A stretch of 64,000 nt of DNA from Polyangium spumosum (lineage in GTDB: Bacteria > Myxococcota_A > Polyangia > Polyangiales > Polyangiaceae). Within the stretch, counting starts at the first letter, position 1; the number at the start of each line of letters is the position of its first letter. Shown piece by piece: positions 1-64,000 of the stretch. A program made the position numbers and the translations under genes. Under the pieces are notes generated by a model. It saw only the letters and a list, made by a program, of their open reading frames with translations, was not told where the DNA came from and did not search any database. Location of the stretch: the NCBI RefSeq assembly GCF_009649845.1, contig NZ_WJIE01000006.1, forward strand, positions 682,001-746,000. Direction: 5' to 3'.

Positions 1-578
1 GCGAGCTCGCGCATCGGCACGGCGCGCTGGTCGTCGCGGACGAGATCTGGACCGGGCTCGGCCGTTCGGGCTCGATGGTGCGATCGACCGCGGTGGGCGC
101 TTCGGTCGACGTGCTCGTGTTCGGCAAGGGCCTCGGCGGAGGGCTGCCGATCGCGGCGTGTATCGCGCCGGACGAGGTCATGCAGGCGTGGGCGCGTGAG
201 GGCGAGGTCGTGCACACGTCCACGCACGCGGGGGCGCCGCTCGCTTGCGCGACGGCGATCGCCACGCTCGACTCGCTCAGGTTCCGGCAGCTCGTCACGA
301 AGGCGCGCGAGATCGGCGCGCGGACGAAGGAGTACCTCGCCGCGGTGCTCGCGGGCGCGCCGGGCGTCGTCGAGGTGCGCGGCGAGGGCTTGATGCTCGG
401 CGTCGCTTTCGAGAGCGGCGCGCTCGCCTTGCATACGATGCGCCGCATGCTCGAGGCCGGCTACGTGGTCATCACGGGCGGACAGAAGGGTGAGGTGATC
501 ACCTGGACGCCGCCGCTCACGATCGCCGAGGAGCAACTCACGGCGGCCGCGAACGCGATGAAGGCGGCGATCGGCTGA
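1..578 (+). CDS. Class III (PLP-dependent) aminotransferase, C-terminal part
   Basis: The window opens inside this gene; the reading frame runs from base 3 to the TGA at 576-578, about 191 residues. It shows the fold-type I landmarks of class III transaminases: the Asp-Glu cofactor motif (ADEIWTGLGRSG, where ornithine/GABA transaminases have DEVQTGFGR), then the PLP-lysine segment VFGKGLGGGLPIAA and the downstream THAGAPLACATA helix. It should move an amino group between an amine or amino acid and a carbonyl compound in the cytoplasm; the substrate cannot be read from this fragment. Next downstream is a LuxE-like/LuxC-like pair that could generate an aldehyde, a plausible amino acceptor, but a hairpin at 588-612 lies between them. 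The family is certain; the substrate is not known. Confidence 0.9.
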   Translation, partial: ELAHRHGALVVADEIWTGLGRSGSMVRSTAVGASVDVLVFGKGLGGGLPIAACIAPDEVMQAWAREGEVVHTSTHAGAPLACATAIATLDSLRFRQLVTKAREIGARTKEYLAAVLAGAPGVVEVRGEGLMLGVAFESGALALHTMRRMLEAGYVVITGGQKGEVITWTPPLTIAEEQLTAAANAMKAAIG

Positions 579-587
579 CCTGCACGA

Positions 588-612
588 CAGGGCCGCTCGC
601 TTGGCGACCCTG
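588..612. terminator. Hairpin between aminotransferase and LuxE-like gene
   Basis: A 9-base arm (588-596) pairs with 604-612 with one mismatch around a 7-base loop, starting nine bases after the aminotransferase stop. No T-run follows, so it may be a weak terminator or processing site. It bears on whether the aminotransferase is cotranscribed with the luxE/luxC-like pair. Confidence 0.35.
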
Positions 613-637
613 CCTCGCTCCTGCTAGGAATCGCCGC

Positions 638-1753
638 GTGACGGTGCGGCCTACGAGCGAAGCGCTGCATGAGCGCGTGCGTGCGTTCGTCCTGGGGACC
701 CTCTCCGGCGCGGAGACAGAGCCCTTCGACGACCTCGCGCTCGCGCTCGCGCGTTTCCAGGCCGCGCACGTGCCCGCCCTCGGTCGCCTCGTCCGCGCGC
801 GCGGGCTCGACCTCGCGAGCGCGCGTGACGCCTCCGTGATCCCCGCGCTGCCGTGTGACGTCTTCCGGCTCGCGCGTATCGCCGTGCACCCACCCGAGGA
901 GGACACGCTCGTGTTCCGGACGAGCGGCACGTCGCAGGGCAGGGAGGCGCGCGGGGAGCATCCGTTCCGCACCACGGCGACGTACGAGCTCGTCGCGCTT
1001 CGCTGGGGCGAGCGGATGCTCTGGCCCGATCAGGAAGACCTCGGCGTGCTCGTGCTCGCGCCGTCCGTCGAGGAGGTCTCCGACTCCTCGCTCGGCTTCA
1101 TGCTCGATCGGTTCGCCCGCGAGCTCGGAGGCCCCGCGAGCTTTCACGTGCGCGGCGGCGAGCTCGACATCGAGGGCCTCTCACGCGCCGCGGCCGAGGC
1201 GCGTGCGCGGGGGCGGAGCATGCTCGTGCTCGGCGCGTCGTTCGCCTTCGTGCACCTGCTCGACGGCGCGGGGGCGCGGGATTTGACGCTCCCGCCGGGC
1301 AGCCGCGTGATGCAGACCGGCGGCTTCAAGGGTCGATCGCGCGAGGTCGAGCCGGCCGAGCTCCGGCGCGCGATCGCCGCCACGTTTGGCCTCCCCGAGG
1401 CGCACGTCGTGGGCGAGTACGGCATGACCGAGCTCTCCAGCCAGCTCTACGAGGGCACGCTCGCGGCTGCGCTCGGCGTGCGCGCGCCGGCGCGGCACGG
1501 CGTGTACGTGTCGCCGCCCTGGATGCGCGTGACGGCCGTCGACGCCGCGACCCTCGCGCCGCTCCCGCCGGGCGAGACGGGCATCCTGCGGTTCGTCGAC
1601 CTCGCCAACGTCGACGCGTCCGTGGCGATCCAGACCTCGGACCTCGGGCGCGTGACGGCCGAGGGCGTCGAGCTCTTCGGCCGCGCCCCGGGGGCCACGC
1701 CGCGCGGGTGCTCGCTCGCGATCGACGACGTCCTCGCGCGTGGATCGTCATGA
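638..1753 (+). CDS. LuxE-like acyl-protein synthetase / acyl-adenylating enzyme
   Basis: A 371-residue protein of the LuxE acyl-protein synthetase family, within the ANL adenylating superfamily. LuxE proteins activate a fatty acid with ATP, hold it on a cysteine near the C-terminus, and pass it to the LuxC reductase. The phosphate-binding loop FRTSGTSQG is at about residues 97-105, and EYGMTELSSQ matches the A5-like motif of adenylating enzymes. A cysteine at residue 358 (RGCSLAIDD) falls where LuxE carries its acyl group. The GTG start at 638 follows a short leader. The stop overlaps the start of the LuxC-like gene (ATGA at 1750-1753), so the two are translationally coupled. No luxAB luciferase is present, so light production is not implied; an acyl reduction pathway is the better reading. 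Confidence 0.82.
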   Translation: MTVRPTSEALHERVRAFVLGTLSGAETEPFDDLALALARFQAAHVPALGRLVRARGLDLASARDASVIPALPCDVFRLARIAVHPPEEDTLVFRTSGTSQGREARGEHPFRTTATYELVALRWGERMLWPDQEDLGVLVLAPSVEEVSDSSLGFMLDRFARELGGPASFHVRGGELDIEGLSRAAAEARARGRSMLVLGASFAFVHLLDGAGARDLTLPPGSRVMQTGGFKGRSREVEPAELRRAIAATFGLPEAHVVGEYGMTELSSQLYEGTLAAALGVRAPARHGVYVSPPWMRVTAVDAATLAPLPPGETGILRFVDLANVDASVAIQTSDLGRVTAEGVELFGRAPGATPRGCSLAIDDVLARGSS

Positions 1754-2832
1754 GCGACGGCGCCGAGGCGAGGGCGCGTGTCCTTCGCGTGATCGCCGCG
1801 GGCAGGCGGGTCGAGGATCCGCGTGATCCTCTCGGCGTCGAGGCGCGCGCGCGTTTGCCCGAGACGACCGGGCTCCACCCGAAGGGCGTCGAGCTCGCGC
1901 TCGGCGCGCACCTCGAGACGTCTCCGACCGACGCCGAGATCGACGCGCTCCTCGCGCGCACGGGCGTCGCGCCTCGTTGCCACGTCGTCCTCTCGGCCAA
2001 CGTGTGCACGGCGCCGCTCCGCGCGCTCGCGCTCGCCGTCGCGACCTCCAGCGACGTCGTCGTGCGCCCCTCGCGCCGCGATCCCGTGGTGGCCGAGCTG
2101 CTCGTCCGCGCGCTCTCCGAGGACGAGTCGTTCGCTGCGACGAACCACGTCACCCTCACGAGCACGCTCGCGCCCTCGCCGGGCGACGAGCTCCACGTGT
2201 ACGGCGCCGACGCCACGATCGCGACCATCGCGCGGGGTTTGCCCGCGGGCGTCCTCGTCCGCGGACACGGCACCGGCTTCGGGATCGCCATCGTCGGCGC
2301 GGGCGCCTCTCTGCCCGAGGCCGCCGAGGCGATTACGCGTGACGTCGTGCCCTTCGATCAGCGCGGGTGTTTGTCCCCGCGCGTCGTCCTCGTCGCGGGC
2401 GGGCAGCGGCGCGCCGAGGCGTTCGTCGACGTGCTCGACCAGGTGCTCTCGTCGGCCGACGCCAGCGTCCCTCGTGGCCCCCTCGATCCCGCGCTCGCCG
2501 CGGAGATCACGATGTATGGCGCCTCCATGGAAGCCGTCGGCCTCTTCCTCGCGGGCCCCTCGCACGCCGTCGGCCTCGACCCGGATCCACGCGCGCTCGT
2601 CCTCCCGCCGGCTGCACGTGTCGTTCACGTCGTCGCGCTCGCGCCCGAGGACGTGCCGCGCCTCCTCGACCCGTGGGTCACGTACTTGACGGCTGTCGGC
2701 CTCGACGATGACGACGAAATCCTCGCGCGTGCCGTCCTCGAACGCGCACCCTTTGCGCGCCGCTCGCCGCTCGGTGCGATGCAGCGCCCTCCTCTCGATG
2801 GGCCCGTCGACTTGCGCCCGTCCCGCGCTTGA
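1750..2832 (+). CDS. LuxC-like acyl-CoA/acyl-protein reductase
   Basis: A 360-residue protein of the LuxC branch of the aldehyde dehydrogenase superfamily. These enzymes reduce an acyl thioester to an aldehyde with NADPH. The motif FDQRGCLSPR, at about residues 205-214, contains the cysteine that becomes acylated in LuxC. I chose the ATG at 1750 because it overlaps the upstream stop as ATGA; an earlier in-frame ATG at 1708 lies deep inside the luxE-like gene. With the LuxE-like partner this forms the two-protein core of a fatty acid reductase, and the aminotransferase just upstream could convert the aldehyde to an amine. The final product is inference only. Confidence 0.82.
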   Translation: MSDGAEARARVLRVIAAGRRVEDPRDPLGVEARARLPETTGLHPKGVELALGAHLETSPTDAEIDALLARTGVAPRCHVVLSANVCTAPLRALALAVATSSDVVVRPSRRDPVVAELLVRALSEDESFAATNHVTLTSTLAPSPGDELHVYGADATIATIARGLPAGVLVRGHGTGFGIAIVGAGASLPEAAEAITRDVVPFDQRGCLSPRVVLVAGGQRRAEAFVDVLDQVLSSADASVPRGPLDPALAAEITMYGASMEAVGLFLAGPSHAVGLDPDPRALVLPPAARVVHVVALAPEDVPRLLDPWVTYLTAVGLDDDDEILARAVLERAPFARRSPLGAMQRPPLDGPVDLRPSRA

Positions 2833-2859
2833 GAGGCTCCTCCCACGACCGCTTTCCAA

Positions 2860-2886
2860 GGCCGTACTGCCTGATATGGTACGGCC
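2860..2886. promoter_or_regulatory. Perfect inverted repeat with CTGATAT in the loop, just upstream of the GAF/EI-like gene
   Basis: The arms GGCCGTAC (2860-2867) and GTACGGCC (2879-2886) pair perfectly around an 11-base loop containing CTGATAT. The ATG of the next gene is only three bases beyond the right arm, with no ribosome binding site visible. TGATAT at 2872-2877 could be a -10 element of a leaderless transcript, or the arms an operator. A second perfect repeat with CTGATAT in its loop lies at 6363-6387. Confidence 0.45.
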
Positions 2887-2889
2887 CGA

Positions 2890-4311
2890 ATGGCGTCGCG
2901 TGCTCCTGACGAAGCGCTCCACCACGACACCACCGCGGTGCCGGTGGGCTCCTCTTTGCCCCCGCCGCCGGAGTCGACGAACCCGGTGCGCCGCGAGGCT
3001 CGCCTCGACCGCGTGCTCGACTTCGTTTCGTTTGTGGCCAAACCGATGCCGCTCTCGGTCCTCCTCGACGAGGCGCCCAAGCGCATCGCCGCCATCGTGC
3101 AGGGCGAGATCGTCTCGCTCTACCTGCTCGAAGGTGAGGGCGACGCGCTCGTCCTGCGCGGCAACGTCGGCTTCCCCGTCGGCGCGCGTGGCAACGTGCG
3201 CATGTCCGTCGGCGAGGGCCTCACCGGCACGGCCGTCGCGACCCGGCGGCCCGTCTCGGTCGTGAAGGCCCCCGGCGATCAGCGCTGGCGCGCGTTCCCC
3301 GGCATCGACGAGGATCGTTACCCCGTCTTCCTCGCCGTCCCCATCCTCGGCCATGACCGCGTGCTCGGCGCGATCGTCGTGCAGCGCGCGGGCGACAAGG
3401 CCTACCGTCCGAGCGACGTCCGCCTCCTCGTCGCGCTCACCGCGCCGATCGCCTCGGCGATCCGTCACGCCGAGGTGCTGCGCGAGCTACGCGACAAGAA
3501 GCTCCGGCGCACGGGTGGTGGCACGCGCAAGGTCACGCTGCCCGGCGTGCCGCTCGTCTCGGGTCGATCGCTCGGCGCTGTCGCGGCCTTGCGACGCCCG
3601 GCCACCTCACCGCAGCGCAAGGCCACGGCCGAGGACACGAAGCTCCTGCGCACGGCCTGGGCTTCGGCCGAGAAGGCGCTCTCGTCGCTCGTCGGCCGCG
3701 CGCGTACGCTCGGGCTCGCGCGCGAGGCCGCGTTCCTCTCCACGTACGAGCTCATGATCGGCGACCTGCGCCTCCGTCAGCGCGCCTTCGAGCTCGTCGC
3801 CGAGGGCCACGGCGTCGCGCAGGCGCTCGGCCTCGTCGCGCGCGAGGGTGTGCGCGCGGCGAACGGGATCGTCGGTGATCCCTTCATGCAGGAGCGCGCG
3901 CGGGACATGGAAGACCTCTGCGACGCGCTCGTCATGCTCGCGACGCCCGACGCGCGCGCCGAGCTGCCGACGAAGGCCGTGCTCATCGGCGACCGGCTCA
4001 CCGTCTTCGACCTCGTCGTCTCGGCGCGTACGCATCCCGTGGGCGTCGTGCTCAGCGAGCGCGCCTCGGATCCGCGCACGCCCGTGCTCTTGCGGCTGCT
4101 CGGCGTGCCGTCGATCACGCAGGTCGAGGGGCTCTTTCAGTGGGCGTCGCCCGGCGACGTGGCGCTGCTCGACGCCGATCACGGCTTCCTCGTGATCAAC
4201 CCTTCGCGCGCGGAGATGGCTTCGATCCGGGCCGAGCGGAAGAAGGGCAAGCACGCGCCGGATGTGTCCGACACGAACGAGGCCGAAGCGGACGGCGTCG
4301 AGGTGGAGTGA
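2890..4311 (+). CDS. GAF domain protein with degenerate PTS enzyme-I-like N-terminal region
   Basis: A 473-residue cytoplasmic protein. Residues about 38-200 form a GAF domain (start RLDRVLDFVSFVAKP; GEGLTGTAVATRRPV; FLAVPILGHDRVLGAIVVQ). Residues about 250-455 resemble the N-terminal phospho-carrier region of PtsP/enzyme I: a helical part with ERARDMEDLCDAL, then the mobile domain. Where active enzymes read TSHTAILAR with the phosphorylated histidine, this protein reads DPRTPVLLR, so the histidine is Arg396. The PEP-binding TIM barrel of PtsP is missing altogether. It should therefore neither accept nor bind PEP and is better read as a sensor or scaffold. The acidic/basic tail is probably disordered. 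It lies downstream of the inverted repeat at 2860-2886. The domain reading is firm; the signalling role is inferred. Confidence 0.78.
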   Translation: MASRAPDEALHHDTTAVPVGSSLPPPPESTNPVRREARLDRVLDFVSFVAKPMPLSVLLDEAPKRIAAIVQGEIVSLYLLEGEGDALVLRGNVGFPVGARGNVRMSVGEGLTGTAVATRRPVSVVKAPGDQRWRAFPGIDEDRYPVFLAVPILGHDRVLGAIVVQRAGDKAYRPSDVRLLVALTAPIASAIRHAEVLRELRDKKLRRTGGGTRKVTLPGVPLVSGRSLGAVAALRRPATSPQRKATAEDTKLLRTAWASAEKALSSLVGRARTLGLAREAAFLSTYELMIGDLRLRQRAFELVAEGHGVAQALGLVAREGVRAANGIVGDPFMQERARDMEDLCDALVMLATPDARAELPTKAVLIGDRLTVFDLVVSARTHPVGVVLSERASDPRTPVLLRLLGVPSITQVEGLFQWASPGDVALLDADHGFLVINPSRAEMASIRAERKKGKHAPDVSDTNEAEADGVEVE

Positions 4312-4321
4312 CGAGCACGTC

Positions 4322-4360
4322 CGTCCGATGCCGTGAGCGCGTGGGCTCACGGCACGGACG
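4322..4360. terminator. Long hairpin between convergent genes
   Basis: The arm 4322-4338 pairs with 4345-4360 over 16 base pairs with a single bulged A and a six-base loop. It lies between the end of the GAF/EI-like gene (4311) and the end of the opposing 42-aa gene (4367), so it could terminate both transcripts. There is no long U-tract. Confidence 0.6.
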
Positions 4361-4366
4361 TCGGCT

Positions 4367-4495
4367 TCACGAGGCCGGCTTCGGCGCGGGGGCCTGCTGC
4401 GCCTGCGCTTCGGCGGCCTTCTTTGCGCGCCAGCGGGCGAGCCTGCGCGTCTGGCGAACCTTCTCTTTGGCACGAACCTGCGGTTTCTGAGGCAT
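4367..4495 (-). CDS. Small basic protein, 42 aa
   Basis: The minus strand encodes 42 residues starting MPQKPQVRAKEKVRQTRR. The protein is rich in Lys and Arg (RRLARWRAKKAAEAQAQQ), followed by an Ala/Pro/Gln tail, and contains no cysteine. The composition resembles small ribosome-associated or nucleic-acid-binding proteins, but I do not recognise a named family. The stop is followed by the long hairpin at 4322-4360, as expected for a short monocistronic gene. The start region 4496-4553 is shared with the divergent BFD-domain gene. It could be spurious because it is short, but its sharply basic composition and the terminator at its end favour a real gene. Confidence 0.5.
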   Translation of the reverse strand: MPQKPQVRAKEKVRQTRRLARWRAKKAAEAQAQQAPAPKPAS

Positions 4496-4553
4496 GCCCC
4501 CCGTATAGCCGATCCCCCCGGGGGGGCGCTACAGTCCCGCGAGAGGTTCGTGC

Positions 4554-4871
4554 ATGAAAACCCTGGTTTGCCGCTGTGAGGACGTGACGTTGCACGAGCT
4601 CGAAGCCGCCTTCGAGCGCGGCTACCGCGACATCGAGTCGGTCAAGCGGTACACCGGCTTCGGCACTGGCTGGTGCCAGGGCAAGTGGTGCCTCGCGCTC
4701 TGCGCGCGCCTCGTCCACGAGCGCGGCGGCGACGTCGACAAGCCCATCACGCCGCGGCCGCCTTACCACCCCGTCTCGCTCTCCGTCCTCGCGGGCCTCG
4801 ACGACCTCGATCTGCCCGGCGGTGGTCCTCGCGAGGGCGAGGGGTACGGCCCTACGGGCTCGAAGGGTTGA
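4554..4871 (+). CDS. BFD-like [2Fe-2S]-binding domain protein
   Basis: A 105-residue protein whose first 55 residues match the BFD fold, which binds a [2Fe-2S] cluster through four cysteines. The ligands are Cys6, Cys8, Cys41 and Cys46 (CRC, then WCQGKWC), with the expected C-x-C and C-x4-C spacing. Such domains occur in bacterioferritin-associated ferredoxin and as small subunits or domains of amine and amino acid dehydrogenases such as the hydrogen cyanide synthase and opine dehydrogenase types. Here it stands alone with a Pro/Gly-rich tail and no oxidoreductase neighbour. Its 3' end overlaps the end of the convergent radical SAM gene by 20 bases. The cofactor is confidently called; the electron-transfer partner is unknown. 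Confidence 0.85.
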   Translation: MKTLVCRCEDVTLHELEAAFERGYRDIESVKRYTGFGTGWCQGKWCLALCARLVHERGGDVDKPITPRPPYHPVSLSVLAGLDDLDLPGGGPREGEGYGPTGSKG

Positions 4872-5766
4872 GCTCTTCGTCACGCGCGGGCACGGCGCGT
4901 ACCTCGCCTTCGCCGTATCGCTCCACGTAGTCGGGCCGCAGGCCCGGGCATGTATCGAAGAACCGGCAGCCCTCGCAGCCCGCGGGCTTCACGCCTCCCG
5001 TCAGGCGCGAGTTTTTCAGATCGAACACCTCGTCCGGCGTCACCACCCGCACGCGGTCCGCGCCCGGATGCCTGACGTGATCCTCGTACCCCGGCACGAA
5101 GCAACGCGGGACGTGGAGCGCGTGCACCTCGTAGCCACCTCGTCGCGCGGCCTCGAACGCCTCGCGTGCCTTCGCTGCCACGTCCGTGAGGCGCGGGAGC
5201 TGATGCACGTTCGCGCGGTTGTTGTCCGTGAGCGACACGAGCCACAGCCGGAATTGCCGGATCCCCTGCGCGTGCAGCGCTTCGACCCAGGCGCGCACCT
5301 CCCGGTACGTGTCCTCCTTCAGGATGAGATCCGCGATCGGATCGAGCCCACGCGCGACGAGGTTCTCGATCGCCTTTTGCCGCAGGATCGCCGTGCCTTC
5401 ACGTTGCACCGTCGCCTCGTACGCCGCGTCGTCCTTCGCGTGCATCGACACGTGGAACTGATCGACGCCCGCCGCGACGAGCAGCTCCAGGTACGGCAGG
5501 TGCGCGTACCGGAGGCCGTTCGACGCGACCTTCACGTGCTCGAACCCGCGCTTCTTCGCGTACCGCACGAGGGCGGGCAGGTCGCTTCGGATCGTCGGTT
5601 CGCCGCCCGTGAACGCCACGTCGCGAAAGCCGCTCGACGCGGCACGATCGATCTCGCGCGCCACCTCTGGCGTCGTGAGCGCGCGTCGCCGCATCACCTC
5701 GCTGATCGTGCAGTAGGTACACGCGAGGTTGCAGTCGTAGCCGAGGACCACGTCGAGCAGCGGCAC
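4852..5766 (-). CDS. Radical SAM protein with C-terminal cysteine cluster
   Basis: A 304-residue radical S-adenosylmethionine enzyme. The iron-sulfur motif C-x3-C-x2-C is at Cys12, Cys16 and Cys19 (CNLACTYC), and FTGGEPTIR is the SAM-binding glycine-rich motif. The C-terminal part carries more cysteines (CEGCRFFDTCPGLRP), consistent with an auxiliary cluster as in SPASM/twitch proteins, which often modify peptides or cofactors. No precursor peptide or cofactor-biosynthesis partner is visible nearby. The gene converges on and overlaps the BFD gene by 20 bases. The start at 5766 is divergent from the PPIase lipoprotein gene, leaving a 66-base intergenic region. The substrate cannot be predicted. 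Confidence 0.85.
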   Translation of the reverse strand: MPLLDVVLGYDCNLACTYCTISEVMRRRALTTPEVAREIDRAASSGFRDVAFTGGEPTIRSDLPALVRYAKKRGFEHVKVASNGLRYAHLPYLELLVAAGVDQFHVSMHAKDDAAYEATVQREGTAILRQKAIENLVARGLDPIADLILKEDTYREVRAWVEALHAQGIRQFRLWLVSLTDNNRANVHQLPRLTDVAAKAREAFEAARRGGYEVHALHVPRCFVPGYEDHVRHPGADRVRVVTPDEVFDLKNSRLTGGVKPAGCEGCRFFDTCPGLRPDYVERYGEGEVRAVPARDEELNPSSP

Positions 5767-5832
5767 GACTTCATCCTACTGCCAACGCTTGGCCCTTGCG
5801 CGCCCGCGGCCCCTGGTCCACGTTCCCGCCCC

Positions 5833-6339
5833 ATGGCAGCCCTCGCTGGCCGCGTTTCCGTTCTCCTCGCGCTCGCCTTCGTCTGTCCTGCGTGCACCTC
5901 GCTCGCGTCGGGGCCGGACTGGACGGGGGGCGGGCTCGAGACGCTCGGCCCTCAGCGGGCGGCCGAGCGCGAGGCCATCGAGGAGCGCGAGCGGCAGCGG
6001 ATCGCGCGCCTGCCGACCCGCATCGGCGCGCGCCACATCCTCGTCATGCACCAGCGCTCGCAGCAGCGCCCCGAGGACGTCAACCGCACGCGCGACGAGG
6101 CGAAGAAGAAGGCGCAGGACTGCCTGCGCGCCTTGCGCTCCGGCGCGGCGTGGGAGTCGGTCGTCGGCGAGTGCTCCGACGAGCCCGGGGCCGCCGAGCG
6201 CGGCGGCGATCTCGGCGCGTTCGAGCGCGGCGCCATGGTCAAGGCCTTCTCGGACGCCGCCTTCGAGCTCCAGGTCAAAGAGATCAGCGAGGTCGTCGAG
6301 ACCGCGTACGGCTTTCACATCATCCAGCGCACCGAGTAG
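5833..6339 (+). CDS. Parvulin-type peptidyl-prolyl isomerase, probable lipoprotein
   Basis: A 168-residue exported protein. The N-terminus has a charged start and a hydrophobic stretch ending in Cys21 (a non-ideal lipobox, CPAC). A Glu/Arg-rich helix follows, and then a rotamase domain: GARHILVMH at about 68-76, the GGDLGAFERGAMV core, AFELQVKEIS, and the terminal GFHIIQRTE. These match the parvulin/PpiC domain of PrsA and SurA, which helps exported proteins fold in the envelope by isomerising X-Pro bonds. The protein is short, with only the catalytic domain and a linker. The ATG at 5833 is the first codon that gives a signal sequence. Confidence 0.85.
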   Translation: MAALAGRVSVLLALAFVCPACTSLASGPDWTGGGLETLGPQRAAEREAIEERERQRIARLPTRIGARHILVMHQRSQQRPEDVNRTRDEAKKKAQDCLRALRSGAAWESVVGECSDEPGAAERGGDLGAFERGAMVKAFSDAAFELQVKEISEVVETAYGFHIIQRTE

Positions 6340-6362
6340 ACCGTCCCCTCGGCGCTTGGGAG

Positions 6363-6387
6363 GCCTCGAACCTGATATGTTCGAGGC
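6363..6387. promoter_or_regulatory. Perfect 9-bp inverted repeat with CTGATAT loop upstream of the giant signalling gene
   Basis: GCCTCGAAC (6363-6371) pairs perfectly with GTTCGAGGC (6379-6387) around the loop CTGATAT. An ATG follows immediately at 6388. The layout copies the element at 2860-2886: a perfect repeat, a loop with CTGATAT, and an ATG within three bases of the right arm. It may be an operator, a terminator for the PPIase gene, or a -10 region for a leaderless transcript. Confidence 0.45.
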
Positions 6388-6453
6388 ATGCAGGCGTGGA
6401 ACACCGAGGGGCACCTCCGACGCGAGAGGCAACGGAGGCACGATTCGGCATGA
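6388..6453 (+). CDS. Possible 21-aa leader peptide upstream of the pseudokinase gene
   Basis: A short frame (M-Q-A-W-N-T-E-G-H-L, then Arg-rich) starts directly after the inverted repeat and ends in TGA at 6451-6453, overlapping the ATG of the following gene as ATGA. The overlap would allow translational coupling. It may be fortuitous, since the next gene has its own GGAGG-like site within this frame. Confidence 0.3.
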   Translation: MQAWNTEGHLRRERQRRHDSA

Positions 6454-9400
6454 GCCACCTCGGTCCGGGGGACGAGCGCGGGCAAAAGACCCTCGCGGCC
6501 CTGCTCGCGTCTGGCATGACAAACCACGAGGAAGCCGCGCGCCTCGCGCTCGCGCTCGCCCTCTCGCTCGACGAGCTCCACCGCGCGGGCCGGGTCCACG
6601 GCGATCTCTCGCCGTCCGTGATCCTCGTGGAGCCCGCGTCGGGCGACGCCTTCCTCGCGGAGGTGCAGCGTGTTTCCCGCGAAGCCTCGCTCTCGTACGC
6701 CGCCCCCGAGCGCGCGAGGCGGGCGAGCCGCGGCTTCGACGGGCGCGCGGATCTGTATTCGCTCGGCGCCATTTTTCACGAAATGCTCACGGGGGCGCCG
6801 CCCTTCGTCTCCGCCGATCCCCTCGAGCTCGCCCACGCCCACCTCGCGCGCGCGCCCGTGCCCGTGCACGAGCGCGCCCCGGCCGTCCCGCGCGTGCTCT
6901 CCGATATCGTGCAGAAGCTCCTCGCCAAGGCGCCCGCGGATCGATACCAGACCGGCCGCGCCCTCGCGCAGGACCTCGAACGATTCTTGCGCGAAGGCCC
7001 CGAGGCCGCGCCCTTTCCCCTCGGCGCGGGCGACGGCCCCGACGATCGGCGTATCTGGGGTAAAACCTTCGGCCGCGAGGGCGAGGCCCGGGCCCTCGCT
7101 CGATATGCCGAGAGCGCGAGAGCCGGCGCCGTCGAGCTCGTCCTCGTCCTCGGCCCCGCCGGCGCGGGCAAATCCACGCTGATCGGCGAGGCGCGCGAGC
7201 AGATCACCCACGAGGGGGGCCTGTTTGTCATGGCAAAACCTCGGGACGGCGCCGCGCCCCGCGCGCCGATCGCGGAGGTCCTCACGGCCCTCGCGCGCCG
7301 CGCCCTCACCGAGCCGGAGGACCGCCTCGCCGCCCTTCGCGCGCGCCTCCTCGAAGCCCTCGACGGTCACGGCGCGCTCCTCTCGGACCTCGCGCCCGAC
7401 GTCGCCACGGTCCTCGGCCCCCAGCCCCCGATCCCCGAACTCGGCCTCGCCGAAGCGCGCCGCCGCGTGGGGCGCGCCTTGTGCGCGTTCCTCTCCGTAT
7501 TTTGCGCGTCTTTTCCCCTCGTCGCGCTCTTCTTCGATGATATCGACCGCCTCGACCCCGAGGCGCTCTCCATGCTCGGCGAGCTCCTCGCCGAAGAGGA
7601 GCTCTCGCGCCTGCTCGTCCTCGGCGCGGCGCACGAGGAGGAGATCGCGCCCGCTCGGCCGCTCGGCGCCTCCCTCGAATCTCTCTCGGAGCGTGGCATT
7701 TCGGCGAAGCGTATCGTGCTCGGCCCGCTCGCCGTGGAGCACGTCGGTCGTATCGTCGCCGACGTGCTCTCCGCGCCCGAAGGCGAGGTCGCGGAGCTCG
7801 CGCGCCTCTTGCATCGCAAATCGCGCGGCAATCCCTTCCTCGTCTTGCACGTGCTCGACGCCCTCTTCTCCGAGGGCCTCGTCGAGCGAGAGGCCCGGAC
7901 GAACGCCGTTCGCTGGGACGAACGGCGTATCCTCGACCTGCCCATTCCCGACGACGCCGCCCTCTTCGTGGCCGATCGGCTCGGCAAGCTCTCGCCCGGG
8001 GCGCGCCGCGCCCTCGCCGCCGCGGCCCTCCTCGGCCAGGTATTCGACGCCGACAAACTGCGCGAGGTCCTCGGCGCGCCCGCGGATGAGCTCTCCAGAG
8101 AGCTCGCCGAGGCGATCGACGAGGGGATGATCGTCCCGGGGAGCGGCACGTACCATTTCGTGCACGAAAAGGTGCGCGAGGCGGCGCGTTTGCTCCTCGA
8201 AGGGGACGAGCGGGCGCGCGTGCACCTCGCGATCGGCCGAGCCTTGCGAGGCGAAGAAGATGCCTCGGACGAGCGGCTCTTCGAGGTCGCCCACCATTTC
8301 CGCGGAGGCGCGTCCCTGCTCGACGACGAGGGCGAGCGAATCGCCATCGCGCGCCTGCTCTTCTCGGCGGGCCAGAGGGCGCGAGCGCGGGCCGCGTTCC
8401 ACACCGCCGTCGAATTTCACGACGCCGCCGCGGCCCTCCTCTCCGCCTCCGCGTTCGCGGCCGACCCTGCATTCGCCCTCGCGTTTTTCTCCTCGCGGGC
8501 CGAGTGCGCGCACGTCGAGGGACACGTCGAGCGCGCCGAGGTGTTTCTCGCCTCCGCGCTCTCCCATGCGCAGACGCCCCTCGAGCGCGCGGGCGTGCAC
8601 GGGAAAAGGCTCGCCCTCCAGGCCTCGCGTGGCCTGTACGCGGAGGCCATCGCCGCCGGCCGCGAAGGTTTGTCCGAGCTCGGCGTCGTTTTACCGGACA
8701 AAGGAGCGGAGGCCGCGTCGCTCCCCGCGGCGCTCGCCGACATCACCCGCCTCGTCGGCGGCCGCTGCCCCGACGAGCTCGCCTCCTCCCTGCGGATCCA
8801 GGATCCCGTCGTCGCCCTGCAGCTCGACCTGCTCACCGGGATCGTCTCCGTCACGTACATCGCCGATCGGTCGCTGCATCACGTGGTCATCGTGCGGCTC
8901 GTCGCCGCCTGCGTCGAGCACGGCCACGCCGACGTCGCGGCCTTCGCGTACACGGGGTATGCCGTCCTGCTGGCCATGATCCTCGGCGATGCCACGACCG
9001 CCCGGGCGATCTTCGAACTCGCGGTGCGGCTCGAAGATCGCGTCCGGAGCCCCGCGCTTCGCGGAAAGACGTCCTGGACCCTCGGCGCGTTCGCCCCGCA
9101 TTTCGTGCCCATCCGGAGCGCGCTCCCGTTCGTCGAGCGCGCCCTCGCCCATAGCCTCGAATCGGGCGACGTCTCGTACGCCTCGTATTCGCTCCACCTC
9201 GACATCTCGCTCCGGTACTGGGCGGGTGAGCCGCTCTCCTCCGTGCGCGCGGCGTGGGAGAAAGCCACGGGGATCCTCCCGGAGGTGCGTGATCCCATGA
9301 CGTCGCACCTGCTCGGCACCCTCGGCCGCATGCTCGACGCCCTGAGGAGCCGCACCCCGGGGCCGACCTCTCTCGACGACGTCGATTTCGACGACGCGTT

Positions 9401-11066
9401 CGTCGACGAGGTCGAGGCGAAATTCGGATATGCGGCGTGTATGCACCACGCCCTCCGGACGCAGCTCTGCCTGCTCCACGGCGACCTCGACGGCGCGTTT
9501 TGCTCTGCCGAGCGCGCCGAGGCGCAGATCGCCGGGGGGACGTGGCTCTACCTCGAGGCCTTCTCCACCTTCGTCGTCGCGCTCGCGTATTCGATGAGAC
9601 TCTCCGGCGCGGACGAGGCCGAGCGCGCCCGCCTCCACGAGCGCCTCGCGCCGCACCGGGCGAAGCTCGAAGCCTGGGCCGGGCTTTTTCCGGACAACTA
9701 CCTCGCGCTCCATCGTTTCGTCGCCGCCGAGGTCGCGGCGGCCGCGGGGCGCCACGGCGAGGCCCGCGAGCTCTTCGACGAGGCGATCGAATCGGCCCGG
9801 AAAAACGGGTTCGTCCACCACGAGGGGCTCGCCTGCGAGCGCGCGGCGCATTATTATGCCGGCCGGGGCAGGAGCGAGCAGGCGCGGCCTTACCTCGAAG
9901 CGGCGAGACGCGCGTATCTTCGCTGGGGCGCCGCGGCGAAGGTGCGGGACCTCGAAGCGAAACATCCCGACCTCTTCGGCTCGAAATCGGCCGAGGAGGC
10001 GGGGCCTTCGCCCGACGACGGACCTCGGCGCCTCGCCGAGCGTCCCTCGCGTGGCCATGGGTCGCTCGACGCGGTGGCCATCGTGCGCGCGGCGCAGGCC
10101 ATTGCGGGTGAAATCGACCTCGATCGACTGCTCGTGCGCCTCCTCCGCACGGTGCTCGAGGTCGCGGGCGCCGACCGCGCCGCGCTCGTCCTCTCGCGAC
10201 GCCGAGAGCTGTTCGTCGGGGCCACCTTGACTGTCGACGGCGCGGAGGTCTCGGACATGCGCCCGCTCGCCGAGGCCGGCGGCGTCGCGGCGAGCGTCGT
10301 GCAATATTGCGCGCGCACGCGCTCGCCGGTCGTCGTCGGCCGCGGCGCGGCCGGCACGTCGTTCGAGGCCGATCCGCACCTCGTCCGTTTCGCCCCGCGG
10401 TCCTTCCTCGGATTGCCGCTCGTCCACCGCGACGCCCTCTCGGGCGTCCTTTATCTCGAAAATAGCCTCGTCGAGGACGCATTCTCGGAGGACCGGGTCG
10501 AGCTCCTCTCGCTGCTCGCGTCGCAGGCCGCGATCGCCCTCGAAAATGCGCTCCTCCTCGCCGACGTCCGGCGCCGGACGGACGAGCTCGCCCGGGCGAA
10601 CGACGGCCTGCAGGCGGAGCTCTTTCGCCGGGCCAAGGCCGAGGCGGAGCGCGCCTCGTTCGAGCAGGCGATGATCGAAATGCAGCGCGCGCGCCTCGCC
10701 GAGCTCTCCGCGCCGCTCGTGCCGATCACGGACGACGTCATGGTGATCCCGCTCGTCGGCACGGTGGACTCCGCGCGCGCCGAGGATCTCCTGCGCGTGG
10801 CGCTCGAAGGCGCGAGCAAACGCGCCCTGCGCGCCCTCATCATCGACATCACCGGCGTACGCGTCGTCGACAGCCACGTGGCGAGCCGCCTGCTCGACAC
10901 GGTCCGCGCCGTCGAATTGCTCGGCGCCGAGGTCGTGATCACCGGTATCCGGGGCGACGTCGCGCAGGCGCTCGTGAAGCTCGACCTCGACTTCGGCGCG
11001 AAGGTCCCGACGCGGAGCACGCTCCAGGCGGGGATCGCCTATGCGCTCGGCCGATCGAGACGGTAG
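6450..11066 (+). CDS. Pseudokinase-AAA ATPase-TPR-GAF-STAS signalling protein
   Basis: A 1538-residue cytoplasmic protein. Residues 1-185 resemble only the C-lobe of a Ser/Thr kinase: the HRD-like motif is HGD at 50-52 (HGDLSPSVILVE), then SYAAPERA and DLYSLGAIFHEMLTG. The N-lobe with the ATP lysine and the DFG motif are absent, and the loop lysine is Ser, so kinase activity is unlikely. A P-loop ATPase follows: Walker A GPAGAGKST at about 235-243 and Walker B LVALFFDDID. A long helical TPR-like region occupies about 620-1180. A GAF domain (about 1207-1371) and a short coiled coil lead into a STAS domain (about 1425-1535) like those of RsbR/RsbS stressosome proteins, with VVDSHVASRLL at the usual phosphosite region. 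The layout suggests a stress or sensory relay. The start at 6450 follows GGAGG-like bases at 6434. Confidence 0.85.
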   Translation: MSHLGPGDERGQKTLAALLASGMTNHEEAARLALALALSLDELHRAGRVHGDLSPSVILVEPASGDAFLAEVQRVSREASLSYAAPERARRASRGFDGRADLYSLGAIFHEMLTGAPPFVSADPLELAHAHLARAPVPVHERAPAVPRVLSDIVQKLLAKAPADRYQTGRALAQDLERFLREGPEAAPFPLGAGDGPDDRRIWGKTFGREGEARALARYAESARAGAVELVLVLGPAGAGKSTLIGEAREQITHEGGLFVMAKPRDGAAPRAPIAEVLTALARRALTEPEDRLAALRARLLEALDGHGALLSDLAPDVATVLGPQPPIPELGLAEARRRVGRALCAFLSVFCASFPLVALFFDDIDRLDPEALSMLGELLAEEELSRLLVLGAAHEEEIAPARPLGASLESLSERGISAKRIVLGPLAVEHVGRIVADVLSAPEGEVAELARLLHRKSRGNPFLVLHVLDALFSEGLVEREARTNAVRWDERRILDLPIPDDAALFVADRLGKLSPGARRALAAAALLGQVFDADKLREVLGAPADELSRELAEAIDEGMIVPGSGTYHFVHEKVREAARLLLEGDERARVHLAIGRALRGEEDASDERLFEVAHHFRGGASLLDDEGERIAIARLLFSAGQRARARAAFHTAVEFHDAAAALLSASAFAADPAFALAFFSSRAECAHVEGHVERAEVFLASALSHAQTPLERAGVHGKRLALQASRGLYAEAIAAGREGLSELGVVLPDKGAEAASLPAALADITRLVGGRCPDELASSLRIQDPVVALQLDLLTGIVSVTYIADRSLHHVVIVRLVAACVEHGHADVAAFAYTGYAVLLAMILGDATTARAIFELAVRLEDRVRSPALRGKTSWTLGAFAPHFVPIRSALPFVERALAHSLESGDVSYASYSLHLDISLRYWAGEPLSSVRAAWEKATGILPEVRDPMTSHLLGTLGRMLDALRSRTPGPTSLDDVDFDDAFVDEVEAKFGYAACMHHALRTQLCLLHGDLDGAFCSAERAEAQIAGGTWLYLEAFSTFVVALAYSMRLSGADEAERARLHERLAPHRAKLEAWAGLFPDNYLALHRFVAAEVAAAAGRHGEARELFDEAIESARKNGFVHHEGLACERAAHYYAGRGRSEQARPYLEAARRAYLRWGAAAKVRDLEAKHPDLFGSKSAEEAGPSPDDGPRRLAERPSRGHGSLDAVAIVRAAQAIAGEIDLDRLLVRLLRTVLEVAGADRAALVLSRRRELFVGATLTVDGAEVSDMRPLAEAGGVAASVVQYCARTRSPVVVGRGAAGTSFEADPHLVRFAPRSFLGLPLVHRDALSGVLYLENSLVEDAFSEDRVELLSLLASQAAIALENALLLADVRRRTDELARANDGLQAELFRRAKAEAERASFEQAMIEMQRARLAELSAPLVPITDDVMVIPLVGTVDSARAEDLLRVALEGASKRALRALIIDITGVRVVDSHVASRLLDTVRAVELLGAEVVITGIRGDVAQALVKLDLDFGAKVPTRSTLQAGIAYALGRSRR

Positions 11067-11188
11067 AATGTAATCGAAACCGAAGTCCCTTACCGGCGTC
11101 AGCCGATCCGTTCCCGGTACCCGAGCGTCTTTGCCCGATCCGCGCATGACGAACGGCCGTCCGGTGTGGTAATGCATAACGAGGAACC

Positions 11189-13330
11189 ATGCGAACGACG
11201 TTCTTCCTTCACGCATGGATGTGTGCGCTCGGGCTCGCCTCCGCTGGTTGCGGCGGGCCCGAAATTCCGCGGCGCGATTGCGCGACCGTGATCTGGGCCG
11301 AGCCAGGCGCGGGAGGCGACATACGCGTCGAGGGGAGCTGGGACGACTGGGCCGAGCCGAAGCCCCTCGAGCCGCGCGACGATGGCTGGTTTCTGCTCCC
11401 ATTGAATCTTTCTCCCGGGGAGTACGGCTACCGCGTCGTTCGCGACGGCGAACGGTCGCTCGATCGGCTCAATCCGCTCACCACGTGGAAGGGCGAGGAG
11501 GAGGTCTCGCTCGCGATCGTCGAGAGCTGCGGCGCGCCCGAGATCCGCGTCGACGCGGTCGAGGTCTCCGGCGACGAGGTCACGGTGAGCGGGGTCTTTC
11601 TGGCGGCGCCCGAGGGATCCGCGCTCGACCCCGCGTCGCTGCGCGCCGAGCACCGCGGCGGCGGCGAGGTATTGCCCTGGAGCGCCCAGGCTTCGGATGG
11701 GCGATTCACCTTCGTCGCGCGGGGGCTCGGCCGCGGCAAGCACACCTTCACCTTGCGCGGCGCCGACGAATCCGGGGCCGAGGCGAGCCCGCGGATGGCC
11801 GTCGCGTGGGTCGATCCGGCGCAGGCCTCGTGGCACGAGGGGCTCCTTTACCACCTGATGATCGACCGATTCCGGGGTGACGGAGGCGCGCCGCTCGCGC
11901 CGCTTCCTCCCGACAAATCGGGCTCGCGCGCGGGTGGCACGCTCGACGGCGTTCGCGCCGAGATCGAGCGCGGCACCTTCGACGAGCTCGGCGTCACGGC
12001 GCTCTGGATTTCGCCCGTCTACACGAATCCGATCGAGGTCCGCGAGGGCCGCGGCGACGGCAGGCCGTACGAGGGATATCACGGATACTGGCCCCTCGAA
12101 TCACGCGGGGTCGAGCCGCGGCTCGGGGGCGAGGACGCCTTGCGCGCCATGGTCGACGAGGCGCACAGGCACGGGATTCGTGTGATCTTCGACCTCGTGC
12201 CGAACCACGTCTACGAGCGCAATGAGCGGTACCTCGCGCGCCGGAACGAGGGCTGGTTCAACGATGGCCTCGACAAATGCGTCTGCGGCTCGCCCGGCTG
12301 CGGCTGGGGCGAGAAGCTCTCCACCTGCTGGTTTACCTCGTACATGCCCGACGTGCGATTCGAGCACCCCGACGCGATGCGCGCGCAGGTCGACGACGCC
12401 GTCCATTGGATGAAGGAGTTCGACGCGGACGGCGTGCGTATCGACGCCGTCCCCATGATGCCGCGCGGGGCCACGCGGCGGATCACCCACGCATTCGGTC
12501 GCCTCGCCGCGGGCAAGGACGCGCTCTTCTCGATCGGCGAGGTCTTCACGGGCCCCGGGGCCGCGGGCATCGAGAGCATCCGGTATTTCCTCGGCCCGCA
12601 CACCCTCTCGGGCGCCTTCGATTTCCCGCTCATGTGGAAGCTCCGCGAGGTCTTCGGCCACGGCGGCGGCAGCCTCTCGGAGCTCGAGGACGTCCTCGTA
12701 TCGACCGACGCCGCCGTCGAGGGCGCGGGCGCGGTGCTCGGCCGCATGATCGACAACCACGACACCTCGCGCTTCGTCTCCGAGGTCACGGGCGACGGCG
12801 CGAACGACCCCTGGTACGACAAACCCGCGCAGCCCACCGACCCCACGGTGTATGCGCGGGCGAAAATGGCCCTCGCCTTCATCTTGACCCTCCACGGCCT
12901 GCCCGTCCTTTATTATGGCGACGAGGTCGCGCTCGCGGGCGCGGGGGATCCGGACTCGCGGCGCGTGATGCCGGATCCCGCGGCCCTCGGGCCTCTGCAA
13001 ATCGAGGTGCGGGATCTCGTCCGGCGGCTCGGCCATTTGCGCCGCTGCTCGCCTGCGCTCCGCGCGGGGAGGCGCAGGCCCATCGTGGCGACGAGGGACG
13101 AATATGCTTATCTGCGCGACGCGGGGGACGACGATCCGGTGCTCGTGTTTTTCGCGCGCAAGACGGCGCTCGTCCCGGTGCCGACGGGCGCCGCGCCGCT
13201 CGGCAGCTACGTCGACGTCCTCTCCGGCGAGACGATCGAGATCGAAGCCGGCGGCGCCGTCCCGCTCGAAGCCCTCTCCTTCCGCGTGCTCGTGCGCGCG
13301 GGGAGCCCTTGCATGAACCCCTCACCCTGA
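11189..13330 (+). CDS. GH13 alpha-amylase family lipoprotein (first of tandem pair)
   Basis: A 713-residue exported glycosidase. The signal peptide ends at Cys21 (LASAGC, a good lipobox). Residues about 30-105 form a starch-binding-like immunoglobulin fold (VEGSWDDWAEPKPL, YGYRVVRDG), followed by a second beta domain and then a GH13 barrel from about 212. The barrel motifs are intact: DLVPNH, the nucleophile Asp419 in GVRIDAVPM, acid/base Glu451 (IGEVFT) and Asp525 in IDNHD. It should cleave alpha-1,4-glucans at the cell surface. An insert in domain B has four cysteines (CVCGSPGC then CWF) that recurs in the next protein. The stop overlaps the next start, so the two amylases are cotranslated. 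Confidence 0.92.
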   Translation: MRTTFFLHAWMCALGLASAGCGGPEIPRRDCATVIWAEPGAGGDIRVEGSWDDWAEPKPLEPRDDGWFLLPLNLSPGEYGYRVVRDGERSLDRLNPLTTWKGEEEVSLAIVESCGAPEIRVDAVEVSGDEVTVSGVFLAAPEGSALDPASLRAEHRGGGEVLPWSAQASDGRFTFVARGLGRGKHTFTLRGADESGAEASPRMAVAWVDPAQASWHEGLLYHLMIDRFRGDGGAPLAPLPPDKSGSRAGGTLDGVRAEIERGTFDELGVTALWISPVYTNPIEVREGRGDGRPYEGYHGYWPLESRGVEPRLGGEDALRAMVDEAHRHGIRVIFDLVPNHVYERNERYLARRNEGWFNDGLDKCVCGSPGCGWGEKLSTCWFTSYMPDVRFEHPDAMRAQVDDAVHWMKEFDADGVRIDAVPMMPRGATRRITHAFGRLAAGKDALFSIGEVFTGPGAAGIESIRYFLGPHTLSGAFDFPLMWKLREVFGHGGGSLSELEDVLVSTDAAVEGAGAVLGRMIDNHDTSRFVSEVTGDGANDPWYDKPAQPTDPTVYARAKMALAFILTLHGLPVLYYGDEVALAGAGDPDSRRVMPDPAALGPLQIEVRDLVRRLGHLRRCSPALRAGRRRPIVATRDEYAYLRDAGDDDPVLVFFARKTALVPVPTGAAPLGSYVDVLSGETIEIEAGGAVPLEALSFRVLVRAGSPCMNPSP

Positions 13331-15390
13331 TGGGCCTCCGAATGAGAACTCCGATGAACACGTTCACCTGGCTCGCCCTCTCGGGCCTGCTCGTCGCGCC
13401 GCTGCTCGGCGCGGCGTCCTGCTCGGGCGACGACCTCGACAGCTACCAGCCGCCCGATGGATTGGGCGGCTACGATCCAGGGGACAACCCCCCCTTCCTC
13501 AGCGGCTCTGGCTCCGGCGTCGGCGCGGGCGGACCGGGCCAGGGCGGCGCGGGCGGCGGCGAGCCGCCGGGTCCGCCGATGTGTGATGATAGCCTGAAGC
13601 GCTGCGATCACGTGTTCACCCTCGCTGACATGGGCCAGTCGAGCGTGGTCGTGCGCGGCAATTTCGCGGCGGACGGCTGGGACGTCGGCGTCCCGATGAC
13701 CAAGGTGAACGGGCAATGGGAAGCCACGGTCGAGATCCCCTACGACCAGCCGGTCCAGTACAAATACGTCATCGACGGGAACAACTGGATCAACGACCCG
13801 GGCAACCCGAACACCATCGACGATGGGTTTGGCGGAAAAAACAGCCTCGTCACGCCGACGACCTGTGACCCCTGGACGTGCGACGATCCCCCGGAGGACA
13901 GCCCCGTCGAGGCGTGGCGCGACGCGGTCCTCTATTTCGTCTTCGTCGACCGCTTCCTCGACGGCGACAGCACGAACAACGGCGCGCCCGTGCCGAACGT
14001 CCCGCAGGCGACCAATTACCAGGGCGGCGACTGGCAGGGCGTCATCAACAGGATCAAGGACGGGTATTTCACGAAGCTCGGCGTGAACTCCCTCTGGCTC
14101 ACCGTCCCCGTCGACAACACCGAGCTCGCCGGCTTCGGCAACGACGGGCACGACTACAGCGCGTATCACGGCTACTGGCCCAAGGATTTCTACAAGGCCG
14201 AGGAGCGCTTCGGCACGATGGCGAAGCTCAAGGAGCTCGTCGACGAGGCGCACGCCGTGGGCATCACGGTGCTCATCGATTACGCGGCGAACCACGCGCA
14301 CGACTCGGCCCAGGTCTACAAGGACAACCCCGGCTGGTTCTGGCCGAACTCGAACGGCAATGGCGACAACTGCGTCTGCGGCGAGGGCTGCTCCTGGGAC
14401 GGCGCGACCACCGAGAAATGCTGGTTCACGCCCTACCTGCCCGATTTCAACTACGAGGTCGCGGCGGCGCGCAAGTACAACATCGACAACGCGATCTGGT
14501 GGTGGCAGCAGACGGGCGTCGACGGCTTCCGCCTCGACGCGCTGAAGCACATGCACATGTCGTGGCTCACCGAGCTCCGCTCGCGCGTCACGGCCGAGAT
14601 CGAATCGGTCACGGGCAAGCATTTCTACATGGTCGGCGAGACGTACACGGGCGACAAGGCGCTCATCAAGAAGTACGTCAATCCGAGCACCATGCTCGAC
14701 GGCCAGTTCGATTTCCCGCTGCGCGCCGAGATCTGCTCGAAGGTCCTCATGCGCCAGGGCACCATGCAAGACCTCGAGGGCTTCATGAACGGCAACGACG
14801 ACGCCTATGGAAGCGGCATCATGAGCACGTTCATCGGCAACCACGACCTGCCGCGCGTGATTCACCTGGCCCAGCAAAACCCGCTGTGGGGCGACTCCTG
14901 GGACGGCGGCAAGAACATGAACTGGCAAAACCAGCCGGGATTGCCGTCCGAGCAGGCCGCCTTCGAGCGAATGGCGAACGGGTTCACCGTCATCATGACC
15001 ACGCGCGGCGTCCCGCTCATTTATTACGGCGACGAGGTCGGCCTGCCCGGCGCGGGGGACCCGGACAACCGCCGCTTCATGCAATGGAGCGGGTATTCGG
15101 CAGGCCAGCTCCTGCTCCGCACGCACCTCGAGAAGCTCGGCCAGATCCGCAAGGATCACGTCGCGCTCCGGCGCGGCAAGCGCTCGTCGCTCTGGGCCTC
15201 GGCCGATACGATGGCCTACGAGATGGTGCACCCGACCGAGACGGTCTACGTCGCGATCAACCGCGGCGACGCGCAAGGATCCGTTGGAAATTTGCCGAGC
15301 GGCAACCTCACGAACCTGCTCACCGGGCAGACCGTGAGTGGTCCCACCGTGAACCTCCCGCCGCGCAGCTCGATGATTCTCGTGCAGTGA
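13330..15390 (+). CDS. GH13 alpha-amylase family lipoprotein (second of tandem pair)
   Basis: A 686-residue paralogue of the preceding enzyme. The ATG at 13330 overlaps the upstream TGA; in-frame ATGs at 13342 and 13354 would give a shorter signal peptide that also ends at the lipobox AASC. A Gly-rich linker leads to a glycogen-binding-like domain (VRGNFAADGWDVG, KYVIDGNNWINDP) and then a GH13 barrel. Motifs: DYAANH, nucleophile Asp403 (GFRLDALKHM), acid/base Glu437 (VGETYTG) and Asp506 (GNHDLPR). The same domain B cysteine cluster is present (CVCGEGC then CWFTPYLPD). Asn and Lys are commoner than in the first copy. Together the two probably digest extracellular starch or glycogen into maltodextrins; no transporter is adjacent. 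Confidence 0.92.
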   Translation: MGLRMRTPMNTFTWLALSGLLVAPLLGAASCSGDDLDSYQPPDGLGGYDPGDNPPFLSGSGSGVGAGGPGQGGAGGGEPPGPPMCDDSLKRCDHVFTLADMGQSSVVVRGNFAADGWDVGVPMTKVNGQWEATVEIPYDQPVQYKYVIDGNNWINDPGNPNTIDDGFGGKNSLVTPTTCDPWTCDDPPEDSPVEAWRDAVLYFVFVDRFLDGDSTNNGAPVPNVPQATNYQGGDWQGVINRIKDGYFTKLGVNSLWLTVPVDNTELAGFGNDGHDYSAYHGYWPKDFYKAEERFGTMAKLKELVDEAHAVGITVLIDYAANHAHDSAQVYKDNPGWFWPNSNGNGDNCVCGEGCSWDGATTEKCWFTPYLPDFNYEVAAARKYNIDNAIWWWQQTGVDGFRLDALKHMHMSWLTELRSRVTAEIESVTGKHFYMVGETYTGDKALIKKYVNPSTMLDGQFDFPLRAEICSKVLMRQGTMQDLEGFMNGNDDAYGSGIMSTFIGNHDLPRVIHLAQQNPLWGDSWDGGKNMNWQNQPGLPSEQAAFERMANGFTVIMTTRGVPLIYYGDEVGLPGAGDPDNRRFMQWSGYSAGQLLLRTHLEKLGQIRKDHVALRRGKRSSLWASADTMAYEMVHPTETVYVAINRGDAQGSVGNLPSGNLTNLLTGQTVSGPTVNLPPRSSMILVQ

Positions 15391-15423
15391 TTTCCCCCTG
15401 CGGCGGGCGCGTCGGGGCGTGCT

Positions 15424-16659
15424 ATGAATGCCGCCATGACGACGCCCGCACCTTTGCGTTTCGATCCCATGGATCCTGCCTACACCAAGGATCCGTACCC
15501 CACGCTCGCCCGCTTTCGTGAGGAGGCTCCCGTTTATTACTGGGAGCAGGGAGGCGGGCCCGTCTTCTTCCGTTACAAGGATTGCATTGCGTTGATGAGG
15601 GAGCCGAAGCTGGGGCACGATCCCACGCTCGGCGCCGGCTTCCCGCCCGAGATGAAGGCCGCCTTCCCCGATTTTGCGGCGTTGCGCGAAAATGACCTCT
15701 TCATGGTACCCGCGGCGTCGCACGCGCGGCTGCGCAAGCTCTTGAACCCCACGTTCAGCCCGCGCGCGGTCGAGGTGCACCGAGCGAAGGTCACGGCGAT
15801 CATCGACGCGCTGCTCGACAAGTTCCCGCGTGAGGGAGAGGTCGACATCTCCACGGAGTACACGCGGCAATACCCCGTGCGCGTGATCGCCAGCATCCTC
15901 AACATCCCCGGGGACTACGTGTCGGAGTTCATCGCCTTCGCGGAGAGCCTCATTGCCACGATCATCCCGGGGCTCCCCCCCGAGCGCTTCGCGGCGTGCA
16001 TGCCGCCCGTGACGCGTGGCATGGCGATCGTGCGCGAGCTCATCGCCGAGCGACGAGCGAAGCCGATGGAAAACGACCTCATGACCCAGCTCATCAATGC
16101 GTGTGACGAGCAGGATCGGCTCTCCGACCCCGAGCTCGTCTCGCTCGTCGCGGGGCTGCTCGTCGGCGGCACCGACACCACGTACCACGGGACGAACCAG
16201 ACCATCCTCAGCCTGCTCCAGCACCCGGATCAGCTCGCGCTCCTGCGCGCCGAGCCCAGCCTGGCGCGTAATGCCTTCGACGAGACCCTCCGGTACAACA
16301 TGTTCGGCCGGATGCCGTTCACGCGTTACGCCACCGAGTCCTTCAAGTACGAGGACGTCGCGTTCCAGCGCGGCAAGCCCGTCTTCCTCTTCCTGATGTC
16401 CGCGTTCCGGGATCCGGAATATCTGCCCGACGCGAACGTGTACGACATCCGTCGCCAGCACACGGGCACCCACTGGTTCGGCCTCGGCCCCCATTTCTGC
16501 CTCGGCGCGTCGCTCGCCCGCATGGAGGCCGAAATCGCGCTCCAGAACCTCCTCGCGCGTTATCCCAAGATCGAGCTCGCCGGCGAGCCGGTCTACGGGA
16601 ACCACCCGATCATGCGCACGATGGACAGGCTGCCCCTCCGCGTCAGCGCCTCCGGCTGA
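15424..16659 (+). CDS. Cytochrome P450
   Basis: A 411-residue soluble bacterial P450. The haem-binding loop FGLGPHFCLGASLAR places the thiolate ligand at Cys359. The oxygen-activation helix has LLVGGTDTTYHG at about residues 246-256, and the ExxR motif appears as ETLRY. It should hydroxylate or epoxidise a lipophilic substrate using electrons from a ferredoxin; no ferredoxin or reductase gene is adjacent. It lies alone between the amylase pair and a convergent lipoprotein gene whose end is 13 bases away. The substrate cannot be deduced. An alternative ATG at 15436 would remove four residues. Confidence 0.95.
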   Translation: MNAAMTTPAPLRFDPMDPAYTKDPYPTLARFREEAPVYYWEQGGGPVFFRYKDCIALMREPKLGHDPTLGAGFPPEMKAAFPDFAALRENDLFMVPAASHARLRKLLNPTFSPRAVEVHRAKVTAIIDALLDKFPREGEVDISTEYTRQYPVRVIASILNIPGDYVSEFIAFAESLIATIIPGLPPERFAACMPPVTRGMAIVRELIAERRAKPMENDLMTQLINACDEQDRLSDPELVSLVAGLLVGGTDTTYHGTNQTILSLLQHPDQLALLRAEPSLARNAFDETLRYNMFGRMPFTRYATESFKYEDVAFQRGKPVFLFLMSAFRDPEYLPDANVYDIRRQHTGTHWFGLGPHFCLGASLARMEAEIALQNLLARYPKIELAGEPVYGNHPIMRTMDRLPLRVSASG

Positions 16660-16671
16660 CGGCGAGGCCTA

Positions 16672-18834
16672 TCATTCCGGACAAACCTTTCGCTCCGCGA
16701 TGATGGCGCCGTCGATCCCGAAGACCGCGACCTCCTCGCCGGTCACGGCGGCGCCGATCGCCCCATAACCGTAACTCGACAGGTGCTTCCGCTCGGGCCG
16801 CCGCACCTCGCCGTTCGGACCGAGCTCGATCGTGATCACCTCCCGCGCGAAGGGCCCGGTCGCGGCGATCAGAAAGCCGTCCGGCGTGCCCACGACGCTC
16901 GGGTTTCGTAACAATGCGTGGGGCTCCGACGCGAGCGTCGCGGCGCCGAGCGGTTTTCCCGCCTCGTCGAGCCGCGCGACGCGGATCACGCTGGTCTCGC
17001 TCGTCTCCGCGCCGGTCGTGCACGCGAGCAAGAGCCCCCGCGGGCCGTGGCCGAGCGCGCAATCACCGGGCTGGAAAGGCAATCGCACCGCGGCCGCGGC
17101 CTGCGAGACGATCCGCGCCGCGCCGTCGAGCAGCGCCGTCGCGACCGCGCCCCCGCGCGTATAGGCGACCACGAGGCCCTTGCTCGTGAAGGCGAGCCCG
17201 GGCCTCCGCGTCATCGGGTCGCCGGGCAGGCGCGTCGTCGTTTTCAGCGCGCCGGCCTCGTCGAGCCGCGCGACCTCGACCGCGCCATTCTCGTCGACCC
17301 ACGCCGCCGCGAACCCCCCGGGGACACGCGCGAGCGCCGGTCCTCGCCGCCCCGCCGCCGCGGGCAGGACCACGCGCGCCGCGGTTTGTCCTTCCTTGTC
17401 GACGCGGACGAACACCGCCTCGTCCTTCTTCAATGACAGCCCTGCCCATCCGTCGTCCTCGATTCGCAGGACGGCCGCCGAGCCCGCGCGTGGATCCAGC
17501 CGTAATGCCTCGGGCGCGGGGCGCGCGCGGGCGTCGCAGGGGCTCGCCGAGGGCACCTCGATCGGCGCCGGCCCCTCCCGGCAAGCGAGGCGCGTCGCCA
17601 CGATTTGCGCAGTTTTTCCTTCCTGCAATCGATCCCGGTTGTACACGACGAGCCAATCCTGCCCGGTCCAGAGGACGGCCGGCATTTCCCCCGCGGCGTC
17701 CTCGTCGTGAAGCGCCATCGGCGGCGAGGCGGCGCCGCTCGGATCGACGATCGTGACGCGCACCTCGGGATCCCTGGCGACGAGCACGGACGCGTGGAAA
17801 TGCGCCTCGTAGGCCACCGCGAACCGCGCGCCGTCCCAGGCGAGGACGGGCTTGCGTGGCCTGGCGATGGGGTCGGGGTGCGTCGCGACGACCCGGGGCG
17901 CGAGCTTCGGGTTGCCCGTGTCGTCGATGATCGCGAACCATATCTTGCGATCCTGATCCCAGGCGACGGCGAGGCCCGCGGGCGTGGGCAAGAGGAATGG
18001 ATTGAGCCCGCCCTTCAGCGACGCGCCCACGCCCATGAGCCCCTCCGGACCGATTCGACGTAATTCGATGGCGCCGCGGATCTCGCGAGAATGCCAGCCG
18101 ACCCAGTACGCCTCGCCGTCCCACACGATCGAGGGCGCCCCGGGGTCTTCGCCCGTGGAGAGCTCGAACGTGCGCTTCACCTTGCCGGTCTTCTCGTCGA
18201 CGAGCGCGACCCGCACCGACGTGTGCATGGGATACTGCCCCCGCGTCCAGGCGACGGCGATCTCGCCCTTGCCCCAGGCGAGCGCCGGCGTCCCGTCGAG
18301 CAGCGGCGAGGGGTCGATGCGGGCCGAGAAGACCGGGCGATCCTCCGCGCCGAGCCGCATGATCTCGATATCGGCCTCCTCTCGCGCGTGATACACCACC
18401 GACGCCACCACGACGTCGCTCCCCCGGAAGGCCCCCACGACGTGCGAGCGCTCGTGTTTGTCGGGGAACACGATCTCGCGCACGCTCCTCGCCGCGCCCG
18501 AGGATTCGAGCCGCGCGACGAACGCCTTCTGCGTGTCGTGATCGAGGTAGACGTACCCCGCGCCCGCGTCGATCTTGCCAAGCGAGGGCCGGTCCTCGTA
18601 GAAGTACGCGGCCGCGGCGCCGGCGACGTCGACGGAGGCGCGCTCCTCGAGCCCGTGCGCGCACGAGGACGGGGGCGCCTGGGCCTCGGAGGACTGTTTT
18701 GCGCCCGGGCCCTCCACGGTCTCCGTGGGCGCGGGGGCGGCCTCGTTTTTTGGTACGACGCCGGGGTTGCTACAACCGAGCCAAGAGCCCACGAGCGCGG
18801 CCAGAGGGCCGAGGGTGCGGCGAGAAATCGTCAT
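16672..18834 (-). CDS. Putative exported beta-propeller-like protein
   Basis: A 720-residue protein with a signal peptide and Cys21 (WLGC, a weak lipobox), then a low-complexity Ala/Pro/Glu linker. The rest consists of repeated strand-rich units with phrases such as TPALAWGKGEIAVAW, APSIVWDGEAYWVGW, KPVLAWDGARFAVAY and MPAVLWTGQDWLVVYN at intervals of about 50-60 residues. These suggest one or two beta-propellers. I know no named family. Likely an envelope or outer-surface protein. It is convergent with the P450 gene and divergent from the PrcB-like gene at 19040. Confidence 0.7.
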   Translation of the reverse strand: MTISRRTLGPLAALVGSWLGCSNPGVVPKNEAAPAPTETVEGPGAKQSSEAQAPPSSCAHGLEERASVDVAGAAAAYFYEDRPSLGKIDAGAGYVYLDHDTQKAFVARLESSGAARSVREIVFPDKHERSHVVGAFRGSDVVVASVVYHAREEADIEIMRLGAEDRPVFSARIDPSPLLDGTPALAWGKGEIAVAWTRGQYPMHTSVRVALVDEKTGKVKRTFELSTGEDPGAPSIVWDGEAYWVGWHSREIRGAIELRRIGPEGLMGVGASLKGGLNPFLLPTPAGLAVAWDQDRKIWFAIIDDTGNPKLAPRVVATHPDPIARPRKPVLAWDGARFAVAYEAHFHASVLVARDPEVRVTIVDPSGAASPPMALHDEDAAGEMPAVLWTGQDWLVVYNRDRLQEGKTAQIVATRLACREGPAPIEVPSASPCDARARPAPEALRLDPRAGSAAVLRIEDDGWAGLSLKKDEAVFVRVDKEGQTAARVVLPAAAGRRGPALARVPGGFAAAWVDENGAVEVARLDEAGALKTTTRLPGDPMTRRPGLAFTSKGLVVAYTRGGAVATALLDGAARIVSQAAAAVRLPFQPGDCALGHGPRGLLLACTTGAETSETSVIRVARLDEAGKPLGAATLASEPHALLRNPSVVGTPDGFLIAATGPFAREVITIELGPNGEVRRPERKHLSSYGYGAIGAAVTGEEVAVFGIDGAIIAERKVCPE

Positions 18835-19039
18835 ACGAGCCTCCAGACCCGACGAGCGACGAGCAGGCAGAGCCTAACGCGCCCCCCGCGGCACGTCCAC
18901 CACGCCGCCGCTCCCGCGCGCCCGGAGATACCTCGAGTTCGGAATGCCTCGATTCCACGTTCCTGGACCTGGAAAAGCCGAATGCGTGGTCGAGCTCGAG
19001 CGGCCTGGGTCTTGCCGGGCTCCTCGCCCCGGGGGAATC
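18835..19039. other. Divergent intergenic region
   Basis: This 205-base stretch separates the divergently transcribed propeller-like gene and the PrcB-like gene, and must hold promoters for both. I see no consensus -35/-10 pair and no plausible small gene in it. A GGGGG tract just before 19040 could serve as the ribosome binding site of the PrcB-like gene. Confidence 0.4.
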
Positions 19040-19594
19040 ATGAAGACGTTTTCCCGGAAGAACGTGCTCGGCTGGGCTCTCGTGGCGATCGTTTCGTGCA
19101 CGGCCCTCGGTGAAGCCTCGGCCAGGGAGGGGGTCGGACGTACGCCGCGGGCGCCGAACCCTGGCGAGATCGCCCTGCCTTTCAGGGATCTGGAGGCGCG
19201 GGCCTCCGGAAGGCCGCGCGGCGAGCTGCGGACCCTCTTGACGAACGCGCGCCTCTACCAGGCCTTCGTCGGCAGCCCGCCGCCCGAGGACCTGAATTTC
19301 CAGCGCGAATGGGTGGTCCTCTACGCCGCGGGGACGATGCCGACCGGCGGCTACGAGGCCGACATCTCGTACATCGGCCGCTCGACGGACGGGCGCACGT
19401 TGACGATCGAGACGCGGCTCATCGAGCCGGGCGCCACGTGTTTCGTGACGCAGGCGCTCACGAACCCGTACGTGCTCGTGCGTTTCCCGCGGCCGGAGGC
19501 CACGCGGCGCGTGGTCTTCAGCCACGTCTCGGAGGTGCGGGAGTGCGGGTCGGATCCGATGCCCGGCATCGGGGGCGCGGCGCCGAGCGAGTGA
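19040..19594 (+). CDS. PrcB-domain exported protein
   Basis: A 184-residue exported protein. The signal sequence has either a lipobox at Cys20 (AIVSC) or a cleavage site after GEASA. The mature part carries a PrcB C-terminal-like domain: WVVLYAAGTMPTGGYEADI, where the TGGY core of this family is clear, then TLTIETRLIEPGATCFVTQALTNPYVLVRFPR. PrcB proteins are small beta-rich accessory proteins first described with a Treponema surface protease. No protease gene is adjacent. The start at 19040 is preceded by GGGGGAATC. The fold call is good; the function here is unknown. Confidence 0.72.
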   Translation: MKTFSRKNVLGWALVAIVSCTALGEASAREGVGRTPRAPNPGEIALPFRDLEARASGRPRGELRTLLTNARLYQAFVGSPPPEDLNFQREWVVLYAAGTMPTGGYEADISYIGRSTDGRTLTIETRLIEPGATCFVTQALTNPYVLVRFPRPEATRRVVFSHVSEVRECGSDPMPGIGGAAPSE

Positions 19595-19649
19595 AGAGGT
19601 GAGGCGAGGGAGCTCGTGGAGCGAGCTCCCTCGGACCGTTACATTGCCG

Positions 19650-21896
19650 TCACTGCGCCATCTTCATGAGGACCACGTCCTCCAGGCCGCTGTTCGCCGT
19701 GAAGCTGCCGTCGCCGAAGAGGACGTTGTTGCTCCGGTAGCTGCCCGTGAGCCACACGTTGGCCGAGCCGTCCGCCGCGATGGCCTCGCCGATGTCGGTC
19801 AGGTTGCCGCCGAACTTCTTGGTCCAGGCGGCGACGCCGGCGGGATCGTATTTCGCGACGAAGATGTCGTGCTCGCCGTTCGCCGAGATCGGGCCCTTGC
19901 CGAAATCGGTGGTCGCCCAGAATTGACCGGTGACGAGCACGTTGTTGAACGCGTCGACTGCGACCTCCTTGCCGCGCTGCGCGCTCACGCCGCCCATCGC
20001 TCGGCCCCACATGTAGAAGCCCGACGGGCTGTACTTCGCGACGAAGGCGTCCTCCTCCAGGTCCATGTCGGGGGTCGAGAGCGTCCCGCCGCCGAGATCG
20101 ATCGTGCCGTGGAACTCGCCCGTCACGATCACGTTGCCCGCGCTGTCGATGGCCACGCCGTTCGCGCGCTGCTGCATCGCGTCGCCGCCGCCGATCGCGA
20201 AGACCGCGTTGCCCAGCCCGTCGAGCTTCGCGACGAAGCTATCGTAATCACCGGCGCTCGTGAGCGTCTTGCCGCCGCCGAAATCGATGTTGTTCTGGAA
20301 CGCGCCGGCGAGCGCGATGTCACCCGACGGCGAGACCGCGAGGTCGTAGGCGTATTGCGTCCCCGCCCCGGTGATCGCCTTGGCCCAGAGCGCCTGCCCC
20401 GTCTTGTCCATCTTCGTGACGAACACCTCGAGGCCGCCTCCCATGCTCGGCGTGAGGACGTTCGCGCCGATCGTCAGGTTGCCCGAGAACGTACCGGAGA
20501 CGTAGACGTTATCGGCCGCGTCGACCGCGACGCTCGCCTCCTCCTGCGTGAACTGGTTGGCGAGCGCCATGCTCCAGACGTGATTGCCCGTGGCGGCGGC
20601 GAGCTTCGCCACGAAGATGTCGCGCGAGCCCATGTTGCTCGCGAGGTCGGTCCCGCCGAAATTGACGGTGCCGAGGAACTCGCCCGCGATGACGACATCG
20701 CCCGCGCTGTCGATGGCCACGCTGGTCACGAGCTGCTCGGAAGAGTCGCCGAACTTCTTCGCCCACACGACGGTGCCCATCGGGTTGTACTTGATGACGA
20801 AGATGTCATTGCCGCCCATGCTGTTCAGCGTGCCGATGGGCGCGGGCAGGGTGATCGCCCCCGTGAACCTGCCGACGACGACGCCATTGCCCTGGGCGTC
20901 GGTCGCCACGGCCGTCGGGACCTGGCTCTGGTTGTTGCCGAACGTCCGCACCCACGTCGTCGCGCCCGTGCACGCAGGCGCCTGGCCATTACAATCGTCG
21001 TCGCCGGCCGTCGCGCAGTTCTCCGTCGTCGGCAGGACCTCGCCCACGCACGGGCCGAACCCGGAGCCGTTCGGCGCGCAGGTCTCGACGCCCATCTTGC
21101 AGAGGCCCACGCCCGCCGAGCCCATCGGGCCCGTGTAACAAGCCTGCGTCGAGTTCGGCGTGCACACGCAGCCCGCGCCGTCGTCCGCGAATCCATCACA
21201 ATCGTCGTCGAGGGCGTTGCAGACCTCGGCCTGCGGCAAGACCTGGCCCGCGCACGGCCCGTACGACAGGCCGTCGGGCGCGCACGTCGCCGTGCCGCCC
21301 ACGCAGATCCCCTGGTTTTGCGTGCCGGCCGGGCCCGTGTAACACGCCATCGAGGTCCCCGGCGCGCACACGCAGCCCGCGCCGTCGCCGACCACGCCAT
21401 TACAATCGATGTCAGTCATGCCGCACGTCTCGACCCCGGGGACGACCTCGCCCACGCAGGGGCCATACCCCAGCCCGTCGGGATTGCAGGTCTCGATGCC
21501 CGCCATGCAGGCGCCGACGCCCATCGTGCCGGCGGGGCCGGTGTAGCAGGACTGCGTGCTGCCCGGCGTGCAGCAGCCATTGTCGATCGTGCCGTCGCAA
21601 TCGTTGTCGACGTTGTCGCCGCAGACCTCGGGCACCGGCTCGCAGATGATCCCGCCCGTCCCGCCCTGACCGCCCATGCCGCCGCCGCCCTGTCCGCCCT
21701 GGCCGCCCGCGCCGCCGACGCCGCCGACGCCGCCCATCCCGCCGCCGGTGCCGCCCATCCCGCCGACGCCGCTCGACGACGAGCTGCTCGTCGAGGTGTT
21801 CGGGGCCGGATCATCGCTGCAGCCCGCGAGGCCCGCGCCGACGAGCAGCGCGAGGGACGAAAAAGTGAACGAAGCAAGGTGACGCCGATGCAACAT
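19650..21896 (-). CDS. Lipoprotein with MopE-like cysteine repeats and SBBP beta-propeller repeats
   Basis: A 748-residue surface lipoprotein. The start at 21896 has a clear GGAGG eight bases upstream; a longer frame from 21935 lacks one. The signal peptide ends at a lipobox (AGLAGC), followed by Ser-rich and Gly/Met-rich linkers. Three cysteine-rich units of about 60 residues follow (CYTGPAGT, then DG-x-YGPC, then a calcium-loop-like NDCDG or DDDCDG), as in MopE-type and other deltaproteobacterial secreted proteins. Seven or more SBBP-type units follow, with phrases such as DIFVAKLAAATGNHVWSM and VAIDSAGDVVIAGEF. Calcium-stabilised adhesion or scaffolding at the surface is likely. The Gly linker makes the antisense strand appear open. 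Confidence 0.85.
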   Translation of the reverse strand: MLHRRHLASFTFSSLALLVGAGLAGCSDDPAPNTSTSSSSSSGVGGMGGTGGGMGGVGGVGGAGGQGGQGGGGMGGQGGTGGIICEPVPEVCGDNVDNDCDGTIDNGCCTPGSTQSCYTGPAGTMGVGACMAGIETCNPDGLGYGPCVGEVVPGVETCGMTDIDCNGVVGDGAGCVCAPGTSMACYTGPAGTQNQGICVGGTATCAPDGLSYGPCAGQVLPQAEVCNALDDDCDGFADDGAGCVCTPNSTQACYTGPMGSAGVGLCKMGVETCAPNGSGFGPCVGEVLPTTENCATAGDDDCNGQAPACTGATTWVRTFGNNQSQVPTAVATDAQGNGVVVGRFTGAITLPAPIGTLNSMGGNDIFVIKYNPMGTVVWAKKFGDSSEQLVTSVAIDSAGDVVIAGEFLGTVNFGGTDLASNMGSRDIFVAKLAAATGNHVWSMALANQFTQEEASVAVDAADNVYVSGTFSGNLTIGANVLTPSMGGGLEVFVTKMDKTGQALWAKAITGAGTQYAYDLAVSPSGDIALAGAFQNNIDFGGGKTLTSAGDYDSFVAKLDGLGNAVFAIGGGDAMQQRANGVAIDSAGNVIVTGEFHGTIDLGGGTLSTPDMDLEEDAFVAKYSPSGFYMWGRAMGGVSAQRGKEVAVDAFNNVLVTGQFWATTDFGKGPISANGEHDIFVAKYDPAGVAAWTKKFGGNLTDIGEAIAADGSANVWLTGSYRSNNVLFGDGSFTANSGLEDVVLMKMAQ

Positions 21897-22039
21897 GGAA
21901 CGCTCCTCCGGAATGGAAACTGGCTCCGAAGCCAAAAATGAAGCGCATCATCCACGAAATCGGGCCCCTGGCACAATAGGCCAGGCAAGAAATAGGCGCC
22001 CGATCGGGAGACGCGTACGCCCCCAGGGTGTGATGGGCG

Positions 22040-22987
22040 CTACTCTGCCGTGCGCGGGAAGATCAGCACGAACGAGCCCTTCGCGGGCCGGAAGACGGTG
22101 GTCTTCGTGGGGTGGGCGTCGCGCTGGAAATGCGGCATCCAGGGCAGGGCCTTCCAGGCGTCGTTGTCCTGAATGAACTCGGGCACGACGAGGTCGAGCT
22201 CCACGTACCGCTCGGCGGTCGCGGCCGAGAGATCCGGCCCGAACGTCCACTTCTCGCGGCCGGGGCGCGGGGTGATGTCGTTGTGAATGGCGCCGCCGTA
22301 GGTGAGGACCATCTTCCCCGCGCCGGCGTTCGCGTTGCGGGCGGCGAGGGCCTTGGCCTTTTCGTCCATGAGCCGCGCGATCATCTCCAGCATCACGAGG
22401 ATCGAATCCGGGCCGGCCTTCACGATCGCGTCGTAATCGGCGCAGCTCGCGCGCAGGATGTGCGGCTTGACGCCGAGCGCGTAGGCCGCGTCGCCGAGCG
22501 TCACGAACTCGTTCTGGTTCGTCTTGGCCTGGCTCTGCGTGACGGGCTTCTGCAGCTCCGCGACGGCGGCCTCCTTTTCCTTGCCGCATTTCCCCTCGGA
22601 CACCCAGATCTCGAGCACGATGTCGCTCGCCTTGCCCGCGACCATCGGCAAAAATGTCTCGGTGAACCGCCTCGTCGCCGTGGGGATGCCCTCCTTGCCC
22701 TTCTGCGCGTGTGACTCGCCGATGCCGAGGACGAGCGGGTTCTCCGCGAGGATCGCGGCGAACGCCGCCTCGGGCGTGTCATAGAGCAGGCAACCCATCT
22801 CGCCACAAGGCACGGGCGGCGCAGGCGCGGCGGGCGCGGCGGGCGCGGCCGTGGGCGCGGCCGAAACGACGGGCGCGGCGCTCGCGGGCGGCGGGGAAGC
22901 GGGGGGCGTGTTCGCGGCGCTGTCGGGCGTGCGGCACGCGGCGACGGCGAGCAGGCAAAAAAGCGGGAGGAGGCGAGCGCTGGGCAT
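22040..22987 (-). CDS. Lipoprotein of the EreA/ChaN-like (Tiki) superfamily, putative
   Basis: A 315-residue protein with a short signal peptide and lipobox VAAC (Cys18), then an Ala/Pro-rich linker to about residue 60. The domain has LVLGIGESHAQKG, DIVLEIWVSEGKCG and the late MVLTYGGAIHND. The order GExH, then an Asp/Glu strand, then GGxxH resembles the ChaN haem-binding, TraB and erythromycin-esterase folds. Members include iron-uptake lipoproteins, esterases and proteases, so an exact activity is not warranted. A haem/iron role would suit an envelope lipoprotein; no haem transporter is adjacent. The superfamily assignment rests on motifs alone. Confidence 0.5.
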   Translation of the reverse strand: MPSARLLPLFCLLAVAACRTPDSAANTPPASPPPASAAPVVSAAPTAAPAAPAAPAPPVPCGEMGCLLYDTPEAAFAAILAENPLVLGIGESHAQKGKEGIPTATRRFTETFLPMVAGKASDIVLEIWVSEGKCGKEKEAAVAELQKPVTQSQAKTNQNEFVTLGDAAYALGVKPHILRASCADYDAIVKAGPDSILVMLEMIARLMDEKAKALAARNANAGAGKMVLTYGGAIHNDITPRPGREKWTFGPDLSAATAERYVELDLVVPEFIQDNDAWKALPWMPHFQRDAHPTKTTVFRPAKGSFVLIFPRTAE

Positions 22988-23047
22988 GGCGGGGAGAGAG
23001 CCGCGAGGACACGGAAGTTCCTCGGCCCTGTCAAGCGGTTCCGAGGT

Positions 23048-23503
23048 TCAGCGGGGCCCGACGATTCGTTCGAGCTGCATCTGGTACGATTTCGACAGCT
23101 TCGACTCGTCGACCCGCGGCCGGAGCGCCTTCAGCGCCGAGCGCGTGGGGATGTCCACGTCGGCGCCGAGCCGCGCGGCCTCGAGGTGCAGCTCGAGCGC
23201 GCGCCGGTAGCCGGCCTGCGCCTTCCACACGTCGCCGCGCAGGTCGTCGAGCTCGGCGCGGTGCTGGGTGAGCATTGCGCACGCCGAGACCTTCTCGCGG
23301 CTGCCGAGCAACATCGCCGCGCTCGAAGCGTCGAGCCGCGAGAGCGTCTCCCAGAGCGGGCCGAACAGATTGGTGGCCGTCGATTGAACGAGCTCCACCG
23401 CCTCGTCGAGCCGCCCCGAACGCTTCAAGCCGACGACACGGCCGAAGACGTCGGCGAGCTGCTGGATCATCCGGACCATCAGGTCCTTCTGCGTGATCGA
23501 CAT
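23048..23503 (-). CDS. DUF6483-like helical protein
   Basis: A 151-residue all-helical protein. The N-terminus (KDLMVRMIQQLADVFGRVVGLKRSG) and the following EAVELVQSTATNLFG resemble DUF6483 proteins, which begin with a membrane- or partner-binding helix and a helical repeat. The start at 23503 has GGGGAAAG just upstream. It is divergent from the 224-aa protein gene at 23637 across 133 bases. Its function is unknown in any organism I know. The LEAARLGADVD part suggests TPR-like packing. Confidence 0.6.
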   Translation of the reverse strand: MSITQKDLMVRMIQQLADVFGRVVGLKRSGRLDEAVELVQSTATNLFGPLWETLSRLDASSAAMLLGSREKVSACAMLTQHRAELDDLRGDVWKAQAGYRRALELHLEAARLGADVDIPTRSALKALRPRVDESKLSKSYQMQLERIVGPR

Positions 23504-23581
23504 GCGCTTTCCCCGCACCCCTCCCGGCGGAACGCCAACCTTATCAGGCGGAGTTCCCGTGGTCGACATTCCAGCGGACGA

Positions 23582-23612
23582 TTGACAGCGTGTCGCCGGT
23601 GCATGGTAGCTT
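23582..23612 (+). promoter_or_regulatory. Predicted housekeeping promoter for the 224-aa gene
   Basis: A perfect -35 hexamer TTGACA (23582-23587) is followed after 18 bases by GTAGCT (23606-23611), a reasonable -10. The start codon at 23637 follows with AAAGGAAC as ribosome binding site. This is the best -35 match I found in a GC-rich window. Confidence 0.5.
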
Positions 23613-23636
23613 CCCGTACCAGAAAGGAACGAGCTC

Positions 23637-24311
23637 ATGGCCACGCATCTTCGGGAGGACATGGCGGCGCAGACGGCCGCCGACACCAGCGACGCGATCG
23701 CGAGCGCGCTCGACAGCGATCCGATCACGAAGCCGCTCGCGTCGTTATGGGACGCGCTTGCGCAGAAGGGGGACGGGCTGGCCGAGCAGCGCCGCGGGCT
23801 GGAGCGGAAGCTCGCGCGTGTGAGGGCGCGCCTCGCCGTGGCGGATGCGCGCTGGGACGGGGAGACGGCGGCGTTTGGTCGCGATGTCGTGAACGAGACG
23901 GACGGCCGTCGGGATCGGCCGCCGTATACCCGTTTCTTCGCGGGCGTGACGCCGTCGGACGTGCAGGCGTTCGGGGTGGATCGCGAGGTGAAGCAGGGGC
24001 GGGCGTGGGTGGAGGAGCTCGCGCGTGAGCCTGGGTCGGCGCTCGAGACGAAGTGGACGCCGCGCCTCTCGGGCGCGACGGACACGCTGGAAGGGTGCAA
24101 CAAGGAGCGCGGGGCGGTGATGGGCGCGCTCGCGCTGCATGGGACGACGGAGCTGCTCTACATCGGCGAGATCAACCTGGAGCTCGACAAGCTGGAGGGC
24201 GCGCTCCTGCAGCTCTTCCCCGGTCAACCGAAGCGCGTGGCGTCGTTCCTCTCGGCCACGAAGCCGCGCCGCAAGCGCAAGGACGACGACGACGAGGGCG
24301 GCGAAGGCTGA
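23637..24311 (+). CDS. 224-aa helical protein, repeat-associated family member A
   Basis: A 224-residue, charged, largely helical protein with coiled-coil-prone stretches (GLERKLARVRARLAVADARW) and a basic-acidic tail (PRRKRKDDDDEGGEG). I do not recognise a named family. It is a distant paralogue of the protein at 57641-58315: same length, with shared landmarks RD-x-x-Y-x-RFF, a central Trp/Glu helix, and an end of the form FP-x-x-P-x-RV-x-SF followed by KPR-x-K-K. Both genes lie beside a 42-43 bp tandem repeat array. It has a good promoter and ribosome binding site. The lysine/arginine tail may bind nucleic acid; that is inference. Confidence 0.6.
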   Translation: MATHLREDMAAQTAADTSDAIASALDSDPITKPLASLWDALAQKGDGLAEQRRGLERKLARVRARLAVADARWDGETAAFGRDVVNETDGRRDRPPYTRFFAGVTPSDVQAFGVDREVKQGRAWVEELAREPGSALETKWTPRLSGATDTLEGCNKERGAVMGALALHGTTELLYIGEINLELDKLEGALLQLFPGQPKRVASFLSATKPRRKRKDDDDEGGEG

Positions 24312-24610
24312 CGGAGGCGCGAGGACGTCGCTCGAAGGGGGAGCGGGCGGCGTGCGTCACGCAAGAGGGGTGATCGAGGCGGGGAAGCGGGTTCACGCGT
24401 GACGCACGGGGGGTGCTCGGCGGGCGGATGAGGGGGCGTGCGTGACGCACGGAGGTGCCTCGGGGCGCCGAGTGACCCTCTTGCGTGAGGCGCGGGGGTG
24501 GATGCTCACGTCGAGGGAGCATCTTGCGTGAGGCACGAGGGGTAGGGGAGGCGGCGAGGGAGGGGCGTGCGTGTTCCGGGGGGCAGGCACGGGTTCGGGA
24601 GGGAGTCAAG
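24310..24610. repeat. 43-bp tandem repeat array, six units plus a decayed one
   Basis: The units start at 24353, 24396, 24439, 24482, 24525 and 24568, a period of exactly 43 bases. A weaker unit precedes them from 24310. The first 20 bases of each are most alike (consensus TGCGTGACGCACGAGGGGTG) and begin with an imperfect palindrome TGCGT-n-ACGCA. The remaining 23 bases are G-rich and variable; in units 3 and 4 they contain their own inverted repeats (CTCGG/CCGAG; GATGCTC/GAGCATC). The period is not a multiple of three, and no frame spans the array. It fills the entire gap between the convergent 224-aa gene and the ATPase operon. Confidence 0.8.
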
Positions 24611-24611
24611 G

Positions 24612-25322
24612 TCACGAAGTGGGCGGGGACTTGCCGAGTTCCTGGTCGCGTTGCGCTTCGACCTCGGCGGCTTCGAGGTGGCGGCCCTGGGAACGGAGGG
24701 CGAGGGCGAGTTCGGTCCAGAGGGCTTTTCGGGTCTGTGGGTCGAGCTCGATAGCCTCGGTGTCTCGCACGAAGGCCAGGACTGCTTCGCGAGCTTTGAG
24801 CCCCAGGAACCGAGATTCGAGGTCCGCTTCGACCGGGAGCGTGAGCAGCTTGCGGAGCAAGACCTCGGCGTCCGTGGCGCGCCCTGAGCGATTGAGCGTG
24901 GTGGCGAGCGCGCGAAAGGCGTCGAGCCTTCGCGGTGGCTGGCCGAACGGCTCCGCCACGCCCGGCGGGCATTCGTGTCGCTGCGCGATCCAGTCGTAAA
25001 AGTCGGGCGCCTCCCGCGCCAATACCTCCGTGACCTCGCGCCGGCAGAAGAGCACGACCTTCAGCGATTTCCGCGCGAAGACCGGCCGGTTGATGTTCAG
25101 CCACGCAGCGTCCTCGGCCTCGGGGACGAGCACCACGACCGCGCCGTCGGGCAGATCGATGAGCCCGCTCGGCCTCGCCAGCACTTCGAGATCGGGATGG
25201 TCGGCGAGCAGCGCGCGCACGAGCCCGCCGAGCCGCTCCGGCACCGCGTCGTCCACCAGGATGAGGACGCCCCGCGGGCTCAACCGGAGGCCCTGGCGGA
25301 TCTCTGCGATCCAGTCGTTCAC
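24612..25322 (-). CDS. Partner protein of the P-loop ATPase, with C-terminal TPR-like repeat
   Basis: A 236-residue protein starting at a GTG that overlaps the upstream stop by GTGA (25319-25322), so it is coupled to the ATPase. The N-terminal 115 residues form an alpha/beta domain: GVLILVDDAVPERLGGLVRAL, then GAVVVLVPEAEDAAWLNINR and SLKVVLFCRREV. I recognise this only as a type of domain seen beside NTPases in myxobacteria; it has no catalytic motif that I can name. Residues about 135-225 look like TPR-type helices (ALATTLNRSGRATDAEVLLRKL; ELALALRSQGRHLEAAEVE). It is probably an adaptor that the ATPase regulates or recruits. The gene ends against the 43-bp repeat array. Confidence 0.65.
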   Translation of the reverse strand: MNDWIAEIRQGLRLSPRGVLILVDDAVPERLGGLVRALLADHPDLEVLARPSGLIDLPDGAVVVLVPEAEDAAWLNINRPVFARKSLKVVLFCRREVTEVLAREAPDFYDWIAQRHECPPGVAEPFGQPPRRLDAFRALATTLNRSGRATDAEVLLRKLLTLPVEADLESRFLGLKAREAVLAFVRDTEAIELDPQTRKALWTELALALRSQGRHLEAAEVEAQRDQELGKSPPTS

Positions 25323-26650
25323 AATTTGATCATGTGACGGAGGAGGAGCGGATGCGGGAAATACCACTCCGAGTCGTTCGGATACGGCAAGAGCGTGCCG
25401 TAGCTGAGGAGCTCCTGCGCCAGGTGGCCCTCGGGGAGCCGATGATCCGGGTCCCGCGCGATCTCCTCCAGCGTCTGGATGTGGCCCTTGTGCAGCCCCG
25501 TCTCCCGCTGTCGTCGGGCCTCTTCGAGCACACGCTCCATGAGCTCGTCCGTCACCTGCGCGAGGTCCTCCCGATAGGCGAGCCCGGCGATACGAAAGAC
25601 GAACTTGACGAACTCCCGTGCGCGGCCGCCGGAGTAGTAGGCGAGCTTGTCGATCTGCTCGGCCGTGAAGAGATCGGGACCACCCGGGAGATCGGACACG
25701 CGCCGCGTGAACAGCTCCCGGAAAAACGCCACGCCGGGGCCCAGCTCTTTCGGGGCGTCCTTGCGGAGGACCGGCTCGTTCACGAGGGAGGGCACGTCGT
25801 GGAAGCCCCGGATCGCCGCCGTCGCCGGGTGGTGCCGCAGCGCAAACGGCCCGCAGATCACGAGGGGGCAGGCGAGCTGGGAGATGAGCACCGAATCGAT
25901 GAACAGCGCCTTCGCCCGGTTGAAGTCGCGAATCCGATCGAGCCCGTCGATGATGAAGAGAATGCGCGACCCGCGCTGCTGCACCAGGCCGATGAGCGTG
26001 TTGACGCAGTCGAGCAGCGCCTGGACGTCGGACTCCTGGTCCGCGAGCGCTTTCTGCGTCTTGCCAAACGGCGCCGTCCATCGCACGGCCTCGGTGCCCG
26101 CCTTGAGCACCTGAAGCCCCGCGCCCACGGCCGCGGGCGCGCCCGCGGCGGCCGTGGACGCCAGCACGACCATCGATTTCGCGAGGGAGGCGATGTCGAT
26201 CTGCGGCGGCGTATCCTGGCCCGTCCGACTGGCGAGTGCAGCCCACCGTTTCTCCAGGTCTTTGCGGTGCTCGTCGGGGAGGTGGTAGGCGAGCCGCTCC
26301 TCGGCCGCGCGGAGGAGCGCGACGCCCATGAGGAAACACACCTCCCACGGGCTGACGCGCTCGATGGCCTGCGCGTCGTGCACGACGTCGGTGCAATGGC
26401 GTTCGAGGTCGACGAAGACCACGAACTCCTTGCCGGACCGCTCCTCCGCGATGCGCTGGAGCTCCGTGGTCTTGCCCGTCCCGATCGTGCCCGTCACGAG
26501 CAGCCGCGGGATGCCCCGCGGGATGTCCAGCCACTCGCAGATCGTCGCCGCAGGGCTCCGGCTCCGCGGCGCGCGCCACGCGGGGGTTCGTGGCGAGAGC
26601 TCCGGATCGAAACGATCGATCACCACGAGCCAGGTTTCACGCCGGGACAT
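25319..26650 (-). CDS. P-loop ATPase (AAA/STAND-like) with C-terminal winged-helix-like region
   Basis: A 443-residue protein. The Walker A motif GTIGTGKTT is at residues 54-62 and the Walker B strand RILFIIDGLDRI at about 228-240. A hydrophobic Ala/Gly-rich segment (about 150-180) lies between them, and the C-terminal third has winged-helix-like features (TLEEIARDPDHRLPEGHLAQELLSY and YFPHPLLLRHM). The layout resembles ORC/STAND-type switch ATPases. The start at 26650 follows GGAGGAG. It is the first gene of a two-gene operon whose second protein is translationally coupled. Such pairs are common in bacterial signalling or conflict systems; neither a nuclease nor another toxin domain is visible here, so defence is only a hypothesis. 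Confidence 0.75.
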   Translation of the reverse strand: MSRRETWLVVIDRFDPELSPRTPAWRAPRSRSPAATICEWLDIPRGIPRLLVTGTIGTGKTTELQRIAEERSGKEFVVFVDLERHCTDVVHDAQAIERVSPWEVCFLMGVALLRAAEERLAYHLPDEHRKDLEKRWAALASRTGQDTPPQIDIASLAKSMVVLASTAAAGAPAAVGAGLQVLKAGTEAVRWTAPFGKTQKALADQESDVQALLDCVNTLIGLVQQRGSRILFIIDGLDRIRDFNRAKALFIDSVLISQLACPLVICGPFALRHHPATAAIRGFHDVPSLVNEPVLRKDAPKELGPGVAFFRELFTRRVSDLPGGPDLFTAEQIDKLAYYSGGRAREFVKFVFRIAGLAYREDLAQVTDELMERVLEEARRQRETGLHKGHIQTLEEIARDPDHRLPEGHLAQELLSYGTLLPYPNDSEWYFPHPLLLRHMIKL

Positions 26651-26793
26651 GCGCCGAGGGCTCCTCCGACGCGCACTTCTGCACGAAGCCCCGCCGGACG
26701 TCAAGCAAGCGGCAGAGCGCGCAGAGCCTTCGCATCCGCCCGGAACTCGTGCCATGCTCGCGCCGCTCCGTCCCCGGCGCCCCCGCGATCCGA

Positions 26794-27879
26794 ATGCTCC
26801 ACACGATCCGTTACGGCAGGCTCTTCGACGATTTCGTTCCCGGCGCGGTCTACGCGCATCCCTGGGAAGTGACGGTCGACGAGGGCATGCTCGCCTTCTT
26901 CGCCGCCTCCTTCCAGGACGTGATCCCCACCTATGCGAGCCGCCGCGCCGCGCGGGGACTCGGCCTGCGCGACAGGCCCGTCCACCCGCTCTTGCTGCTG
27001 AACCTCGGCCTGTCCTTCAGCGTGCACGACGTGAGCGAGCAGGCGATCGCCCACCTCGCGTACATGGATGTGCGCTTCCCGAACGCGTGTTATCCCGGCG
27101 ATACCGTCGTCGCCGCCTCGCGCGTCATCGGCACCCGGCCCGTCTCGACCGGCGACAAAGGCGTGGTCCACGTGCGCACCGAGGTCTCGAACCAGGACGG
27201 CGAGGTCGTCTGCTCCTTCGAACGCAAAGTGCTCGTCCGCGTGGGGAAGGTCTCGGGTCGCCCCGCGATCCCCCCGCAAATCGTGGCCGACGAGCGCCCC
27301 ACGGCGACGCTCGCGCGCGCGCCGGCCTCGTTGCTCGGCGAGCTCGCGCCCCCCCCGCGCGCCGCGTTTCCCACGTTCTGGGACGATTTCGAGGTCGGCG
27401 ACGTCTACGCGCACGAGGCCGGGCGCACCGTGAGCGAGGCCGAGCACATGCAGCTCACGACGCTCTTCCGCAACTCGCATCCGATGCACGTCGACGAGCG
27501 GTATTGCCAGAAGAGCTCGTTCGCCAAGACGCGTGTCGTCTTCGGCGGCCTCGTGCTCGCCTGGGTGCTCTCGCTCTCGAGCCGCGATACCGCGGGCAAC
27601 GCCGTGTGGGACCTCGGCCTCGACGAGGGCGCGCACCCGAGCGGCGTGCTCGCGGGCGATACGCTTTATGCCGCCTCGTCGGTCGTCGCCAAGGAAGAAC
27701 GCGGCAAACACGCGGGGGTCGTCGTCCTGCGCGTGATCGGCCTCAAGAACACGCCCGCGCGTGTCTTGCTCGAGCGCGGCGCCGACCTCTTCACCCCCGA
27801 GCTCGGCAAGACGGCCGGCCGCGTGCCCGAGAAGGCCGTCGAGATCACCCGCACGCTCCTCGTGCGGCGTCGCACGTGA
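26794..27879 (+). CDS. MaoC-family dehydratase with two hot-dog domains
   Basis: A 361-residue double hot-dog protein. The first half has YGRLFDDFVPGAVYAHPWEVTVDEGMLAFFA. The second repeats the pattern as FWDDFEVGDVYAHEAGRTVSEAEHMQLT, then SHPMHVDERYCQ, where Asp and His match the hydratase-2/MaoC active site. The arrangement resembles mesaconyl-CoA or methylfumaryl-CoA hydratases, which add water to a C=C bond of a CoA thioester. A methylmalonyl-CoA epimerase gene follows 40 bases downstream, which supports a role with branched CoA esters. The ATG at 26794 begins just before the domain; upstream frame has no homology and no good ribosome site. Confidence 0.8.
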   Translation: MLHTIRYGRLFDDFVPGAVYAHPWEVTVDEGMLAFFAASFQDVIPTYASRRAARGLGLRDRPVHPLLLLNLGLSFSVHDVSEQAIAHLAYMDVRFPNACYPGDTVVAASRVIGTRPVSTGDKGVVHVRTEVSNQDGEVVCSFERKVLVRVGKVSGRPAIPPQIVADERPTATLARAPASLLGELAPPPRAAFPTFWDDFEVGDVYAHEAGRTVSEAEHMQLTTLFRNSHPMHVDERYCQKSSFAKTRVVFGGLVLAWVLSLSSRDTAGNAVWDLGLDEGAHPSGVLAGDTLYAASSVVAKEERGKHAGVVVLRVIGLKNTPARVLLERGADLFTPELGKTAGRVPEKAVEITRTLLVRRRT

Positions 27880-27919
27880 ATTGCATTCGTCCCCGAACTC
27901 GAACGGTCCGGAGAGCACC

Positions 27920-28351
27920 ATGATCAAGATCAAGCGTATCGATCACGTCGCCATCGCCGTCGACAACATCGATCACGCGCTCGTGAAGTGGCAGCAGGCG
28001 CTCGGCCTCGAGCCCGGCGTGCGGGAGCTCGTCTCCTCGCAGAAGACCGAGGCCGTGCTCCTGCCCGTGGGAGAGTCGAACATCGAGCTCATCGAGCCGA
28101 AGGGCAACGAGGGGCTGCAGAAGTTCCTCGAGAAACGTGGCCCCGGCCTGCACCACATCGCCGTGGAGGTCGAGGGCATCGAGGCCGCGCTCGTGCTGCT
28201 CAAATCGCTGCACGTCCCGCTCATCGACGAGGCGCCGCGGATCGGCGCGCGTGGGCACAAGGTGGCGTTTTTGCATCCACGCGCGACGGGCGGCGTGCTC
28301 GTCGAGCTCGTCGAGGCCGAGCATTCAGTGGGGCCCGGAGGTCAGCCATGA
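27920..28351 (+). CDS. mce: Methylmalonyl-CoA epimerase
   Basis: A 143-residue vicinal-oxygen-chelate fold enzyme that interconverts (2S)- and (2R)-methylmalonyl-CoA between propionyl-CoA carboxylase and methylmalonyl-CoA mutase. The metal ligands are visible: His in RIDHVAIAV, Glu in NIELIEPKGNEG, His in GPGLHHIAVEVEG and Glu in VLVELVEAEH. The length is typical of the family. The stop overlaps the next gene as ATGA (28348-28351). Mutase and carboxylase genes are not in this window. In myxobacteria this route also supplies methylmalonyl-CoA extender units for polyketides. Confidence 0.93.
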   Translation: MIKIKRIDHVAIAVDNIDHALVKWQQALGLEPGVRELVSSQKTEAVLLPVGESNIELIEPKGNEGLQKFLEKRGPGLHHIAVEVEGIEAALVLLKSLHVPLIDEAPRIGARGHKVAFLHPRATGGVLVELVEAEHSVGPGGQP

Positions 28352-28662
28352 CCGTCAACCCGATCAAGCTCATGGACGCGCTGCGCGGCGAGGGCGACCG
28401 CGAGGTGCGCACCGTGCTCGCCGACGAGCGCCGCAAGCTCGTGCTCATCGCGCTGCGCGAGGGCGCCCTGCTCGCGGCCCACCACGCGATCCACCCGATC
28501 ACCATCCATTGCCTCGAAGGCCAGGGCGAGCTGCGTGTGGGCGAGGAGGCCTTCGCCATGTCCCCGGGCGTCGTCGTCCCGCTCGACGCCCACGTCGTGC
28601 ACGAGGTGGAGGGGAGACCCGCGCTCGTGCTGCTCGTGACGATGTTCCGCGACAAGAAGTGA
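28348..28662 (+). CDS. Small cupin-domain protein
   Basis: A 104-residue single cupin. The pattern AAHHAIHPITIHCLEGQGELRVG gives the first cupin motif, and PGVVVPLDAHVVHEVEG the second. Histidines in both could bind a metal. It resembles small AraC-type sensing cupins or regulators of metabolic operons. It is translationally coupled to mce by an ATGA overlap, so it belongs to the same acyl-CoA operon. Its ligand and role are unknown. Confidence 0.8.
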   Translation: MTVNPIKLMDALRGEGDREVRTVLADERRKLVLIALREGALLAAHHAIHPITIHCLEGQGELRVGEEAFAMSPGVVVPLDAHVVHEVEGRPALVLLVTMFRDKK

Positions 28663-28668
28663 TCGTTC

Positions 28669-28693
28669 GTCAGGGTGAATGTATTGCCCTGAC
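28669..28693. terminator. Hairpin between convergent genes
   Basis: A perfect seven-base stem (GTCAGGG, 28669-28675, with CCCTGAC, 28687-28693) encloses an 11-base loop. It lies seven bases after the cupin stop and 21 bases before the end of the convergent gene. No U-tract is present, so the terminator call is modest. Confidence 0.4.
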
Positions 28694-28713
28694 CAACCGG
28701 TTTGTCCCTCGCG

Positions 28714-29139
28714 CTACTCGCGCCCGCCCTGGGCGGCGACGGCGGCGACGACCTCGGAGAAATCCCACTTGTCGGTCTTCGCGTCCGCGCTGCTCGGCGG
28801 GGGAGGGAACGCGCTCTTGCGGGCGAGCGCGGCCATGAGCTGACCGAGCGTCACCTCGGCCTCCCGCGCGCTGCCGGCGACCCCGAGCTTCGCGCCCACG
28901 TCCTGCGCCACCATGTCGAATGCCTCGGGGTCGAAGTCGTAGAGCTCGGCGTCCACGAGCAGCACGAGCGGCCGATACTTCGCCGAGTCGCTCCGCAGGT
29001 CGAGCAAGTTCGACTCCCGCAGGGCCACGCCCGAGGGCTCGAGCACCACGCCCGCCCGCGAGAGGGTCGCGGGCGGCAGGCCCACGGCGAGGACCATCGG
29101 AGCATGGAAGGTCACAGGGGTCGGGCGATCGAGGGCCAT
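28714..29139 (-). CDS. Hypothetical alpha/beta protein, possibly receiver-like
   Basis: A 141-residue protein with no recognised family. It begins MALDRPTPVTFHAPMVLAVGL, and the middle alternates strands and helices (RPLVLLVDAELYDFDPEAFDMVAQDVGAKLGV) in a pattern loosely like a response-regulator receiver. It lacks the paired acidic residues and the conserved lysine expected of one. The C-terminus holds a Pro/Ser linker and a short helix. The start at 29139 is the last ATG that retains the whole first strand. The gene is convergent with the cupin and divergent from the quinone oxidoreductase gene. Confidence 0.6.
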   Translation of the reverse strand: MALDRPTPVTFHAPMVLAVGLPPATLSRAGVVLEPSGVALRESNLLDLRSDSAKYRPLVLLVDAELYDFDPEAFDMVAQDVGAKLGVAGSAREAEVTLGQLMAALARKSAFPPPPSSADAKTDKWDFSEVVAAVAAQGGRE

Positions 29140-29243
29140 GGCTCCCCGCAATACCAGAATCCGATCAGCTTTGGAATGCGGCGCTCGTCCGCGACCGCAC
29201 TTCCAACCTTGACGCTCGGAGCCCGCGCGGCGAATTGCTCTGC

Positions 29244-30212
29244 ATGCGCGCCATCGTCGTTTCCACGCCGGGCGGCCGGGAGGCCCTCTCCCTCGCCGAG
29301 ATCGACACCCCCACGCCAGGCCCAGGGCAGGCGCTCGTCCGCGTCGAAGCCGCGGGCGTGAACTACATCGACGTCTATCAGCGCACCGGTCTCTACAAGA
29401 TGCCCCTGCCCGGGCGCCTCGGCCTCGAAGGCGCCGGCGTGGTCGAGGCCGTGGGCCCCGAGGTGACGTCGATCGCGCCCGGAGAGCGCGTCGCGTGGGC
29501 GGCCGTGCCCGGCTCGTATGCGAGCCACGTGATCGCGCCCGTGGACAAGCTCGTCGTCGTGCCCGAGGGCGTCTCCCCGAAGACGGCCGCGGCCGTGATG
29601 CTGCAAGGCATGACCGCGCATTACCTCGCCACCTCGACGTTCCCGCTCGGCCCGGGGGATACGTGCATCGTGCACGCGGCCGCGGGCGGCGTGGGGCTGC
29701 TCCTGTGCCAGCTCGCCGATCACGCGGGCGCATTCGTGTTCGGCACGGTCTCGACCCCCGAAAAAGCGGCGCTCGCGCGCGCGGCGGGCGCCGACGAGGT
29801 CATCTTCTACCGCGATGTCGATTTCGCCGCCGAGGCCCGCCGGCACACGGACGGCGCGGGCGTGCACGTGGTGTACGACTCCGTCGGCAAAGATACCTTC
29901 GATCGTAGCCTCGCGGCGCTCCAGCGGCGCGGCATGCTCGTGCTCTTCGGCCAGTCGAGCGGGCCCGTCCCGCCCTTCGATCCGCAGCGCCTCGCGGCGG
30001 CGGGTTCGGTCTTCTTCACGCGGCCGAGCCTCTTCGACTACACGGCCACGCGCGAGGAGCTCTCCGCCCGCGCCGCGCAGGTCTTCGCGCGGATCGTCGA
30101 GGGCGCGCTGCGCGTCCGCGTGCACGCCGAGCTCTCGCTCGCGGACGCCGCCGAGGCCCATCGCCGCCTGGAAGGTCGCGAGACCACGGGCAAGCTCCTC
30201 TTGATCCCCTGA
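29244..30212 (+). CDS. Quinone oxidoreductase-like MDR family protein
   Basis: A 322-residue medium-chain dehydrogenase/reductase of the NADPH:quinone reductase (zeta-crystallin) type. It has no catalytic zinc ligands. [19 protein letters not shown] is the usual N-terminal signature, and [19 protein letters not shown] the NADPH-binding loop. It should reduce quinones or alpha,beta-unsaturated carbonyls with NADPH in the cytoplasm. The length is normal. It lies alone between a divergent hypothetical gene and hutU, with 50 bases to hutU, so the two may share a transcript. Confidence 0.9.
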
Positions 30213-30262
30213 GCGCCTGCGCGGAGCCCCAAATCCCGGCCTTTCGTGCTAAACGGGGGGGC

Positions 30263-31942
30263 ATGTCGACCCGCCACTCAGGTCCCCGTCCCGTCCGCGC
30301 GCCCCGCGGTTCCACCCTGTCTTGCAAGGGTTGGGTGCAGGAGGCCGCGCTGCGCATGCTCCACAACAACCTCGACGCCGAGGTCGCCGAGCGGCCCGAC
30401 GATCTGGTCGTGTACGGCGGCACGGGCAAGGCGGCGCGCTCGTGGGAGGCGTTCGACGTCATCGCGCGCGAGCTGCGGGACCTCGCGGACGACGAGACGT
30501 TGCTCGTGCAGTCGGGCAAGGCCGTGGGCAGGTTCCGCACGCACCCGGACGCGCCGCGTGTGCTCATCGCGAACTCGAACCTCGTCGGTCGCTGGGCGAA
30601 CTGGGACGAGTTCCGCAAGCTCGAGCAGCTCGGCCTGACGATGTACGGGCAGATGACGGCGGGCTCGTGGATCTACATCGGCACGCAGGGGATCTTGCAG
30701 GGCACGTACGAGACGTTCGTCGCGGCGCGCAAGGCGCACGAGGCGCGCTCGGGCCGCGAGGGCGGGCGCTGGGTGCTCACGGCGGGGCTCGGCGGCATGG
30801 GCGGCGCGCAGCCGCTCGCCGCGACGATGGCCGGCATGTCTTGCCTCGCGATCGAGATCGATCCGCACCGCATCGAGCGCCGGCTCTCGACGCGGTACGT
30901 CGATCGACGCATCGACGACCTCGACAAGGCGCTCGCGGCGATCGAGGCGGCCGTCGAGAAGAACCAGCCCACGTCGATCGCGATCTGCGCGAACGCGGCC
31001 GACGTCTTCCCCGAGCTCGTGCGTCGCGGCGTGGTGCCGGACCTCGTCACCGAGCAGACGGCCGCGCACGATCCGCTGATCGGCTACGTCCCGCAGGGCT
31101 TGTCGCTCGCGGAGGCGGCGGCGCTGCGGGCCGGGAACCCGAAGGAGTACGTCGCGCGGGCGAAGCGCTCCATGCGCCTCGAGGTCGAGGCCATGCTGGA
31201 GATGGCGCAATGCGGGGCGGAGGTCTTCGACTACGGCAACAACATCCGCACCTGCGCGCAGGAGGCCGGCTGCGAGCGCGCCTTCGACATCCCCGGCTTC
31301 GTGCCCGCGTACATCCGCGAGCTCTTTTGCCAGGGCAAGGGCCCGTTCCGCTGGGTCGCGCTCTCGGGCGATCCGGAGGACATCCTGGTCACGGACCGCG
31401 CCGTGCTCGAGGCCGTGCCGGACGACCCGGACCTCGCGCGGTGGATCAAGCTCGCGGAGGAGCGCGTGACGTTCCAGGGGCTGCCCGCGCGGATCTGCTG
31501 GCTCGGGTATGGGGATCGGGCGAAGGTCGGCCTCGTGTTCAACGAGCTGGTTCGTCAGGGCAAAGTGAAGGCGCCGATCGTGATCGGCCGGGACCACCTC
31601 GATTGCGGGTCGGTGGCGAGCCCGTTCCGCGAGACGGAGGGCATGAAGGACGGCTCGGACGCGATTGCGGACTGGGCGATCCTGAACGCGCTCGCGACCA
31701 CGGCGGGCGGCGCGTCCTGGGTGAGCTTCCACCACGGCGGCGGCGTGGGCATCGGCAATTCGCTGCACGCGGGGATGGTGATCGTCGCGGATGGGACGGA
31801 CGCGGCCGCTCGGCGGCTCGAGCGGGTCTTGACGATCGACCCCGGGATGGGCGTGATTCGGCACGCGGACGCGGGGTACGAGACGGCGATCCGCGTCGCG
31901 GACGCGAAGGGCGTGCGGGTGCCGCACCGGGTGAAGGGGTGA
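30263..31942 (+). CDS. hutU: Urocanate hydratase
   Basis: A 559-residue urocanate hydratase, which converts urocanate to 4-imidazolone-5-propanoate, the second step of histidine breakdown, using tightly bound NAD. Signatures are [15 protein letters not shown], the NAD-binding [16 protein letters not shown], and [15 protein letters not shown] containing the conserved cysteine region; the C-terminal [15 protein letters not shown] is also typical. The length is normal for the family. The other hut genes (hutH, hutI, hutG) are not in the window. The stop overlaps the next start by GTGA. Confidence 0.96.
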
Positions 31943-32367
31943 AGATCGGCGTTCACGATCTGGAGTTCGAGGCGCCCGACCTCGCGATCACGCGGGTCGG
32001 CGGGGACGCGACGCCCGACGAGGCGCGCGCGGTCGCCGAAGCGCTCGCCGCGTTCGCCACGAGAGGTCCCATCTTCCTCCTGGGCAACATCGGCGCCCCG
32101 GGCGCGACGATGTCCGCGCGGGCGCGGAAGATCCTCGTCGACGGCCTGCGGGACGCGACCATCGTCGCCGTCGCCGCGGTGGGCGGCGATTTCAAGGCGC
32201 GAATCATCATGCGGCTCGTCGAGGCGGCTTTTCGCCTGCTCTCGGGGAATCGGACCCGGATGCGGTTCTTCGACGACGAGCCGAGCGCACGGGCGTGGCT
32301 CTGCACGCAAGGTTGCGTCGCCTGCGGGGCGACATCCGTACCTGACAGATCGTCCGGATCGAAGTAA
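31939..32367 (+). CDS. SpoIIAA-like (STAS/SEC14-type) protein
   Basis: A 142-residue protein translationally coupled to hutU (GTGA at 31939-31942). The central and C-terminal parts match the SpoIIAA-like family: [28 protein letters not shown], and the terminal [16 protein letters not shown], which is the family hallmark. Such proteins are small alpha/beta domains related to STAS and lipid-binding SEC14 folds, of uncertain function. The two cysteines near the end ([10 protein letters not shown]) are unusual for the family. Confidence 0.65.
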
Positions 32368-32381
32368 CCTCCGCGCCCGAC

Positions 32382-34592
32382 ATGAGCCCTGCCCGTTCGT
32401 TCGTGGCGCTCGCGCCCCTCGCGCTCCTCGTCCTCGGCTGCCCTGGCCAGGCGAAGGTCACCGGCCCCGGGGACAAGACCGGCCCTCTGCCTTCGGCCTC
32501 CGCGACCGTCGAGGCCCCCGGCCCCGCGCTCGACCCGCCCCCGCCGACCCCCAAGAAGCCCGTCTTCAAGGAATATCACGGCGAGAGCGTCGCCGATGAT
32601 TACCAGTGGCTCGAGGACGGCACGAGCTCCGACGTCAAGAGCTGGGTCGGCGACCACAACCGGCGGACGCGCGCCTTCCTCGACATCCTGCCTGGCCGTC
32701 AGGCGCTCTACACGAGCGTGCGCAAGTTCGTCGAATACGGGTCTCCCGCGTTTTACGCGTTCCAGCACAAGGGCGGCGTCCTCTTTTCGATGCGCTGGCG
32801 GCCGCCGAAGCAGCAGCCGTTCCTCGTCACGCTCACGCCCGTCGACAAGCCGAACGCCGAGAAGGTCCTCGTCGATCCGACCACGATCGACCCTTCGGGG
32901 AACACCTCGATCGATTATTACGTCGCCTCGCCCGACGGGGCGAAGGTCGCGGTCTCGTTATCGAAGGGTGACCGCGAGGGCGGCTCGATCCGCGTCTTCG
33001 ACGTGGGCACGGGCCGCGAGATCGCCGAGGTCGTCCCGCAGGGCGCCGGCCGCTACAAGGGCAAGAGCATCGCCTGGAACGCCGGCGGCACCGGGTTTTT
33101 CTATACGAGGTACCCCTCGGAGGGCGAAGGCAAGAGCGAGGACCGAGGGTTTTTTCAGAAAGTATATTTCCACAAACTCTACGCGCCCGTGAAGGACGAC
33201 GCGCCCGCCCTCGACAAACTGCCGCGCCTCGCGCAGATCGACGTCGAGACGAGCGGGGACGGGAAGTTCGTCACGGCGCGTATCGAGAACGGCTACGGCG
33301 GGCCGACCGAGCACCACATCTTCCGCCAGGGCGGGGGTTTTACCAAGGTCGCGGGCGCCGCCGACGAGGTCGCGCGGGTCGTCGTCGGGCCTGACGGCGA
33401 CCTCTACGTGATCTCGAAGAAGGACGCGCCGCGCGGGAAGATCCTGAAGACCTCGGCGTGGAAGCCCGCGCTCGCGAAGGCCACGGTCGTCGTGCCCGAG
33501 GGCGAGGCGGTCCTGCGCGACGTGCTCCCCACCCCGCAGCGGCTCTACGTGCGCGCGACCGCGGGCGGGCCCTCCGAGATGCGCTGGTACGACCTCAAGG
33601 GCAAGCCCGGCGGGCTCGTCCCGATCCTGCCCGTCTCCGCGGTGCACGAGGTCGTGCTCCTCCAGGACGACGACCTCTACTTCGAGAACGAGAGCTTCAC
33701 CGAGGCCTCGGCCTGGTATCGCTTCAGCTCGAGCAGCGGCAAGGTCGAGAAGACCGCGATGGTCCAGCCCGCGACGGCCGATTTCAGCGACGCCGTCGTC
33801 GTGCGCGAGACGTGCACCTCCAAGGACGGCACGAAGATCCCGCTCAGCATCCTGCGCCGCAAGGACGCCAAGCTCGACGGGCAGAACCCCACGATCCTCA
33901 CGGGGCAGGGCGGCTTCGGCGTGGTGGTCTCGCCGGACTACGACCCCACGCGCAGGGCCTGGCTCGACGTCGGCGGCGTCGTCGCCGTGGCGAACGTGCG
34001 CGGCGGCGGCGAGAACGGCGACGGTTGGCACAAGGCCGGCATGCTCACGCAGAAGCAGAACGTGTTCGACGATTTCTTCGCCTGCGCCGAGCGATTGTTT
34101 GAGCTCAAAGTAACGAAGAACGAGAAGCTCGCCCTGCTCGGCGCCCCGCAGTCGTCGTTGCTCATGGGCGCGGCGATCACGCAGCGGCCGGACATGTTCC
34201 GGGCCGTCGTGGCGCGCGGCGGCATCTACGACATGCTCCGGCTCGAGGGCACGCCGAACGGCGCCTACGACGTCCCCGAGTACGGCACGACGGCCGACGA
34301 CAAGCAGTTCAAGGCGCTCTACGGCTACTCGCCCTACCACCGCGTCGAGGACGGCAAGCCCTATCCGGCGACGCTCTTGCTCACCGGTGAAAACGACCCG
34401 CGCGGCGATCCTTCCCACGCGCGCAAGATGGCCGCTCGCCTGCTCGCCGCGACGAGCGCGAAGGCGCCGATCCTCCTGCGTTCGAGCGGCGATACGGGCC
34501 GCGGCGTCGGCACGCCGCTCGAACACGCGGTGCTCGAGGCCGTGGACGTCTACACATTTCTGTTTCACGTGCTCGGCATCAAGAAGCCGTGA
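32382..34592 (+). CDS. Prolyl-oligopeptidase-like lipoprotein lacking the catalytic Ser and His
   Basis: A 736-residue lipoprotein (lipobox VLGC, Cys20) with a Pro-rich linker and then the full prolyl oligopeptidase architecture: N-terminal segment (YHGESVADDYQWLEDG), a seven-bladed propeller, and the C-terminal alpha/beta hydrolase domain. In active members the nucleophile sits in GGSNGGLLVGA; here it is GAPQSSLLMGA, with Pro589 where Ser should be. The histidine loop AGHGAGKP is TGRGVGTP, with Arg707 in place of His. The acid region (ENDPRGDP) is only partly kept. The fold is fully preserved, so this looks like a non-catalytic, surface-bound peptide-binding protein. A hairpin directly after the stop probably ends the transcript. 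Confidence 0.85.
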   Translation: MSPARSFVALAPLALLVLGCPGQAKVTGPGDKTGPLPSASATVEAPGPALDPPPPTPKKPVFKEYHGESVADDYQWLEDGTSSDVKSWVGDHNRRTRAFLDILPGRQALYTSVRKFVEYGSPAFYAFQHKGGVLFSMRWRPPKQQPFLVTLTPVDKPNAEKVLVDPTTIDPSGNTSIDYYVASPDGAKVAVSLSKGDREGGSIRVFDVGTGREIAEVVPQGAGRYKGKSIAWNAGGTGFFYTRYPSEGEGKSEDRGFFQKVYFHKLYAPVKDDAPALDKLPRLAQIDVETSGDGKFVTARIENGYGGPTEHHIFRQGGGFTKVAGAADEVARVVVGPDGDLYVISKKDAPRGKILKTSAWKPALAKATVVVPEGEAVLRDVLPTPQRLYVRATAGGPSEMRWYDLKGKPGGLVPILPVSAVHEVVLLQDDDLYFENESFTEASAWYRFSSSSGKVEKTAMVQPATADFSDAVVVRETCTSKDGTKIPLSILRRKDAKLDGQNPTILTGQGGFGVVVSPDYDPTRRAWLDVGGVVAVANVRGGGENGDGWHKAGMLTQKQNVFDDFFACAERLFELKVTKNEKLALLGAPQSSLLMGAAITQRPDMFRAVVARGGIYDMLRLEGTPNGAYDVPEYGTTADDKQFKALYGYSPYHRVEDGKPYPATLLLTGENDPRGDPSHARKMAARLLAATSAKAPILLRSSGDTGRGVGTPLEHAVLEAVDVYTFLFHVLGIKKP

Positions 34593-34632
34593 ACGTGGCG
34601 TGAACGAGTGCGAATGCAGATTCGCGCCACGT
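34593..34632 (+). terminator. Nested hairpin after the prolyl-oligopeptidase-like gene
   Basis: The outer stem ACGTGGCG (34593-34600) pairs with CGCCACGT (34625-34632), and an inner stem CGAAT (34611-34615) pairs with ATTCG (34620-34624) around a GCAG loop. It starts one base after the TGA of the upstream gene. No U-run, but two nested stems make it a good terminator or transcript-stabilising structure. Confidence 0.55.
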
Positions 34633-34637
34633 CGAGC

Positions 34638-34666
34638 TTGACTTGATCGGCCAGGGACCCGAAATC
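34638..34666 (+). promoter_or_regulatory. Possible promoter of the ElbD-like gene
   Basis: TTGACT (34638-34643) is followed 17 bases later by GAAATC (34661-34666). The -35 is good and the -10 poor. It lies between the nested hairpin and the ATG at 34702, where a promoter for the two-gene lipid operon would be expected. Confidence 0.3.
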
Positions 34667-34701
34667 CTCTCCCTCTCACGGGGGGATACGAGGCGAATTC
34701 C

Positions 34702-37700
34702 ATGAGCGAGACGGAGATGAACGGAGCTGCCAGTAAGACCCCGCTGCTCCCTTCGCGCGTCCTCTCCGGCAAGCGGCTGGTGGTCGTCGGCGGGACGGGC
34801 TTCCTCGGCAAGGTCTGGGTCTCGATGCTGCTGCATCGCTTCCCCGAGATCGGCCATCTCTACCTGCTCGTCCGGCCCAAGGCGGGCCAGACCGCCGAGG
34901 AGCGGTTCTGGTCGCAGATCGCCACCTCCGCCGCCTTCGACCCGCTCCGCGAGGCCCACCCGGGCGCCGAGTTCGAGCGGTGGATCGCCTCCAAGATCAC
35001 GGCGATCGCGGGCGACATCGTCCACCACGAGTGCGGGCTCGACAAGGACCTGCTCGCGCGGATCGACGGCACGATCGACGCCGTCGTCAACGTCGCGGGT
35101 GTCGTCGATTTCAGCCCGCCGCTCGACGAGGCGCTCGACGTGAACGCGTTCGGCGTGACGAACCTCGTCTCGCTCGCGCGTCGCCTCGGGGCGCCCGTCC
35201 TTCACACGAGCACGTGTTACGTCGCCGGCTACCGCTCCGGCCTCATCGAGGAGGTCGATCCGCGCGAGGTGCCGTTCCCGCGCGCCGAGGGCGAGACCTG
35301 GTTCGGCGCGGGCATCGCCGAGCGCACGCTCGATCGTTCGCACTGGGATCCGCAGCGCGAGATCGTCGAGTGCCTCGACCTCATCAAGCAGGCGCGGCAT
35401 CGCTGCGAGGATGCGTTCCGCCAGAGCGCCTTCCTCGACGAGGCCAAGGAGAACCTCCAGGCGCGCGGCGAGCCTGGCCGCGGCACCGCGCTCGAGGCCG
35501 AGCTCGCCAAGGTGAAGCGCCGCTTCATCGAGAGCCAGCTCATCGACGCCGGCACCGAGCGCGCGACCTTCTGGGGCTGGACGAACATCTACACGTACAC
35601 GAAGAGCATCGGCGAGCAGATCCTCGCGGCGAGCGGCGTGCCCTTCACGATCGTTCGTCCGGCCGTCATCGAGAGCTCGAGCGAGTATCCGTTCCCCGGC
35701 TGGAACGAGGGCATCAACACGAGCGCGCCGTTCATCTACATGGCCATGCAGGGCCAGGTGCAGATCCCCGGCGACCACCGGGTGCACCTCGACATCATCC
35801 CCTGCGACATGGTCACGAGCGGCATGATCGCCTCGCTCTGCGAGCTGCTCGAGGGCAAGGCGCCGGCCGTGTACCAGTATGGTTCGACGGACACGAATGC
35901 CTGCCGCATGACGCGGTACTTCGAGCTCATCGGTCTCTACAAGCGCAAGCTCGCGTACGAGGGCAAGCGCAGCGAGCTGCTCGACTGGGTCAAGGCGTAC
36001 TTCGAGCCCGTCGGCCTCACGAAGAAGCAATACCAGCAGCACGGCGCGCACAGCATCGCGAAGGCGATGAGCACCGTCGGCGGCGTGCTCGGCAAGCTCG
36101 CGGGTGGGCCGGTGCGGCCGCTGCTCAAGCCCGCGTCGGACATGCTCCTCAAGGCGGCGAAGGCCGAGGAGAAGATGGCCAGCGTGATGGACGTCTTCCT
36201 CCCCTTCGTCGCGGAGGCGGACTGGGTGTTCTCCTGCGCGAACACGCGCGCGGCGATCGCGCGTATGCCCCCCGAGGAGCGCGCGCGCTTCAACTGGGAG
36301 CCCGAGAAGCTCGATTGGCGCAAGTGGATGTGGGAGGTCCACATCCCGGGCCTCGAGAAGTGGGTCTTCCCGCTCATCGACGAGAAGCAGAACAAAGAGC
36401 TCAAGGCGCTGCGCAAGTACGACCACCTCATCGACCTCATCGAGGAGATGGCCGAGCGGCACGACCACGCGGTCGCGCTCCAGCTCCTCACGGACGAGGG
36501 CCTCACGCGCACCACGTTCCGCGAGCTGCGCGACGGCATGCTCGCCACGGCCGCGCGCCTCGCGGCGGTCGGGGTTCGTCCGGGTGATCGCGTCTTGCTC
36601 GCGGGCGAGAACCAGCCCGCGTGGCCCGTCGCGTACTTCGGCATCCTGCGGGCCGGCGCGGTCGCGGTGCCCGTCGATCCGGCGCTCGAGGAGCGCCAGC
36701 TCTCGAACATCCTCCGCTCGTCGGGCGCGCGTGTCGCGCTCTGGGATCCCTTCGTCGAGGAGAAGGGCGGCAAGGGCGCGCGCGCTGCGCTCCCCGAGCT
36801 CCGCGTCTACGACCTCGCGAGCTTCGCCGACCCCGACGCGCACGAAAACCTCCCCGCGCCCGAGGTCTCGTTCAAGGGCGATCTCATCGCGAGCATCATC
36901 TACACGAGCGGCACGACCGGTGATCCGAAGGGCGTCATGCTCTCGCACGACAACTTCACCGCGCTGCTCGCCGCGCTCGCGCCGATCTTCCCGCTCGCCC
37001 AGCACGACCGCATCCTGAGCGTCCTGCCGCTGCACCACACGTTCGAGTTCACGTGCGGGTTGCTCCTGCCGATCTCGCGCGGCACGCGCATCATCTACAT
37101 CGGCGAGCTCAGCGGCGAGCGCGTCTCGAAGGGCCTCAAGGAGGGTCGCATCACCGCGATGGTCGGCGTGCCCGCTCTCTGGCAGATGCTCGAGCGCCGC
37201 GTGACCTCGCGCGTGAAGGAGCAGGGTCCCGCGGCCGCCGCGGCCTTCGACTGGGCCCTCGAGCTGAACCGCTTGCTCGGCGAGAAGGCGGGCTTGAACC
37301 TCGGCCGCCTCTTCTTCGGCACGGTGCACAAGGCCCTCGGCGGCAACGTGCGTTTCTTGATCTCGGGCGGCGCGGCGCTGCCCAAGGACACGGCGAACGT
37401 CTTCCGTGGCCTCGGTTTGCCGCTCAGCGAGGGGTATGGTTTGACCGAGGCGGCGCCCGTGCTCACCGTGGCCAAGGCCTCGCCGAGCCTGAAGCCGGGC
37501 ACGGTCGGAAAGCCCATCCCGAACGTCGAGATCAAGATCGACAAACCCGACGCGGGCGGCGTCGGCGAGGTGCTCGCGCGTGGCCCCAACGTGATGCTCG
37601 GCTACGCGGGCAACGAGGAAGCCACGAGCGCGGCGATCGACGAAGCCGGCTGGCTGCACACGGGTGACCTCGGCAAGCTCGACAAGAAGGGCCGCCTCGT

Positions 37701-39438
37701 CATCGTCGGCCGCAAGAAGGACGTCATCGTCACGGCGAGCGGCGAGAACGTGTACCCGGACGACGTCGAGGACATCCTCGGCGGCACGCCGCACGTCCGC
37801 GAGCTCGCGATCGTGGGCATCGACGACGGGCAGGGCGGCGAGCGCGTCGCGTGCCTCGCCGTGCCGGAGCGCGACGAGGGTGAACCCGAGGAAGGCGAGA
37901 AGCGTCCTTCCCGCGCCGAGCGCCACGAGAAGGCGATGAAGGCCCTGCGCGAGGCGTTCCAGAAGCTCCCGAAGGTCGCGCAGCCCTCGGTCGTGCACCT
38001 CTGGGATCACGACCTGCCGCGCACGGCGACGCGCAAGGTCAAGCGCAGCGACGTGAAGGGCGTGCTCGCCAAGCTCGCGAGCGCCTCGGCCATGCCCGCG
38101 GGCGAGGGCGGCGGCGCGACGAGCGCCTCGGCGCGCCACGCGATCGCCACGATCGCGAACAAGAAGTCGACCGATCTCGCGCCGGGGATGAGCCTGCGCG
38201 GCGATCTGCGGTTCGACTCGCTCATGGCCATGGAGCTCGCGGCGGCGCTCGAGTCGCAGACGGGCCGGGCGATCGACACCGATCGGCTCTCGCGTTGCGA
38301 CACCGTGGGTGACGTGGAGGCGCTCGTCGTCGAGCTCGGCGGCGAGGCCGCGCACGAGGCCGAGCTCGCGAAGGTCGAGGAGGCCGAGGACGAGCCGATC
38401 AAGCTCCCGAGGCCGGTCGCCGACGCGGCCAAGCAGCTGCTCGGCAAGGCCCAGATGAACTTCTACGACCGGGTGATGCAACCCAAGGTCTACGGAAGGG
38501 CCTACATCCCGCACAACCGGAACACGATCGTCGCCTCGAACCACGCGAGCCACCTCGACATGGGGTTCGTCAAGTACGCCCTCGGCGCGTACGGCGACGA
38601 GCTCGTCTCGCTCGCGGCGCAGGACTATTTCTTCGAGGCGGGGAAATGGCGCCGCGCGTATTTCGAGAACCTGACGAACCTCGCGCCCTTCGACCGGAAG
38701 GGAGGCCTCCGGCAGGCGCTCCGCCAGGCGGGCGACCTGCTCGATCAGGGGAGCACGGTCCTGATCTTCCCGGAGGGCACGCGGAGCACGGACGGCCAGA
38801 TCCACGAGTTTGGCGCGGCGATCGGTCACCTCGCGCTGCATCACGAGGTCGACATCCTCCCGGTTTGGCTGGGCGGGACCTACGAGGCCCTGCCCAAGGG
38901 CGCGAGCTTCCTGAAGAAGCGCAACCTCACGGCGCGGATCGGCCCGCCGCTCGAGGTGCGCGAGCTCAGGCGCCTCACGGCCGGGATGAAGACGACCGTG
39001 GCGTGCCGCAAGGTCGCGGAGCTGACGCGGCAGGCGGTGGTGATGCTCAAGGAGGGCAAGGTGCTCGACATCCGGCAGATCGACCGGATCGAGGAGGCGA
39101 CGCCCAGGCAGGAGCACCCGCTCGTCGTCCTGTTCCGCGACCTCGAGACGAAGTTCGTCCCGGGCCGCGTGAACGCGCCGGTCACGTATTACTTCACGCT
39201 CGGCAACGAGAACGAGGCGAAATGGACGCTCCGCGTCGAGCCGAACCGGTGCGAGGCGAAGATGGGCAAACCCGAGGGCGCCGCCGCCGATTGCGTGCTC
39301 AAGACGAGCCCCGAGATCTTCCTCAAGATCGTGCGTGAGGCCTACACGCCGAGCCCGATGGAGTTCATGTCGGGCGCCGTGAAATCGAACGACATCTCCC
39401 TGCTCCTGACCTTCCAGAAGGTATTCGATCTCGCATGA
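34702..39438 (+). CDS. elbD: ElbD-like multidomain reductase / acyl-CoA synthetase / ACP / acyltransferase
   Basis: A 1578-residue multifunctional lipid enzyme. Residues about 20-440 form a fatty acyl-CoA reductase-like Rossmann domain (GGTGFLG near 31; YTYTK near 296). Residues about 575-1110 are an acyl-adenylating domain (YTSGTTGDPKGV near 734). An acyl-carrier domain (FDSLMAMEL, Ser near 1172) follows, then a PlsC-type acyltransferase (H-x4-D as NHASHLD near 1279; FPEGTR near 1355) and a C-terminal domain of about 110 residues resembling SCP2 sterol carriers. This matches the domain plan of ElbD of Myxococcus xanthus, required for iso-branched ether lipids that signal development. It probably activates, carries and reduces acyl chains and esterifies a glycerolipid. 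The stop overlaps the next gene by ATGA. The symbol rests on domain recognition. Confidence 0.82.
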   Translation: MSETEMNGAASKTPLLPSRVLSGKRLVVVGGTGFLGKVWVSMLLHRFPEIGHLYLLVRPKAGQTAEERFWSQIATSAAFDPLREAHPGAEFERWIASKITAIAGDIVHHECGLDKDLLARIDGTIDAVVNVAGVVDFSPPLDEALDVNAFGVTNLVSLARRLGAPVLHTSTCYVAGYRSGLIEEVDPREVPFPRAEGETWFGAGIAERTLDRSHWDPQREIVECLDLIKQARHRCEDAFRQSAFLDEAKENLQARGEPGRGTALEAELAKVKRRFIESQLIDAGTERATFWGWTNIYTYTKSIGEQILAASGVPFTIVRPAVIESSSEYPFPGWNEGINTSAPFIYMAMQGQVQIPGDHRVHLDIIPCDMVTSGMIASLCELLEGKAPAVYQYGSTDTNACRMTRYFELIGLYKRKLAYEGKRSELLDWVKAYFEPVGLTKKQYQQHGAHSIAKAMSTVGGVLGKLAGGPVRPLLKPASDMLLKAAKAEEKMASVMDVFLPFVAEADWVFSCANTRAAIARMPPEERARFNWEPEKLDWRKWMWEVHIPGLEKWVFPLIDEKQNKELKALRKYDHLIDLIEEMAERHDHAVALQLLTDEGLTRTTFRELRDGMLATAARLAAVGVRPGDRVLLAGENQPAWPVAYFGILRAGAVAVPVDPALEERQLSNILRSSGARVALWDPFVEEKGGKGARAALPELRVYDLASFADPDAHENLPAPEVSFKGDLIASIIYTSGTTGDPKGVMLSHDNFTALLAALAPIFPLAQHDRILSVLPLHHTFEFTCGLLLPISRGTRIIYIGELSGERVSKGLKEGRITAMVGVPALWQMLERRVTSRVKEQGPAAAAAFDWALELNRLLGEKAGLNLGRLFFGTVHKALGGNVRFLISGGAALPKDTANVFRGLGLPLSEGYGLTEAAPVLTVAKASPSLKPGTVGKPIPNVEIKIDKPDAGGVGEVLARGPNVMLGYAGNEEATSAAIDEAGWLHTGDLGKLDKKGRLVIVGRKKDVIVTASGENVYPDDVEDILGGTPHVRELAIVGIDDGQGGERVACLAVPERDEGEPEEGEKRPSRAERHEKAMKALREAFQKLPKVAQPSVVHLWDHDLPRTATRKVKRSDVKGVLAKLASASAMPAGEGGGATSASARHAIATIANKKSTDLAPGMSLRGDLRFDSLMAMELAAALESQTGRAIDTDRLSRCDTVGDVEALVVELGGEAAHEAELAKVEEAEDEPIKLPRPVADAAKQLLGKAQMNFYDRVMQPKVYGRAYIPHNRNTIVASNHASHLDMGFVKYALGAYGDELVSLAAQDYFFEAGKWRRAYFENLTNLAPFDRKGGLRQALRQAGDLLDQGSTVLIFPEGTRSTDGQIHEFGAAIGHLALHHEVDILPVWLGGTYEALPKGASFLKKRNLTARIGPPLEVRELRRLTAGMKTTVACRKVAELTRQAVVMLKEGKVLDIRQIDRIEEATPRQEHPLVVLFRDLETKFVPGRVNAPVTYYFTLGNENEAKWTLRVEPNRCEAKMGKPEGAAADCVLKTSPEIFLKIVREAYTPSPMEFMSGAVKSNDISLLLTFQKVFDLA

Positions 39439-40436
39439 GCCGCTATCTCGTCACGGGCGCAACGGGGTTTCTCGGACGTCACCTCGTCTCGGTGCTGCTC
39501 TCGGGTGGCCACCAGGTGGTGGCGCTTTGCCGCAAGGAGCCCGCGGGCTTCGCCGGGAAAGAGGGATTTTCGGTCGCCCTCGGCGACGTGCTCGACGCGG
39601 AGAGCGTCAAGCGCGCGGCCGAGGGGTGCGAGGGGCTGTTTCATTGTGCGGGCCGGGTCTCGCGGCGGCCGGAGGACGCCGAGGCGCTCTTCCGGGTGCA
39701 CGTCGAGGGGACGAAGATCACGCTCGACGCGGCGCGGGCCGCGGGCGTGAAGCGCGTCGTTCTGGCGAGCACGAGCGGCACGATCGCCGTCAGCCGCGAG
39801 CCCGAGGTCCTCGACGAGACGGCCTTGCCGCCGCAGGACGTGATCGCGCGCTGGCCGTATTACCGGTCGAAGCTCTACGCCGAGAAGGCCGCCCTCGATC
39901 GTAATGGCCCGGGCTTCGAGGTCGTCTCGGTCAATCCCTCGCTCCTGCTCGGTCCGGGCGACGTGCTCGGCTCGTCCACGGGCGACATCGTGAAGTTCAT
40001 GGAGAAGCGCGTCCCCATGATCCCGGGCGGCGGCCTGTCGTTCGTGGACACGCGCGACGCCGCGGCGACGATGCTCGCGGCGATGGAGAAGGGCCGGGCG
40101 GGGGAAAAATACCTGCTTGGCGCGAAAAACCTGACGTTCGAGGTGTTCTTCGGGATGCTCGAGCGCGTGAGCGGCGTGAAAGGCCCGACCATGAAGGCGC
40201 CGAAGAGCCTGCTCCTGGCGCAGGCGGGTGCGGAGATCATGGAGCGGATCGCCAGGCGGATGAACACGGAGAGCCCGATCGACCGGGTGAGCGCGGAGAT
40301 GAGCCAGCATTACTGGTACCTCGACGCGAAGAAGGCGAGCCGGGAGCTCGGCTTCGCGCCGCGGGACGCGATCGAGACGCTCTCCGACACGGTGAAGGAC
40401 CTCCGCGACCGCGGGGTCGTCTGGCCCAAGGATTGA
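39435..40436 (+). CDS. Extended short-chain dehydrogenase (NAD-dependent epimerase/dehydratase)
   Basis: A 333-residue extended SDR coupled to the ElbD-like gene by ATGA. The nucleotide-binding motif is TGATGFLGRHLV at 7-18 and the active-site pair is Tyr/Lys in YYRSKLYAEK, with the upstream Ser/Thr in ASTSGT. Family members include 3-beta-hydroxysteroid dehydrogenases, dihydroflavonol reductases and epimerases. In this operon a carbonyl or acyl-ketone reduction in ether-lipid or related lipid synthesis is the natural role. Another elb-operon oxidoreductase could be its equivalent, but I cannot assign one. The cofactor is probably NADP or NAD. Confidence 0.88.
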   Translation: MSRYLVTGATGFLGRHLVSVLLSGGHQVVALCRKEPAGFAGKEGFSVALGDVLDAESVKRAAEGCEGLFHCAGRVSRRPEDAEALFRVHVEGTKITLDAARAAGVKRVVLASTSGTIAVSREPEVLDETALPPQDVIARWPYYRSKLYAEKAALDRNGPGFEVVSVNPSLLLGPGDVLGSSTGDIVKFMEKRVPMIPGGGLSFVDTRDAAATMLAAMEKGRAGEKYLLGAKNLTFEVFFGMLERVSGVKGPTMKAPKSLLLAQAGAEIMERIARRMNTESPIDRVSAEMSQHYWYLDAKKASRELGFAPRDAIETLSDTVKDLRDRGVVWPKD

Positions 40437-40461
40437 GCTCGCCCCGGCGCGAGCCTACATA
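40433..40461 (+). promoter_or_regulatory. Predicted promoter of the S1-domain gene
   Basis: TTGAGC (40433-40438, overlapping the previous stop) and TACATA (40456-40461) are separated by 17 bases. The ATG at 40469 is seven bases past the -10, so the transcript may be leaderless; no Shine-Dalgarno sequence is visible. Confidence 0.4.
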
Positions 40462-40468
40462 GGTCACG

Positions 40469-41326
40469 ATGACGCACGACGATCTCCTCGGCCGATTCGT
40501 GAACTTGCCGGTGCGGCGCCTGGGCCCGCCGGGCGCGTTCCTCTCCGTCGATTCGAGGGATCTGCGGCCCAACGCGCCCGTCGTTCTCCTGCCCCGGGGC
40601 GAGGTCCCCGCGGGCACCAAGGAGGGCGACGAGCTCGACGTCTTCGTCTACCTCGATTCGGAGGGCCGGCCGATCGCGACGTTACGCAGGCCCAACGTGT
40701 CGCTCGACGAGGTCGCGTTCCTCGAGGTGAAGGACGTCAACCGGTACGGGGCGTTCTTCGATTGGGGCCTGCCGAAGGAGCTGCTCGTGCCGTACGCCGA
40801 GCAGACGCGCGACGTGCGCGTGGGCGAGCGGCACCCCGTCGGGCTCTTCCTCGACGATCGGGGGCGGCTCGCCGGGACGATGCGCGTGAGCGAGCTCTTG
40901 CGGGATCAGGGTGATTACGAGCTCGACGAATGGATCGAGGGCGAGGCGTGGCGGAACGACCCCGACATCGGCCTCTTCGTCATCCTCTCGCGGAAGGTGG
41001 TCGGCCTCGTCCCGGCGTACGAGCCGCACGGGCTCTCGCGCGGCGAGGCGGCGCGTTTTCGGGTGGCGAACATCCTGCCCGACGGCAAGGTCGAGCTCTC
41101 CTTGCGCGGGCACGCGCACGAGGAAATCGAGAACGACGCGGCGCGTGTGCTCGCGGTGCTCGGCCGTCCGGGCGCGCCGCCCGTCGGGGACCGGTCGAGC
41201 CCCGAGCAGATCCGGTCGATGTTCAACCTCAGCAAGAAGGCCTTCAAGCGGGCCGTCGGCCACCTCTTGAAGGAGCGCGTGGTCACCGTGGACCCGAAGG
41301 GGTTCCTCGTGCCAAACCGGCGCTAG
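40469..41326 (+). CDS. S1-domain RNA-binding protein, CvfB/YitL-like
   Basis: A 285-residue protein with the CvfB layout: tandem S1-like OB folds followed by a winged helix. DVNRYGAFFDWGLPKELLVPYAEQ is a typical S1 segment, GLVPAYEPHGLSRGEAARFRVA a second, and the C-terminal FNLSKKAFKRAVGHLLKERVVTV a winged-helix DNA/RNA-binding end. In staphylococci and bacilli CvfB binds RNA and affects virulence gene expression; the role in myxobacteria is not established. The length is normal. It appears to be transcribed on its own from the promoter at 40433. Confidence 0.88.
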   Translation: MTHDDLLGRFVNLPVRRLGPPGAFLSVDSRDLRPNAPVVLLPRGEVPAGTKEGDELDVFVYLDSEGRPIATLRRPNVSLDEVAFLEVKDVNRYGAFFDWGLPKELLVPYAEQTRDVRVGERHPVGLFLDDRGRLAGTMRVSELLRDQGDYELDEWIEGEAWRNDPDIGLFVILSRKVVGLVPAYEPHGLSRGEAARFRVANILPDGKVELSLRGHAHEEIENDAARVLAVLGRPGAPPVGDRSSPEQIRSMFNLSKKAFKRAVGHLLKERVVTVDPKGFLVPNRR

Positions 41327-41583
41327 CGACGAACGCGGCCGATTCATTGGTCACCGCAGAGACCATGGTTCGAAAAAGCCGATGGTCCACGACGCGTGTG
41401 TCACCTTCTGTATCGATTCCGTGACAGAGCCGCGCGCCGCTTTGCGTCATATCGGCGAGAATCCAGAAAGTTGCGCGGGGAGGGCTTGACGCTCCGACGT
41501 CTCTTTCTATACGGTCATAGTCGTCGAGGGGGACGACGATTGCTTGCGACCGTCGTGGTAACAGCTCTCTCCAGGGGTCCTTG
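41327..41583. other. Intergenic region before the type VI cassette
   Basis: These 257 bases contain no gene. They hold a 6-bp inverted repeat TGTCAC/GTGACA (41399-41404 and 41421-41426), a hairpin GACCAT/ATGGTC (41361-41366 and 41382-41387), the promoter at 41486-41513, and just downstream of its start point a stem GTCGTC/GACGAC (41520-41525 and 41532-41537) that would lie in the 5' leader. Confidence 0.5.
41486..41513 (+). promoter_or_regulatory. Predicted promoter of the type VI cassette
   Basis: TTGACG (41486-41491) and TATACG (41508-41513) are separated by 16 bases, the strongest -10 in the window. It reads into the four-gene cassette beginning at 41584, with a small hairpin at the start of the leader and a possible operator (TGTCAC/GTGACA) about 60 bases upstream. 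Confidence 0.55.
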
Positions 41584-42384
41584 ATGAGCTTTGCAGGCTT
41601 TGTATTGCGTGGCCAGGGAGGGGACACGCCCCTCTTCCCGCCCGGGGAAGGCCCGGCGCGCGTGGCCCTGGTGGAGCACCCGGATCCGCTGTGCCGGATG
41701 CGCGGTATGATCAGCTTGCAGCGCGACGGGGTGGCGCATTCTTATGAGATACGCGACCGTCGCGAGGTATCGATGGTGGAGTCCTTGCTGGGGCTCGCGC
41801 GCGGGCGGACGGTGGTCAAAGCGGCGGACGACTTCGAGGCGCCGCGCACGGTGATGTATTTCGACGTGCCCGAGGGCCGGAGCCCGGAGAGCATCGCGGC
41901 GAAGCTGAGCCAGATCCTGCTCGGCGAGGTGAAGGGCTTCTATCGCGTGCTGCAGGAGCAGAACGCATTTCACGAGTCGATCGGCGTCTTCGAGGCGCTG
42001 CGCAAGGTGGCAGGCAACCCGCGGGTGGTCGTGAGCCGGCACCAGGGCGGCGGCGGCGCCGAGAACCTCTTCGATGCGGCCCGCGCTGCGAACCCGAGCG
42101 TCGCGGCGGCCACGGCCGTGACCGTGAAGAGGCGCAAGGAGGGCGATTTCAAGGAGGAGTCGGCCGACCGGAAGGATCGCTTTCAGAAGAACGGGGCGTG
42201 CGTCAAGCTGCAGCCCGACGCGCCCGCGGATTGCCCGGTCTGCGGGGCCGAGCTCGTCGATACGCCCGAGGGCAAGTCGTGCCCCAACGCCTCGGCGCCG
42301 CGGGTGGAGCTCTGCCCGCTCTGCGGCGAGGAGCTGCAATACGACGAGCAAGGCAACAGCCGCTGTCCCAGCGTTGGCGGCTGA
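41584..42384 (+). CDS. T6SS-cassette protein with C-terminal paired zinc ribbons
   Basis: A 266-codon frame with a TTG directly before the ATG at 41584. The first 200 residues form a globular alpha/beta domain with no family I recognise (ALVEHPDPLCRMRGMISLQRDG; YFDVPEGRSPESIAAKLSQILLG). A basic linker follows (KRRKEGDFKEESADRKDRFQK). From residue 217 there are two zinc ribbons: CPVCGAEL-x8-C and CPLCGEEL-x9-C. The VgrG encoded two genes downstream ends with the same kind of pair. That, with the shared promoter, suggests this protein is an effector, or an adaptor that docks to the VgrG end. The ATG was chosen over the adjacent TTG. Confidence 0.65.
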   Translation: MSFAGFVLRGQGGDTPLFPPGEGPARVALVEHPDPLCRMRGMISLQRDGVAHSYEIRDRREVSMVESLLGLARGRTVVKAADDFEAPRTVMYFDVPEGRSPESIAAKLSQILLGEVKGFYRVLQEQNAFHESIGVFEALRKVAGNPRVVVSRHQGGGGAENLFDAARAANPSVAAATAVTVKRRKEGDFKEESADRKDRFQKNGACVKLQPDAPADCPVCGAELVDTPEGKSCPNASAPRVELCPLCGEELQYDEQGNSRCPSVGG

Positions 42385-42419
42385 GTCGAGACACGAAACC
42401 GATCGAGGAGAGTAACGTC

Positions 42420-42848
42420 ATGCCGACGAGCCGAGAAGAGGCGCAACGATTGCTGGAGCAAGCCCGGAACGACGCGTGGTGGGGGGGTATGTGGGGACGG
42501 GTGGGCTGGGCGCTCGACCACATCATTGATTTTGCGTCGGGGTTCTTCTCGTCGTTCACGCCGAGCTACAGCCTCACGCTGAGCGTCCTTCGCCGCGTCG
42601 GCGTGGTCTCGGAGAGCGAGTACCAGCAGCTCACGGAGGAGAACACGATGAACCGCGCCGGGCAGACGACGGGGTACGTGGCCAGCATCGTGGTGGGCAG
42701 CGCCGCGACGGCGAAAGCGGGCGGGACCATGTTCAGCGTGTACCTGGGCAACTCGATGAACCCCACGGTCTACCGGCTGAACAGCGTGGTTGCGCTGCAG
42801 TTTCTCCACCAGATGATGCAGCAGGCCAACGTCTGGGTGAAACCTTAA
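42420..42848 (+). CDS. Small hydrophobic protein in the type VI cassette
   Basis: A 142-residue protein with GAGGAGAG as ribosome binding site. Two hydrophobic or amphipathic stretches (WALDHIIDFASGFFSSF and VASIVVGSAATAKAGG) flank a central charged region. I recognise no family. It has no signal peptide and no cysteine. Encoded between the zinc-ribbon protein and VgrG, it could be a membrane-active effector, an immunity protein, or a chaperone. The gene order favours a cassette role but does not decide which. Confidence 0.55.
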   Translation: MPTSREEAQRLLEQARNDAWWGGMWGRVGWALDHIIDFASGFFSSFTPSYSLTLSVLRRVGVVSESEYQQLTEENTMNRAGQTTGYVASIVVGSAATAKAGGTMFSVYLGNSMNPTVYRLNSVVALQFLHQMMQQANVWVKP

Positions 42849-42866
42849 CCCCGCAGCGGGACCGCC

Positions 42867-45422
42867 ATGCCCAATCTCGAGCTCTCGTTCGCGTCGGGGA
42901 TCGACTCTCTCAGCGTGCGCCATTTCGTGGTCGAGGAGGGGCTGTCCACGCTCTTCCGCGTCAAGGTGACCGCCCGCTCGCCGGACGACAGCATCGATCT
43001 CGAGGAGATCCTCGGGCAGCCGGCGCGCTTCCGCATCGCCGCGGGCCTGCCGTTCCTCCAGACCGACGCGCGCGTCTGGGGCGGCGTCGTGAGCCATTTC
43101 GAGCAGACACGCGTGGAGAAGACGGGGCTGTCCACGTACGAGCTGGTCATCGTCCCCGCGCTCTGGCTGCTCACGCAGCGGCGCAACCACCGGCTCTTCC
43201 AGCACATCGCCATTCCCGACATCGTGGACGAGCTGCTCGCGGAGTGGGGGATCGAGCTGGTCTGGGCGATCGACCGGAGCGCATACCCCAAGCTGGAGCT
43301 GCGGACCCAGTATGGCGAGAGCGACCACGACTTTTTTTGCAGGCTGCTCGAGGAGGCCGGGATCACCTACCATTTTCGTGATGATCCGGAGATCGGCTCG
43401 CGCCTCGTCTTGACGGATCGGCCCCACGCCGGCGCCCCGCGCGCCGGGCAGCCCATCACGTTCGTGGACAGCCCCGGGCAGGCCGAGGTCGGCGAGAAGG
43501 AGTACGTCACGGCCTTGAGGCTGGGTCACGAGGTGCGGCCGGGCCGGTATACCCTCCGCGATTTCGATTTCCGCAACCCCGACTTCCAGCTCTTCAGCCA
43601 GGCCGCGCCCGCCGCGGGCCCCGAGGCGCGTTACGAGCAGTACCATTACGAGCCGAGCGTGATGCTCGTCGAGCAGAGCCACGGCGCCGACATGAGCTCC
43701 GTCCCGACGGGCGGCACGCCCGTGAGCGACGACAAGGGCGTGGCGCGGTTCCACCAGCCTTCGGGCACCCGCCGCGCCCGCGTGGCCCTGGAGAGCCAGC
43801 GCGCCGCGCGCAGGCAGGTCCGCTTCGAGACGAACGTCATCGACCTCTGGCCAGGCCAGATCCTCACCCTCACGGGCCACCCGCGCGACGATATCAGCGG
43901 CCAGCGCCTCCTGATGACGCGCTTCCGCATCGAGGGAGATCCCACGGAGGAGTGGACGATGCGCGGCACGGCGCAGTTCGCCGTCCATCCCCACCGGCCC
44001 CCGCAGGTCACGCCGAAGCCGCGCATCCACGGCATGCAGAGCGCCATCGTCGCCGGCCCGCCCGGCGAGGAGATTTACACCGATGAGTTTGGCCGGGTAC
44101 GCGTCCAGCTCCACTGGGACCGCGAGGGCAAGAGCGACGACAATAGCTCCATCTGGATGCGCGTGAGCCAGGGCTGGGCGGGGGGAGGCTTCGGGCTCTT
44201 CACCATCCCGCGCGTAGGCCACGAGGTGCTCGTGTCCTTCCTCGACGGCGACCCCGACAGCCCCATCGTGGTGGGCCGCGTCTTCAATGGGAGCGCGCAG
44301 GTCCCCTACAAGCTGCCCGACAACAAGACCGTCAGCACCTTCCGATCGAAGAGCTCCCCGGGCTCGGACGGCTTCAACGAGATCCGGTTCGAGGACGCGA
44401 CGGAGCGCGAGCACCTGTACATCCAGGCCCAGAAGGACATGGATACCCTCGTCAAGAACGACGAGATGCACGCCGTCGGCCGGGACGCGACGCGGGTCGT
44501 TCACAAGGACGAGACCCTCACCGTCGGGCACAACCGGAGCAAGGTGGTCCATTTCAACGAGCTGGAGACCACGGGCCTGAACCGCAATGTCACGGTGGGC
44601 GCCAACCGCAACACGACGGTGGGCGTGGACGATAGCACCCTGGTCGGCGGCAAGTATTCGGTGACCATGGCCCGCGGGCTCACGGCCAAGCTCCCCGACG
44701 CGCTGAGCAAGCTGATGAACGGCCCGCTCGCGCCCGTGCTGAGTGGCCCCATCACCTCCGTGCTCGGGATGATCCCCATCGCGCCCCTCGGCGGCGCGCG
44801 GGACCTCCTCGAGGCGGTGCAGCGCGGCCCGCTCTCGATCCTGCGCAGCCTGGCGCCGGAGACCTTCGAGAACGTGCTCGGCGTGCTCACGGGGTTCGTC
44901 GATGACCCGGGCCCTCCGCCCACTTCATTCGAGATGGTCGACCGCAAGATCACGCTGACCACCGGGGAGGCCTCCATCGTCCTCGACGGCCCCAACATCA
45001 CGATGATGGCCGAGGGCAACATCATGCTCCACGCCCGCGGAAACGTGGGCGTCATGGGCGATAAAGAGGCCGCCCTCGCGGGGCAGGAAAAGACCCTGGT
45101 GCTCTCCCGGGCGAACGACGTGATCGTGCAAGCCGCGAAAGACGTCCACCTGAACCCCTTCGACCTGTCGCCGGAGCGCGCGGGGGCCGCCGAGGCCGTG
45201 GAGTATCCTCCGCTCGACGAGCTCGCCGAGAGCTGCCCGCTCTGCGGCGGCCTCCTGGGGGAGGACGAGCACGGCACGTATTGCCTCCGCCTGCGCGAGG
45301 AGCAAAAGACCTGCCCCGTCTGCGGCGGGTCGCTCATCGAGCACGAGGACGGCACCGTGAGCTGCTCGCGCTCGGCTGGCGCAGGCGGAGCGACAGAGAC
45401 GGAGCCTGCAGAGAGCCGCTGA
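42867..45422 (+). CDS. vgrG: Type VI secretion tip protein VgrG with C-terminal zinc ribbons
   Basis: An 851-residue VgrG. The gp27-like N-terminus (FASGIDSLSVRHFVVEEGLSTLFRV), the gp5 OB fold (GKSDDNSSIWMRVSQGWAGGGFGLFTIPRVGHEVLVSFLDGDPDSPIVVGRVFNG) and a beta-helix with repeated Val/Gly/Asn turns (ETTGLNRNVTVGANRNTTVGVDD) are all present. After the spike comes a helical insertion (about 600-670), then a DUF2345-like part. The end, from Cys790, carries two zinc ribbons (CPLCGGLLGEDEHGTYC and CPVCGGSLIEHEDGTVSC), which is not standard for VgrG and probably serves to dock cargo. No T6SS sheath or membrane genes are in the window, so this is an orphan effector cassette. Confidence 0.92.
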   Translation: MPNLELSFASGIDSLSVRHFVVEEGLSTLFRVKVTARSPDDSIDLEEILGQPARFRIAAGLPFLQTDARVWGGVVSHFEQTRVEKTGLSTYELVIVPALWLLTQRRNHRLFQHIAIPDIVDELLAEWGIELVWAIDRSAYPKLELRTQYGESDHDFFCRLLEEAGITYHFRDDPEIGSRLVLTDRPHAGAPRAGQPITFVDSPGQAEVGEKEYVTALRLGHEVRPGRYTLRDFDFRNPDFQLFSQAAPAAGPEARYEQYHYEPSVMLVEQSHGADMSSVPTGGTPVSDDKGVARFHQPSGTRRARVALESQRAARRQVRFETNVIDLWPGQILTLTGHPRDDISGQRLLMTRFRIEGDPTEEWTMRGTAQFAVHPHRPPQVTPKPRIHGMQSAIVAGPPGEEIYTDEFGRVRVQLHWDREGKSDDNSSIWMRVSQGWAGGGFGLFTIPRVGHEVLVSFLDGDPDSPIVVGRVFNGSAQVPYKLPDNKTVSTFRSKSSPGSDGFNEIRFEDATEREHLYIQAQKDMDTLVKNDEMHAVGRDATRVVHKDETLTVGHNRSKVVHFNELETTGLNRNVTVGANRNTTVGVDDSTLVGGKYSVTMARGLTAKLPDALSKLMNGPLAPVLSGPITSVLGMIPIAPLGGARDLLEAVQRGPLSILRSLAPETFENVLGVLTGFVDDPGPPPTSFEMVDRKITLTTGEASIVLDGPNITMMAEGNIMLHARGNVGVMGDKEAALAGQEKTLVLSRANDVIVQAAKDVHLNPFDLSPERAGAAEAVEYPPLDELAESCPLCGGLLGEDEHGTYCLRLREEQKTCPVCGGSLIEHEDGTVSCSRSAGAGGATETEPAESR

Positions 45423-45440
45423 GGCGACAGGGCCCTGACC

Positions 45441-47831
45441 ATGGATGTCCGCCCTCTCTGCCCGCTGCCCGCCACGTCCGTCCTCTTTCGGCCCAGGGAG
45501 AAGCGCTGGGCGCTGGCCGTGGTTTGCAAAGCGACGTACCAGCTCTTGCCGGGGACGCTCGCGCTCGCCATGAACCAGGAGCCCCTTTACGAGCAGGATC
45601 GGTGCTCGGGTCAGGGCGGGTTCACGAGCGTGGATCGCCCCGCCGATCTCGTGCCCCTCAAGCCCCGCGTGGACGTCGTGCTCGTCGGGTCGGCCTATGC
45701 GCCGAAGGGGCCGCTCTTGCGCTCCATTCCTGTGCGGCTCGTGGTGGGCGAGCTCGAGAAGGCGCTGGAGGTCAGCCCCCCGCGCACGCTCGACGCGGGC
45801 GGCGTGACACGCGAGGCAGCCCCTCTCGCGTCGGCGCCGCTGCGCCAGATCCTCCCCGCGGGCCTCGGCCCGATCGCCGCGACCTGGCCCGCGCGACGCG
45901 ACCGGCTGGGCGCCCGCGCTGCGGCCTTCCGGGACGGGGCCTGGCATAACGAGACCCTCGGCGACGATTTCGACCTCGCCTATTTCCAGGTCGCCCCGCC
46001 GGACCAGCAACTGGAGTCGCTGCGCGCGGACGCGCGGATTGTCCTGGAAAACCTGCTGCCCGACACGCCCCGCTGCGTGACGCGCCTCCCCGGCCTCGCC
46101 CCGCGCGCCTTTTTGAGCGCGCCTGGCCGGGAAGGCATGCCCCTCGCGCTCCGCCCGGATACGCTCCTCATCGACACCAACCGCGGCATCTGCACGGTGA
46201 CGTACCGCGGGCGGCTCGATCTCTCGCGCCCGACCGATCGCGGCGTCGTCTACATCCTCCTCGAGGGAGCGGGCGAGACCACGACCTGGAGCGACGTCGA
46301 GGCCCTCTTGCGCTCGCCGGACGAGATCACCAGCGATAGCTGGCGCGGGGTTCCTTCGGTCACGTCGGTCACGAGCGTCATGGACGCCGCGCGCTCGGGC
46401 GCGCGCGACACGAATACGACCGTCGAGTTCGACTCCGCCTCGCTGCGCAACATGACCCCGGTCCTGCCCTTCAGCGAAAAGGGCGCGCCTCCTCCCGCGC
46501 CGCGCGTGCCGCGGCCCGCGTCCACGAATGCCGTCGACGTCGATGACGAGGCGCGCACCGCCGTCATGGACATCGACGGAATGCGCGCCGAGCAAGCGCG
46601 TCGCTCCGTGCTGCCCTTCATCCAGCCCTCCTCGCCGGCCGCGCCGCTCATCACGCCGCCGTCCTTCAGCCCGCCGCCGATCCCGCCCAGCGCTCCGGGC
46701 CCCGCCGTATTCCACGGCGCGCCGCCCGTGCCGCCCCCTTCATTCGGCCCGCCGCCCGTGGCGACTCCTCCCGCGCCTCCCGCTGCGCCGCCGCCCTGGG
46801 AGCCCCGCGGCTTCGGAGCGCCCAAGGTCCCGGTCCCCTTCGCCCAGCCGCCCTCGACGACCGCGCCGAATAGCCCTGCCAAACCTGCAGACCTCGATCC
46901 GACCTTCCTCTCCGCCGCGGGTTATGCAGGCTTGCTCTCGGCTTCGAATGCCGCCGCGCGCGGGGAGGGGCCGGGCCTCGCGAGCCAGGCGAGGCAAGGC
47001 GCCGAGGGGGACGGGGCGGAGGCCCCGGCGCGCGCCGCGGGCAAGCCGATCGAGCTGATCTGGTACGATCCGGCGTGCGTCACGCGCATGAAGAAGCACC
47101 CCGCGTGGGGGCCGATGTTCAAGCCTCCCCCGAAGGCGCCTGCCCCGGAGCGGGGCAAACCCCCCGCGCCGCCGCCCTCGCAGGAGGCGATCGAAGAGGC
47201 CCAGAAGGCGGAGGTCTTCAACGTGTTGTCGCGCGCGGAGCCCTCCCCCGAGGGCGCGTACGCGCGTGCCGGAGACGCGGACGCGGAGGGCACGCCGCTC
47301 CACCTGCTCTCCGGGACGTTGTCCTTTCCGCTCGACGACATCCAGACGCTCAAGCTCACCGCCGCGACGGCGGCCCCGCTCGCGGCGAGCGACAAGAAGC
47401 TGCGGGAGCTGCTCGAGCTCGTGGAGAACGTGCTCGAGATGCCGCTCGAGGGTGTCCCCGAGGTGACGACCGGCTTCGTCCAGCGGGTTCGTGACGCGTG
47501 GTCGAGCGCCAACCGCCTCATGCCGCCCGATTACCTCGTGATGCACACCGAGCGGCTCCTCTTGAACCAGCGCCACTACCAGAAACGCGATCTGCTCGAC
47601 GACACGTGGATCCGCGCTCTCTTCTCGCCCGAGGCGTCGTCGTCGCAGATACCGGCGTACGTGCCGGCGAAGCTGTCGAAGCGATTGCCTCTCTTTCGCC
47701 ACTTCTCCGCGCGCCTCCTCGTGGAGGTCCTGCCGCAGCAGGACATGTACGAGACGCACCCTGTCGCGCTGCGTGTCGCCGCCGTCGCCCGGCTGCTCGA
47801 CGCGCCGCCGCCCGCCAAGCCCAAAGCCTGA
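45441..47831 (+). CDS. DUF2169-domain T6SS adaptor/chaperone with long Pro-rich linker
   Basis: A 796-residue protein. Residues about 1-300 form a DUF2169 domain (VVCKATYQLLPGTLALA; DVVLVGSAYAPKGP), which in other T6SS loci helps load effectors onto VgrG. Residues about 340-530 are Pro/Ala-rich and likely disordered. The C-terminal part (about 535-796) is an uncharacterised helical domain starting IELIWYDPACVTRMKKHPAW, which also occurs in other DUF2169-like proteins of myxobacteria. It follows vgrG by 18 bases and completes the cassette. It is probably the cargo chaperone; the effector itself may be the first or second gene of the cassette. Confidence 0.82.
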   Translation: MDVRPLCPLPATSVLFRPREKRWALAVVCKATYQLLPGTLALAMNQEPLYEQDRCSGQGGFTSVDRPADLVPLKPRVDVVLVGSAYAPKGPLLRSIPVRLVVGELEKALEVSPPRTLDAGGVTREAAPLASAPLRQILPAGLGPIAATWPARRDRLGARAAAFRDGAWHNETLGDDFDLAYFQVAPPDQQLESLRADARIVLENLLPDTPRCVTRLPGLAPRAFLSAPGREGMPLALRPDTLLIDTNRGICTVTYRGRLDLSRPTDRGVVYILLEGAGETTTWSDVEALLRSPDEITSDSWRGVPSVTSVTSVMDAARSGARDTNTTVEFDSASLRNMTPVLPFSEKGAPPPAPRVPRPASTNAVDVDDEARTAVMDIDGMRAEQARRSVLPFIQPSSPAAPLITPPSFSPPPIPPSAPGPAVFHGAPPVPPPSFGPPPVATPPAPPAAPPPWEPRGFGAPKVPVPFAQPPSTTAPNSPAKPADLDPTFLSAAGYAGLLSASNAAARGEGPGLASQARQGAEGDGAEAPARAAGKPIELIWYDPACVTRMKKHPAWGPMFKPPPKAPAPERGKPPAPPPSQEAIEEAQKAEVFNVLSRAEPSPEGAYARAGDADAEGTPLHLLSGTLSFPLDDIQTLKLTAATAAPLAASDKKLRELLELVENVLEMPLEGVPEVTTGFVQRVRDAWSSANRLMPPDYLVMHTERLLLNQRHYQKRDLLDDTWIRALFSPEASSSQIPAYVPAKLSKRLPLFRHFSARLLVEVLPQQDMYETHPVALRVAAVARLLDAPPPAKPKA

Positions 47832-47855
47832 TTCTCCCGTCCCTGCCTCGCGGGC

Positions 47856-49865
47856 TTATCTCCGCCCGACCTTCTGCTCGAGCTCCGCCCACCGGATCCG
47901 CATGACCACGGGGCGGCCGTGCGGGCAATGGCCGGCGAAATCGACCTCGTCGAGGGCGCGGAAGAGCGCCTCGGCTTCCTCCTTCGAGACGAGGTCGCCG
48001 GCGCGGATCGAGCCGTGGCAGGCCATCGTGGCGAGGGCGAGGTCGACGGCGCCGGAGAACGCGCGCTCGCCGACACGCGAGAGCTCGGAGAGCAGGTCCC
48101 GCAAGAGGACGGCGGGTGTCGCGCGGGCGGCGAGGATCTGCGGGACGGCCGTGATGGCCGCGTCGCGCATGCCGCGCAGCGAGACCTCGAGGCCAGTGCG
48201 GCCGATGGCGTCCTGCGCCTCCTCGATGATCGCCGCCTCCTCGGCCGTGACCGTGACCATTTCGGGGATCAGCAGCCTCTGCGAGGCGACGGCGCGGGTC
48301 TCATAGGCCCGCCGGAGCCTTTCGAAGGTGACGCGCTCGGCCGCGGCGTGCTGGTCGAGCACGAAGAGCCCGTCCTGCCCCTCGCAGACGAGGAACGTGC
48401 GCCGGACCTGCGCGACGAACGAGAGCGAGCCGAACGCGCCGGGGCGCTCTCCCGCCTGCATTCGCTCCTCCGCCGTCGGGTACACGCGCGGCGGCGCGGC
48501 CATCGGCGGCGGGATCGGGGCGGCTGCGGGCAAGGGAGGTGGCGTCGCGTCGCCGGCGAGCCCCCACGGGTCGGGCTCGGGTGGCGTGGGAAGGGTGTGT
48601 CCTTGATTTACATTGCGCGGCTCTGGCAGGGGGAGCTCGCCGGAGCCGCTCCAGGTCGTGACCGGCGGCGCGGCCTCCTCCTGCGGCTTCTGTTTTCGCT
48701 GACCGAAGGGAGCGGGGTCCGCGGGGGCGGGCGCGGGAGGTTTGCCGAAGAGCCCGGGCAAAAACGCCGTCGCGGGCGGCGGGGGCGCGGCGGGCTCGGG
48801 CGGGGGGCGGGGCTCCTCGGCGCGGTTTTTATGGTAATGCGACCACGGCGAGGCCCCCGGCGCGGGCAAACCAAAGGCGCGGGCCAGCGGCGCCGCGATG
48901 ATCTTGTAGAGCGCGTCCTGGATCGCGCGGCCGTCGGCGAAGCGGACCTCGGCCTTCTGCGGGTGCACGTTCACGTCGACGAGCTCGGGCGGCAGGTCGA
49001 TGTGGACCACGCCGACGGGATAACGGCCGGGCTCGAGCACGCTGCCGTAGGCGTTGGCGACCATGCGCGCGAGGGTGCGGTCCTTGACGGGGCGGCCGTT
49101 CACGAAAAACAAAAGCCGCGTCGCGCCCGCGCGCGCTCGTTCGGGTCGCGAGAGGAACGCCTCCACGATCATCGGTCCACGCTCGCCGCGGCACGCCGCG
49201 AGCGGCTCGTCGTCGAAGACGTCCACGGCGCGCGCCTCGCGGCTCTGCGTGCGTAACCACTCGCGCGCGACGCGCCCGTCCCGCGCGAGCACGAGCGTGA
49301 CCTCGGGGCGACAGAGCGCCGCGGCCTCGACGACCTCGGTGACGTGCGCGCTCTCCGTGCTCACGGCGCGCAGGAACTTGCGCCGCGCGGGCACGTTGAA
49401 GAAGAGGTCGCGCACCTCGATGCTCGTGCCCGCCGGTGCGCCGCACGGGCCGACGTCGGCGGGGCTGCCGCCCTCGATGCGCACGAGCGTGCCCTCGTCG
49501 TCCTCGGCCCGGCGCGTGCGCAGCGAGAAGCGGCTGACGCTGGCGATCGAGGGGAGCGCCTCGCCGCGGAAGCCGAAGCTCTGGATGCGGCGCAGGTCGT
49601 CGATCGATCCGATCTTGCTCGTCGCGTGGCGCAGGACGGCGAGCGTCGCGTCCTTTCGGTCCATGCCGGTGCCGTCGTCGGTGACGCGCACGAGCTGTAC
49701 GCCGCCGCCCTCGATGTCGACGCGGATCCTGCGCGCGCGCGCGTCGAGCGCGTTCTCGACGAGCTCCTTCACCACGCTCGCGGGCCGCTCGACGACCTCG
49801 CCGGCTGCGATCTGGTTGGCGAGGTCGTCCGGAAGGACGTGGACACGCCCGGAGAGCTCGGTCAC
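47856..49865 (-). CDS. mutL: DNA mismatch repair protein MutL
   Basis: A 669-residue MutL. The N-terminal GHKL ATPase is complete: IAAGEVVERPASVVKELVENALDA, DDGTGM and GFRGEALPSIASV. A long Pro/Ala linker (about 350-460) leads to the dimerisation domain, which contains the metal-dependent nicking motif DQHAAAERVTFE together with ACHGSI and CPHGRP. This is therefore the endonuclease type found in species without MutH. It acts with MutS to nick the strand that carries a mismatch. The GTG at 49865 overlaps the upstream gene's stop (GTGA at 49862-49865), so translation is coupled to a membrane protein gene. Confidence 0.96.
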   Translation of the reverse strand: MTELSGRVHVLPDDLANQIAAGEVVERPASVVKELVENALDARARRIRVDIEGGGVQLVRVTDDGTGMDRKDATLAVLRHATSKIGSIDDLRRIQSFGFRGEALPSIASVSRFSLRTRRAEDDEGTLVRIEGGSPADVGPCGAPAGTSIEVRDLFFNVPARRKFLRAVSTESAHVTEVVEAAALCRPEVTLVLARDGRVAREWLRTQSREARAVDVFDDEPLAACRGERGPMIVEAFLSRPERARAGATRLLFFVNGRPVKDRTLARMVANAYGSVLEPGRYPVGVVHIDLPPELVDVNVHPQKAEVRFADGRAIQDALYKIIAAPLARAFGLPAPGASPWSHYHKNRAEEPRPPPEPAAPPPPATAFLPGLFGKPPAPAPADPAPFGQRKQKPQEEAAPPVTTWSGSGELPLPEPRNVNQGHTLPTPPEPDPWGLAGDATPPPLPAAAPIPPPMAAPPRVYPTAEERMQAGERPGAFGSLSFVAQVRRTFLVCEGQDGLFVLDQHAAAERVTFERLRRAYETRAVASQRLLIPEMVTVTAEEAAIIEEAQDAIGRTGLEVSLRGMRDAAITAVPQILAARATPAVLLRDLLSELSRVGERAFSGAVDLALATMACHGSIRAGDLVSKEEAEALFRALDEVDFAGHCPHGRPVVMRIRWAELEQKVGRR

Positions 49866-50557
49866 GAGTCCTCGGTCTGCTCTTGGGCGGCCGCGACCGC
49901 TTCGAAAAACGCCTTCGTGCGTGGGCTCGTCAGCGTGATGGCCGCGAGCACGAGCGACCCCACGTCGAACAGGATGAGCCGCATGCGTGGCACCCAGAGC
50001 CACACGCGGCGGTTCATCAAGTAGCTCGACCAGTACTCCTGCTCGGCGGGCGGCGCGCTCGCGGGCAGCGTCGGCAGCACGTCGTTCACGCGCATGATGC
50101 TGTCGACCCACGCGTACCGCGCGTCACGCAGGAGCCAGAAGATCAAGATCGCGAGCGCCGCGTTCGCGACGAGCGCCTGCATCGCGAGCACGCGCGCCCC
50201 GGGCCTGCCGCTCATGGCCATGCCCGCGGCGATCACGAGCAGCACGGAGAGCAAGAAGCGGCCGGCGAAGAGCGGGAAGGCGAGCTGCCCCGCCTCGCCG
50301 AGCGTGCGCATCCACGCGGCCGCTTGCAGGGCCATGAGGGCCTCGATCGGCTCCGCCGCGTCCTTCAGCGACAGCGTCATGCCCGCGACGTCGGGCAGGT
50401 TGCCCTCGCGCAGGTAGACGAGCGTCGCGAACGCCTCGGAGAGGCCCTGCACGCCGATGAGCCATGCGAGGACCATGGCCGCGACGAGATACCAGGGCCG
50501 CGGCGAGCGCCTGCGCGCGGACGAGGGTGAGGGCGGAGGCGGCGCGGAGGTGCTCAC
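49862..50557 (-). CDS. Predicted four-helix membrane protein
   Basis: A 231-residue inner membrane protein with a Pro/Ser-rich N-terminus and four hydrophobic segments: YLVAAMVLAWLIGVQGLS (about 22-40), LAFPLFAGRFLLSVLLVIAAG (about 93-113), VANAALAILIFWLL (about 128-142) and LILFDVGSLVLAAITL (about 195-212). No family recognised. It overlaps mutL by four bases. Divergent from rpoH across about 100 bases. The function is unknown. Confidence 0.75.
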   Translation of the reverse strand: MSTSAPPPPSPSSARRRSPRPWYLVAAMVLAWLIGVQGLSEAFATLVYLREGNLPDVAGMTLSLKDAAEPIEALMALQAAAWMRTLGEAGQLAFPLFAGRFLLSVLLVIAAGMAMSGRPGARVLAMQALVANAALAILIFWLLRDARYAWVDSIMRVNDVLPTLPASAPPAEQEYWSSYLMNRRVWLWVPRMRLILFDVGSLVLAAITLTSPRTKAFFEAVAAAQEQTEDS

Positions 50558-50655
50558 GCGAGGGGGGCTCTAGCACGTTCCTGCGGGGCCGCGAACCGTG
50601 AGGTGGCGCGGAGCGGTCCACGTGTACTAAGAAATTGCCCGCGAGAGGTACCGCG

Positions 50656-51819
50656 GTGGCCACCAAGAAGACCGAGCCGGGTAAAAAGACGACAAGAGCC
50701 TCGGCGGGCGGGGCGACCAAGCGGGGGAAGCGGACGGATGCGTCTGCCGCGGCGAAAGCCGAGCGGCGAGCCTCCGACGCCGATCCCGCCGAGGCCGCCG
50801 AGGGCGGCGGGGACGACGAGGGCCACGCAGCCGAGTCCGAGGGCTCGGATGTCGAGGTGATCGAGGTCGAGGGCGAGGTCGTCGACGAGGACGTCGACGC
50901 CGGCTCCTTCGACAAACTCCCCCTCGCCCCGCGCAAGGCCGCCGCGCCGAAGAGCGACGCCGCGCTCTCGCGCACCGATCCCTTGCAGGCGTACCTGCGC
51001 GAGGTGCAGCGCCATCCGCTGCTCACGCCCGAGGAGGAGCAGAAGCTCACGCGGCACTACGTCGAGACGCAGGACGTCAAGACCGCCGCGCGCCTCGTCA
51101 CGGCGAACCTGCGCCTCGTGGTGAAGCTCGCGTACGAGTATCGCCGCGCCTACAAGAACATCATGGACCTCATCCAGGAGGGCAACATCGGCCTCATGCA
51201 GGCCGTGAAGCGGTACGACCCGTACCGCGGCGTGAAGCTCTCCTCGTACGCGGCGTGGTGGATACGCGCGTACATCCTCCGGTTCATCCTGAACAACTGG
51301 CGGCTCGTGAAGCTCGGCACGACGCAGGCGCAGCGCAAGCTCTTCTTCAACCTGAACAAGGAGAAGGCGCGGCTCGCGGCGATGGGCATCGAGCCCACGG
51401 CGGCCGAGATCGCGCGCCGTTTGTCGGTGGACGAGAGCGAGGTCGTCGACATGGATCGGCGCCTCTCGAGCGGCGAGGCCTCGCTCGACGCGCCCGTCGG
51501 CGACAGCGAGGGGCGCTCGGTGTCGCGTATCGATCTCATGCCCTCGTACACGACCGGACCGGACGCCGCCTACGAGTCGCAGGAGATGGACGAGATGGTG
51601 CGCGAGCGCCTCTCGAAGTTCCGCGAGACCCTGAAGGGCAAGGACATCATCATCTTCGACAAACGCATGGCGGCCGAGGATCCGCTGACGCTCCAGGAGC
51701 TCGGCGACGAGTTCGGCATCTCGCGCGAGCGCGTGCGCCAGCTCGAAGCGCGGCTGACCATGAAGCTGCGCGAGTACCTGAAAGAGGAGCTCGGCGACGC
51801 CGTCGGCGGCGCGAGGTAG
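50656..51819 (+). CDS. rpoH: RpoH-family (sigma-32 type) sigma factor with acidic N-terminal extension
   Basis: A 387-residue group 3/RpoH-like sigma factor. Region 2 is complete (NLRLVVKLAYEYRRAYKNIMDLIQEGNIGLMQAVKRYDPYRGVKLSSYAAWWIRAYI). The segment AQRKLFFNLNKEKARL matches the RpoH box that marks heat-shock sigma factors. Region 4 ends with LTLQELGDEFGISRERVRQLEARL. Myxobacteria use several RpoH relatives (SigB, SigC) in development, so it may serve stress or sporulation. The first 95 residues, rich in Lys, then Asp/Glu, are an unusual extension. I chose the GTG at 50656 because GAGAGG lies eight bases upstream; the in-frame TTG at 50635 lacks one. rsmI follows three bases after the stop. 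Confidence 0.9.
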   Translation: MATKKTEPGKKTTRASAGGATKRGKRTDASAAAKAERRASDADPAEAAEGGGDDEGHAAESEGSDVEVIEVEGEVVDEDVDAGSFDKLPLAPRKAAAPKSDAALSRTDPLQAYLREVQRHPLLTPEEEQKLTRHYVETQDVKTAARLVTANLRLVVKLAYEYRRAYKNIMDLIQEGNIGLMQAVKRYDPYRGVKLSSYAAWWIRAYILRFILNNWRLVKLGTTQAQRKLFFNLNKEKARLAAMGIEPTAAEIARRLSVDESEVVDMDRRLSSGEASLDAPVGDSEGRSVSRIDLMPSYTTGPDAAYESQEMDEMVRERLSKFRETLKGKDIIIFDKRMAAEDPLTLQELGDEFGISRERVRQLEARLTMKLREYLKEELGDAVGGAR

Positions 51820-51822
51820 GCC

Positions 51823-52683
51823 GTGAGCGACGCGCCCGAGCGAGGGGTGCTCTACGTGGTGGCCACGCCCATCGGCCACCTCGGTGATCTATCGCCGCGC
51901 GCGGCGGAGGTGCTTCGAAACGCCGCGCGTGTCGCCGCCGAGGACACGCGCAGGACACGCGGGTTGCTCACGCACCTCGGCATCACCGGCAAGCCGATCG
52001 ACAGGCTCGACGCGCACGCGTCGGCGCACGCCATCACGCGCGCGGTCGACAAGCTCGTCGCGGGTGAGGACGTCGCGCTCGTGACCGACGCGGGCACGCC
52101 CGTCGTGAGTGATCCGGGCACGGACCTCGTGCGCGCCGCGGCCGAGGCCGGCGTGCGTGTCGTGCCGATCCCGGGCCCGAGCGCGGTGATGGCGGCGCTC
52201 TCGGCCTCGGGCCTCTGCACGGGGGCGTTTCGGTTCCTCGGCTTCTTGCCGCGCAAGGGGCCCGAGCGGCGCGACGCGCTCGAGCTCGTGCGCGCGACGC
52301 CCGAGTCGGTGGTGCTCTTCGAATCCCCCGAGCGTACGGCCGAGACGCTCGCCGATCTCGCGACGACCCTGCCGAACCGATCCGGCGCGGTCGCCCGCGA
52401 GCTCACGAAGCTGCACGAGGAGATCCTGCGTGGCCCGCTGCCCGAGCTCGCGCGTGTCGCGAAGGAGCGCGAGACGCTCGGCGAGGTGACGATCGTGATC
52501 GGGCCCGGCGAAGCGCCGAAGGGGCCACTCGTCGGCGAGGAGGAGCTCGATCGGCTCATCGACGAGCAGCTCACGCGCGGCCGGCGACCCAAGGACATCG
52601 CCGACGAGCTCGCCCTCGTGTCGGGTCGTCCGCGGCGCGAGCTTTATTCGCGCGTGCTCGGGCGCAAGAGGGACGAGGCGTGA
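51823..52683 (+). CDS. rsmI: 16S rRNA 2'-O-methyltransferase RsmI
   Basis: A 286-residue tetrapyrrole-methylase-fold enzyme that methylates the 2'-OH of C1402 in 16S rRNA. The signature is complete: VLYVVATPIGHLGDLSPRA at the N-terminus, EDTRRTRGLL, and SDPGTDLVRAAAEAGVRVVPIPGPSA. The GTG start lies three bases past the rpoH stop, and the stop overlaps the next start by GTGA. The sigma factor, the methylase and the hydrolase thus form one operon. Length is normal. Confidence 0.96.
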   Translation: MSDAPERGVLYVVATPIGHLGDLSPRAAEVLRNAARVAAEDTRRTRGLLTHLGITGKPIDRLDAHASAHAITRAVDKLVAGEDVALVTDAGTPVVSDPGTDLVRAAAEAGVRVVPIPGPSAVMAALSASGLCTGAFRFLGFLPRKGPERRDALELVRATPESVVLFESPERTAETLADLATTLPNRSGAVARELTKLHEEILRGPLPELARVAKERETLGEVTIVIGPGEAPKGPLVGEEELDRLIDEQLTRGRRPKDIADELALVSGRPRRELYSRVLGRKRDEA

Positions 52684-53561
52684 CCGACGTCCACGTGATC
52701 GTGTCGCGGCCGGGCCCGGTCGAGTCGGCGATCCTGGCGGAGCTCGGTGGGACGTTCGAGGTCAAGCGCAGGATGCTGCCGCCGTTGACGCTGCGCACGC
52801 TGGAGGGTGGCCAGGGCGAGCCGGTGCTCTTCCTGCATGGTCGAGGGCACGCGGCGACGATCTGGGCGCCGGTCCTGAACGAGGTCGCGCGTTCGCGCCG
52901 CGTCGTCGCCGTCGACTTGCCCGGGTTCGGTCACTCGTCGTCGCCGCCGTTCCGCGGCCACGATCCGAGCGCGGCCGTCTGCTTCTTCGTCGAGCCCATC
53001 GCCGCGCTGGTGAAGGAGCTCGGGCTCGAACGCGCGTCGATCGTCGGGCACTCGCTCGGCGGGCTCGTCGCGCTGGAGCTCGCGCTCGGAGGCCACGTGC
53101 GGCCGCCGAAGCTCGCGCTCGTCGCGTCGATGGGGCTCGGCGCCTTCACGACCCGCGCGGCGCGTGTGTTTTTTCGCCTCGGGCCGGAGCGCATCACGCG
53201 CGCGTTCGGTTTCGTGCGCAGGCCTCGTGACACGCGCGGGCCCTGGGAACACCGCCTCGCCGCGCTCGAAGGCGAGCTCCTCTCGGTGCTCGGCGGCAAG
53301 GCGCCGCCGACGCGCGCGTTTGATGCGCTCGTGCCGCTCTCCGGCCCTGCGTACGAGCGATCGTCGGACCTCCGACGTATCGACGCCGAGACGCTCCTCG
53401 TGTGGGGCGAGGACGATCCGGTGATCCCCGCGCCCGTCGCGATCGCCGCCGCCGCGTCGATCCCCCGCGCAGAGCTCGTGGTGTTGCCCGGCCTCGGCCA
53501 CACGCCACACATCGAGGGCGCGGCGCGTGTCACCGAGCTCGTCGCGTCGTTCCTCGGCTGA
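52680..53561 (+). CDS. Alpha/beta hydrolase
   Basis: A 293-residue alpha/beta hydrolase starting at a GTG that overlaps the rsmI stop. The nucleophile elbow is VGHSLGGLVA (Ser in GHSLG). The oxyanion strand is LFLHGRGHAATIW, the acid lies in VWGEDDPVIP, and the histidine is in GLGHTPHIEG. All triad residues are present. It could be an esterase, lactonase or carbon-carbon hydrolase; nothing in the context identifies the substrate. It is convergent with the small gene at 53568. Confidence 0.85.
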   Translation: MTDVHVIVSRPGPVESAILAELGGTFEVKRRMLPPLTLRTLEGGQGEPVLFLHGRGHAATIWAPVLNEVARSRRVVAVDLPGFGHSSSPPFRGHDPSAAVCFFVEPIAALVKELGLERASIVGHSLGGLVALELALGGHVRPPKLALVASMGLGAFTTRAARVFFRLGPERITRAFGFVRRPRDTRGPWEHRLAALEGELLSVLGGKAPPTRAFDALVPLSGPAYERSSDLRRIDAETLLVWGEDDPVIPAPVAIAAAASIPRAELVVLPGLGHTPHIEGAARVTELVASFLG

Positions 53562-53567
53562 CGCGCT

Positions 53568-53837
53568 TCAGCCGAGGTTGACGTCGACCATCTGGAAACC
53601 GGCGACGCCCTCGCTCGTCTCGAGCGTGCGATGGATCCAGGGCGAGTCGCGGCGCGCCACGATGATGATCTGCACGGCCTGGCCGGGCTTCTGCTGGATG
53701 CCCGACGCCGAGAAGCCCATCTTCTCCGCGTCCTCGAGCCCCATCACGACGGCCTGGGTCTCGCGCTTGATCTCGTCCGAGAGCAGGGCCTCGACGTCCG
53801 CGCCCTTCACCATGTGCACCACGAAGGCAACGTGCAT
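53568..53837 (-). CDS. Small conserved-looking hypothetical protein, 89 aa
   Basis: An 89-residue protein (MHVAFVVHMVKGADVEALLS) with mixed strands and helices; no named family recognised. It is the last gene in a run of minus-strand genes downstream of rsgA, 53 bases past the rsgA stop. A weak AGGGCGA lies upstream of the ATG. The even codon pattern and position favour a real gene, though the frame stays open further upstream. Confidence 0.5.
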   Translation of the reverse strand: MHVAFVVHMVKGADVEALLSDEIKRETQAVVMGLEDAEKMGFSASGIQQKPGQAVQIIIVARRDSPWIHRTLETSEGVAGFQMVDVNLG

Positions 53838-53890
53838 GTCGGTATGGTCGCCCTGATCGCGGCCCGTGCGCAAGGGGCAGCGAATCCGGA

Positions 53891-54985
53891 TCAGCTCCGC
53901 TTCTTGTGCATCTGCGCATGCGCTCGCACCGCGCGCGCGATGACGCGGTTTTTGCGCATGATCTCGGCGCGTGAGCGGTTGTCGGAGAGCGCCTCGAGCC
54001 GCTCGCCCTCCTTTTGCAGCGCCTTGTAACTCGTGACCCGCTCGGCCGGGAGCGCGCCCTCGGCGACGGCCTTCTGCACGGCGCAACCAGGCTCTTTTTC
54101 GTGCCGGCAATCGCTGAACCGGCACGTGGCCGCGAGCGCCGCGACGTCGTCGAACGCCTCGTCGAGGCCCGCGCCCGTGTCCCAGAGGCCGATCTCGCGC
54201 ATGCCCGGCGTGTCGATCACGACGCCGCCCGAAGGCAGCACCACGAGCTCGCGCCGCACCGTCGTGTGGCGGCCCTTGTCGTCCTCGTCGCGCACGGGTG
54301 AAGTCGCGAGGCGATCCTCGCCGAGCAGCCGATTGATGAGCGTGGACTTGCCGACGCCGGACGAGCCGAGCAACACGCCCGTGGCGTTGTCTTTCAGGTA
54401 GTCGCGCACGAGCTCGACACCCTCGCCCGTCATCGAGCTCGACGCGTGAATGGGCACGCCCCGCGCGACGGCCGAGGCTTCTTCGATCGCGGGGCCGGGA
54501 TCCACGAGGTCGGCTTTGCTGAGGAGGATGACGGGATCGGCGCCGCTCTCGCGGGCGAGCGCGAGGTAACGCTCGAGCCGGCGCGGGCTGAAGTCGCGGT
54601 TGAGCGAGGCCACGAGGAAGACCCGATCGACGTTCGCCGCGACGACCTGCGGCTTCTTGTCGACGCCGGCCGCGCGACGCACGAAGGCGGTGCGGCGCGG
54701 CAAGATGGCCTGGATGACGGCGCGACCTTCGGCATCGGGCATCTCGTCGAGCACGACCCAGTCGCCGACGGCGGGCATGTCGAGCGGGCTCTTGGCCTCG
54801 TGCCGGAGGCGGCCCGTGATCACGGCCCAGCGCTCGATCGTCCCGTCGTGCACGCGATAGGCGCCCCGATGCTCGGTGATGACCCGGGCAGGCAAACGCG
54901 AGGGCGCGCCCTCGGTGAGCGCGAGCGCGGCGAAATGGCCGGCAAAAGAGGGGGTGAATCCGAGTCGAACGAGGTCGGGGTTCAT
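53891..54985 (-). CDS. rsgA: Ribosome small-subunit GTPase RsgA
   Basis: A 364-residue circularly permuted GTPase that checks late 30S subunit assembly. G4 comes first (LLSKADLV), then G5-like SSMTGEG, G1 LLGSSGVGKST and G3 DTPGMRE. An N-terminal OB fold precedes them. The zinc finger CRFSDCRHEKEPGC and a basic C-terminal helix (RAEIMRKNRVIARAVRAHAQMHKKRS) follow. All features are usual for RsgA. It lies 52 bases downstream of glyS on the same strand. Confidence 0.96.
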   Translation of the reverse strand: MNPDLVRLGFTPSFAGHFAALALTEGAPSRLPARVITEHRGAYRVHDGTIERWAVITGRLRHEAKSPLDMPAVGDWVVLDEMPDAEGRAVIQAILPRRTAFVRRAAGVDKKPQVVAANVDRVFLVASLNRDFSPRRLERYLALARESGADPVILLSKADLVDPGPAIEEASAVARGVPIHASSSMTGEGVELVRDYLKDNATGVLLGSSGVGKSTLINRLLGEDRLATSPVRDEDDKGRHTTVRRELVVLPSGGVVIDTPGMREIGLWDTGAGLDEAFDDVAALAATCRFSDCRHEKEPGCAVQKAVAEGALPAERVTSYKALQKEGERLEALSDNRSRAEIMRKNRVIARAVRAHAQMHKKRS

Positions 54986-55037
54986 GCGGGAGGCCTTCGC
55001 CTCCCGGGACCATAGCAGAGGAGAGGACGGCCTTCCG

Positions 55038-57122
55038 TCAGGCTTCTTTGCGTTCGCCGAGCAGCTCCAGCCGGGCGATCGTCGCGCACGTCTCGCTGAT
55101 GGCGCGCATCAGGCGCAGGCGATTGTCGCGGACGGGGAGGTCGTCCGTCATCACGTACACGTCGAGGAAGTAGCGGTGAAGCAAGGGCGCGAAGCTCGCG
55201 ACCTCGCGCAACGCGCCCGCGTAGTCGCCCGCCCGGCGCAGATCGACGAGCCGCGCGGCGAGCTCGAGGTAGCCGTCGTGCACGGCCTTCTCGCTCGCGT
55301 GATCCTCGACCCTCGGCGGCGTCGGCTCGCCGGCCGGCGCGCCGCTCGCGATGTTCGTGGCGCGCTTGAAGACCTCGCCGACCCGCGCACGTGTCTCCGC
55401 GTCGAGCCCCGCGAGCGCCGTCGCCCGCGCCCGCGCGTCGAGCGGACGATCGGAGGCGACCGGCAGCGCCGCTGCGACCGCGTCGCTCGGCAGCTTCGCC
55501 TCGAGCAGGCCGCGCAGGCGCTCGGTGAAGAAGTCGCCGAGCTTGTCGCCGAGCTCGCCCGGCCCGAGGTCGAGCGTGACGCCGCCGTAGCCGTCGTAGG
55601 CCGCGCGGAACGCGTCCGACAGGTTCAGGTCGAACCCACGATCGAGCACCGTGCGCAGCACGCCGAGGCACGCGCGCCGCAGGCCGTACGGATCGGCCGC
55701 GCCCGTCGGCGTCAGGCCGATGGCGAAGCAGCCGACGATGGTGTCGAGCCTGTCGGCGATCGACACGAGCGCGCCCGCGTCCGTCGGCGGCGTCGCGTCC
55801 TGCGCGCCCTTCGGCTGGTAGTGCTCGCGGATCACGTCGGCGACATCGGGGCTCGTGCCTTGCGCGAGCGCGTAGGCGCGTCCCATCTCGCCTTCGAGCT
55901 CGGGGAACTCGCCGACCATGAGCGAGACGAGGTCACACTTCGCGACGTGCGCGCCGCTCACCGCGGCCATGATCGTGGGCTCGGGGAGCTGGAGCAAGAG
56001 GCCGAGCTCGCGCGCGAGCCGCTCGATCCGCTCGGCCTTGCCGAGCACGGTGCCGAGGCGCTTCTGGAAGACGATGCCCGCGAGCTTCGTGCGCCGCTCG
56101 GCGAGGGGGACCTTGAGGTCCTCGCGGTAGAAGAAGCGCGCGTCCGAGAGGCGCGCGCGCATCACGCGGTCGTTGCCGCGGCGGATGTTCTCGGGCTTCT
56201 CGGCGGTGTTCACGACCGAGAGGTACTTCGGCAGGAGCTTACCGTCGGGCCCGCGCACGTTGAAGTAACGCTGGTGGCCCTTGGCGACGGCGACGATCAC
56301 GCGCTCGGGCAGCTCCAGGAACTCCTCGCCGTAGCTGCCCACGATCACGTGGGGCTCCTCGACGAGCGTGAGGTTCTCCTCGATGAGGAAGTCGTCCTCG
56401 ATGAGCGTGCCGCCCGCGGACCTCGCGGCCTCGAGCAGCCGCTCGCGCATGACCCGCGCGCGCTCCTCCGTGTCGACGAGCACGTGCGCGCCGCGCAGCG
56501 TGTTCACGTAGGCGCCGGGCGACGAGATGGTGAGCGCGCCCGGCGCGAGGAAGCGGTGTCCGTAGGTGGTGCGACCGCTCTTCACGCCCGCGACCTCGAT
56601 GTCGAGCACGTCCTCGCCGAAGAGCGTGATGACCCAGTGGATGGGCCTGCCGAACGCGACGTCGCCGGCGCCCCAGCGCATCGACTTGCGGAACGGGATC
56701 GCCGTCGCGACCTGCGCGAGCGCGTCGGGCAGGAGCGCCTGTGCGGGCTTTCCGGCTTCGCGTCGCGTGCCGACGAGGTACTCGCCCTTCGGCGTCTCGA
56801 CGCGCCGGAGATCGGCCACCGCGACGCCGATCTTCGAGGCGAACGCCTCGGCCGCCTTCGTGGGCACGCCGTCCTTGAACGCGGCCTTGACGGGCGGCCC
56901 GGTGACCTCCTCTTCGAGATCCGGCTGCCTCTCGGCGACGCCCTCGACGATCGCGGCGAGCCTGCGCGGGGTGCCGAGGGTGCGGATGGCGCCGTGCGAG
57001 AGGCGCAGGTCGGAGAGACGTTTCTTCAGGAGATCGGGGAGCGCGCGGAGCGCGGCATCGACGAACGAAGCGGGCAGCTCCTCGCAGCCGATCTCCAGCA
57101 GGAGGTCGCGGGTCTGGGACAT
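55038..57122 (-). CDS. glyS: Glycyl-tRNA synthetase beta subunit
   Basis: A 694-residue GlyS, the tRNA-binding subunit of the two-subunit glycyl-tRNA synthetase. It opens with DLLLEIGCEELPASFVDAAL and has the family signatures GTPRRLAAIV, IPFRKSMRW, GHRFLAPG, KGHQRYFNV, ARFFYREDLK and DPYGLRRA, with a DALR-like anticodon-binding C-terminus. The glyQ alpha subunit gene is not in the window. The ATG at 57122 begins at the conserved start; the longer frame from 57143 adds seven unrelated residues. Confidence 0.96.
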   Translation of the reverse strand: MSQTRDLLLEIGCEELPASFVDAALRALPDLLKKRLSDLRLSHGAIRTLGTPRRLAAIVEGVAERQPDLEEEVTGPPVKAAFKDGVPTKAAEAFASKIGVAVADLRRVETPKGEYLVGTRREAGKPAQALLPDALAQVATAIPFRKSMRWGAGDVAFGRPIHWVITLFGEDVLDIEVAGVKSGRTTYGHRFLAPGALTISSPGAYVNTLRGAHVLVDTEERARVMRERLLEAARSAGGTLIEDDFLIEENLTLVEEPHVIVGSYGEEFLELPERVIVAVAKGHQRYFNVRGPDGKLLPKYLSVVNTAEKPENIRRGNDRVMRARLSDARFFYREDLKVPLAERRTKLAGIVFQKRLGTVLGKAERIERLARELGLLLQLPEPTIMAAVSGAHVAKCDLVSLMVGEFPELEGEMGRAYALAQGTSPDVADVIREHYQPKGAQDATPPTDAGALVSIADRLDTIVGCFAIGLTPTGAADPYGLRRACLGVLRTVLDRGFDLNLSDAFRAAYDGYGGVTLDLGPGELGDKLGDFFTERLRGLLEAKLPSDAVAAALPVASDRPLDARARATALAGLDAETRARVGEVFKRATNIASGAPAGEPTPPRVEDHASEKAVHDGYLELAARLVDLRRAGDYAGALREVASFAPLLHRYFLDVYVMTDDLPVRDNRLRLMRAISETCATIARLELLGERKEA

Positions 57123-57212
57123 GGGGCGCGCAAGGTAGCGCAAACGATGGGGGTGGGGGAGGGGGACGACGTGCAGGACATTTCCGCGCGCGCGTACGTC
57201 CGAGGCGAGAGG

Positions 57213-57644
57213 CTAGTCCCCGATCCGAACGAGTAGGCCCTCGGCGGTGACGTTGCACGTCCCCGTGATGGCGCCCGAGAGCGTGACCGAGATGTCGAGC
57301 TCCATGCGCATCGTCGTGTCGCTGAACGTGAGGGTGCCGCCTTCGATCGTGGAGCTCCGGGTCGTCCCGTTGCTCGTCTCGGCCGGACAGCTCGCTTGAC
57401 GCACCTTCGCGACGTCCCCCTCCAGGTCGGCGAGGACCGTCGCGCCGCACGCCGCGTCCCAGCTCAAGGTGTCGGTCTCGGTCTCGTGGAGCACAGTGAA
57501 CTCGACGTCGGCCTCGGTCTCGGGGACGGACGAACCATCATTACAGAAGCCGCTCTGCTTGATTTCCCCGGCGTACGTGCCGTCCCAATCGGGAGCGCAG
57601 GCGACGAGGGAGAGGGCCAGCATCGGGATTACGAATCGGTTCAT
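57213..57644 (-). CDS. Small lipoprotein
   Basis: A 143-residue lipoprotein (lipobox LVAC, Cys16) with GGAGGAGA as ribosome binding site. The mature part is beta-rich with Cys residues at intervals (FCNDGSS, DAACGAT, QASCPAE, TGTCNV), probably two disulfides in a lipocalin-like or small barrel fold. It overlaps the stop of the 224-aa gene by ATGA, so the two are coexpressed. No named family. Confidence 0.75.
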   Translation of the reverse strand: MNRFVIPMLALSLVACAPDWDGTYAGEIKQSGFCNDGSSVPETEADVEFTVLHETETDTLSWDAACGATVLADLEGDVAKVRQASCPAETSNGTTRSSTIEGGTLTFSDTTMRMELDISVTLSGAITGTCNVTAEGLLVRIGD

Positions 57645-58315
57645 TTCTCCTCCCCGCCCTTCTTCTTCCGCGGCTTCGCGAACCGGCTGAAATACGACTC
57701 CACGCGCGCCGGGTCGTTCGGGAATCTCTTCGTCAGCTCCGCGTGCAGCTTGATGCGCTCCTCGATCCAGCGGCGCTTGACCTCGGGGATCGTCTTTTCC
57801 TTCAGGAACGCGAGATCCTCCTCGACCTTCGTGCACGCGGCGTCCGCCATTTCGACGGCCTCGACGGCGCCGAGCAGCTTGGCGAAGTATTCGGCGTAGA
57901 GCGGCTCGAAGCCGGGCTTGTGCTGGTCCTCGTCGAGGGCCTTGACGATGTCGCGCACCCTCTTGGGCTCGACCTCGCGCGCGTTCGCCTCCGTCACGGC
58001 GCGCAGGCCGTTCAGGAAATAACGACGATATCGCGCGTCGTCGCGGTTCTTGCCGCAAAGGTCGAGCAGGCGCAGCTCGAAGGAGCGCACGAGCCGGTCG
58101 AGGATGCGGTCGCAGCCCGAGATGACGGCCTCGTGCTCCTGGACCGTCTCCTCCAGGTCCTCCTGCATACGATGCTTGGCCTTCAGCTCGACGTGCACCG
58201 CCGCGAACGCGCCCTCCATCCCCTGGGTCTCGGGGTCGGCGCGGACGGCGGAGCAGGTGAACGCGCCGCGTGGGCGAAACTGTTCGGTGGGGGTGTCCTC
58301 ACGAGGATTGTCCAT
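57641..58315 (-). CDS. 224-aa helical protein, repeat-associated family member B
   Basis: A 224-residue, mostly helical protein with coiled-coil-prone segments (LEETVQEHEAVISGCDRIL) and a basic tail (FAKPRKKKGGEEK). Not a family I can name. It aligns over its whole length with the 224-aa protein at 23637-24311: A-x3-DP near the start, then RDDARYRRYF against RDRPPYTRFF, a mid-protein helix, and FPNDPARVESYF against FPGQPKRVASFL. The N-terminal 25 residues are disordered. The ATG at 58315 is the first plausible start; upstream frame continues open only because of the repeat array at 58369. The overlapping lipoprotein may be its partner. Confidence 0.6.
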   Translation of the reverse strand: MDNPREDTPTEQFRPRGAFTCSAVRADPETQGMEGAFAAVHVELKAKHRMQEDLEETVQEHEAVISGCDRILDRLVRSFELRLLDLCGKNRDDARYRRYFLNGLRAVTEANAREVEPKRVRDIVKALDEDQHKPGFEPLYAEYFAKLLGAVEAVEMADAACTKVEEDLAFLKEKTIPEVKRRWIEERIKLHAELTKRFPNDPARVESYFSRFAKPRKKKGGEEK

Positions 58316-58368
58316 CACCGCAGGGTACGTCCGTCCGTTTTGTTTTGCAAGGGTGCATACGCTCCGCG

Positions 58369-58662
58369 CGACGAGGACGACACCGAGGGCGTTCGAACGT
58401 CTCCTCTGCATGCAGGGACGCGCGCTGACGGCGTTTGGTGCGGTCCACGTCGTGCAGGGAGGTGCACGAAGGGGCGTCGGTGCAGTCCGTGTCGTGCAGG
58501 GAGGTGCACGAAGGGGCGTCGGTGTTGATCCCCGCATGCAGGGAGGTGCACCGAGGGGCGCCGGTGTTGATCCCCGCATGCCGAGGGAGCGCCCGAGGGG
58601 CGTCGGCGCACGGCGCGGCGCGCGGGGGAGGGCGGGGAGGGGCGTCGGGAGCGCGCGTGGCT
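58369..58662. repeat. 42-bp tandem repeat array
   Basis: The clearest units start at 58411, 58453, 58495, 58537 and 58579, exactly 42 bases apart, with decayed units on both sides from about 58369 to 58662. Three central units are nearly identical in their first 30 bases (consensus TGCAGGGAGGTGCACGAAGG, then GGCGTCGGTG). The head GTGCA-GGGAGG-TGCAC is an inverted repeat followed by a G-run, the same plan as in the array at 24310-24610. It lies in the 487-base gap between divergent genes, in the 5' region of the 224-aa gene B. The 42-base period keeps both strands open in several frames, but I see no convincing gene in it. Confidence 0.8.
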
Positions 58663-58802
58663 CCCACGAAAATGCCTCTCCCATGAAAACGAAAAATATA
58701 ACACGACTGCGGCTCGCAAATTCGCGAACGCGGCTCGCAAAAATGGCCGGTGACAAGCTCGCGTGATCGATGCCATGCACGAGCTCCGAAAGGAGTCTCC
58801 TC

Positions 58803-60005
58803 ATGCTTTGGGCTTCGCTTCGCCTCGCTCCGTCCTGCCTCGGGGCGCTCTTCCTGATCGCGCTCGGCGCGTCGGGCCTCGGATGCTCCTCCACGGACGC
58901 AGACCCCCCGTCCCCCGGTCCGACCAGCGGCACCGGCGGCACGGGCGGCACCGGCGGCACCGGCGGCTCCGGCGGCACGGGCGGCACCGGCGGCGTGGGT
59001 GGCTCCGGCGGCTCCGGTGGCGCGGGCGGCTCGGTCATCGACCCGGCTCTCGTCGTGCAATACGATTTCCCCGCCGGCGACACCCTCGCGCCCGAGAATG
59101 GCTGGAGCTTCGCCTCGACGGATTGGCCGCTCGCCCCGCTCCCCGACGGCAGCGGCGTGGGCCTGCCCTTCACGTACGGCGCCGACCTCGCCGGGGAGGA
59201 CTCCACCCGCGAGATGCGCTTCACCATGCCCGCGGCCGACGAGTTCTGGTTGCGCCTGCGCTGGCACGTGCCGGCGAATTACCACCACCGCCAGGACCTG
59301 AGGCTCGACATCCTCGACGCCGCGTCGCTCGGCTGGCAGATCGGGGATGTCGTGCGTGGCGTCGACGGCACCTCCGAGGGCACGATCTCGCGCGTCACGG
59401 GTGATAACGTGTTCCTGCGCGACGCCGCCAAGTCCTATCACGACTCGGTCTGGATCGGCGCCGTGACCAACGTCACCCGCTCGAACTCGCTCACGAGCAC
59501 CGACCGCGCCCGCGAGCCCGCCAATAACAAGCTCCTGGCGATATGGACCGACGATTACTCCGCCCACGGCGTCGGCCCCACGATCGTCTGGCAGACCGAC
59601 CTCCTCGACGACAACAACGAGGCGTCCGTGCTCACGGTCGGGTATTCGACCGGAAATTACACCGTCACGGGGTCCGTCGTCAACGGCGGGGTCCTGATCG
59701 CGTCCGCGGACCGCGGCAAGTACATGGACATCGTCTTCCACGGCAAGTTCGCCACCGCCGCCGGCGCCAAGGACGGCGTCATTCGCTCGTGGGTGCGCAA
59801 GCAAGGGGAAAGCGATTACACGCAATTCCACGACATCACGGACGCCGACATGAACAAGCCCGAGAGCCTGCCCGCGCCCGAGCAACTCTGGCAACGTGGT
59901 TACCTGATGGGCTGGTCGAACTCCGGGTTCGACGGGGAGACGACGTTCCACCTCTCGAAGATCGAGTATTACGACGCCCGCCCCGCCGCGCTCGGCGCGC
60001 CCTGA
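58803..60005 (+). CDS. Lipoprotein with Gly-Thr linker and lectin/lyase-like beta domain
   Basis: A 400-residue lipoprotein. AAAGGAG lies upstream of the ATG at 58803; an earlier in-frame ATG at 58770 lacks one. The signal peptide ends at LGC, followed by about 40 residues of Gly-Thr/Gly-Ser repeats, a linker typical of Polyangiales lipoproteins. The mature domain (about 75-400) is beta-rich with aromatic residues (FWLRLRWHVPANYHHRQDLRLDIL; VIRSWVRKQGESDYTQFHDITD) and resembles the concanavalin-like fold of polysaccharide lyases and lectins. A carbohydrate-binding or degrading role is likely. The Gly linker causes artefactual open frames on both strands. Confidence 0.75.
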   Translation: MLWASLRLAPSCLGALFLIALGASGLGCSSTDADPPSPGPTSGTGGTGGTGGTGGSGGTGGTGGVGGSGGSGGAGGSVIDPALVVQYDFPAGDTLAPENGWSFASTDWPLAPLPDGSGVGLPFTYGADLAGEDSTREMRFTMPAADEFWLRLRWHVPANYHHRQDLRLDILDAASLGWQIGDVVRGVDGTSEGTISRVTGDNVFLRDAAKSYHDSVWIGAVTNVTRSNSLTSTDRAREPANNKLLAIWTDDYSAHGVGPTIVWQTDLLDDNNEASVLTVGYSTGNYTVTGSVVNGGVLIASADRGKYMDIVFHGKFATAAGAKDGVIRSWVRKQGESDYTQFHDITDADMNKPESLPAPEQLWQRGYLMGWSNSGFDGETTFHLSKIEYYDARPAALGAP

Positions 60006-60018
60006 GCGACGTGTTATC

Positions 60019-60828
60019 GTGCGCCTCGTGCGCGCACGTCTCCTCGCCCTCCTCGCCCTGCTGACCGCGGCCTGCCGCCCGCCCGCCGCCTGCCCCTCGC
60101 TGCTGCCGGAGAACCCCGAGACCATCGCCGTCCCGGAGCCCATCCCCGGCGAAGTGCACGAGGTCCTCGATTTCCCGGACGATCCCTCCCTCTGGGCGCC
60201 CGCCCCGGAGGACCCGGAGCGTGATCGATATCGCGCGGGTCTACGCGCCAAGGTCGGCAGCGAGGCGGGGCTCTCGCAACGCGCCTTGCTCGAACGCGCG
60301 CGCGAGGTGATGACCGGGAAGCCCGGGTGGCGCGAGCTCGAGAACGTCGACGTGATCCTCGAAGGCAAAGCGGGCGCGGTCAAGCCCATCTCTTGCCTCG
60401 AATGGCGCCTCTTCCAGCGCCAGGCGCGGAGGTATCCGATGATCGAGCACCCCACCGAATTCGGCGCCTACATCCTCCGCGGCCAGGGTCGCGTGCGCGT
60501 GTATTTCTCGGGGGCCGATCGCGTCGGCGGCAAGCTGCGCGGCGAGGTCAAGGCGCGCGTCGTCGCCGATATCGGCCGCGGGTTCGCCCCCGTCGCGCAC
60601 CTGCACAACCACCCCTTTCTGTTCGACCGCGAGCCCGGCGATCGCATGTGGACCACCGAGGACACCGTGAACAACCACGAGGGCGGCGTCGCCCCGAGCC
60701 TCACCGACGTGCAGGCTTATCGCGGGATGCGGGAGGAGTTCGGGTTGCAGGGAGCCTGGGTCACGAACGGGCTCGATACGGCCCATTTCGAGGCGGCGGA
60801 TTTCGACGTGCTCTCCGCGAGGGACTGA
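60019..60828 (+). CDS. Lipoprotein with JAMM/MPN-like metal site, putative
   Basis: A 269-residue lipoprotein (GTG start at 60019, lipobox LTAAC, Cys19). The second half reads VAHLHNHPF, then after an insert of about 25 residues APSLTDVQAYRGM. This resembles the zinc-binding H-x-H-P ... S-x-x-D pattern of JAMM/JAB metalloproteases and RadC-like proteins (HNHPSG ... PS-x-x-D), and an upstream Glu (TEFGAYILRG) could be the catalytic acid. The spacing is longer than usual. JAMM proteins are normally cytoplasmic, so export as a lipoprotein is unusual. Only motif-level support. Confidence 0.55.
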   Translation: MRLVRARLLALLALLTAACRPPAACPSLLPENPETIAVPEPIPGEVHEVLDFPDDPSLWAPAPEDPERDRYRAGLRAKVGSEAGLSQRALLERAREVMTGKPGWRELENVDVILEGKAGAVKPISCLEWRLFQRQARRYPMIEHPTEFGAYILRGQGRVRVYFSGADRVGGKLRGEVKARVVADIGRGFAPVAHLHNHPFLFDREPGDRMWTTEDTVNNHEGGVAPSLTDVQAYRGMREEFGLQGAWVTNGLDTAHFEAADFDVLSARD

Positions 60829-60832
60829 TCCG

Positions 60833-61615
60833 TCACCCGAGCACGTCCGCCATCGAATACCGCCCCGCGGGCTTGCCGAACAGATACTTCGCCGCGCGCA
60901 AGGCCCCGCGGGCGAAGAGGTCCCGGTTCGTCGCCCGGTGCGTCAATTCGAGCCGCTCGCCCGGCCCGAGCAGATGCACCGTGTGATCGCCGATCACGTC
61001 GCCGCCCCGCACCGCGAAGACGCCGATCTCGTCCTCCACGCGTGGGCCCACGTTGCCCTCGCGCCCCGTCACGGTCCGCAATCCTCTTCGAGCGTCGCGC
61101 GCGGCGTCCGCGAGCCGCGTCGCCGTGCCGCTCGGCGAATCGACCTTCGCCTTGTGGTGCGTCTCGACGATCTCCACGTCGAACCCGGGGCCGAGGCGGC
61201 GCACGGCCTCCGCCACGATCTCGGCGAGCACCTGCACGCCGAGGCTCGTGTTCGGGGCCCAGAGGACGGGGATCGTCGCCGCGACCTCGTCGAGCTTCTT
61301 CTCGGTCTCCGCGTCGAGCCGCGTCGTGCCACTCACGACCGCGATCTTCTGCCGCCGCGCGGTCGTGAGCACACGCGAGAGCGCCTCGGGGCGGGAGAAG
61401 TCGATCACCACGTCCGCGCCGAGCAGCCCCGCCGCGACGTCGTCGCCGATCACCACGCCGAGGTTGCCCGCGCCGGCCACCTCGCCCACGTCGCGACCGA
61501 GGTGCTTCGATTGGGGCGACGCGATGGCCCCGACGATCGTGAGGCCCTCCTGCGCCGCGAGCCGCACGATGCTCTGCCCCATGCGCCCCGTGGCGCCCGC
61601 GATCGCGAGCTTCAC
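60833..61615 (-). CDS. dapB: 4-hydroxy-tetrahydrodipicolinate reductase
   Basis: A 260-residue DapB, which reduces hydroxytetrahydrodipicolinate with NAD(P)H in lysine and diaminopimelate synthesis. The cofactor loop is GATGRMGQSIV, and ETHHKAKVDSPSGTA is the substrate-binding motif with the catalytic His and Lys. The GTG start at 61615 overlaps the dapA stop by GTGA. The gene ends four bases before the convergent lipoprotein gene's end. Length is slightly short but normal. Confidence 0.96.
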   Translation of the reverse strand: MKLAIAGATGRMGQSIVRLAAQEGLTIVGAIASPQSKHLGRDVGEVAGAGNLGVVIGDDVAAGLLGADVVIDFSRPEALSRVLTTARRQKIAVVSGTTRLDAETEKKLDEVAATIPVLWAPNTSLGVQVLAEIVAEAVRRLGPGFDVEIVETHHKAKVDSPSGTATRLADAARDARRGLRTVTGREGNVGPRVEDEIGVFAVRGGDVIGDHTVHLLGPGERLELTHRATNRDLFARGALRAAKYLFGKPAGRYSMADVLG

Positions 61616-62523
61616 GACGTGGCCTTGGGGAAGTTCGTGTCGAGCGCTGCGAGGACGTCCGCCACCTTGCGCCGCGTCGCCTCGCTCGCCGGGAGCAAGG
61701 GCTGCCGCACGGCCGGCGTCATGCGGCCCATCGCCGCGAGCGCCGCCTTCGCAGGCGCCGGGTTCGGCTCGAGGAACATGGCGTTGTGCAGGTCGACGAG
61801 CGCGAAGTGACACGCCCGCGCCCGCACGAAGTCGTTCATGAGGAGAGCGCGGGTCACTTCGCTGACCTCACGCGGGCGCACGTTCGAGCTGACGCTGATG
61901 ACCCCGCTCGCGCCCACGGCGCCAAACGCCAGCGTGAGCGCGTCGTCCCCCGAGAGCACGGTGAGCCTCTCGCCGAGCTTGCGCTTGAGCTCCTGGCAAC
62001 GAAGCACGTTGCCCGTCGCGTCCTTCAGCGCGACCACGTTCGGCGCCTTGTCGCAGATCTGCGCCGTCGTGTCCGCCGAGAGGTCGACGACGCAGCGGCC
62101 CGGGATGTTGTAGAGCACGACGGGGCAAGAGACCACGCGCGCCACCGCGAGGACATGCTCGCGCATGCCGTCCTGCGAGGGCTTGTTGTAGTACGGCATC
62201 ACGACCATCACGGCGTCGGCGCCCGCGGCGAGCGCGGCCTGGGACGCGGCGATCGTCTTCTTCGTGGAGAACGATCCCGTCCCGGCGAGCACGGGCACGC
62301 GGCCCTTCGCGACCTCGACGACGCGCTTGATCACGAGGACCTGCTCCTCGTCCGAGAGCGTGGGCGACTCGCCCGTGGTCCCGCAAGGCACGAGGCCCGA
62401 GACGCCGCCTTCGATCTGCGCCTCGACGAGCGCGTCGAGCGCGGCGAGATCGACGGCGTCGCCATCGGCGGTGAAGGGCGTGACGAGCGCGGTGAAGGTG
62501 CCTGTGAAGGTGACGGGTTTCAT
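61612..62523 (-). CDS. dapA: 4-hydroxy-tetrahydrodipicolinate synthase
   Basis: A 303-residue DapA, condensing pyruvate with aspartate semialdehyde. The barrel has TGTFTALVTPF, the loop VPCGTTGESPTLSDEE and YYNKPSQDGM with Tyr of the catalytic triad. The Schiff-base lysine lies in NVVALKDATGN. It is the first gene of the dapA-dapB operon. The ATG at 62523 matches the family start. The region upstream is shared with the divergent 82-aa gene. Confidence 0.97.
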   Translation of the reverse strand: MKPVTFTGTFTALVTPFTADGDAVDLAALDALVEAQIEGGVSGLVPCGTTGESPTLSDEEQVLVIKRVVEVAKGRVPVLAGTGSFSTKKTIAASQAALAAGADAVMVVMPYYNKPSQDGMREHVLAVARVVSCPVVLYNIPGRCVVDLSADTTAQICDKAPNVVALKDATGNVLRCQELKRKLGERLTVLSGDDALTLAFGAVGASGVISVSSNVRPREVSEVTRALLMNDFVRARACHFALVDLHNAMFLEPNPAPAKAALAAMGRMTPAVRQPLLPASEATRRKVADVLAALDTNFPKATS

Positions 62524-62646
62524 CGGCGCGCGAGCCTGGATAACTTCGCGAGGCACGTCAAGTTTCCGCGGTCCCGGCTGCGCCTGCACGTCCGGAGTGC
62601 GCGCCTCGACCTTGCCAAGGAGGGAGCGTGGACGCACGTTCCAGCC

Positions 62647-62895
62647 ATGCAGTCGTTGATGGACAAAGCTCTGATGGGATACGTCGAGCTCCAGGTGGGC
62701 TCGCTGAAGGTCGAGATCCCGATCCGCGCGGCTGGGGAGGCTTCTCCGGCAGAGCCGGCCGCGAAGTTCGAGATGGAGGGCGACGCCTGCGCGATCGTCG
62801 TGCGAGGTGACGCGACGTCGAAGCAGGTCGAGCGCGCGATGCAGCGTGCGGCGCGGGAGGCCGTGCGCCAGCTATCGCGGAAGCTGCTCAACTAG
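62647..62895 (+). CDS. Small hypothetical protein, 82 aa
   Basis: An 82-residue protein (MQSLMDKALMGYVELQVGSLKV), predicted as a mixed alpha/beta unit with a basic amphipathic C-terminal helix (QVERAMQRAAREAVRQLSRKLL). No recognised family. It is divergent from dapA by 123 bases. It is supported by codon usage but nothing else. Confidence 0.55.
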   Translation: MQSLMDKALMGYVELQVGSLKVEIPIRAAGEASPAEPAAKFEMEGDACAIVVRGDATSKQVERAMQRAAREAVRQLSRKLLN

Positions 62896-62971
62896 CTCCT
62901 CGAATACCATGCTAGGCTCGCGCACCGGATGAGCTAGCTGCCCGGCCTCCGGCGGACGGGCGCGGGAGAGC

Positions 62972-63583
62972 ATGGTTTTGGGTACCTGTCGAACCAGAAT
63001 CGGAGCGTGGGCCGCCGCGACGGCGCTGGGGGTCGCGACGCTCACGGGGCAGCCGAGCGAGGCCGCCGCCGAGGGGCCGGTGGTCGGCACGAGCAAGGGG
63101 ATCGTGGGCGGCGCGTTGCTCGGCGGCGAGCTCGTGGCGCTCGGGATGGGCGCGTTCGGCGTGAGCAAGGGCTGGACGTACCTCGTGTTCCCGCCGCTCG
63201 CGGCCGTGGGCGGCGGGATCGGCGGTTACTTCATCGAGCAGTCCGCCCCGCCGGCCGAGGTGCCGCTGTACATGCTGGCCGGCGGCATGGCGCTCGTGAT
63301 CCCGACGATCATCGTCACGCTGAACGCGACGATCTACAAAGCGCCGGAGAACTACCCGAACGAGCCGGTGCAGAACCAGCCCGCAGGAGAGCCGGCGTTA
63401 CCACGCGTCAGCAAGAGACCGATTCACGTGCCGATGTCGCTCGTGGATGTGCACGAGGGCCGGTTCGCGATGGGTGTGCCCGCCCTGGAGATCCGCCCGA
63501 TGTACACGCCGGAGGAGATGGCGAAGTTCGGGGTCGCGCAGGGGCGCGAGGTGAAGATCCCGGTGTTTCAAGCGAGCTTCTGA
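62972..63583 (+). CDS. Exported protein with two hydrophobic segments
   Basis: A 203-residue protein with GGGAGAG before the ATG. The signal peptide (ending EAAAEG region) is followed by two hydrophobic segments (IVGGALLGGELVALGMGAFGV; YLVFPPLAAVGGGIGGYF) and a third one (MLAGGMALVIPTIIVTLNATI). The remainder (RPIHVPMSLVDVHEGRFAMGVPALEIRPMYTPEEM) is hydrophilic. It looks like an envelope protein. No named family. Its transcript could continue into the next gene. Confidence 0.7.
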   Translation: MVLGTCRTRIGAWAAATALGVATLTGQPSEAAAEGPVVGTSKGIVGGALLGGELVALGMGAFGVSKGWTYLVFPPLAAVGGGIGGYFIEQSAPPAEVPLYMLAGGMALVIPTIIVTLNATIYKAPENYPNEPVQNQPAGEPALPRVSKRPIHVPMSLVDVHEGRFAMGVPALEIRPMYTPEEMAKFGVAQGREVKIPVFQASF

Positions 63584-63688
63584 GGACGGAGGGCGCCCGG
63601 GACGGGGCGATACGGCGCGTTTGCGTGGTCGCTCCCGGGCGGGGACACTGAGCCTTCGGGGGGCGCGCGGCGCGGGCCCGAAACCACC

Positions 63689-64000
63689 ATGTCCCGCATC
63701 TATCCGGTCGAAGCTTACTCGTACGCGTCGCGCTTCGTCCTCCGCGAGGTCGAGACGTGGATGCCGCCCAATCAGGGCGTCCGTGCGTCGAAGACGCAGC
63801 TCGTCGTGTCGCTCGACGGCGACAGGCTCGCCTACCTCTTCGACTTCGGCGCGATCGTGTTCGTGAACGTCCCCGACGCGGAGCGCGAGCGCATCGTCGA
63901 GACGTTCAACAAGAAGCTGCAGCAGGAGCCACACCCGCCGCTGCGCGAGAGCTTCCTCCTCGAGGTGCGCCCAGGCTCGGCCAACGAGGTGCGCTTCGAA
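63689..64000 (+). CDS. RMND1/DUF155-family protein, N-terminal part
   Basis: The first 104 codons of a gene cut by the window edge. MSRIYPVEAYSYASRFVLREVETW and the segment LVVSLDGDRLAYLFDFGAIVFVNVPDAERERIVE fit the RMD1/Sif2/Sif3 DUF155 family, in which a beta strand with the FDFGAVVFWN-like motif is the hallmark. The complete protein in other bacteria usually has a C-terminal membrane segment. Function in bacteria is poorly known. Confidence 0.7.
   Translation, partial: MSRIYPVEAYSYASRFVLREVETWMPPNQGVRASKTQLVVSLDGDRLAYLFDFGAIVFVNVPDAERERIVETFNKKLQQEPHPPLRESFLLEVRPGSANEVRFE

What the first reader, a model, noticed from the sequence alone, without database searches (positions are those of the whole stretch)
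32382..34592. Prolyl-oligopeptidase lipoprotein with the catalytic Ser and His replaced
The fold-defining sequence is well kept, but GGSNGG is GAPQSS (Pro589 for Ser) and the His loop has Arg707. Both nucleophile and base are lost, so hydrolysis by the usual mechanism is excluded. Retention of the propeller and hydrolase domain suggests selection for peptide binding, for example as a sensor or inhibitor at the surface.
Basis: seen in the sequence. Interest (0 to 1): 0.58.

Follow-up and report, generated by a model that had tools for sequence, protein, structure and literature searches.

The report
Genus-wide inactive prolyl oligopeptidase-like lipoprotein
A soil bacterium (genus Polyangium) carries a protein, probably exported, that is shaped like a peptide-cutting enzyme but has lost most of its cutting parts; its sister species keep the same dead version under normal selection, so it probably has a non-cutting job.

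Summary
The ORF at 32382-34592 (736 aa) is a full-length S9A prolyl-oligopeptidase-type protein with Pro589 at the nucleophile Ser and Arg707 at the catalytic His. The damage is wider: the oxyanion Tyr is Gln509, the Asn after the nucleophile is Gln590, the following glycines are Ser/Ala and Ser/Pro, the S1 Val is Gly675. The catalytic Asp (D672) and S2 Arg (R674) remain. All six Polyangium genomes held carry this form; its elbow sequence is in 6 of 183 genomes of the order, all Polyangium. The 51 aligned close relatives outside the genus keep Tyr, Ser, Asn, Asp, Val and His. The six copies form one clade inside that intact family: one loss on the Polyangium stem. dN/dS against the window copy is 0.24-0.30, like intact POP paralogues (0.20-0.27), though higher than most neighbouring genes; the hydrolase domain is tighter than the propeller in 12 of 15 pairs. 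So it is a maintained pseudoenzyme, not a decaying gene. The proline-sensor idea is weakened because three of six S1-pocket positions are also replaced. A non-catalytic binding or scaffold role is most likely; the partner is unknown.

The parts
32382..34592 (+). pseudo-prolyl-oligopeptidase gene, 736 aa, probable lipoprotein
32382..32441 (+). signal sequence ending in lipobox-like LVLGC (Cys20)
   Evidence: read by eye; Cys in the window copy and in the five other Polyangium copies; a similar Cys in 10 of 12 intact relatives printed (not seen for L022 and L104); no signal-peptide predictor was run
32541..33755 (+). Peptidase_S9_N beta-propeller, residues 54-458
33948..34577 (+). Peptidase_S9 alpha/beta-hydrolase domain, residues 523-732
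33906..33908 (+). Gln509 in place of oxyanion-hole Tyr (porcine Tyr473)
34140..34157 (+). nucleophile elbow GAPQSS (residues 587-592) in place of GGSNGG; Pro589 for Ser
34269..34271 (+). Asp630 at the S1 Trp595 position (Asn in the intact close family)
34395..34406 (+). DPRG (672-675): catalytic Asp and S2 Arg kept, S1 Val replaced by Gly675
34500..34502 (+). Arg707 in place of catalytic His
31939..32367 (+). neighbour: SpoIIAA-like (PF11964) small gene ending 14 bases before the pseudo-POP; functional link not shown

Best explanation
It is a maintained pseudoenzyme: the Polyangium member of a widespread, otherwise intact S9A peptidase family, which lost catalysis once on the genus stem and kept the export signal, propeller and hydrolase fold. 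Shown by computation: the residue losses, a single origin, purifying selection afterwards, and no close intact copy among the S9 propeller-peptidase genes found in the genus. Inferred: no hydrolysis by the serine mechanism, since Pro cannot adopt the strained nucleophile-elbow geometry and Arg cannot act as the general base. Inferred and uncertain: it works by binding, in the way DPP6 and DPP10 modulate partner proteins, holding a peptide or protein at the cell envelope through the interdomain cavity or the outer surface without cutting it.
For: Ser, His and oxyanion Tyr are replaced in 6 of 6 Polyangium copies and kept in 51 of 51 close relatives and 11 of 11 more distant ones, in all 66 other rows (64 distinct loci) and in 26 of 26 (recounted). 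The elbow DNA pattern occurs in 6 of 183 genomes of the order, all Polyangium. The six form one clade (SH-aLRT 100) nested among intact members. Of 42 S9_N places in six Polyangium genomes, 36 are not this gene, and 36 of 36 keep Ser and His; the best of them is about 37% identical. dN/dS against the window copy is 0.24-0.30, against 0.20-0.27 in nine comparisons of two intact POP paralogues. The hydrolase domain (0.08-0.21) is below the propeller in 12 of 15 pairs. In the hydrolase domain 6 of 9 near-invariant literature active-site columns are replaced, against 7 of 92 others (Fisher p 9e-5). AF2: pLDDT 84.9, pTM 0.85; POP structures match at Z about 48.
Against: No partner, ligand or phenotype is known. 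dN/dS is higher than in hutU (0.12-0.17), NSDHL (0.11-0.17) and the gene at 40469 (0.15-0.17), and close to the quinone-oxidoreductase-like gene (0.21-0.29), so constraint is ordinary, not strong. Eight of 60 near-invariant propeller columns are replaced too, the same rate as in the hydrolase domain as a whole (13 of 101). In 3 of 15 pairs the hydrolase domain is not the tighter one. The pocket changed beyond the triad, so binding in the old cavity may be gone. The loop with Arg707 has low model confidence (residues 701-710 mean pLDDT 64). The six genomes are closely related, so invariance of single positions says little. Fisher's test was made after seeing which sites had changed. Neighbours give no functional hint.
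Confidence: 0.62

Rival explanations
1. A dying gene: catalysis was lost and the open frame is simply not yet broken.
For: 21 of 161 family-near-invariant columns are replaced in all six, including 8 of 60 in the propeller; the stem branch is long (0.77 changes per column); dN/dS is higher than in most neighbours.
Against: The frame is intact in 6 of 6 genomes at dS of 0.05-0.24; dN/dS 0.24-0.30 is like that of catalytic paralogues; intact relatives have similarly long branches (L026 0.67, L043/L044 0.99).
Confidence: 0.07
2. A sensor or binder of Pro-containing peptides in the old substrate cavity.
For: Fold, Arg674 (S2), Phe512 and Tyr634 kept; catalytic-Asp mutants of porcine POP still hold a proline peptide (PDB titles 1o6f, 1o6g: D641A/D641N with Suc-Gly-Pro).
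Against: The S1 Trp position is Asp, Asn555 is Gln, Val644 is Gly, and the elbow carries Pro. The intact close family already lacks the Trp that stacks on proline.
Confidence: 0.2
3. An enzyme with a new active site in the same cavity (other nucleophile or chemistry).
For: Asp672 and Arg674 kept; fixed residues new to the family include Tyr629, Asp630, Ser678 and Ser701, besides Arg707.
Against: No new fixed Cys or His in the hydrolase domain; the His and Cys fixed in all six occur in the active family too.
Confidence: 0.06
4. Sequencing or alignment artefact.
For: None found.
Against: Six separate assemblies agree; the alignment on both sides of each motif is unambiguous.
Confidence: 0.01

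Closest known systems
Myxococcus xanthus prolyl endopeptidase (PDB 2bkl), S9A
   Same: Two-domain fold over residues 54-734, 354 bits; TM-score 0.85 by query length
   Different: 2bkl has Ser, Asp, His, the oxyanion Tyr and the S1 Trp; the window protein has Pro, Asp, Arg, Gln and Asp there
Intact close S9A family of Polyangiales, Verrucomicrobiota, Pseudomonadota and others (e.g. L015, L016, L083, L104)
   Same: About 38-53% identity, both domains, and a lipoprotein-like N-terminus in 10 of 12 printed
   Different: 51 of 51 keep Tyr, Ser, Asn, Asp, Val and His; hutU and the reductase-fusion neighbourhood of Polyangium was not found around the 19 examined
DPP6 and DPP10, inactive S9B proteins of animals (PMC4350108, passages read)
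   Same: Propeller plus hydrolase fold with the nucleophile Ser replaced; in DPP10 an essential active-site Tyr of DPP4 is also replaced (Asp568); DPP10 modulates potassium channels by association
   Different: S9B and transmembrane, Ser replaced by Asp or Gly; in DPP10 His and Asp remain and the elbow conformation is unaltered; here the His and the elbow are lost as well, and the organism is a bacterium
PREPL (PMC11385081, passages read)
   Same: POP homologue with functions that survive loss of the catalytic Ser
   Different: PREPL is catalytically competent; the non-enzymatic role was shown with an engineered Ser mutant

Membership tests
S9A prolyl oligopeptidase family (by descent and fold) | Peptidase_S9_N propeller and Peptidase_S9 domain in one chain | tested here: met
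   both far above cut-off (168.6 vs 24 and 124.7 vs 22.6 bits); fold
S9A prolyl oligopeptidase family (by descent and fold) | Nested among S9A sequences in a tree | tested here: met
   (68 rows)
Catalytically active S9A peptidase | Nucleophile Ser in GxSxGG | tested here: not met
   Pro589 in 6 of 6
Catalytically active S9A peptidase | Catalytic His | tested here: not met
   Arg707 in 6 of 6
Catalytically active S9A peptidase | Catalytic Asp | tested here: met
   Asp672 aligns with the apPEP Asp that is Asn in the D622N entry
Catalytically active S9A peptidase | Oxyanion-hole Tyr | tested here: not met
   Gln509 in 6 of 6
Proline-specific POP | S1 pocket Trp stacking on proline | tested here: not met
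   Asp630; Asn in 51 of 51 intact close relatives
Maintained pseudoenzyme | Purifying selection after loss of catalytic residues | tested here: met
   dN/dS 0.13-0.30 within the six, similar to active paralogues
Maintained pseudoenzyme | Absence of activity measured on protein | not testable with these tools
   needs an assay
Bacterial lipoprotein | Signal peptide II with lipobox Cys | tested here: inconclusive
   Cys after a hydrophobic stretch in all six copies, read by eye; no predictor run

The most novel reading that the evidence does not exclude
On the Polyangium stem the active site of an exported S9A peptidase was rebuilt as a whole: the elbow residues 588-592, the oxyanion Tyr, three S1 positions and the His. 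It became a charged, non-proteolytic ligand pocket (Asp630, Asp672, Arg674, Arg707), giving a genus-specific envelope receptor or modulator in a predatory, social bacterium.
Probability: 0.2. Interest if true: 0.6.

Novelty: new member of a known kind. Interest (0 to 1): 0.4.

Why it matters
Dead peptidases of the S9 family are known from animals (DPP6, DPP10), where they regulate other proteins. A clean bacterial S9A case would give a tractable system to ask what the propeller-hydrolase capsule does without cutting: the loss is single and falls on one genus stem, active-looking relatives surround it, and constraint afterwards is like that of intact paralogues. It also warns that annotation as a prolyl oligopeptidase would be wrong in function for this gene.

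Tried and rejected
Alternative nucleophile at the elbow: Ser591 and Ser592 rejected because they vary among the six. Local frameshift as the origin of GAPQSS: codons compared with intact relatives; flanking codons stay in register and I saw no simple shift that explains it, so substitutions are assumed. A second intact copy of this family in Polyangium: one search gave 42 S9_N places in six genomes. Six are this gene. Of the other 36, 25 were read as loci, 10 were fetched and one had been read as L077: 36 of 36 keep Ser and His, 32 of 36 the Tyr (the four weakest have His there). Operon partner: hutU, the pseudo-POP, the reductase fusion and the NSDHL-like gene lie in this order in the five other Polyangium genomes, and a 42-47% relative of the SpoIIAA-like gene lies beside hutU in the same five. 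Around 19 intact relatives none of hutU, the NSDHL-like or SpoIIAA-like gene matched; weak matches were seen to the quinone oxidoreductase (L112, 37%; L115, 33%, directly beside the POP) and to the AMP-binding part of the fusion (L117, 30%). Polyangium sp. 15x6 has about 4.3 kb inserted just before the pseudo-POP. The small-gene query was in the wrong frame and is void; one search replaces it. NCBIfam gave only far-below-cut-off matches. Literature: the listings (not all papers found were listed: 12 of 13, 10 of 13, 10 of 59) showed no title or abstract opening about an inactive bacterial S9A protein; this covers only the held open library. I first equated Gly613 with porcine Val580; recounting gives Val578, and Val580 corresponds to Ile615 (notes 3 and 4 record both).

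Rows left out of the 51-member family set. From: fragments L050, L063, L065; more distant rows L046, L049, L052, L053, L054, L062, L073, L075, L077, L078, L001, L006; repeats L003 and L072. Ten further rows and 2bkl formed the distant group of 11. From: L084, L085, L091, L093 and L100 (loci already held), L087 (near copy), and the distant L098, L099, L101, L102, L103, L105, L107, L108. All of these also keep Tyr, Ser and His. L002, L005, L007, L008 and L071 gave no row; L074 was a 100-base stretch of no use. L109 and L110 do not cover the active site. In one search one genome (L133) was not used for the second paralogue.

Full report
What is there. The ORF at 32382-34592 on the + strand encodes 736 residues. 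Residues 54-458 match the S9 N-terminal propeller and 523-732 the Peptidase_S9 domain, both far above the curated cut-offs. The nearest solved relatives are prolyl endopeptidases, best Myxococcus xanthus 2bkl (354 bits, residues 54-734). The N-terminus carries a hydrophobic stretch and a Cys20 that reads as a lipobox; this was judged by eye.

The observation. Against 2bkl, GGSNGG is GAPQSS with Pro589 at the Ser, and the His loop has Arg707. Further replacements: Gln509 at the oxyanion Tyr, Gln590 at the Asn after the nucleophile, Gly675 at the S1 Val, Asp630 at the S1 Trp position. Kept: Asp672 at the catalytic Asp, Arg674 at the S2 Arg, Phe512 and Tyr634. The catalytic Asp was placed through the apPEP D622N entry. 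The S1 pocket list (Phe476, Asn555, Val580, Trp595, Tyr599, Val644), the triad numbers and Arg643 come from passages of PMC5589771. Tyr473 comes from a PDB title (1h2x), its oxyanion role from recall. Part of the mapping of porcine numbers to the window protein was counted from recall.

Who has it. The protein was sought in the 183 genomes held for the order; 154 of 183 have a match at 1e-20. The six genomes of one genus, the window's own included, carry it: the five others at about 90% identity. All six show the same replacements. The next best matches in the order, at 52% identity and less, keep Tyr, Ser and His: 66 of 66 other rows (64 distinct loci) and 26 of 26, five of which are loci already counted (recounted). 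In a cleaned set of 51 close relatives, Tyr, Ser, Asn, Asp, Arg, Val and His are present in 51 of 51. The DNA pattern of the dead elbow is found in 6 of 183 genomes, all Polyangium, and the reversed control pattern in none of the 183. The tree of 68 rows places the six as one clade (SH-aLRT 100) inside the intact family, on a stem of 0.77 changes per column; the sister, L026, has support of only 86 and some forks next to it far less.

Other copies in the genus. One search found 42 S9_N places in the six genomes. Six are this gene; the other 36 were read and 36 of 36 keep Ser and His. The nearest of them is about 37% identical and belongs to another branch of the tree.

Is it still under selection? 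Nei-Gojobori dN/dS among the six is 0.13-0.30 overall; the hydrolase domain gives 0.08-0.21, below the propeller in 12 of 15 pairs, and the N-terminal linker 0.20-0.70. Against the window copy, the pseudo-POP gives 0.24-0.30, two intact POP paralogues 0.20-0.27 (nine comparisons), the quinone-oxidoreductase-like gene 0.21-0.29, the reductase fusion 0.19-0.24, the glyoxalase-like gene 0.15-0.21, the gene at 40469 0.15-0.17, hutU 0.12-0.17 and the NSDHL-like gene 0.11-0.17. So the dead protein is held about as tightly as intact relatives, though less tightly than most neighbours. A caution: with 252 of 278 hydrolase positions invariant among the six, the fixation of Pro589 or Arg707 by itself says little.

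Where the losses lie. Of 161 columns near-invariant (92% or more) in the intact family, 21 are replaced in all six copies: 8 of 60 in the propeller and 13 of 101 in the hydrolase domain, so the two domains do not differ in rate. Within the hydrolase domain, 6 of the 9 near-invariant literature active-site columns are replaced, against 7 of 92 others (Fisher p 9e-5, set chosen after the first look). Several of those seven (591, 592, 613, 629) lie beside the same motifs. Thus most fold-bearing invariants of the hydrolase domain stay and the catalytic site is taken apart.

Structure. AF2 on the window protein with 22 relatives gives pLDDT 84.9 and pTM 0.85. pLDDT is under 50 over residues 1-47; the two blocks with the elbow (581-600) stand at 86 and 84, but the block with Arg707 (701-710) only at 64. 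In the 50 rows shown each, Foldseek and VIA-align give POP-family enzymes: prolyl oligopeptidases, macrocyclases of the same fold and, lower in the VIA list, oligopeptidase B (2bkl TMq 0.85; best Z 48.9 over 665 residues). That Pro at the nucleophile position is incompatible with the usual strained elbow is established stereochemistry applied by inference.

Function. No hydrolysis by the serine mechanism is the secure inference. A binding or scaffold role at the envelope is the best guess, by analogy with DPP6 and DPP10 (PMC4350108, passages) and PREPL (PMC11385081, passages). A survey of prokaryotic serine proteases in five families (in the passages seen, S9 was not named among them) counted 42 putative inactive homologues of 966 (PMC2605481), so inactive members as such are not rare.

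Neighbourhood. Order in the window: quinone-oxidoreductase-like gene, hutU, SpoIIAA-like gene, pseudo-POP, 1578-residue reductase fusion, NSDHL-like gene. The same order holds in the five other Polyangium genomes, except that in Polyangium sp. 15x6 about 4.3 kb are inserted between the SpoIIAA-like gene and the pseudo-POP. Around 19 intact relatives outside the genus this order was not found; three had a weak match to one of these genes, in one case a 33% quinone-oxidoreductase relative directly beside the POP. No functional link can be claimed.

Verdict. Observation confirmed and widened; interpretation partly supported. It is a new bacterial S9A member of the known kind of maintained pseudoenzymes, of moderate interest.

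Noticed in passing
34702-39438 (+): 1578-aa fusion: NAD_binding_4 reductase, AMP-binding, PP-binding, PlsC-type acyltransferase, and an SCP2 match below its cut-off. The reductase comes first, unlike carboxylic acid reductases as I recall them; present in the five other Polyangium genomes.
   Followed up: no
L080:3700-8000: Polyangium sp. 15x6 has about 4.3 kb inserted before the pseudo-POP, with ORFs that look by eye like a thiamine-diphosphate enzyme, a ketoacyl-synthase III-like protein and a cytochrome P450.
   Followed up: partly
intact relatives, e.g. L015-L044, L083, L104: The close S9A family has Asn where POP has the proline-stacking Trp595 (51 of 51), so its active members may not be proline-specific.
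   Followed up: no
31939-32367 (+): SpoIIAA-like (PF11964, 31.2 bits) 142-aa gene with a GTG start, ending 14 bases before the pseudo-POP. Its counterparts in the five other Polyangium genomes are only 42-47% identical, far less than the neighbouring genes.
   Followed up: partly
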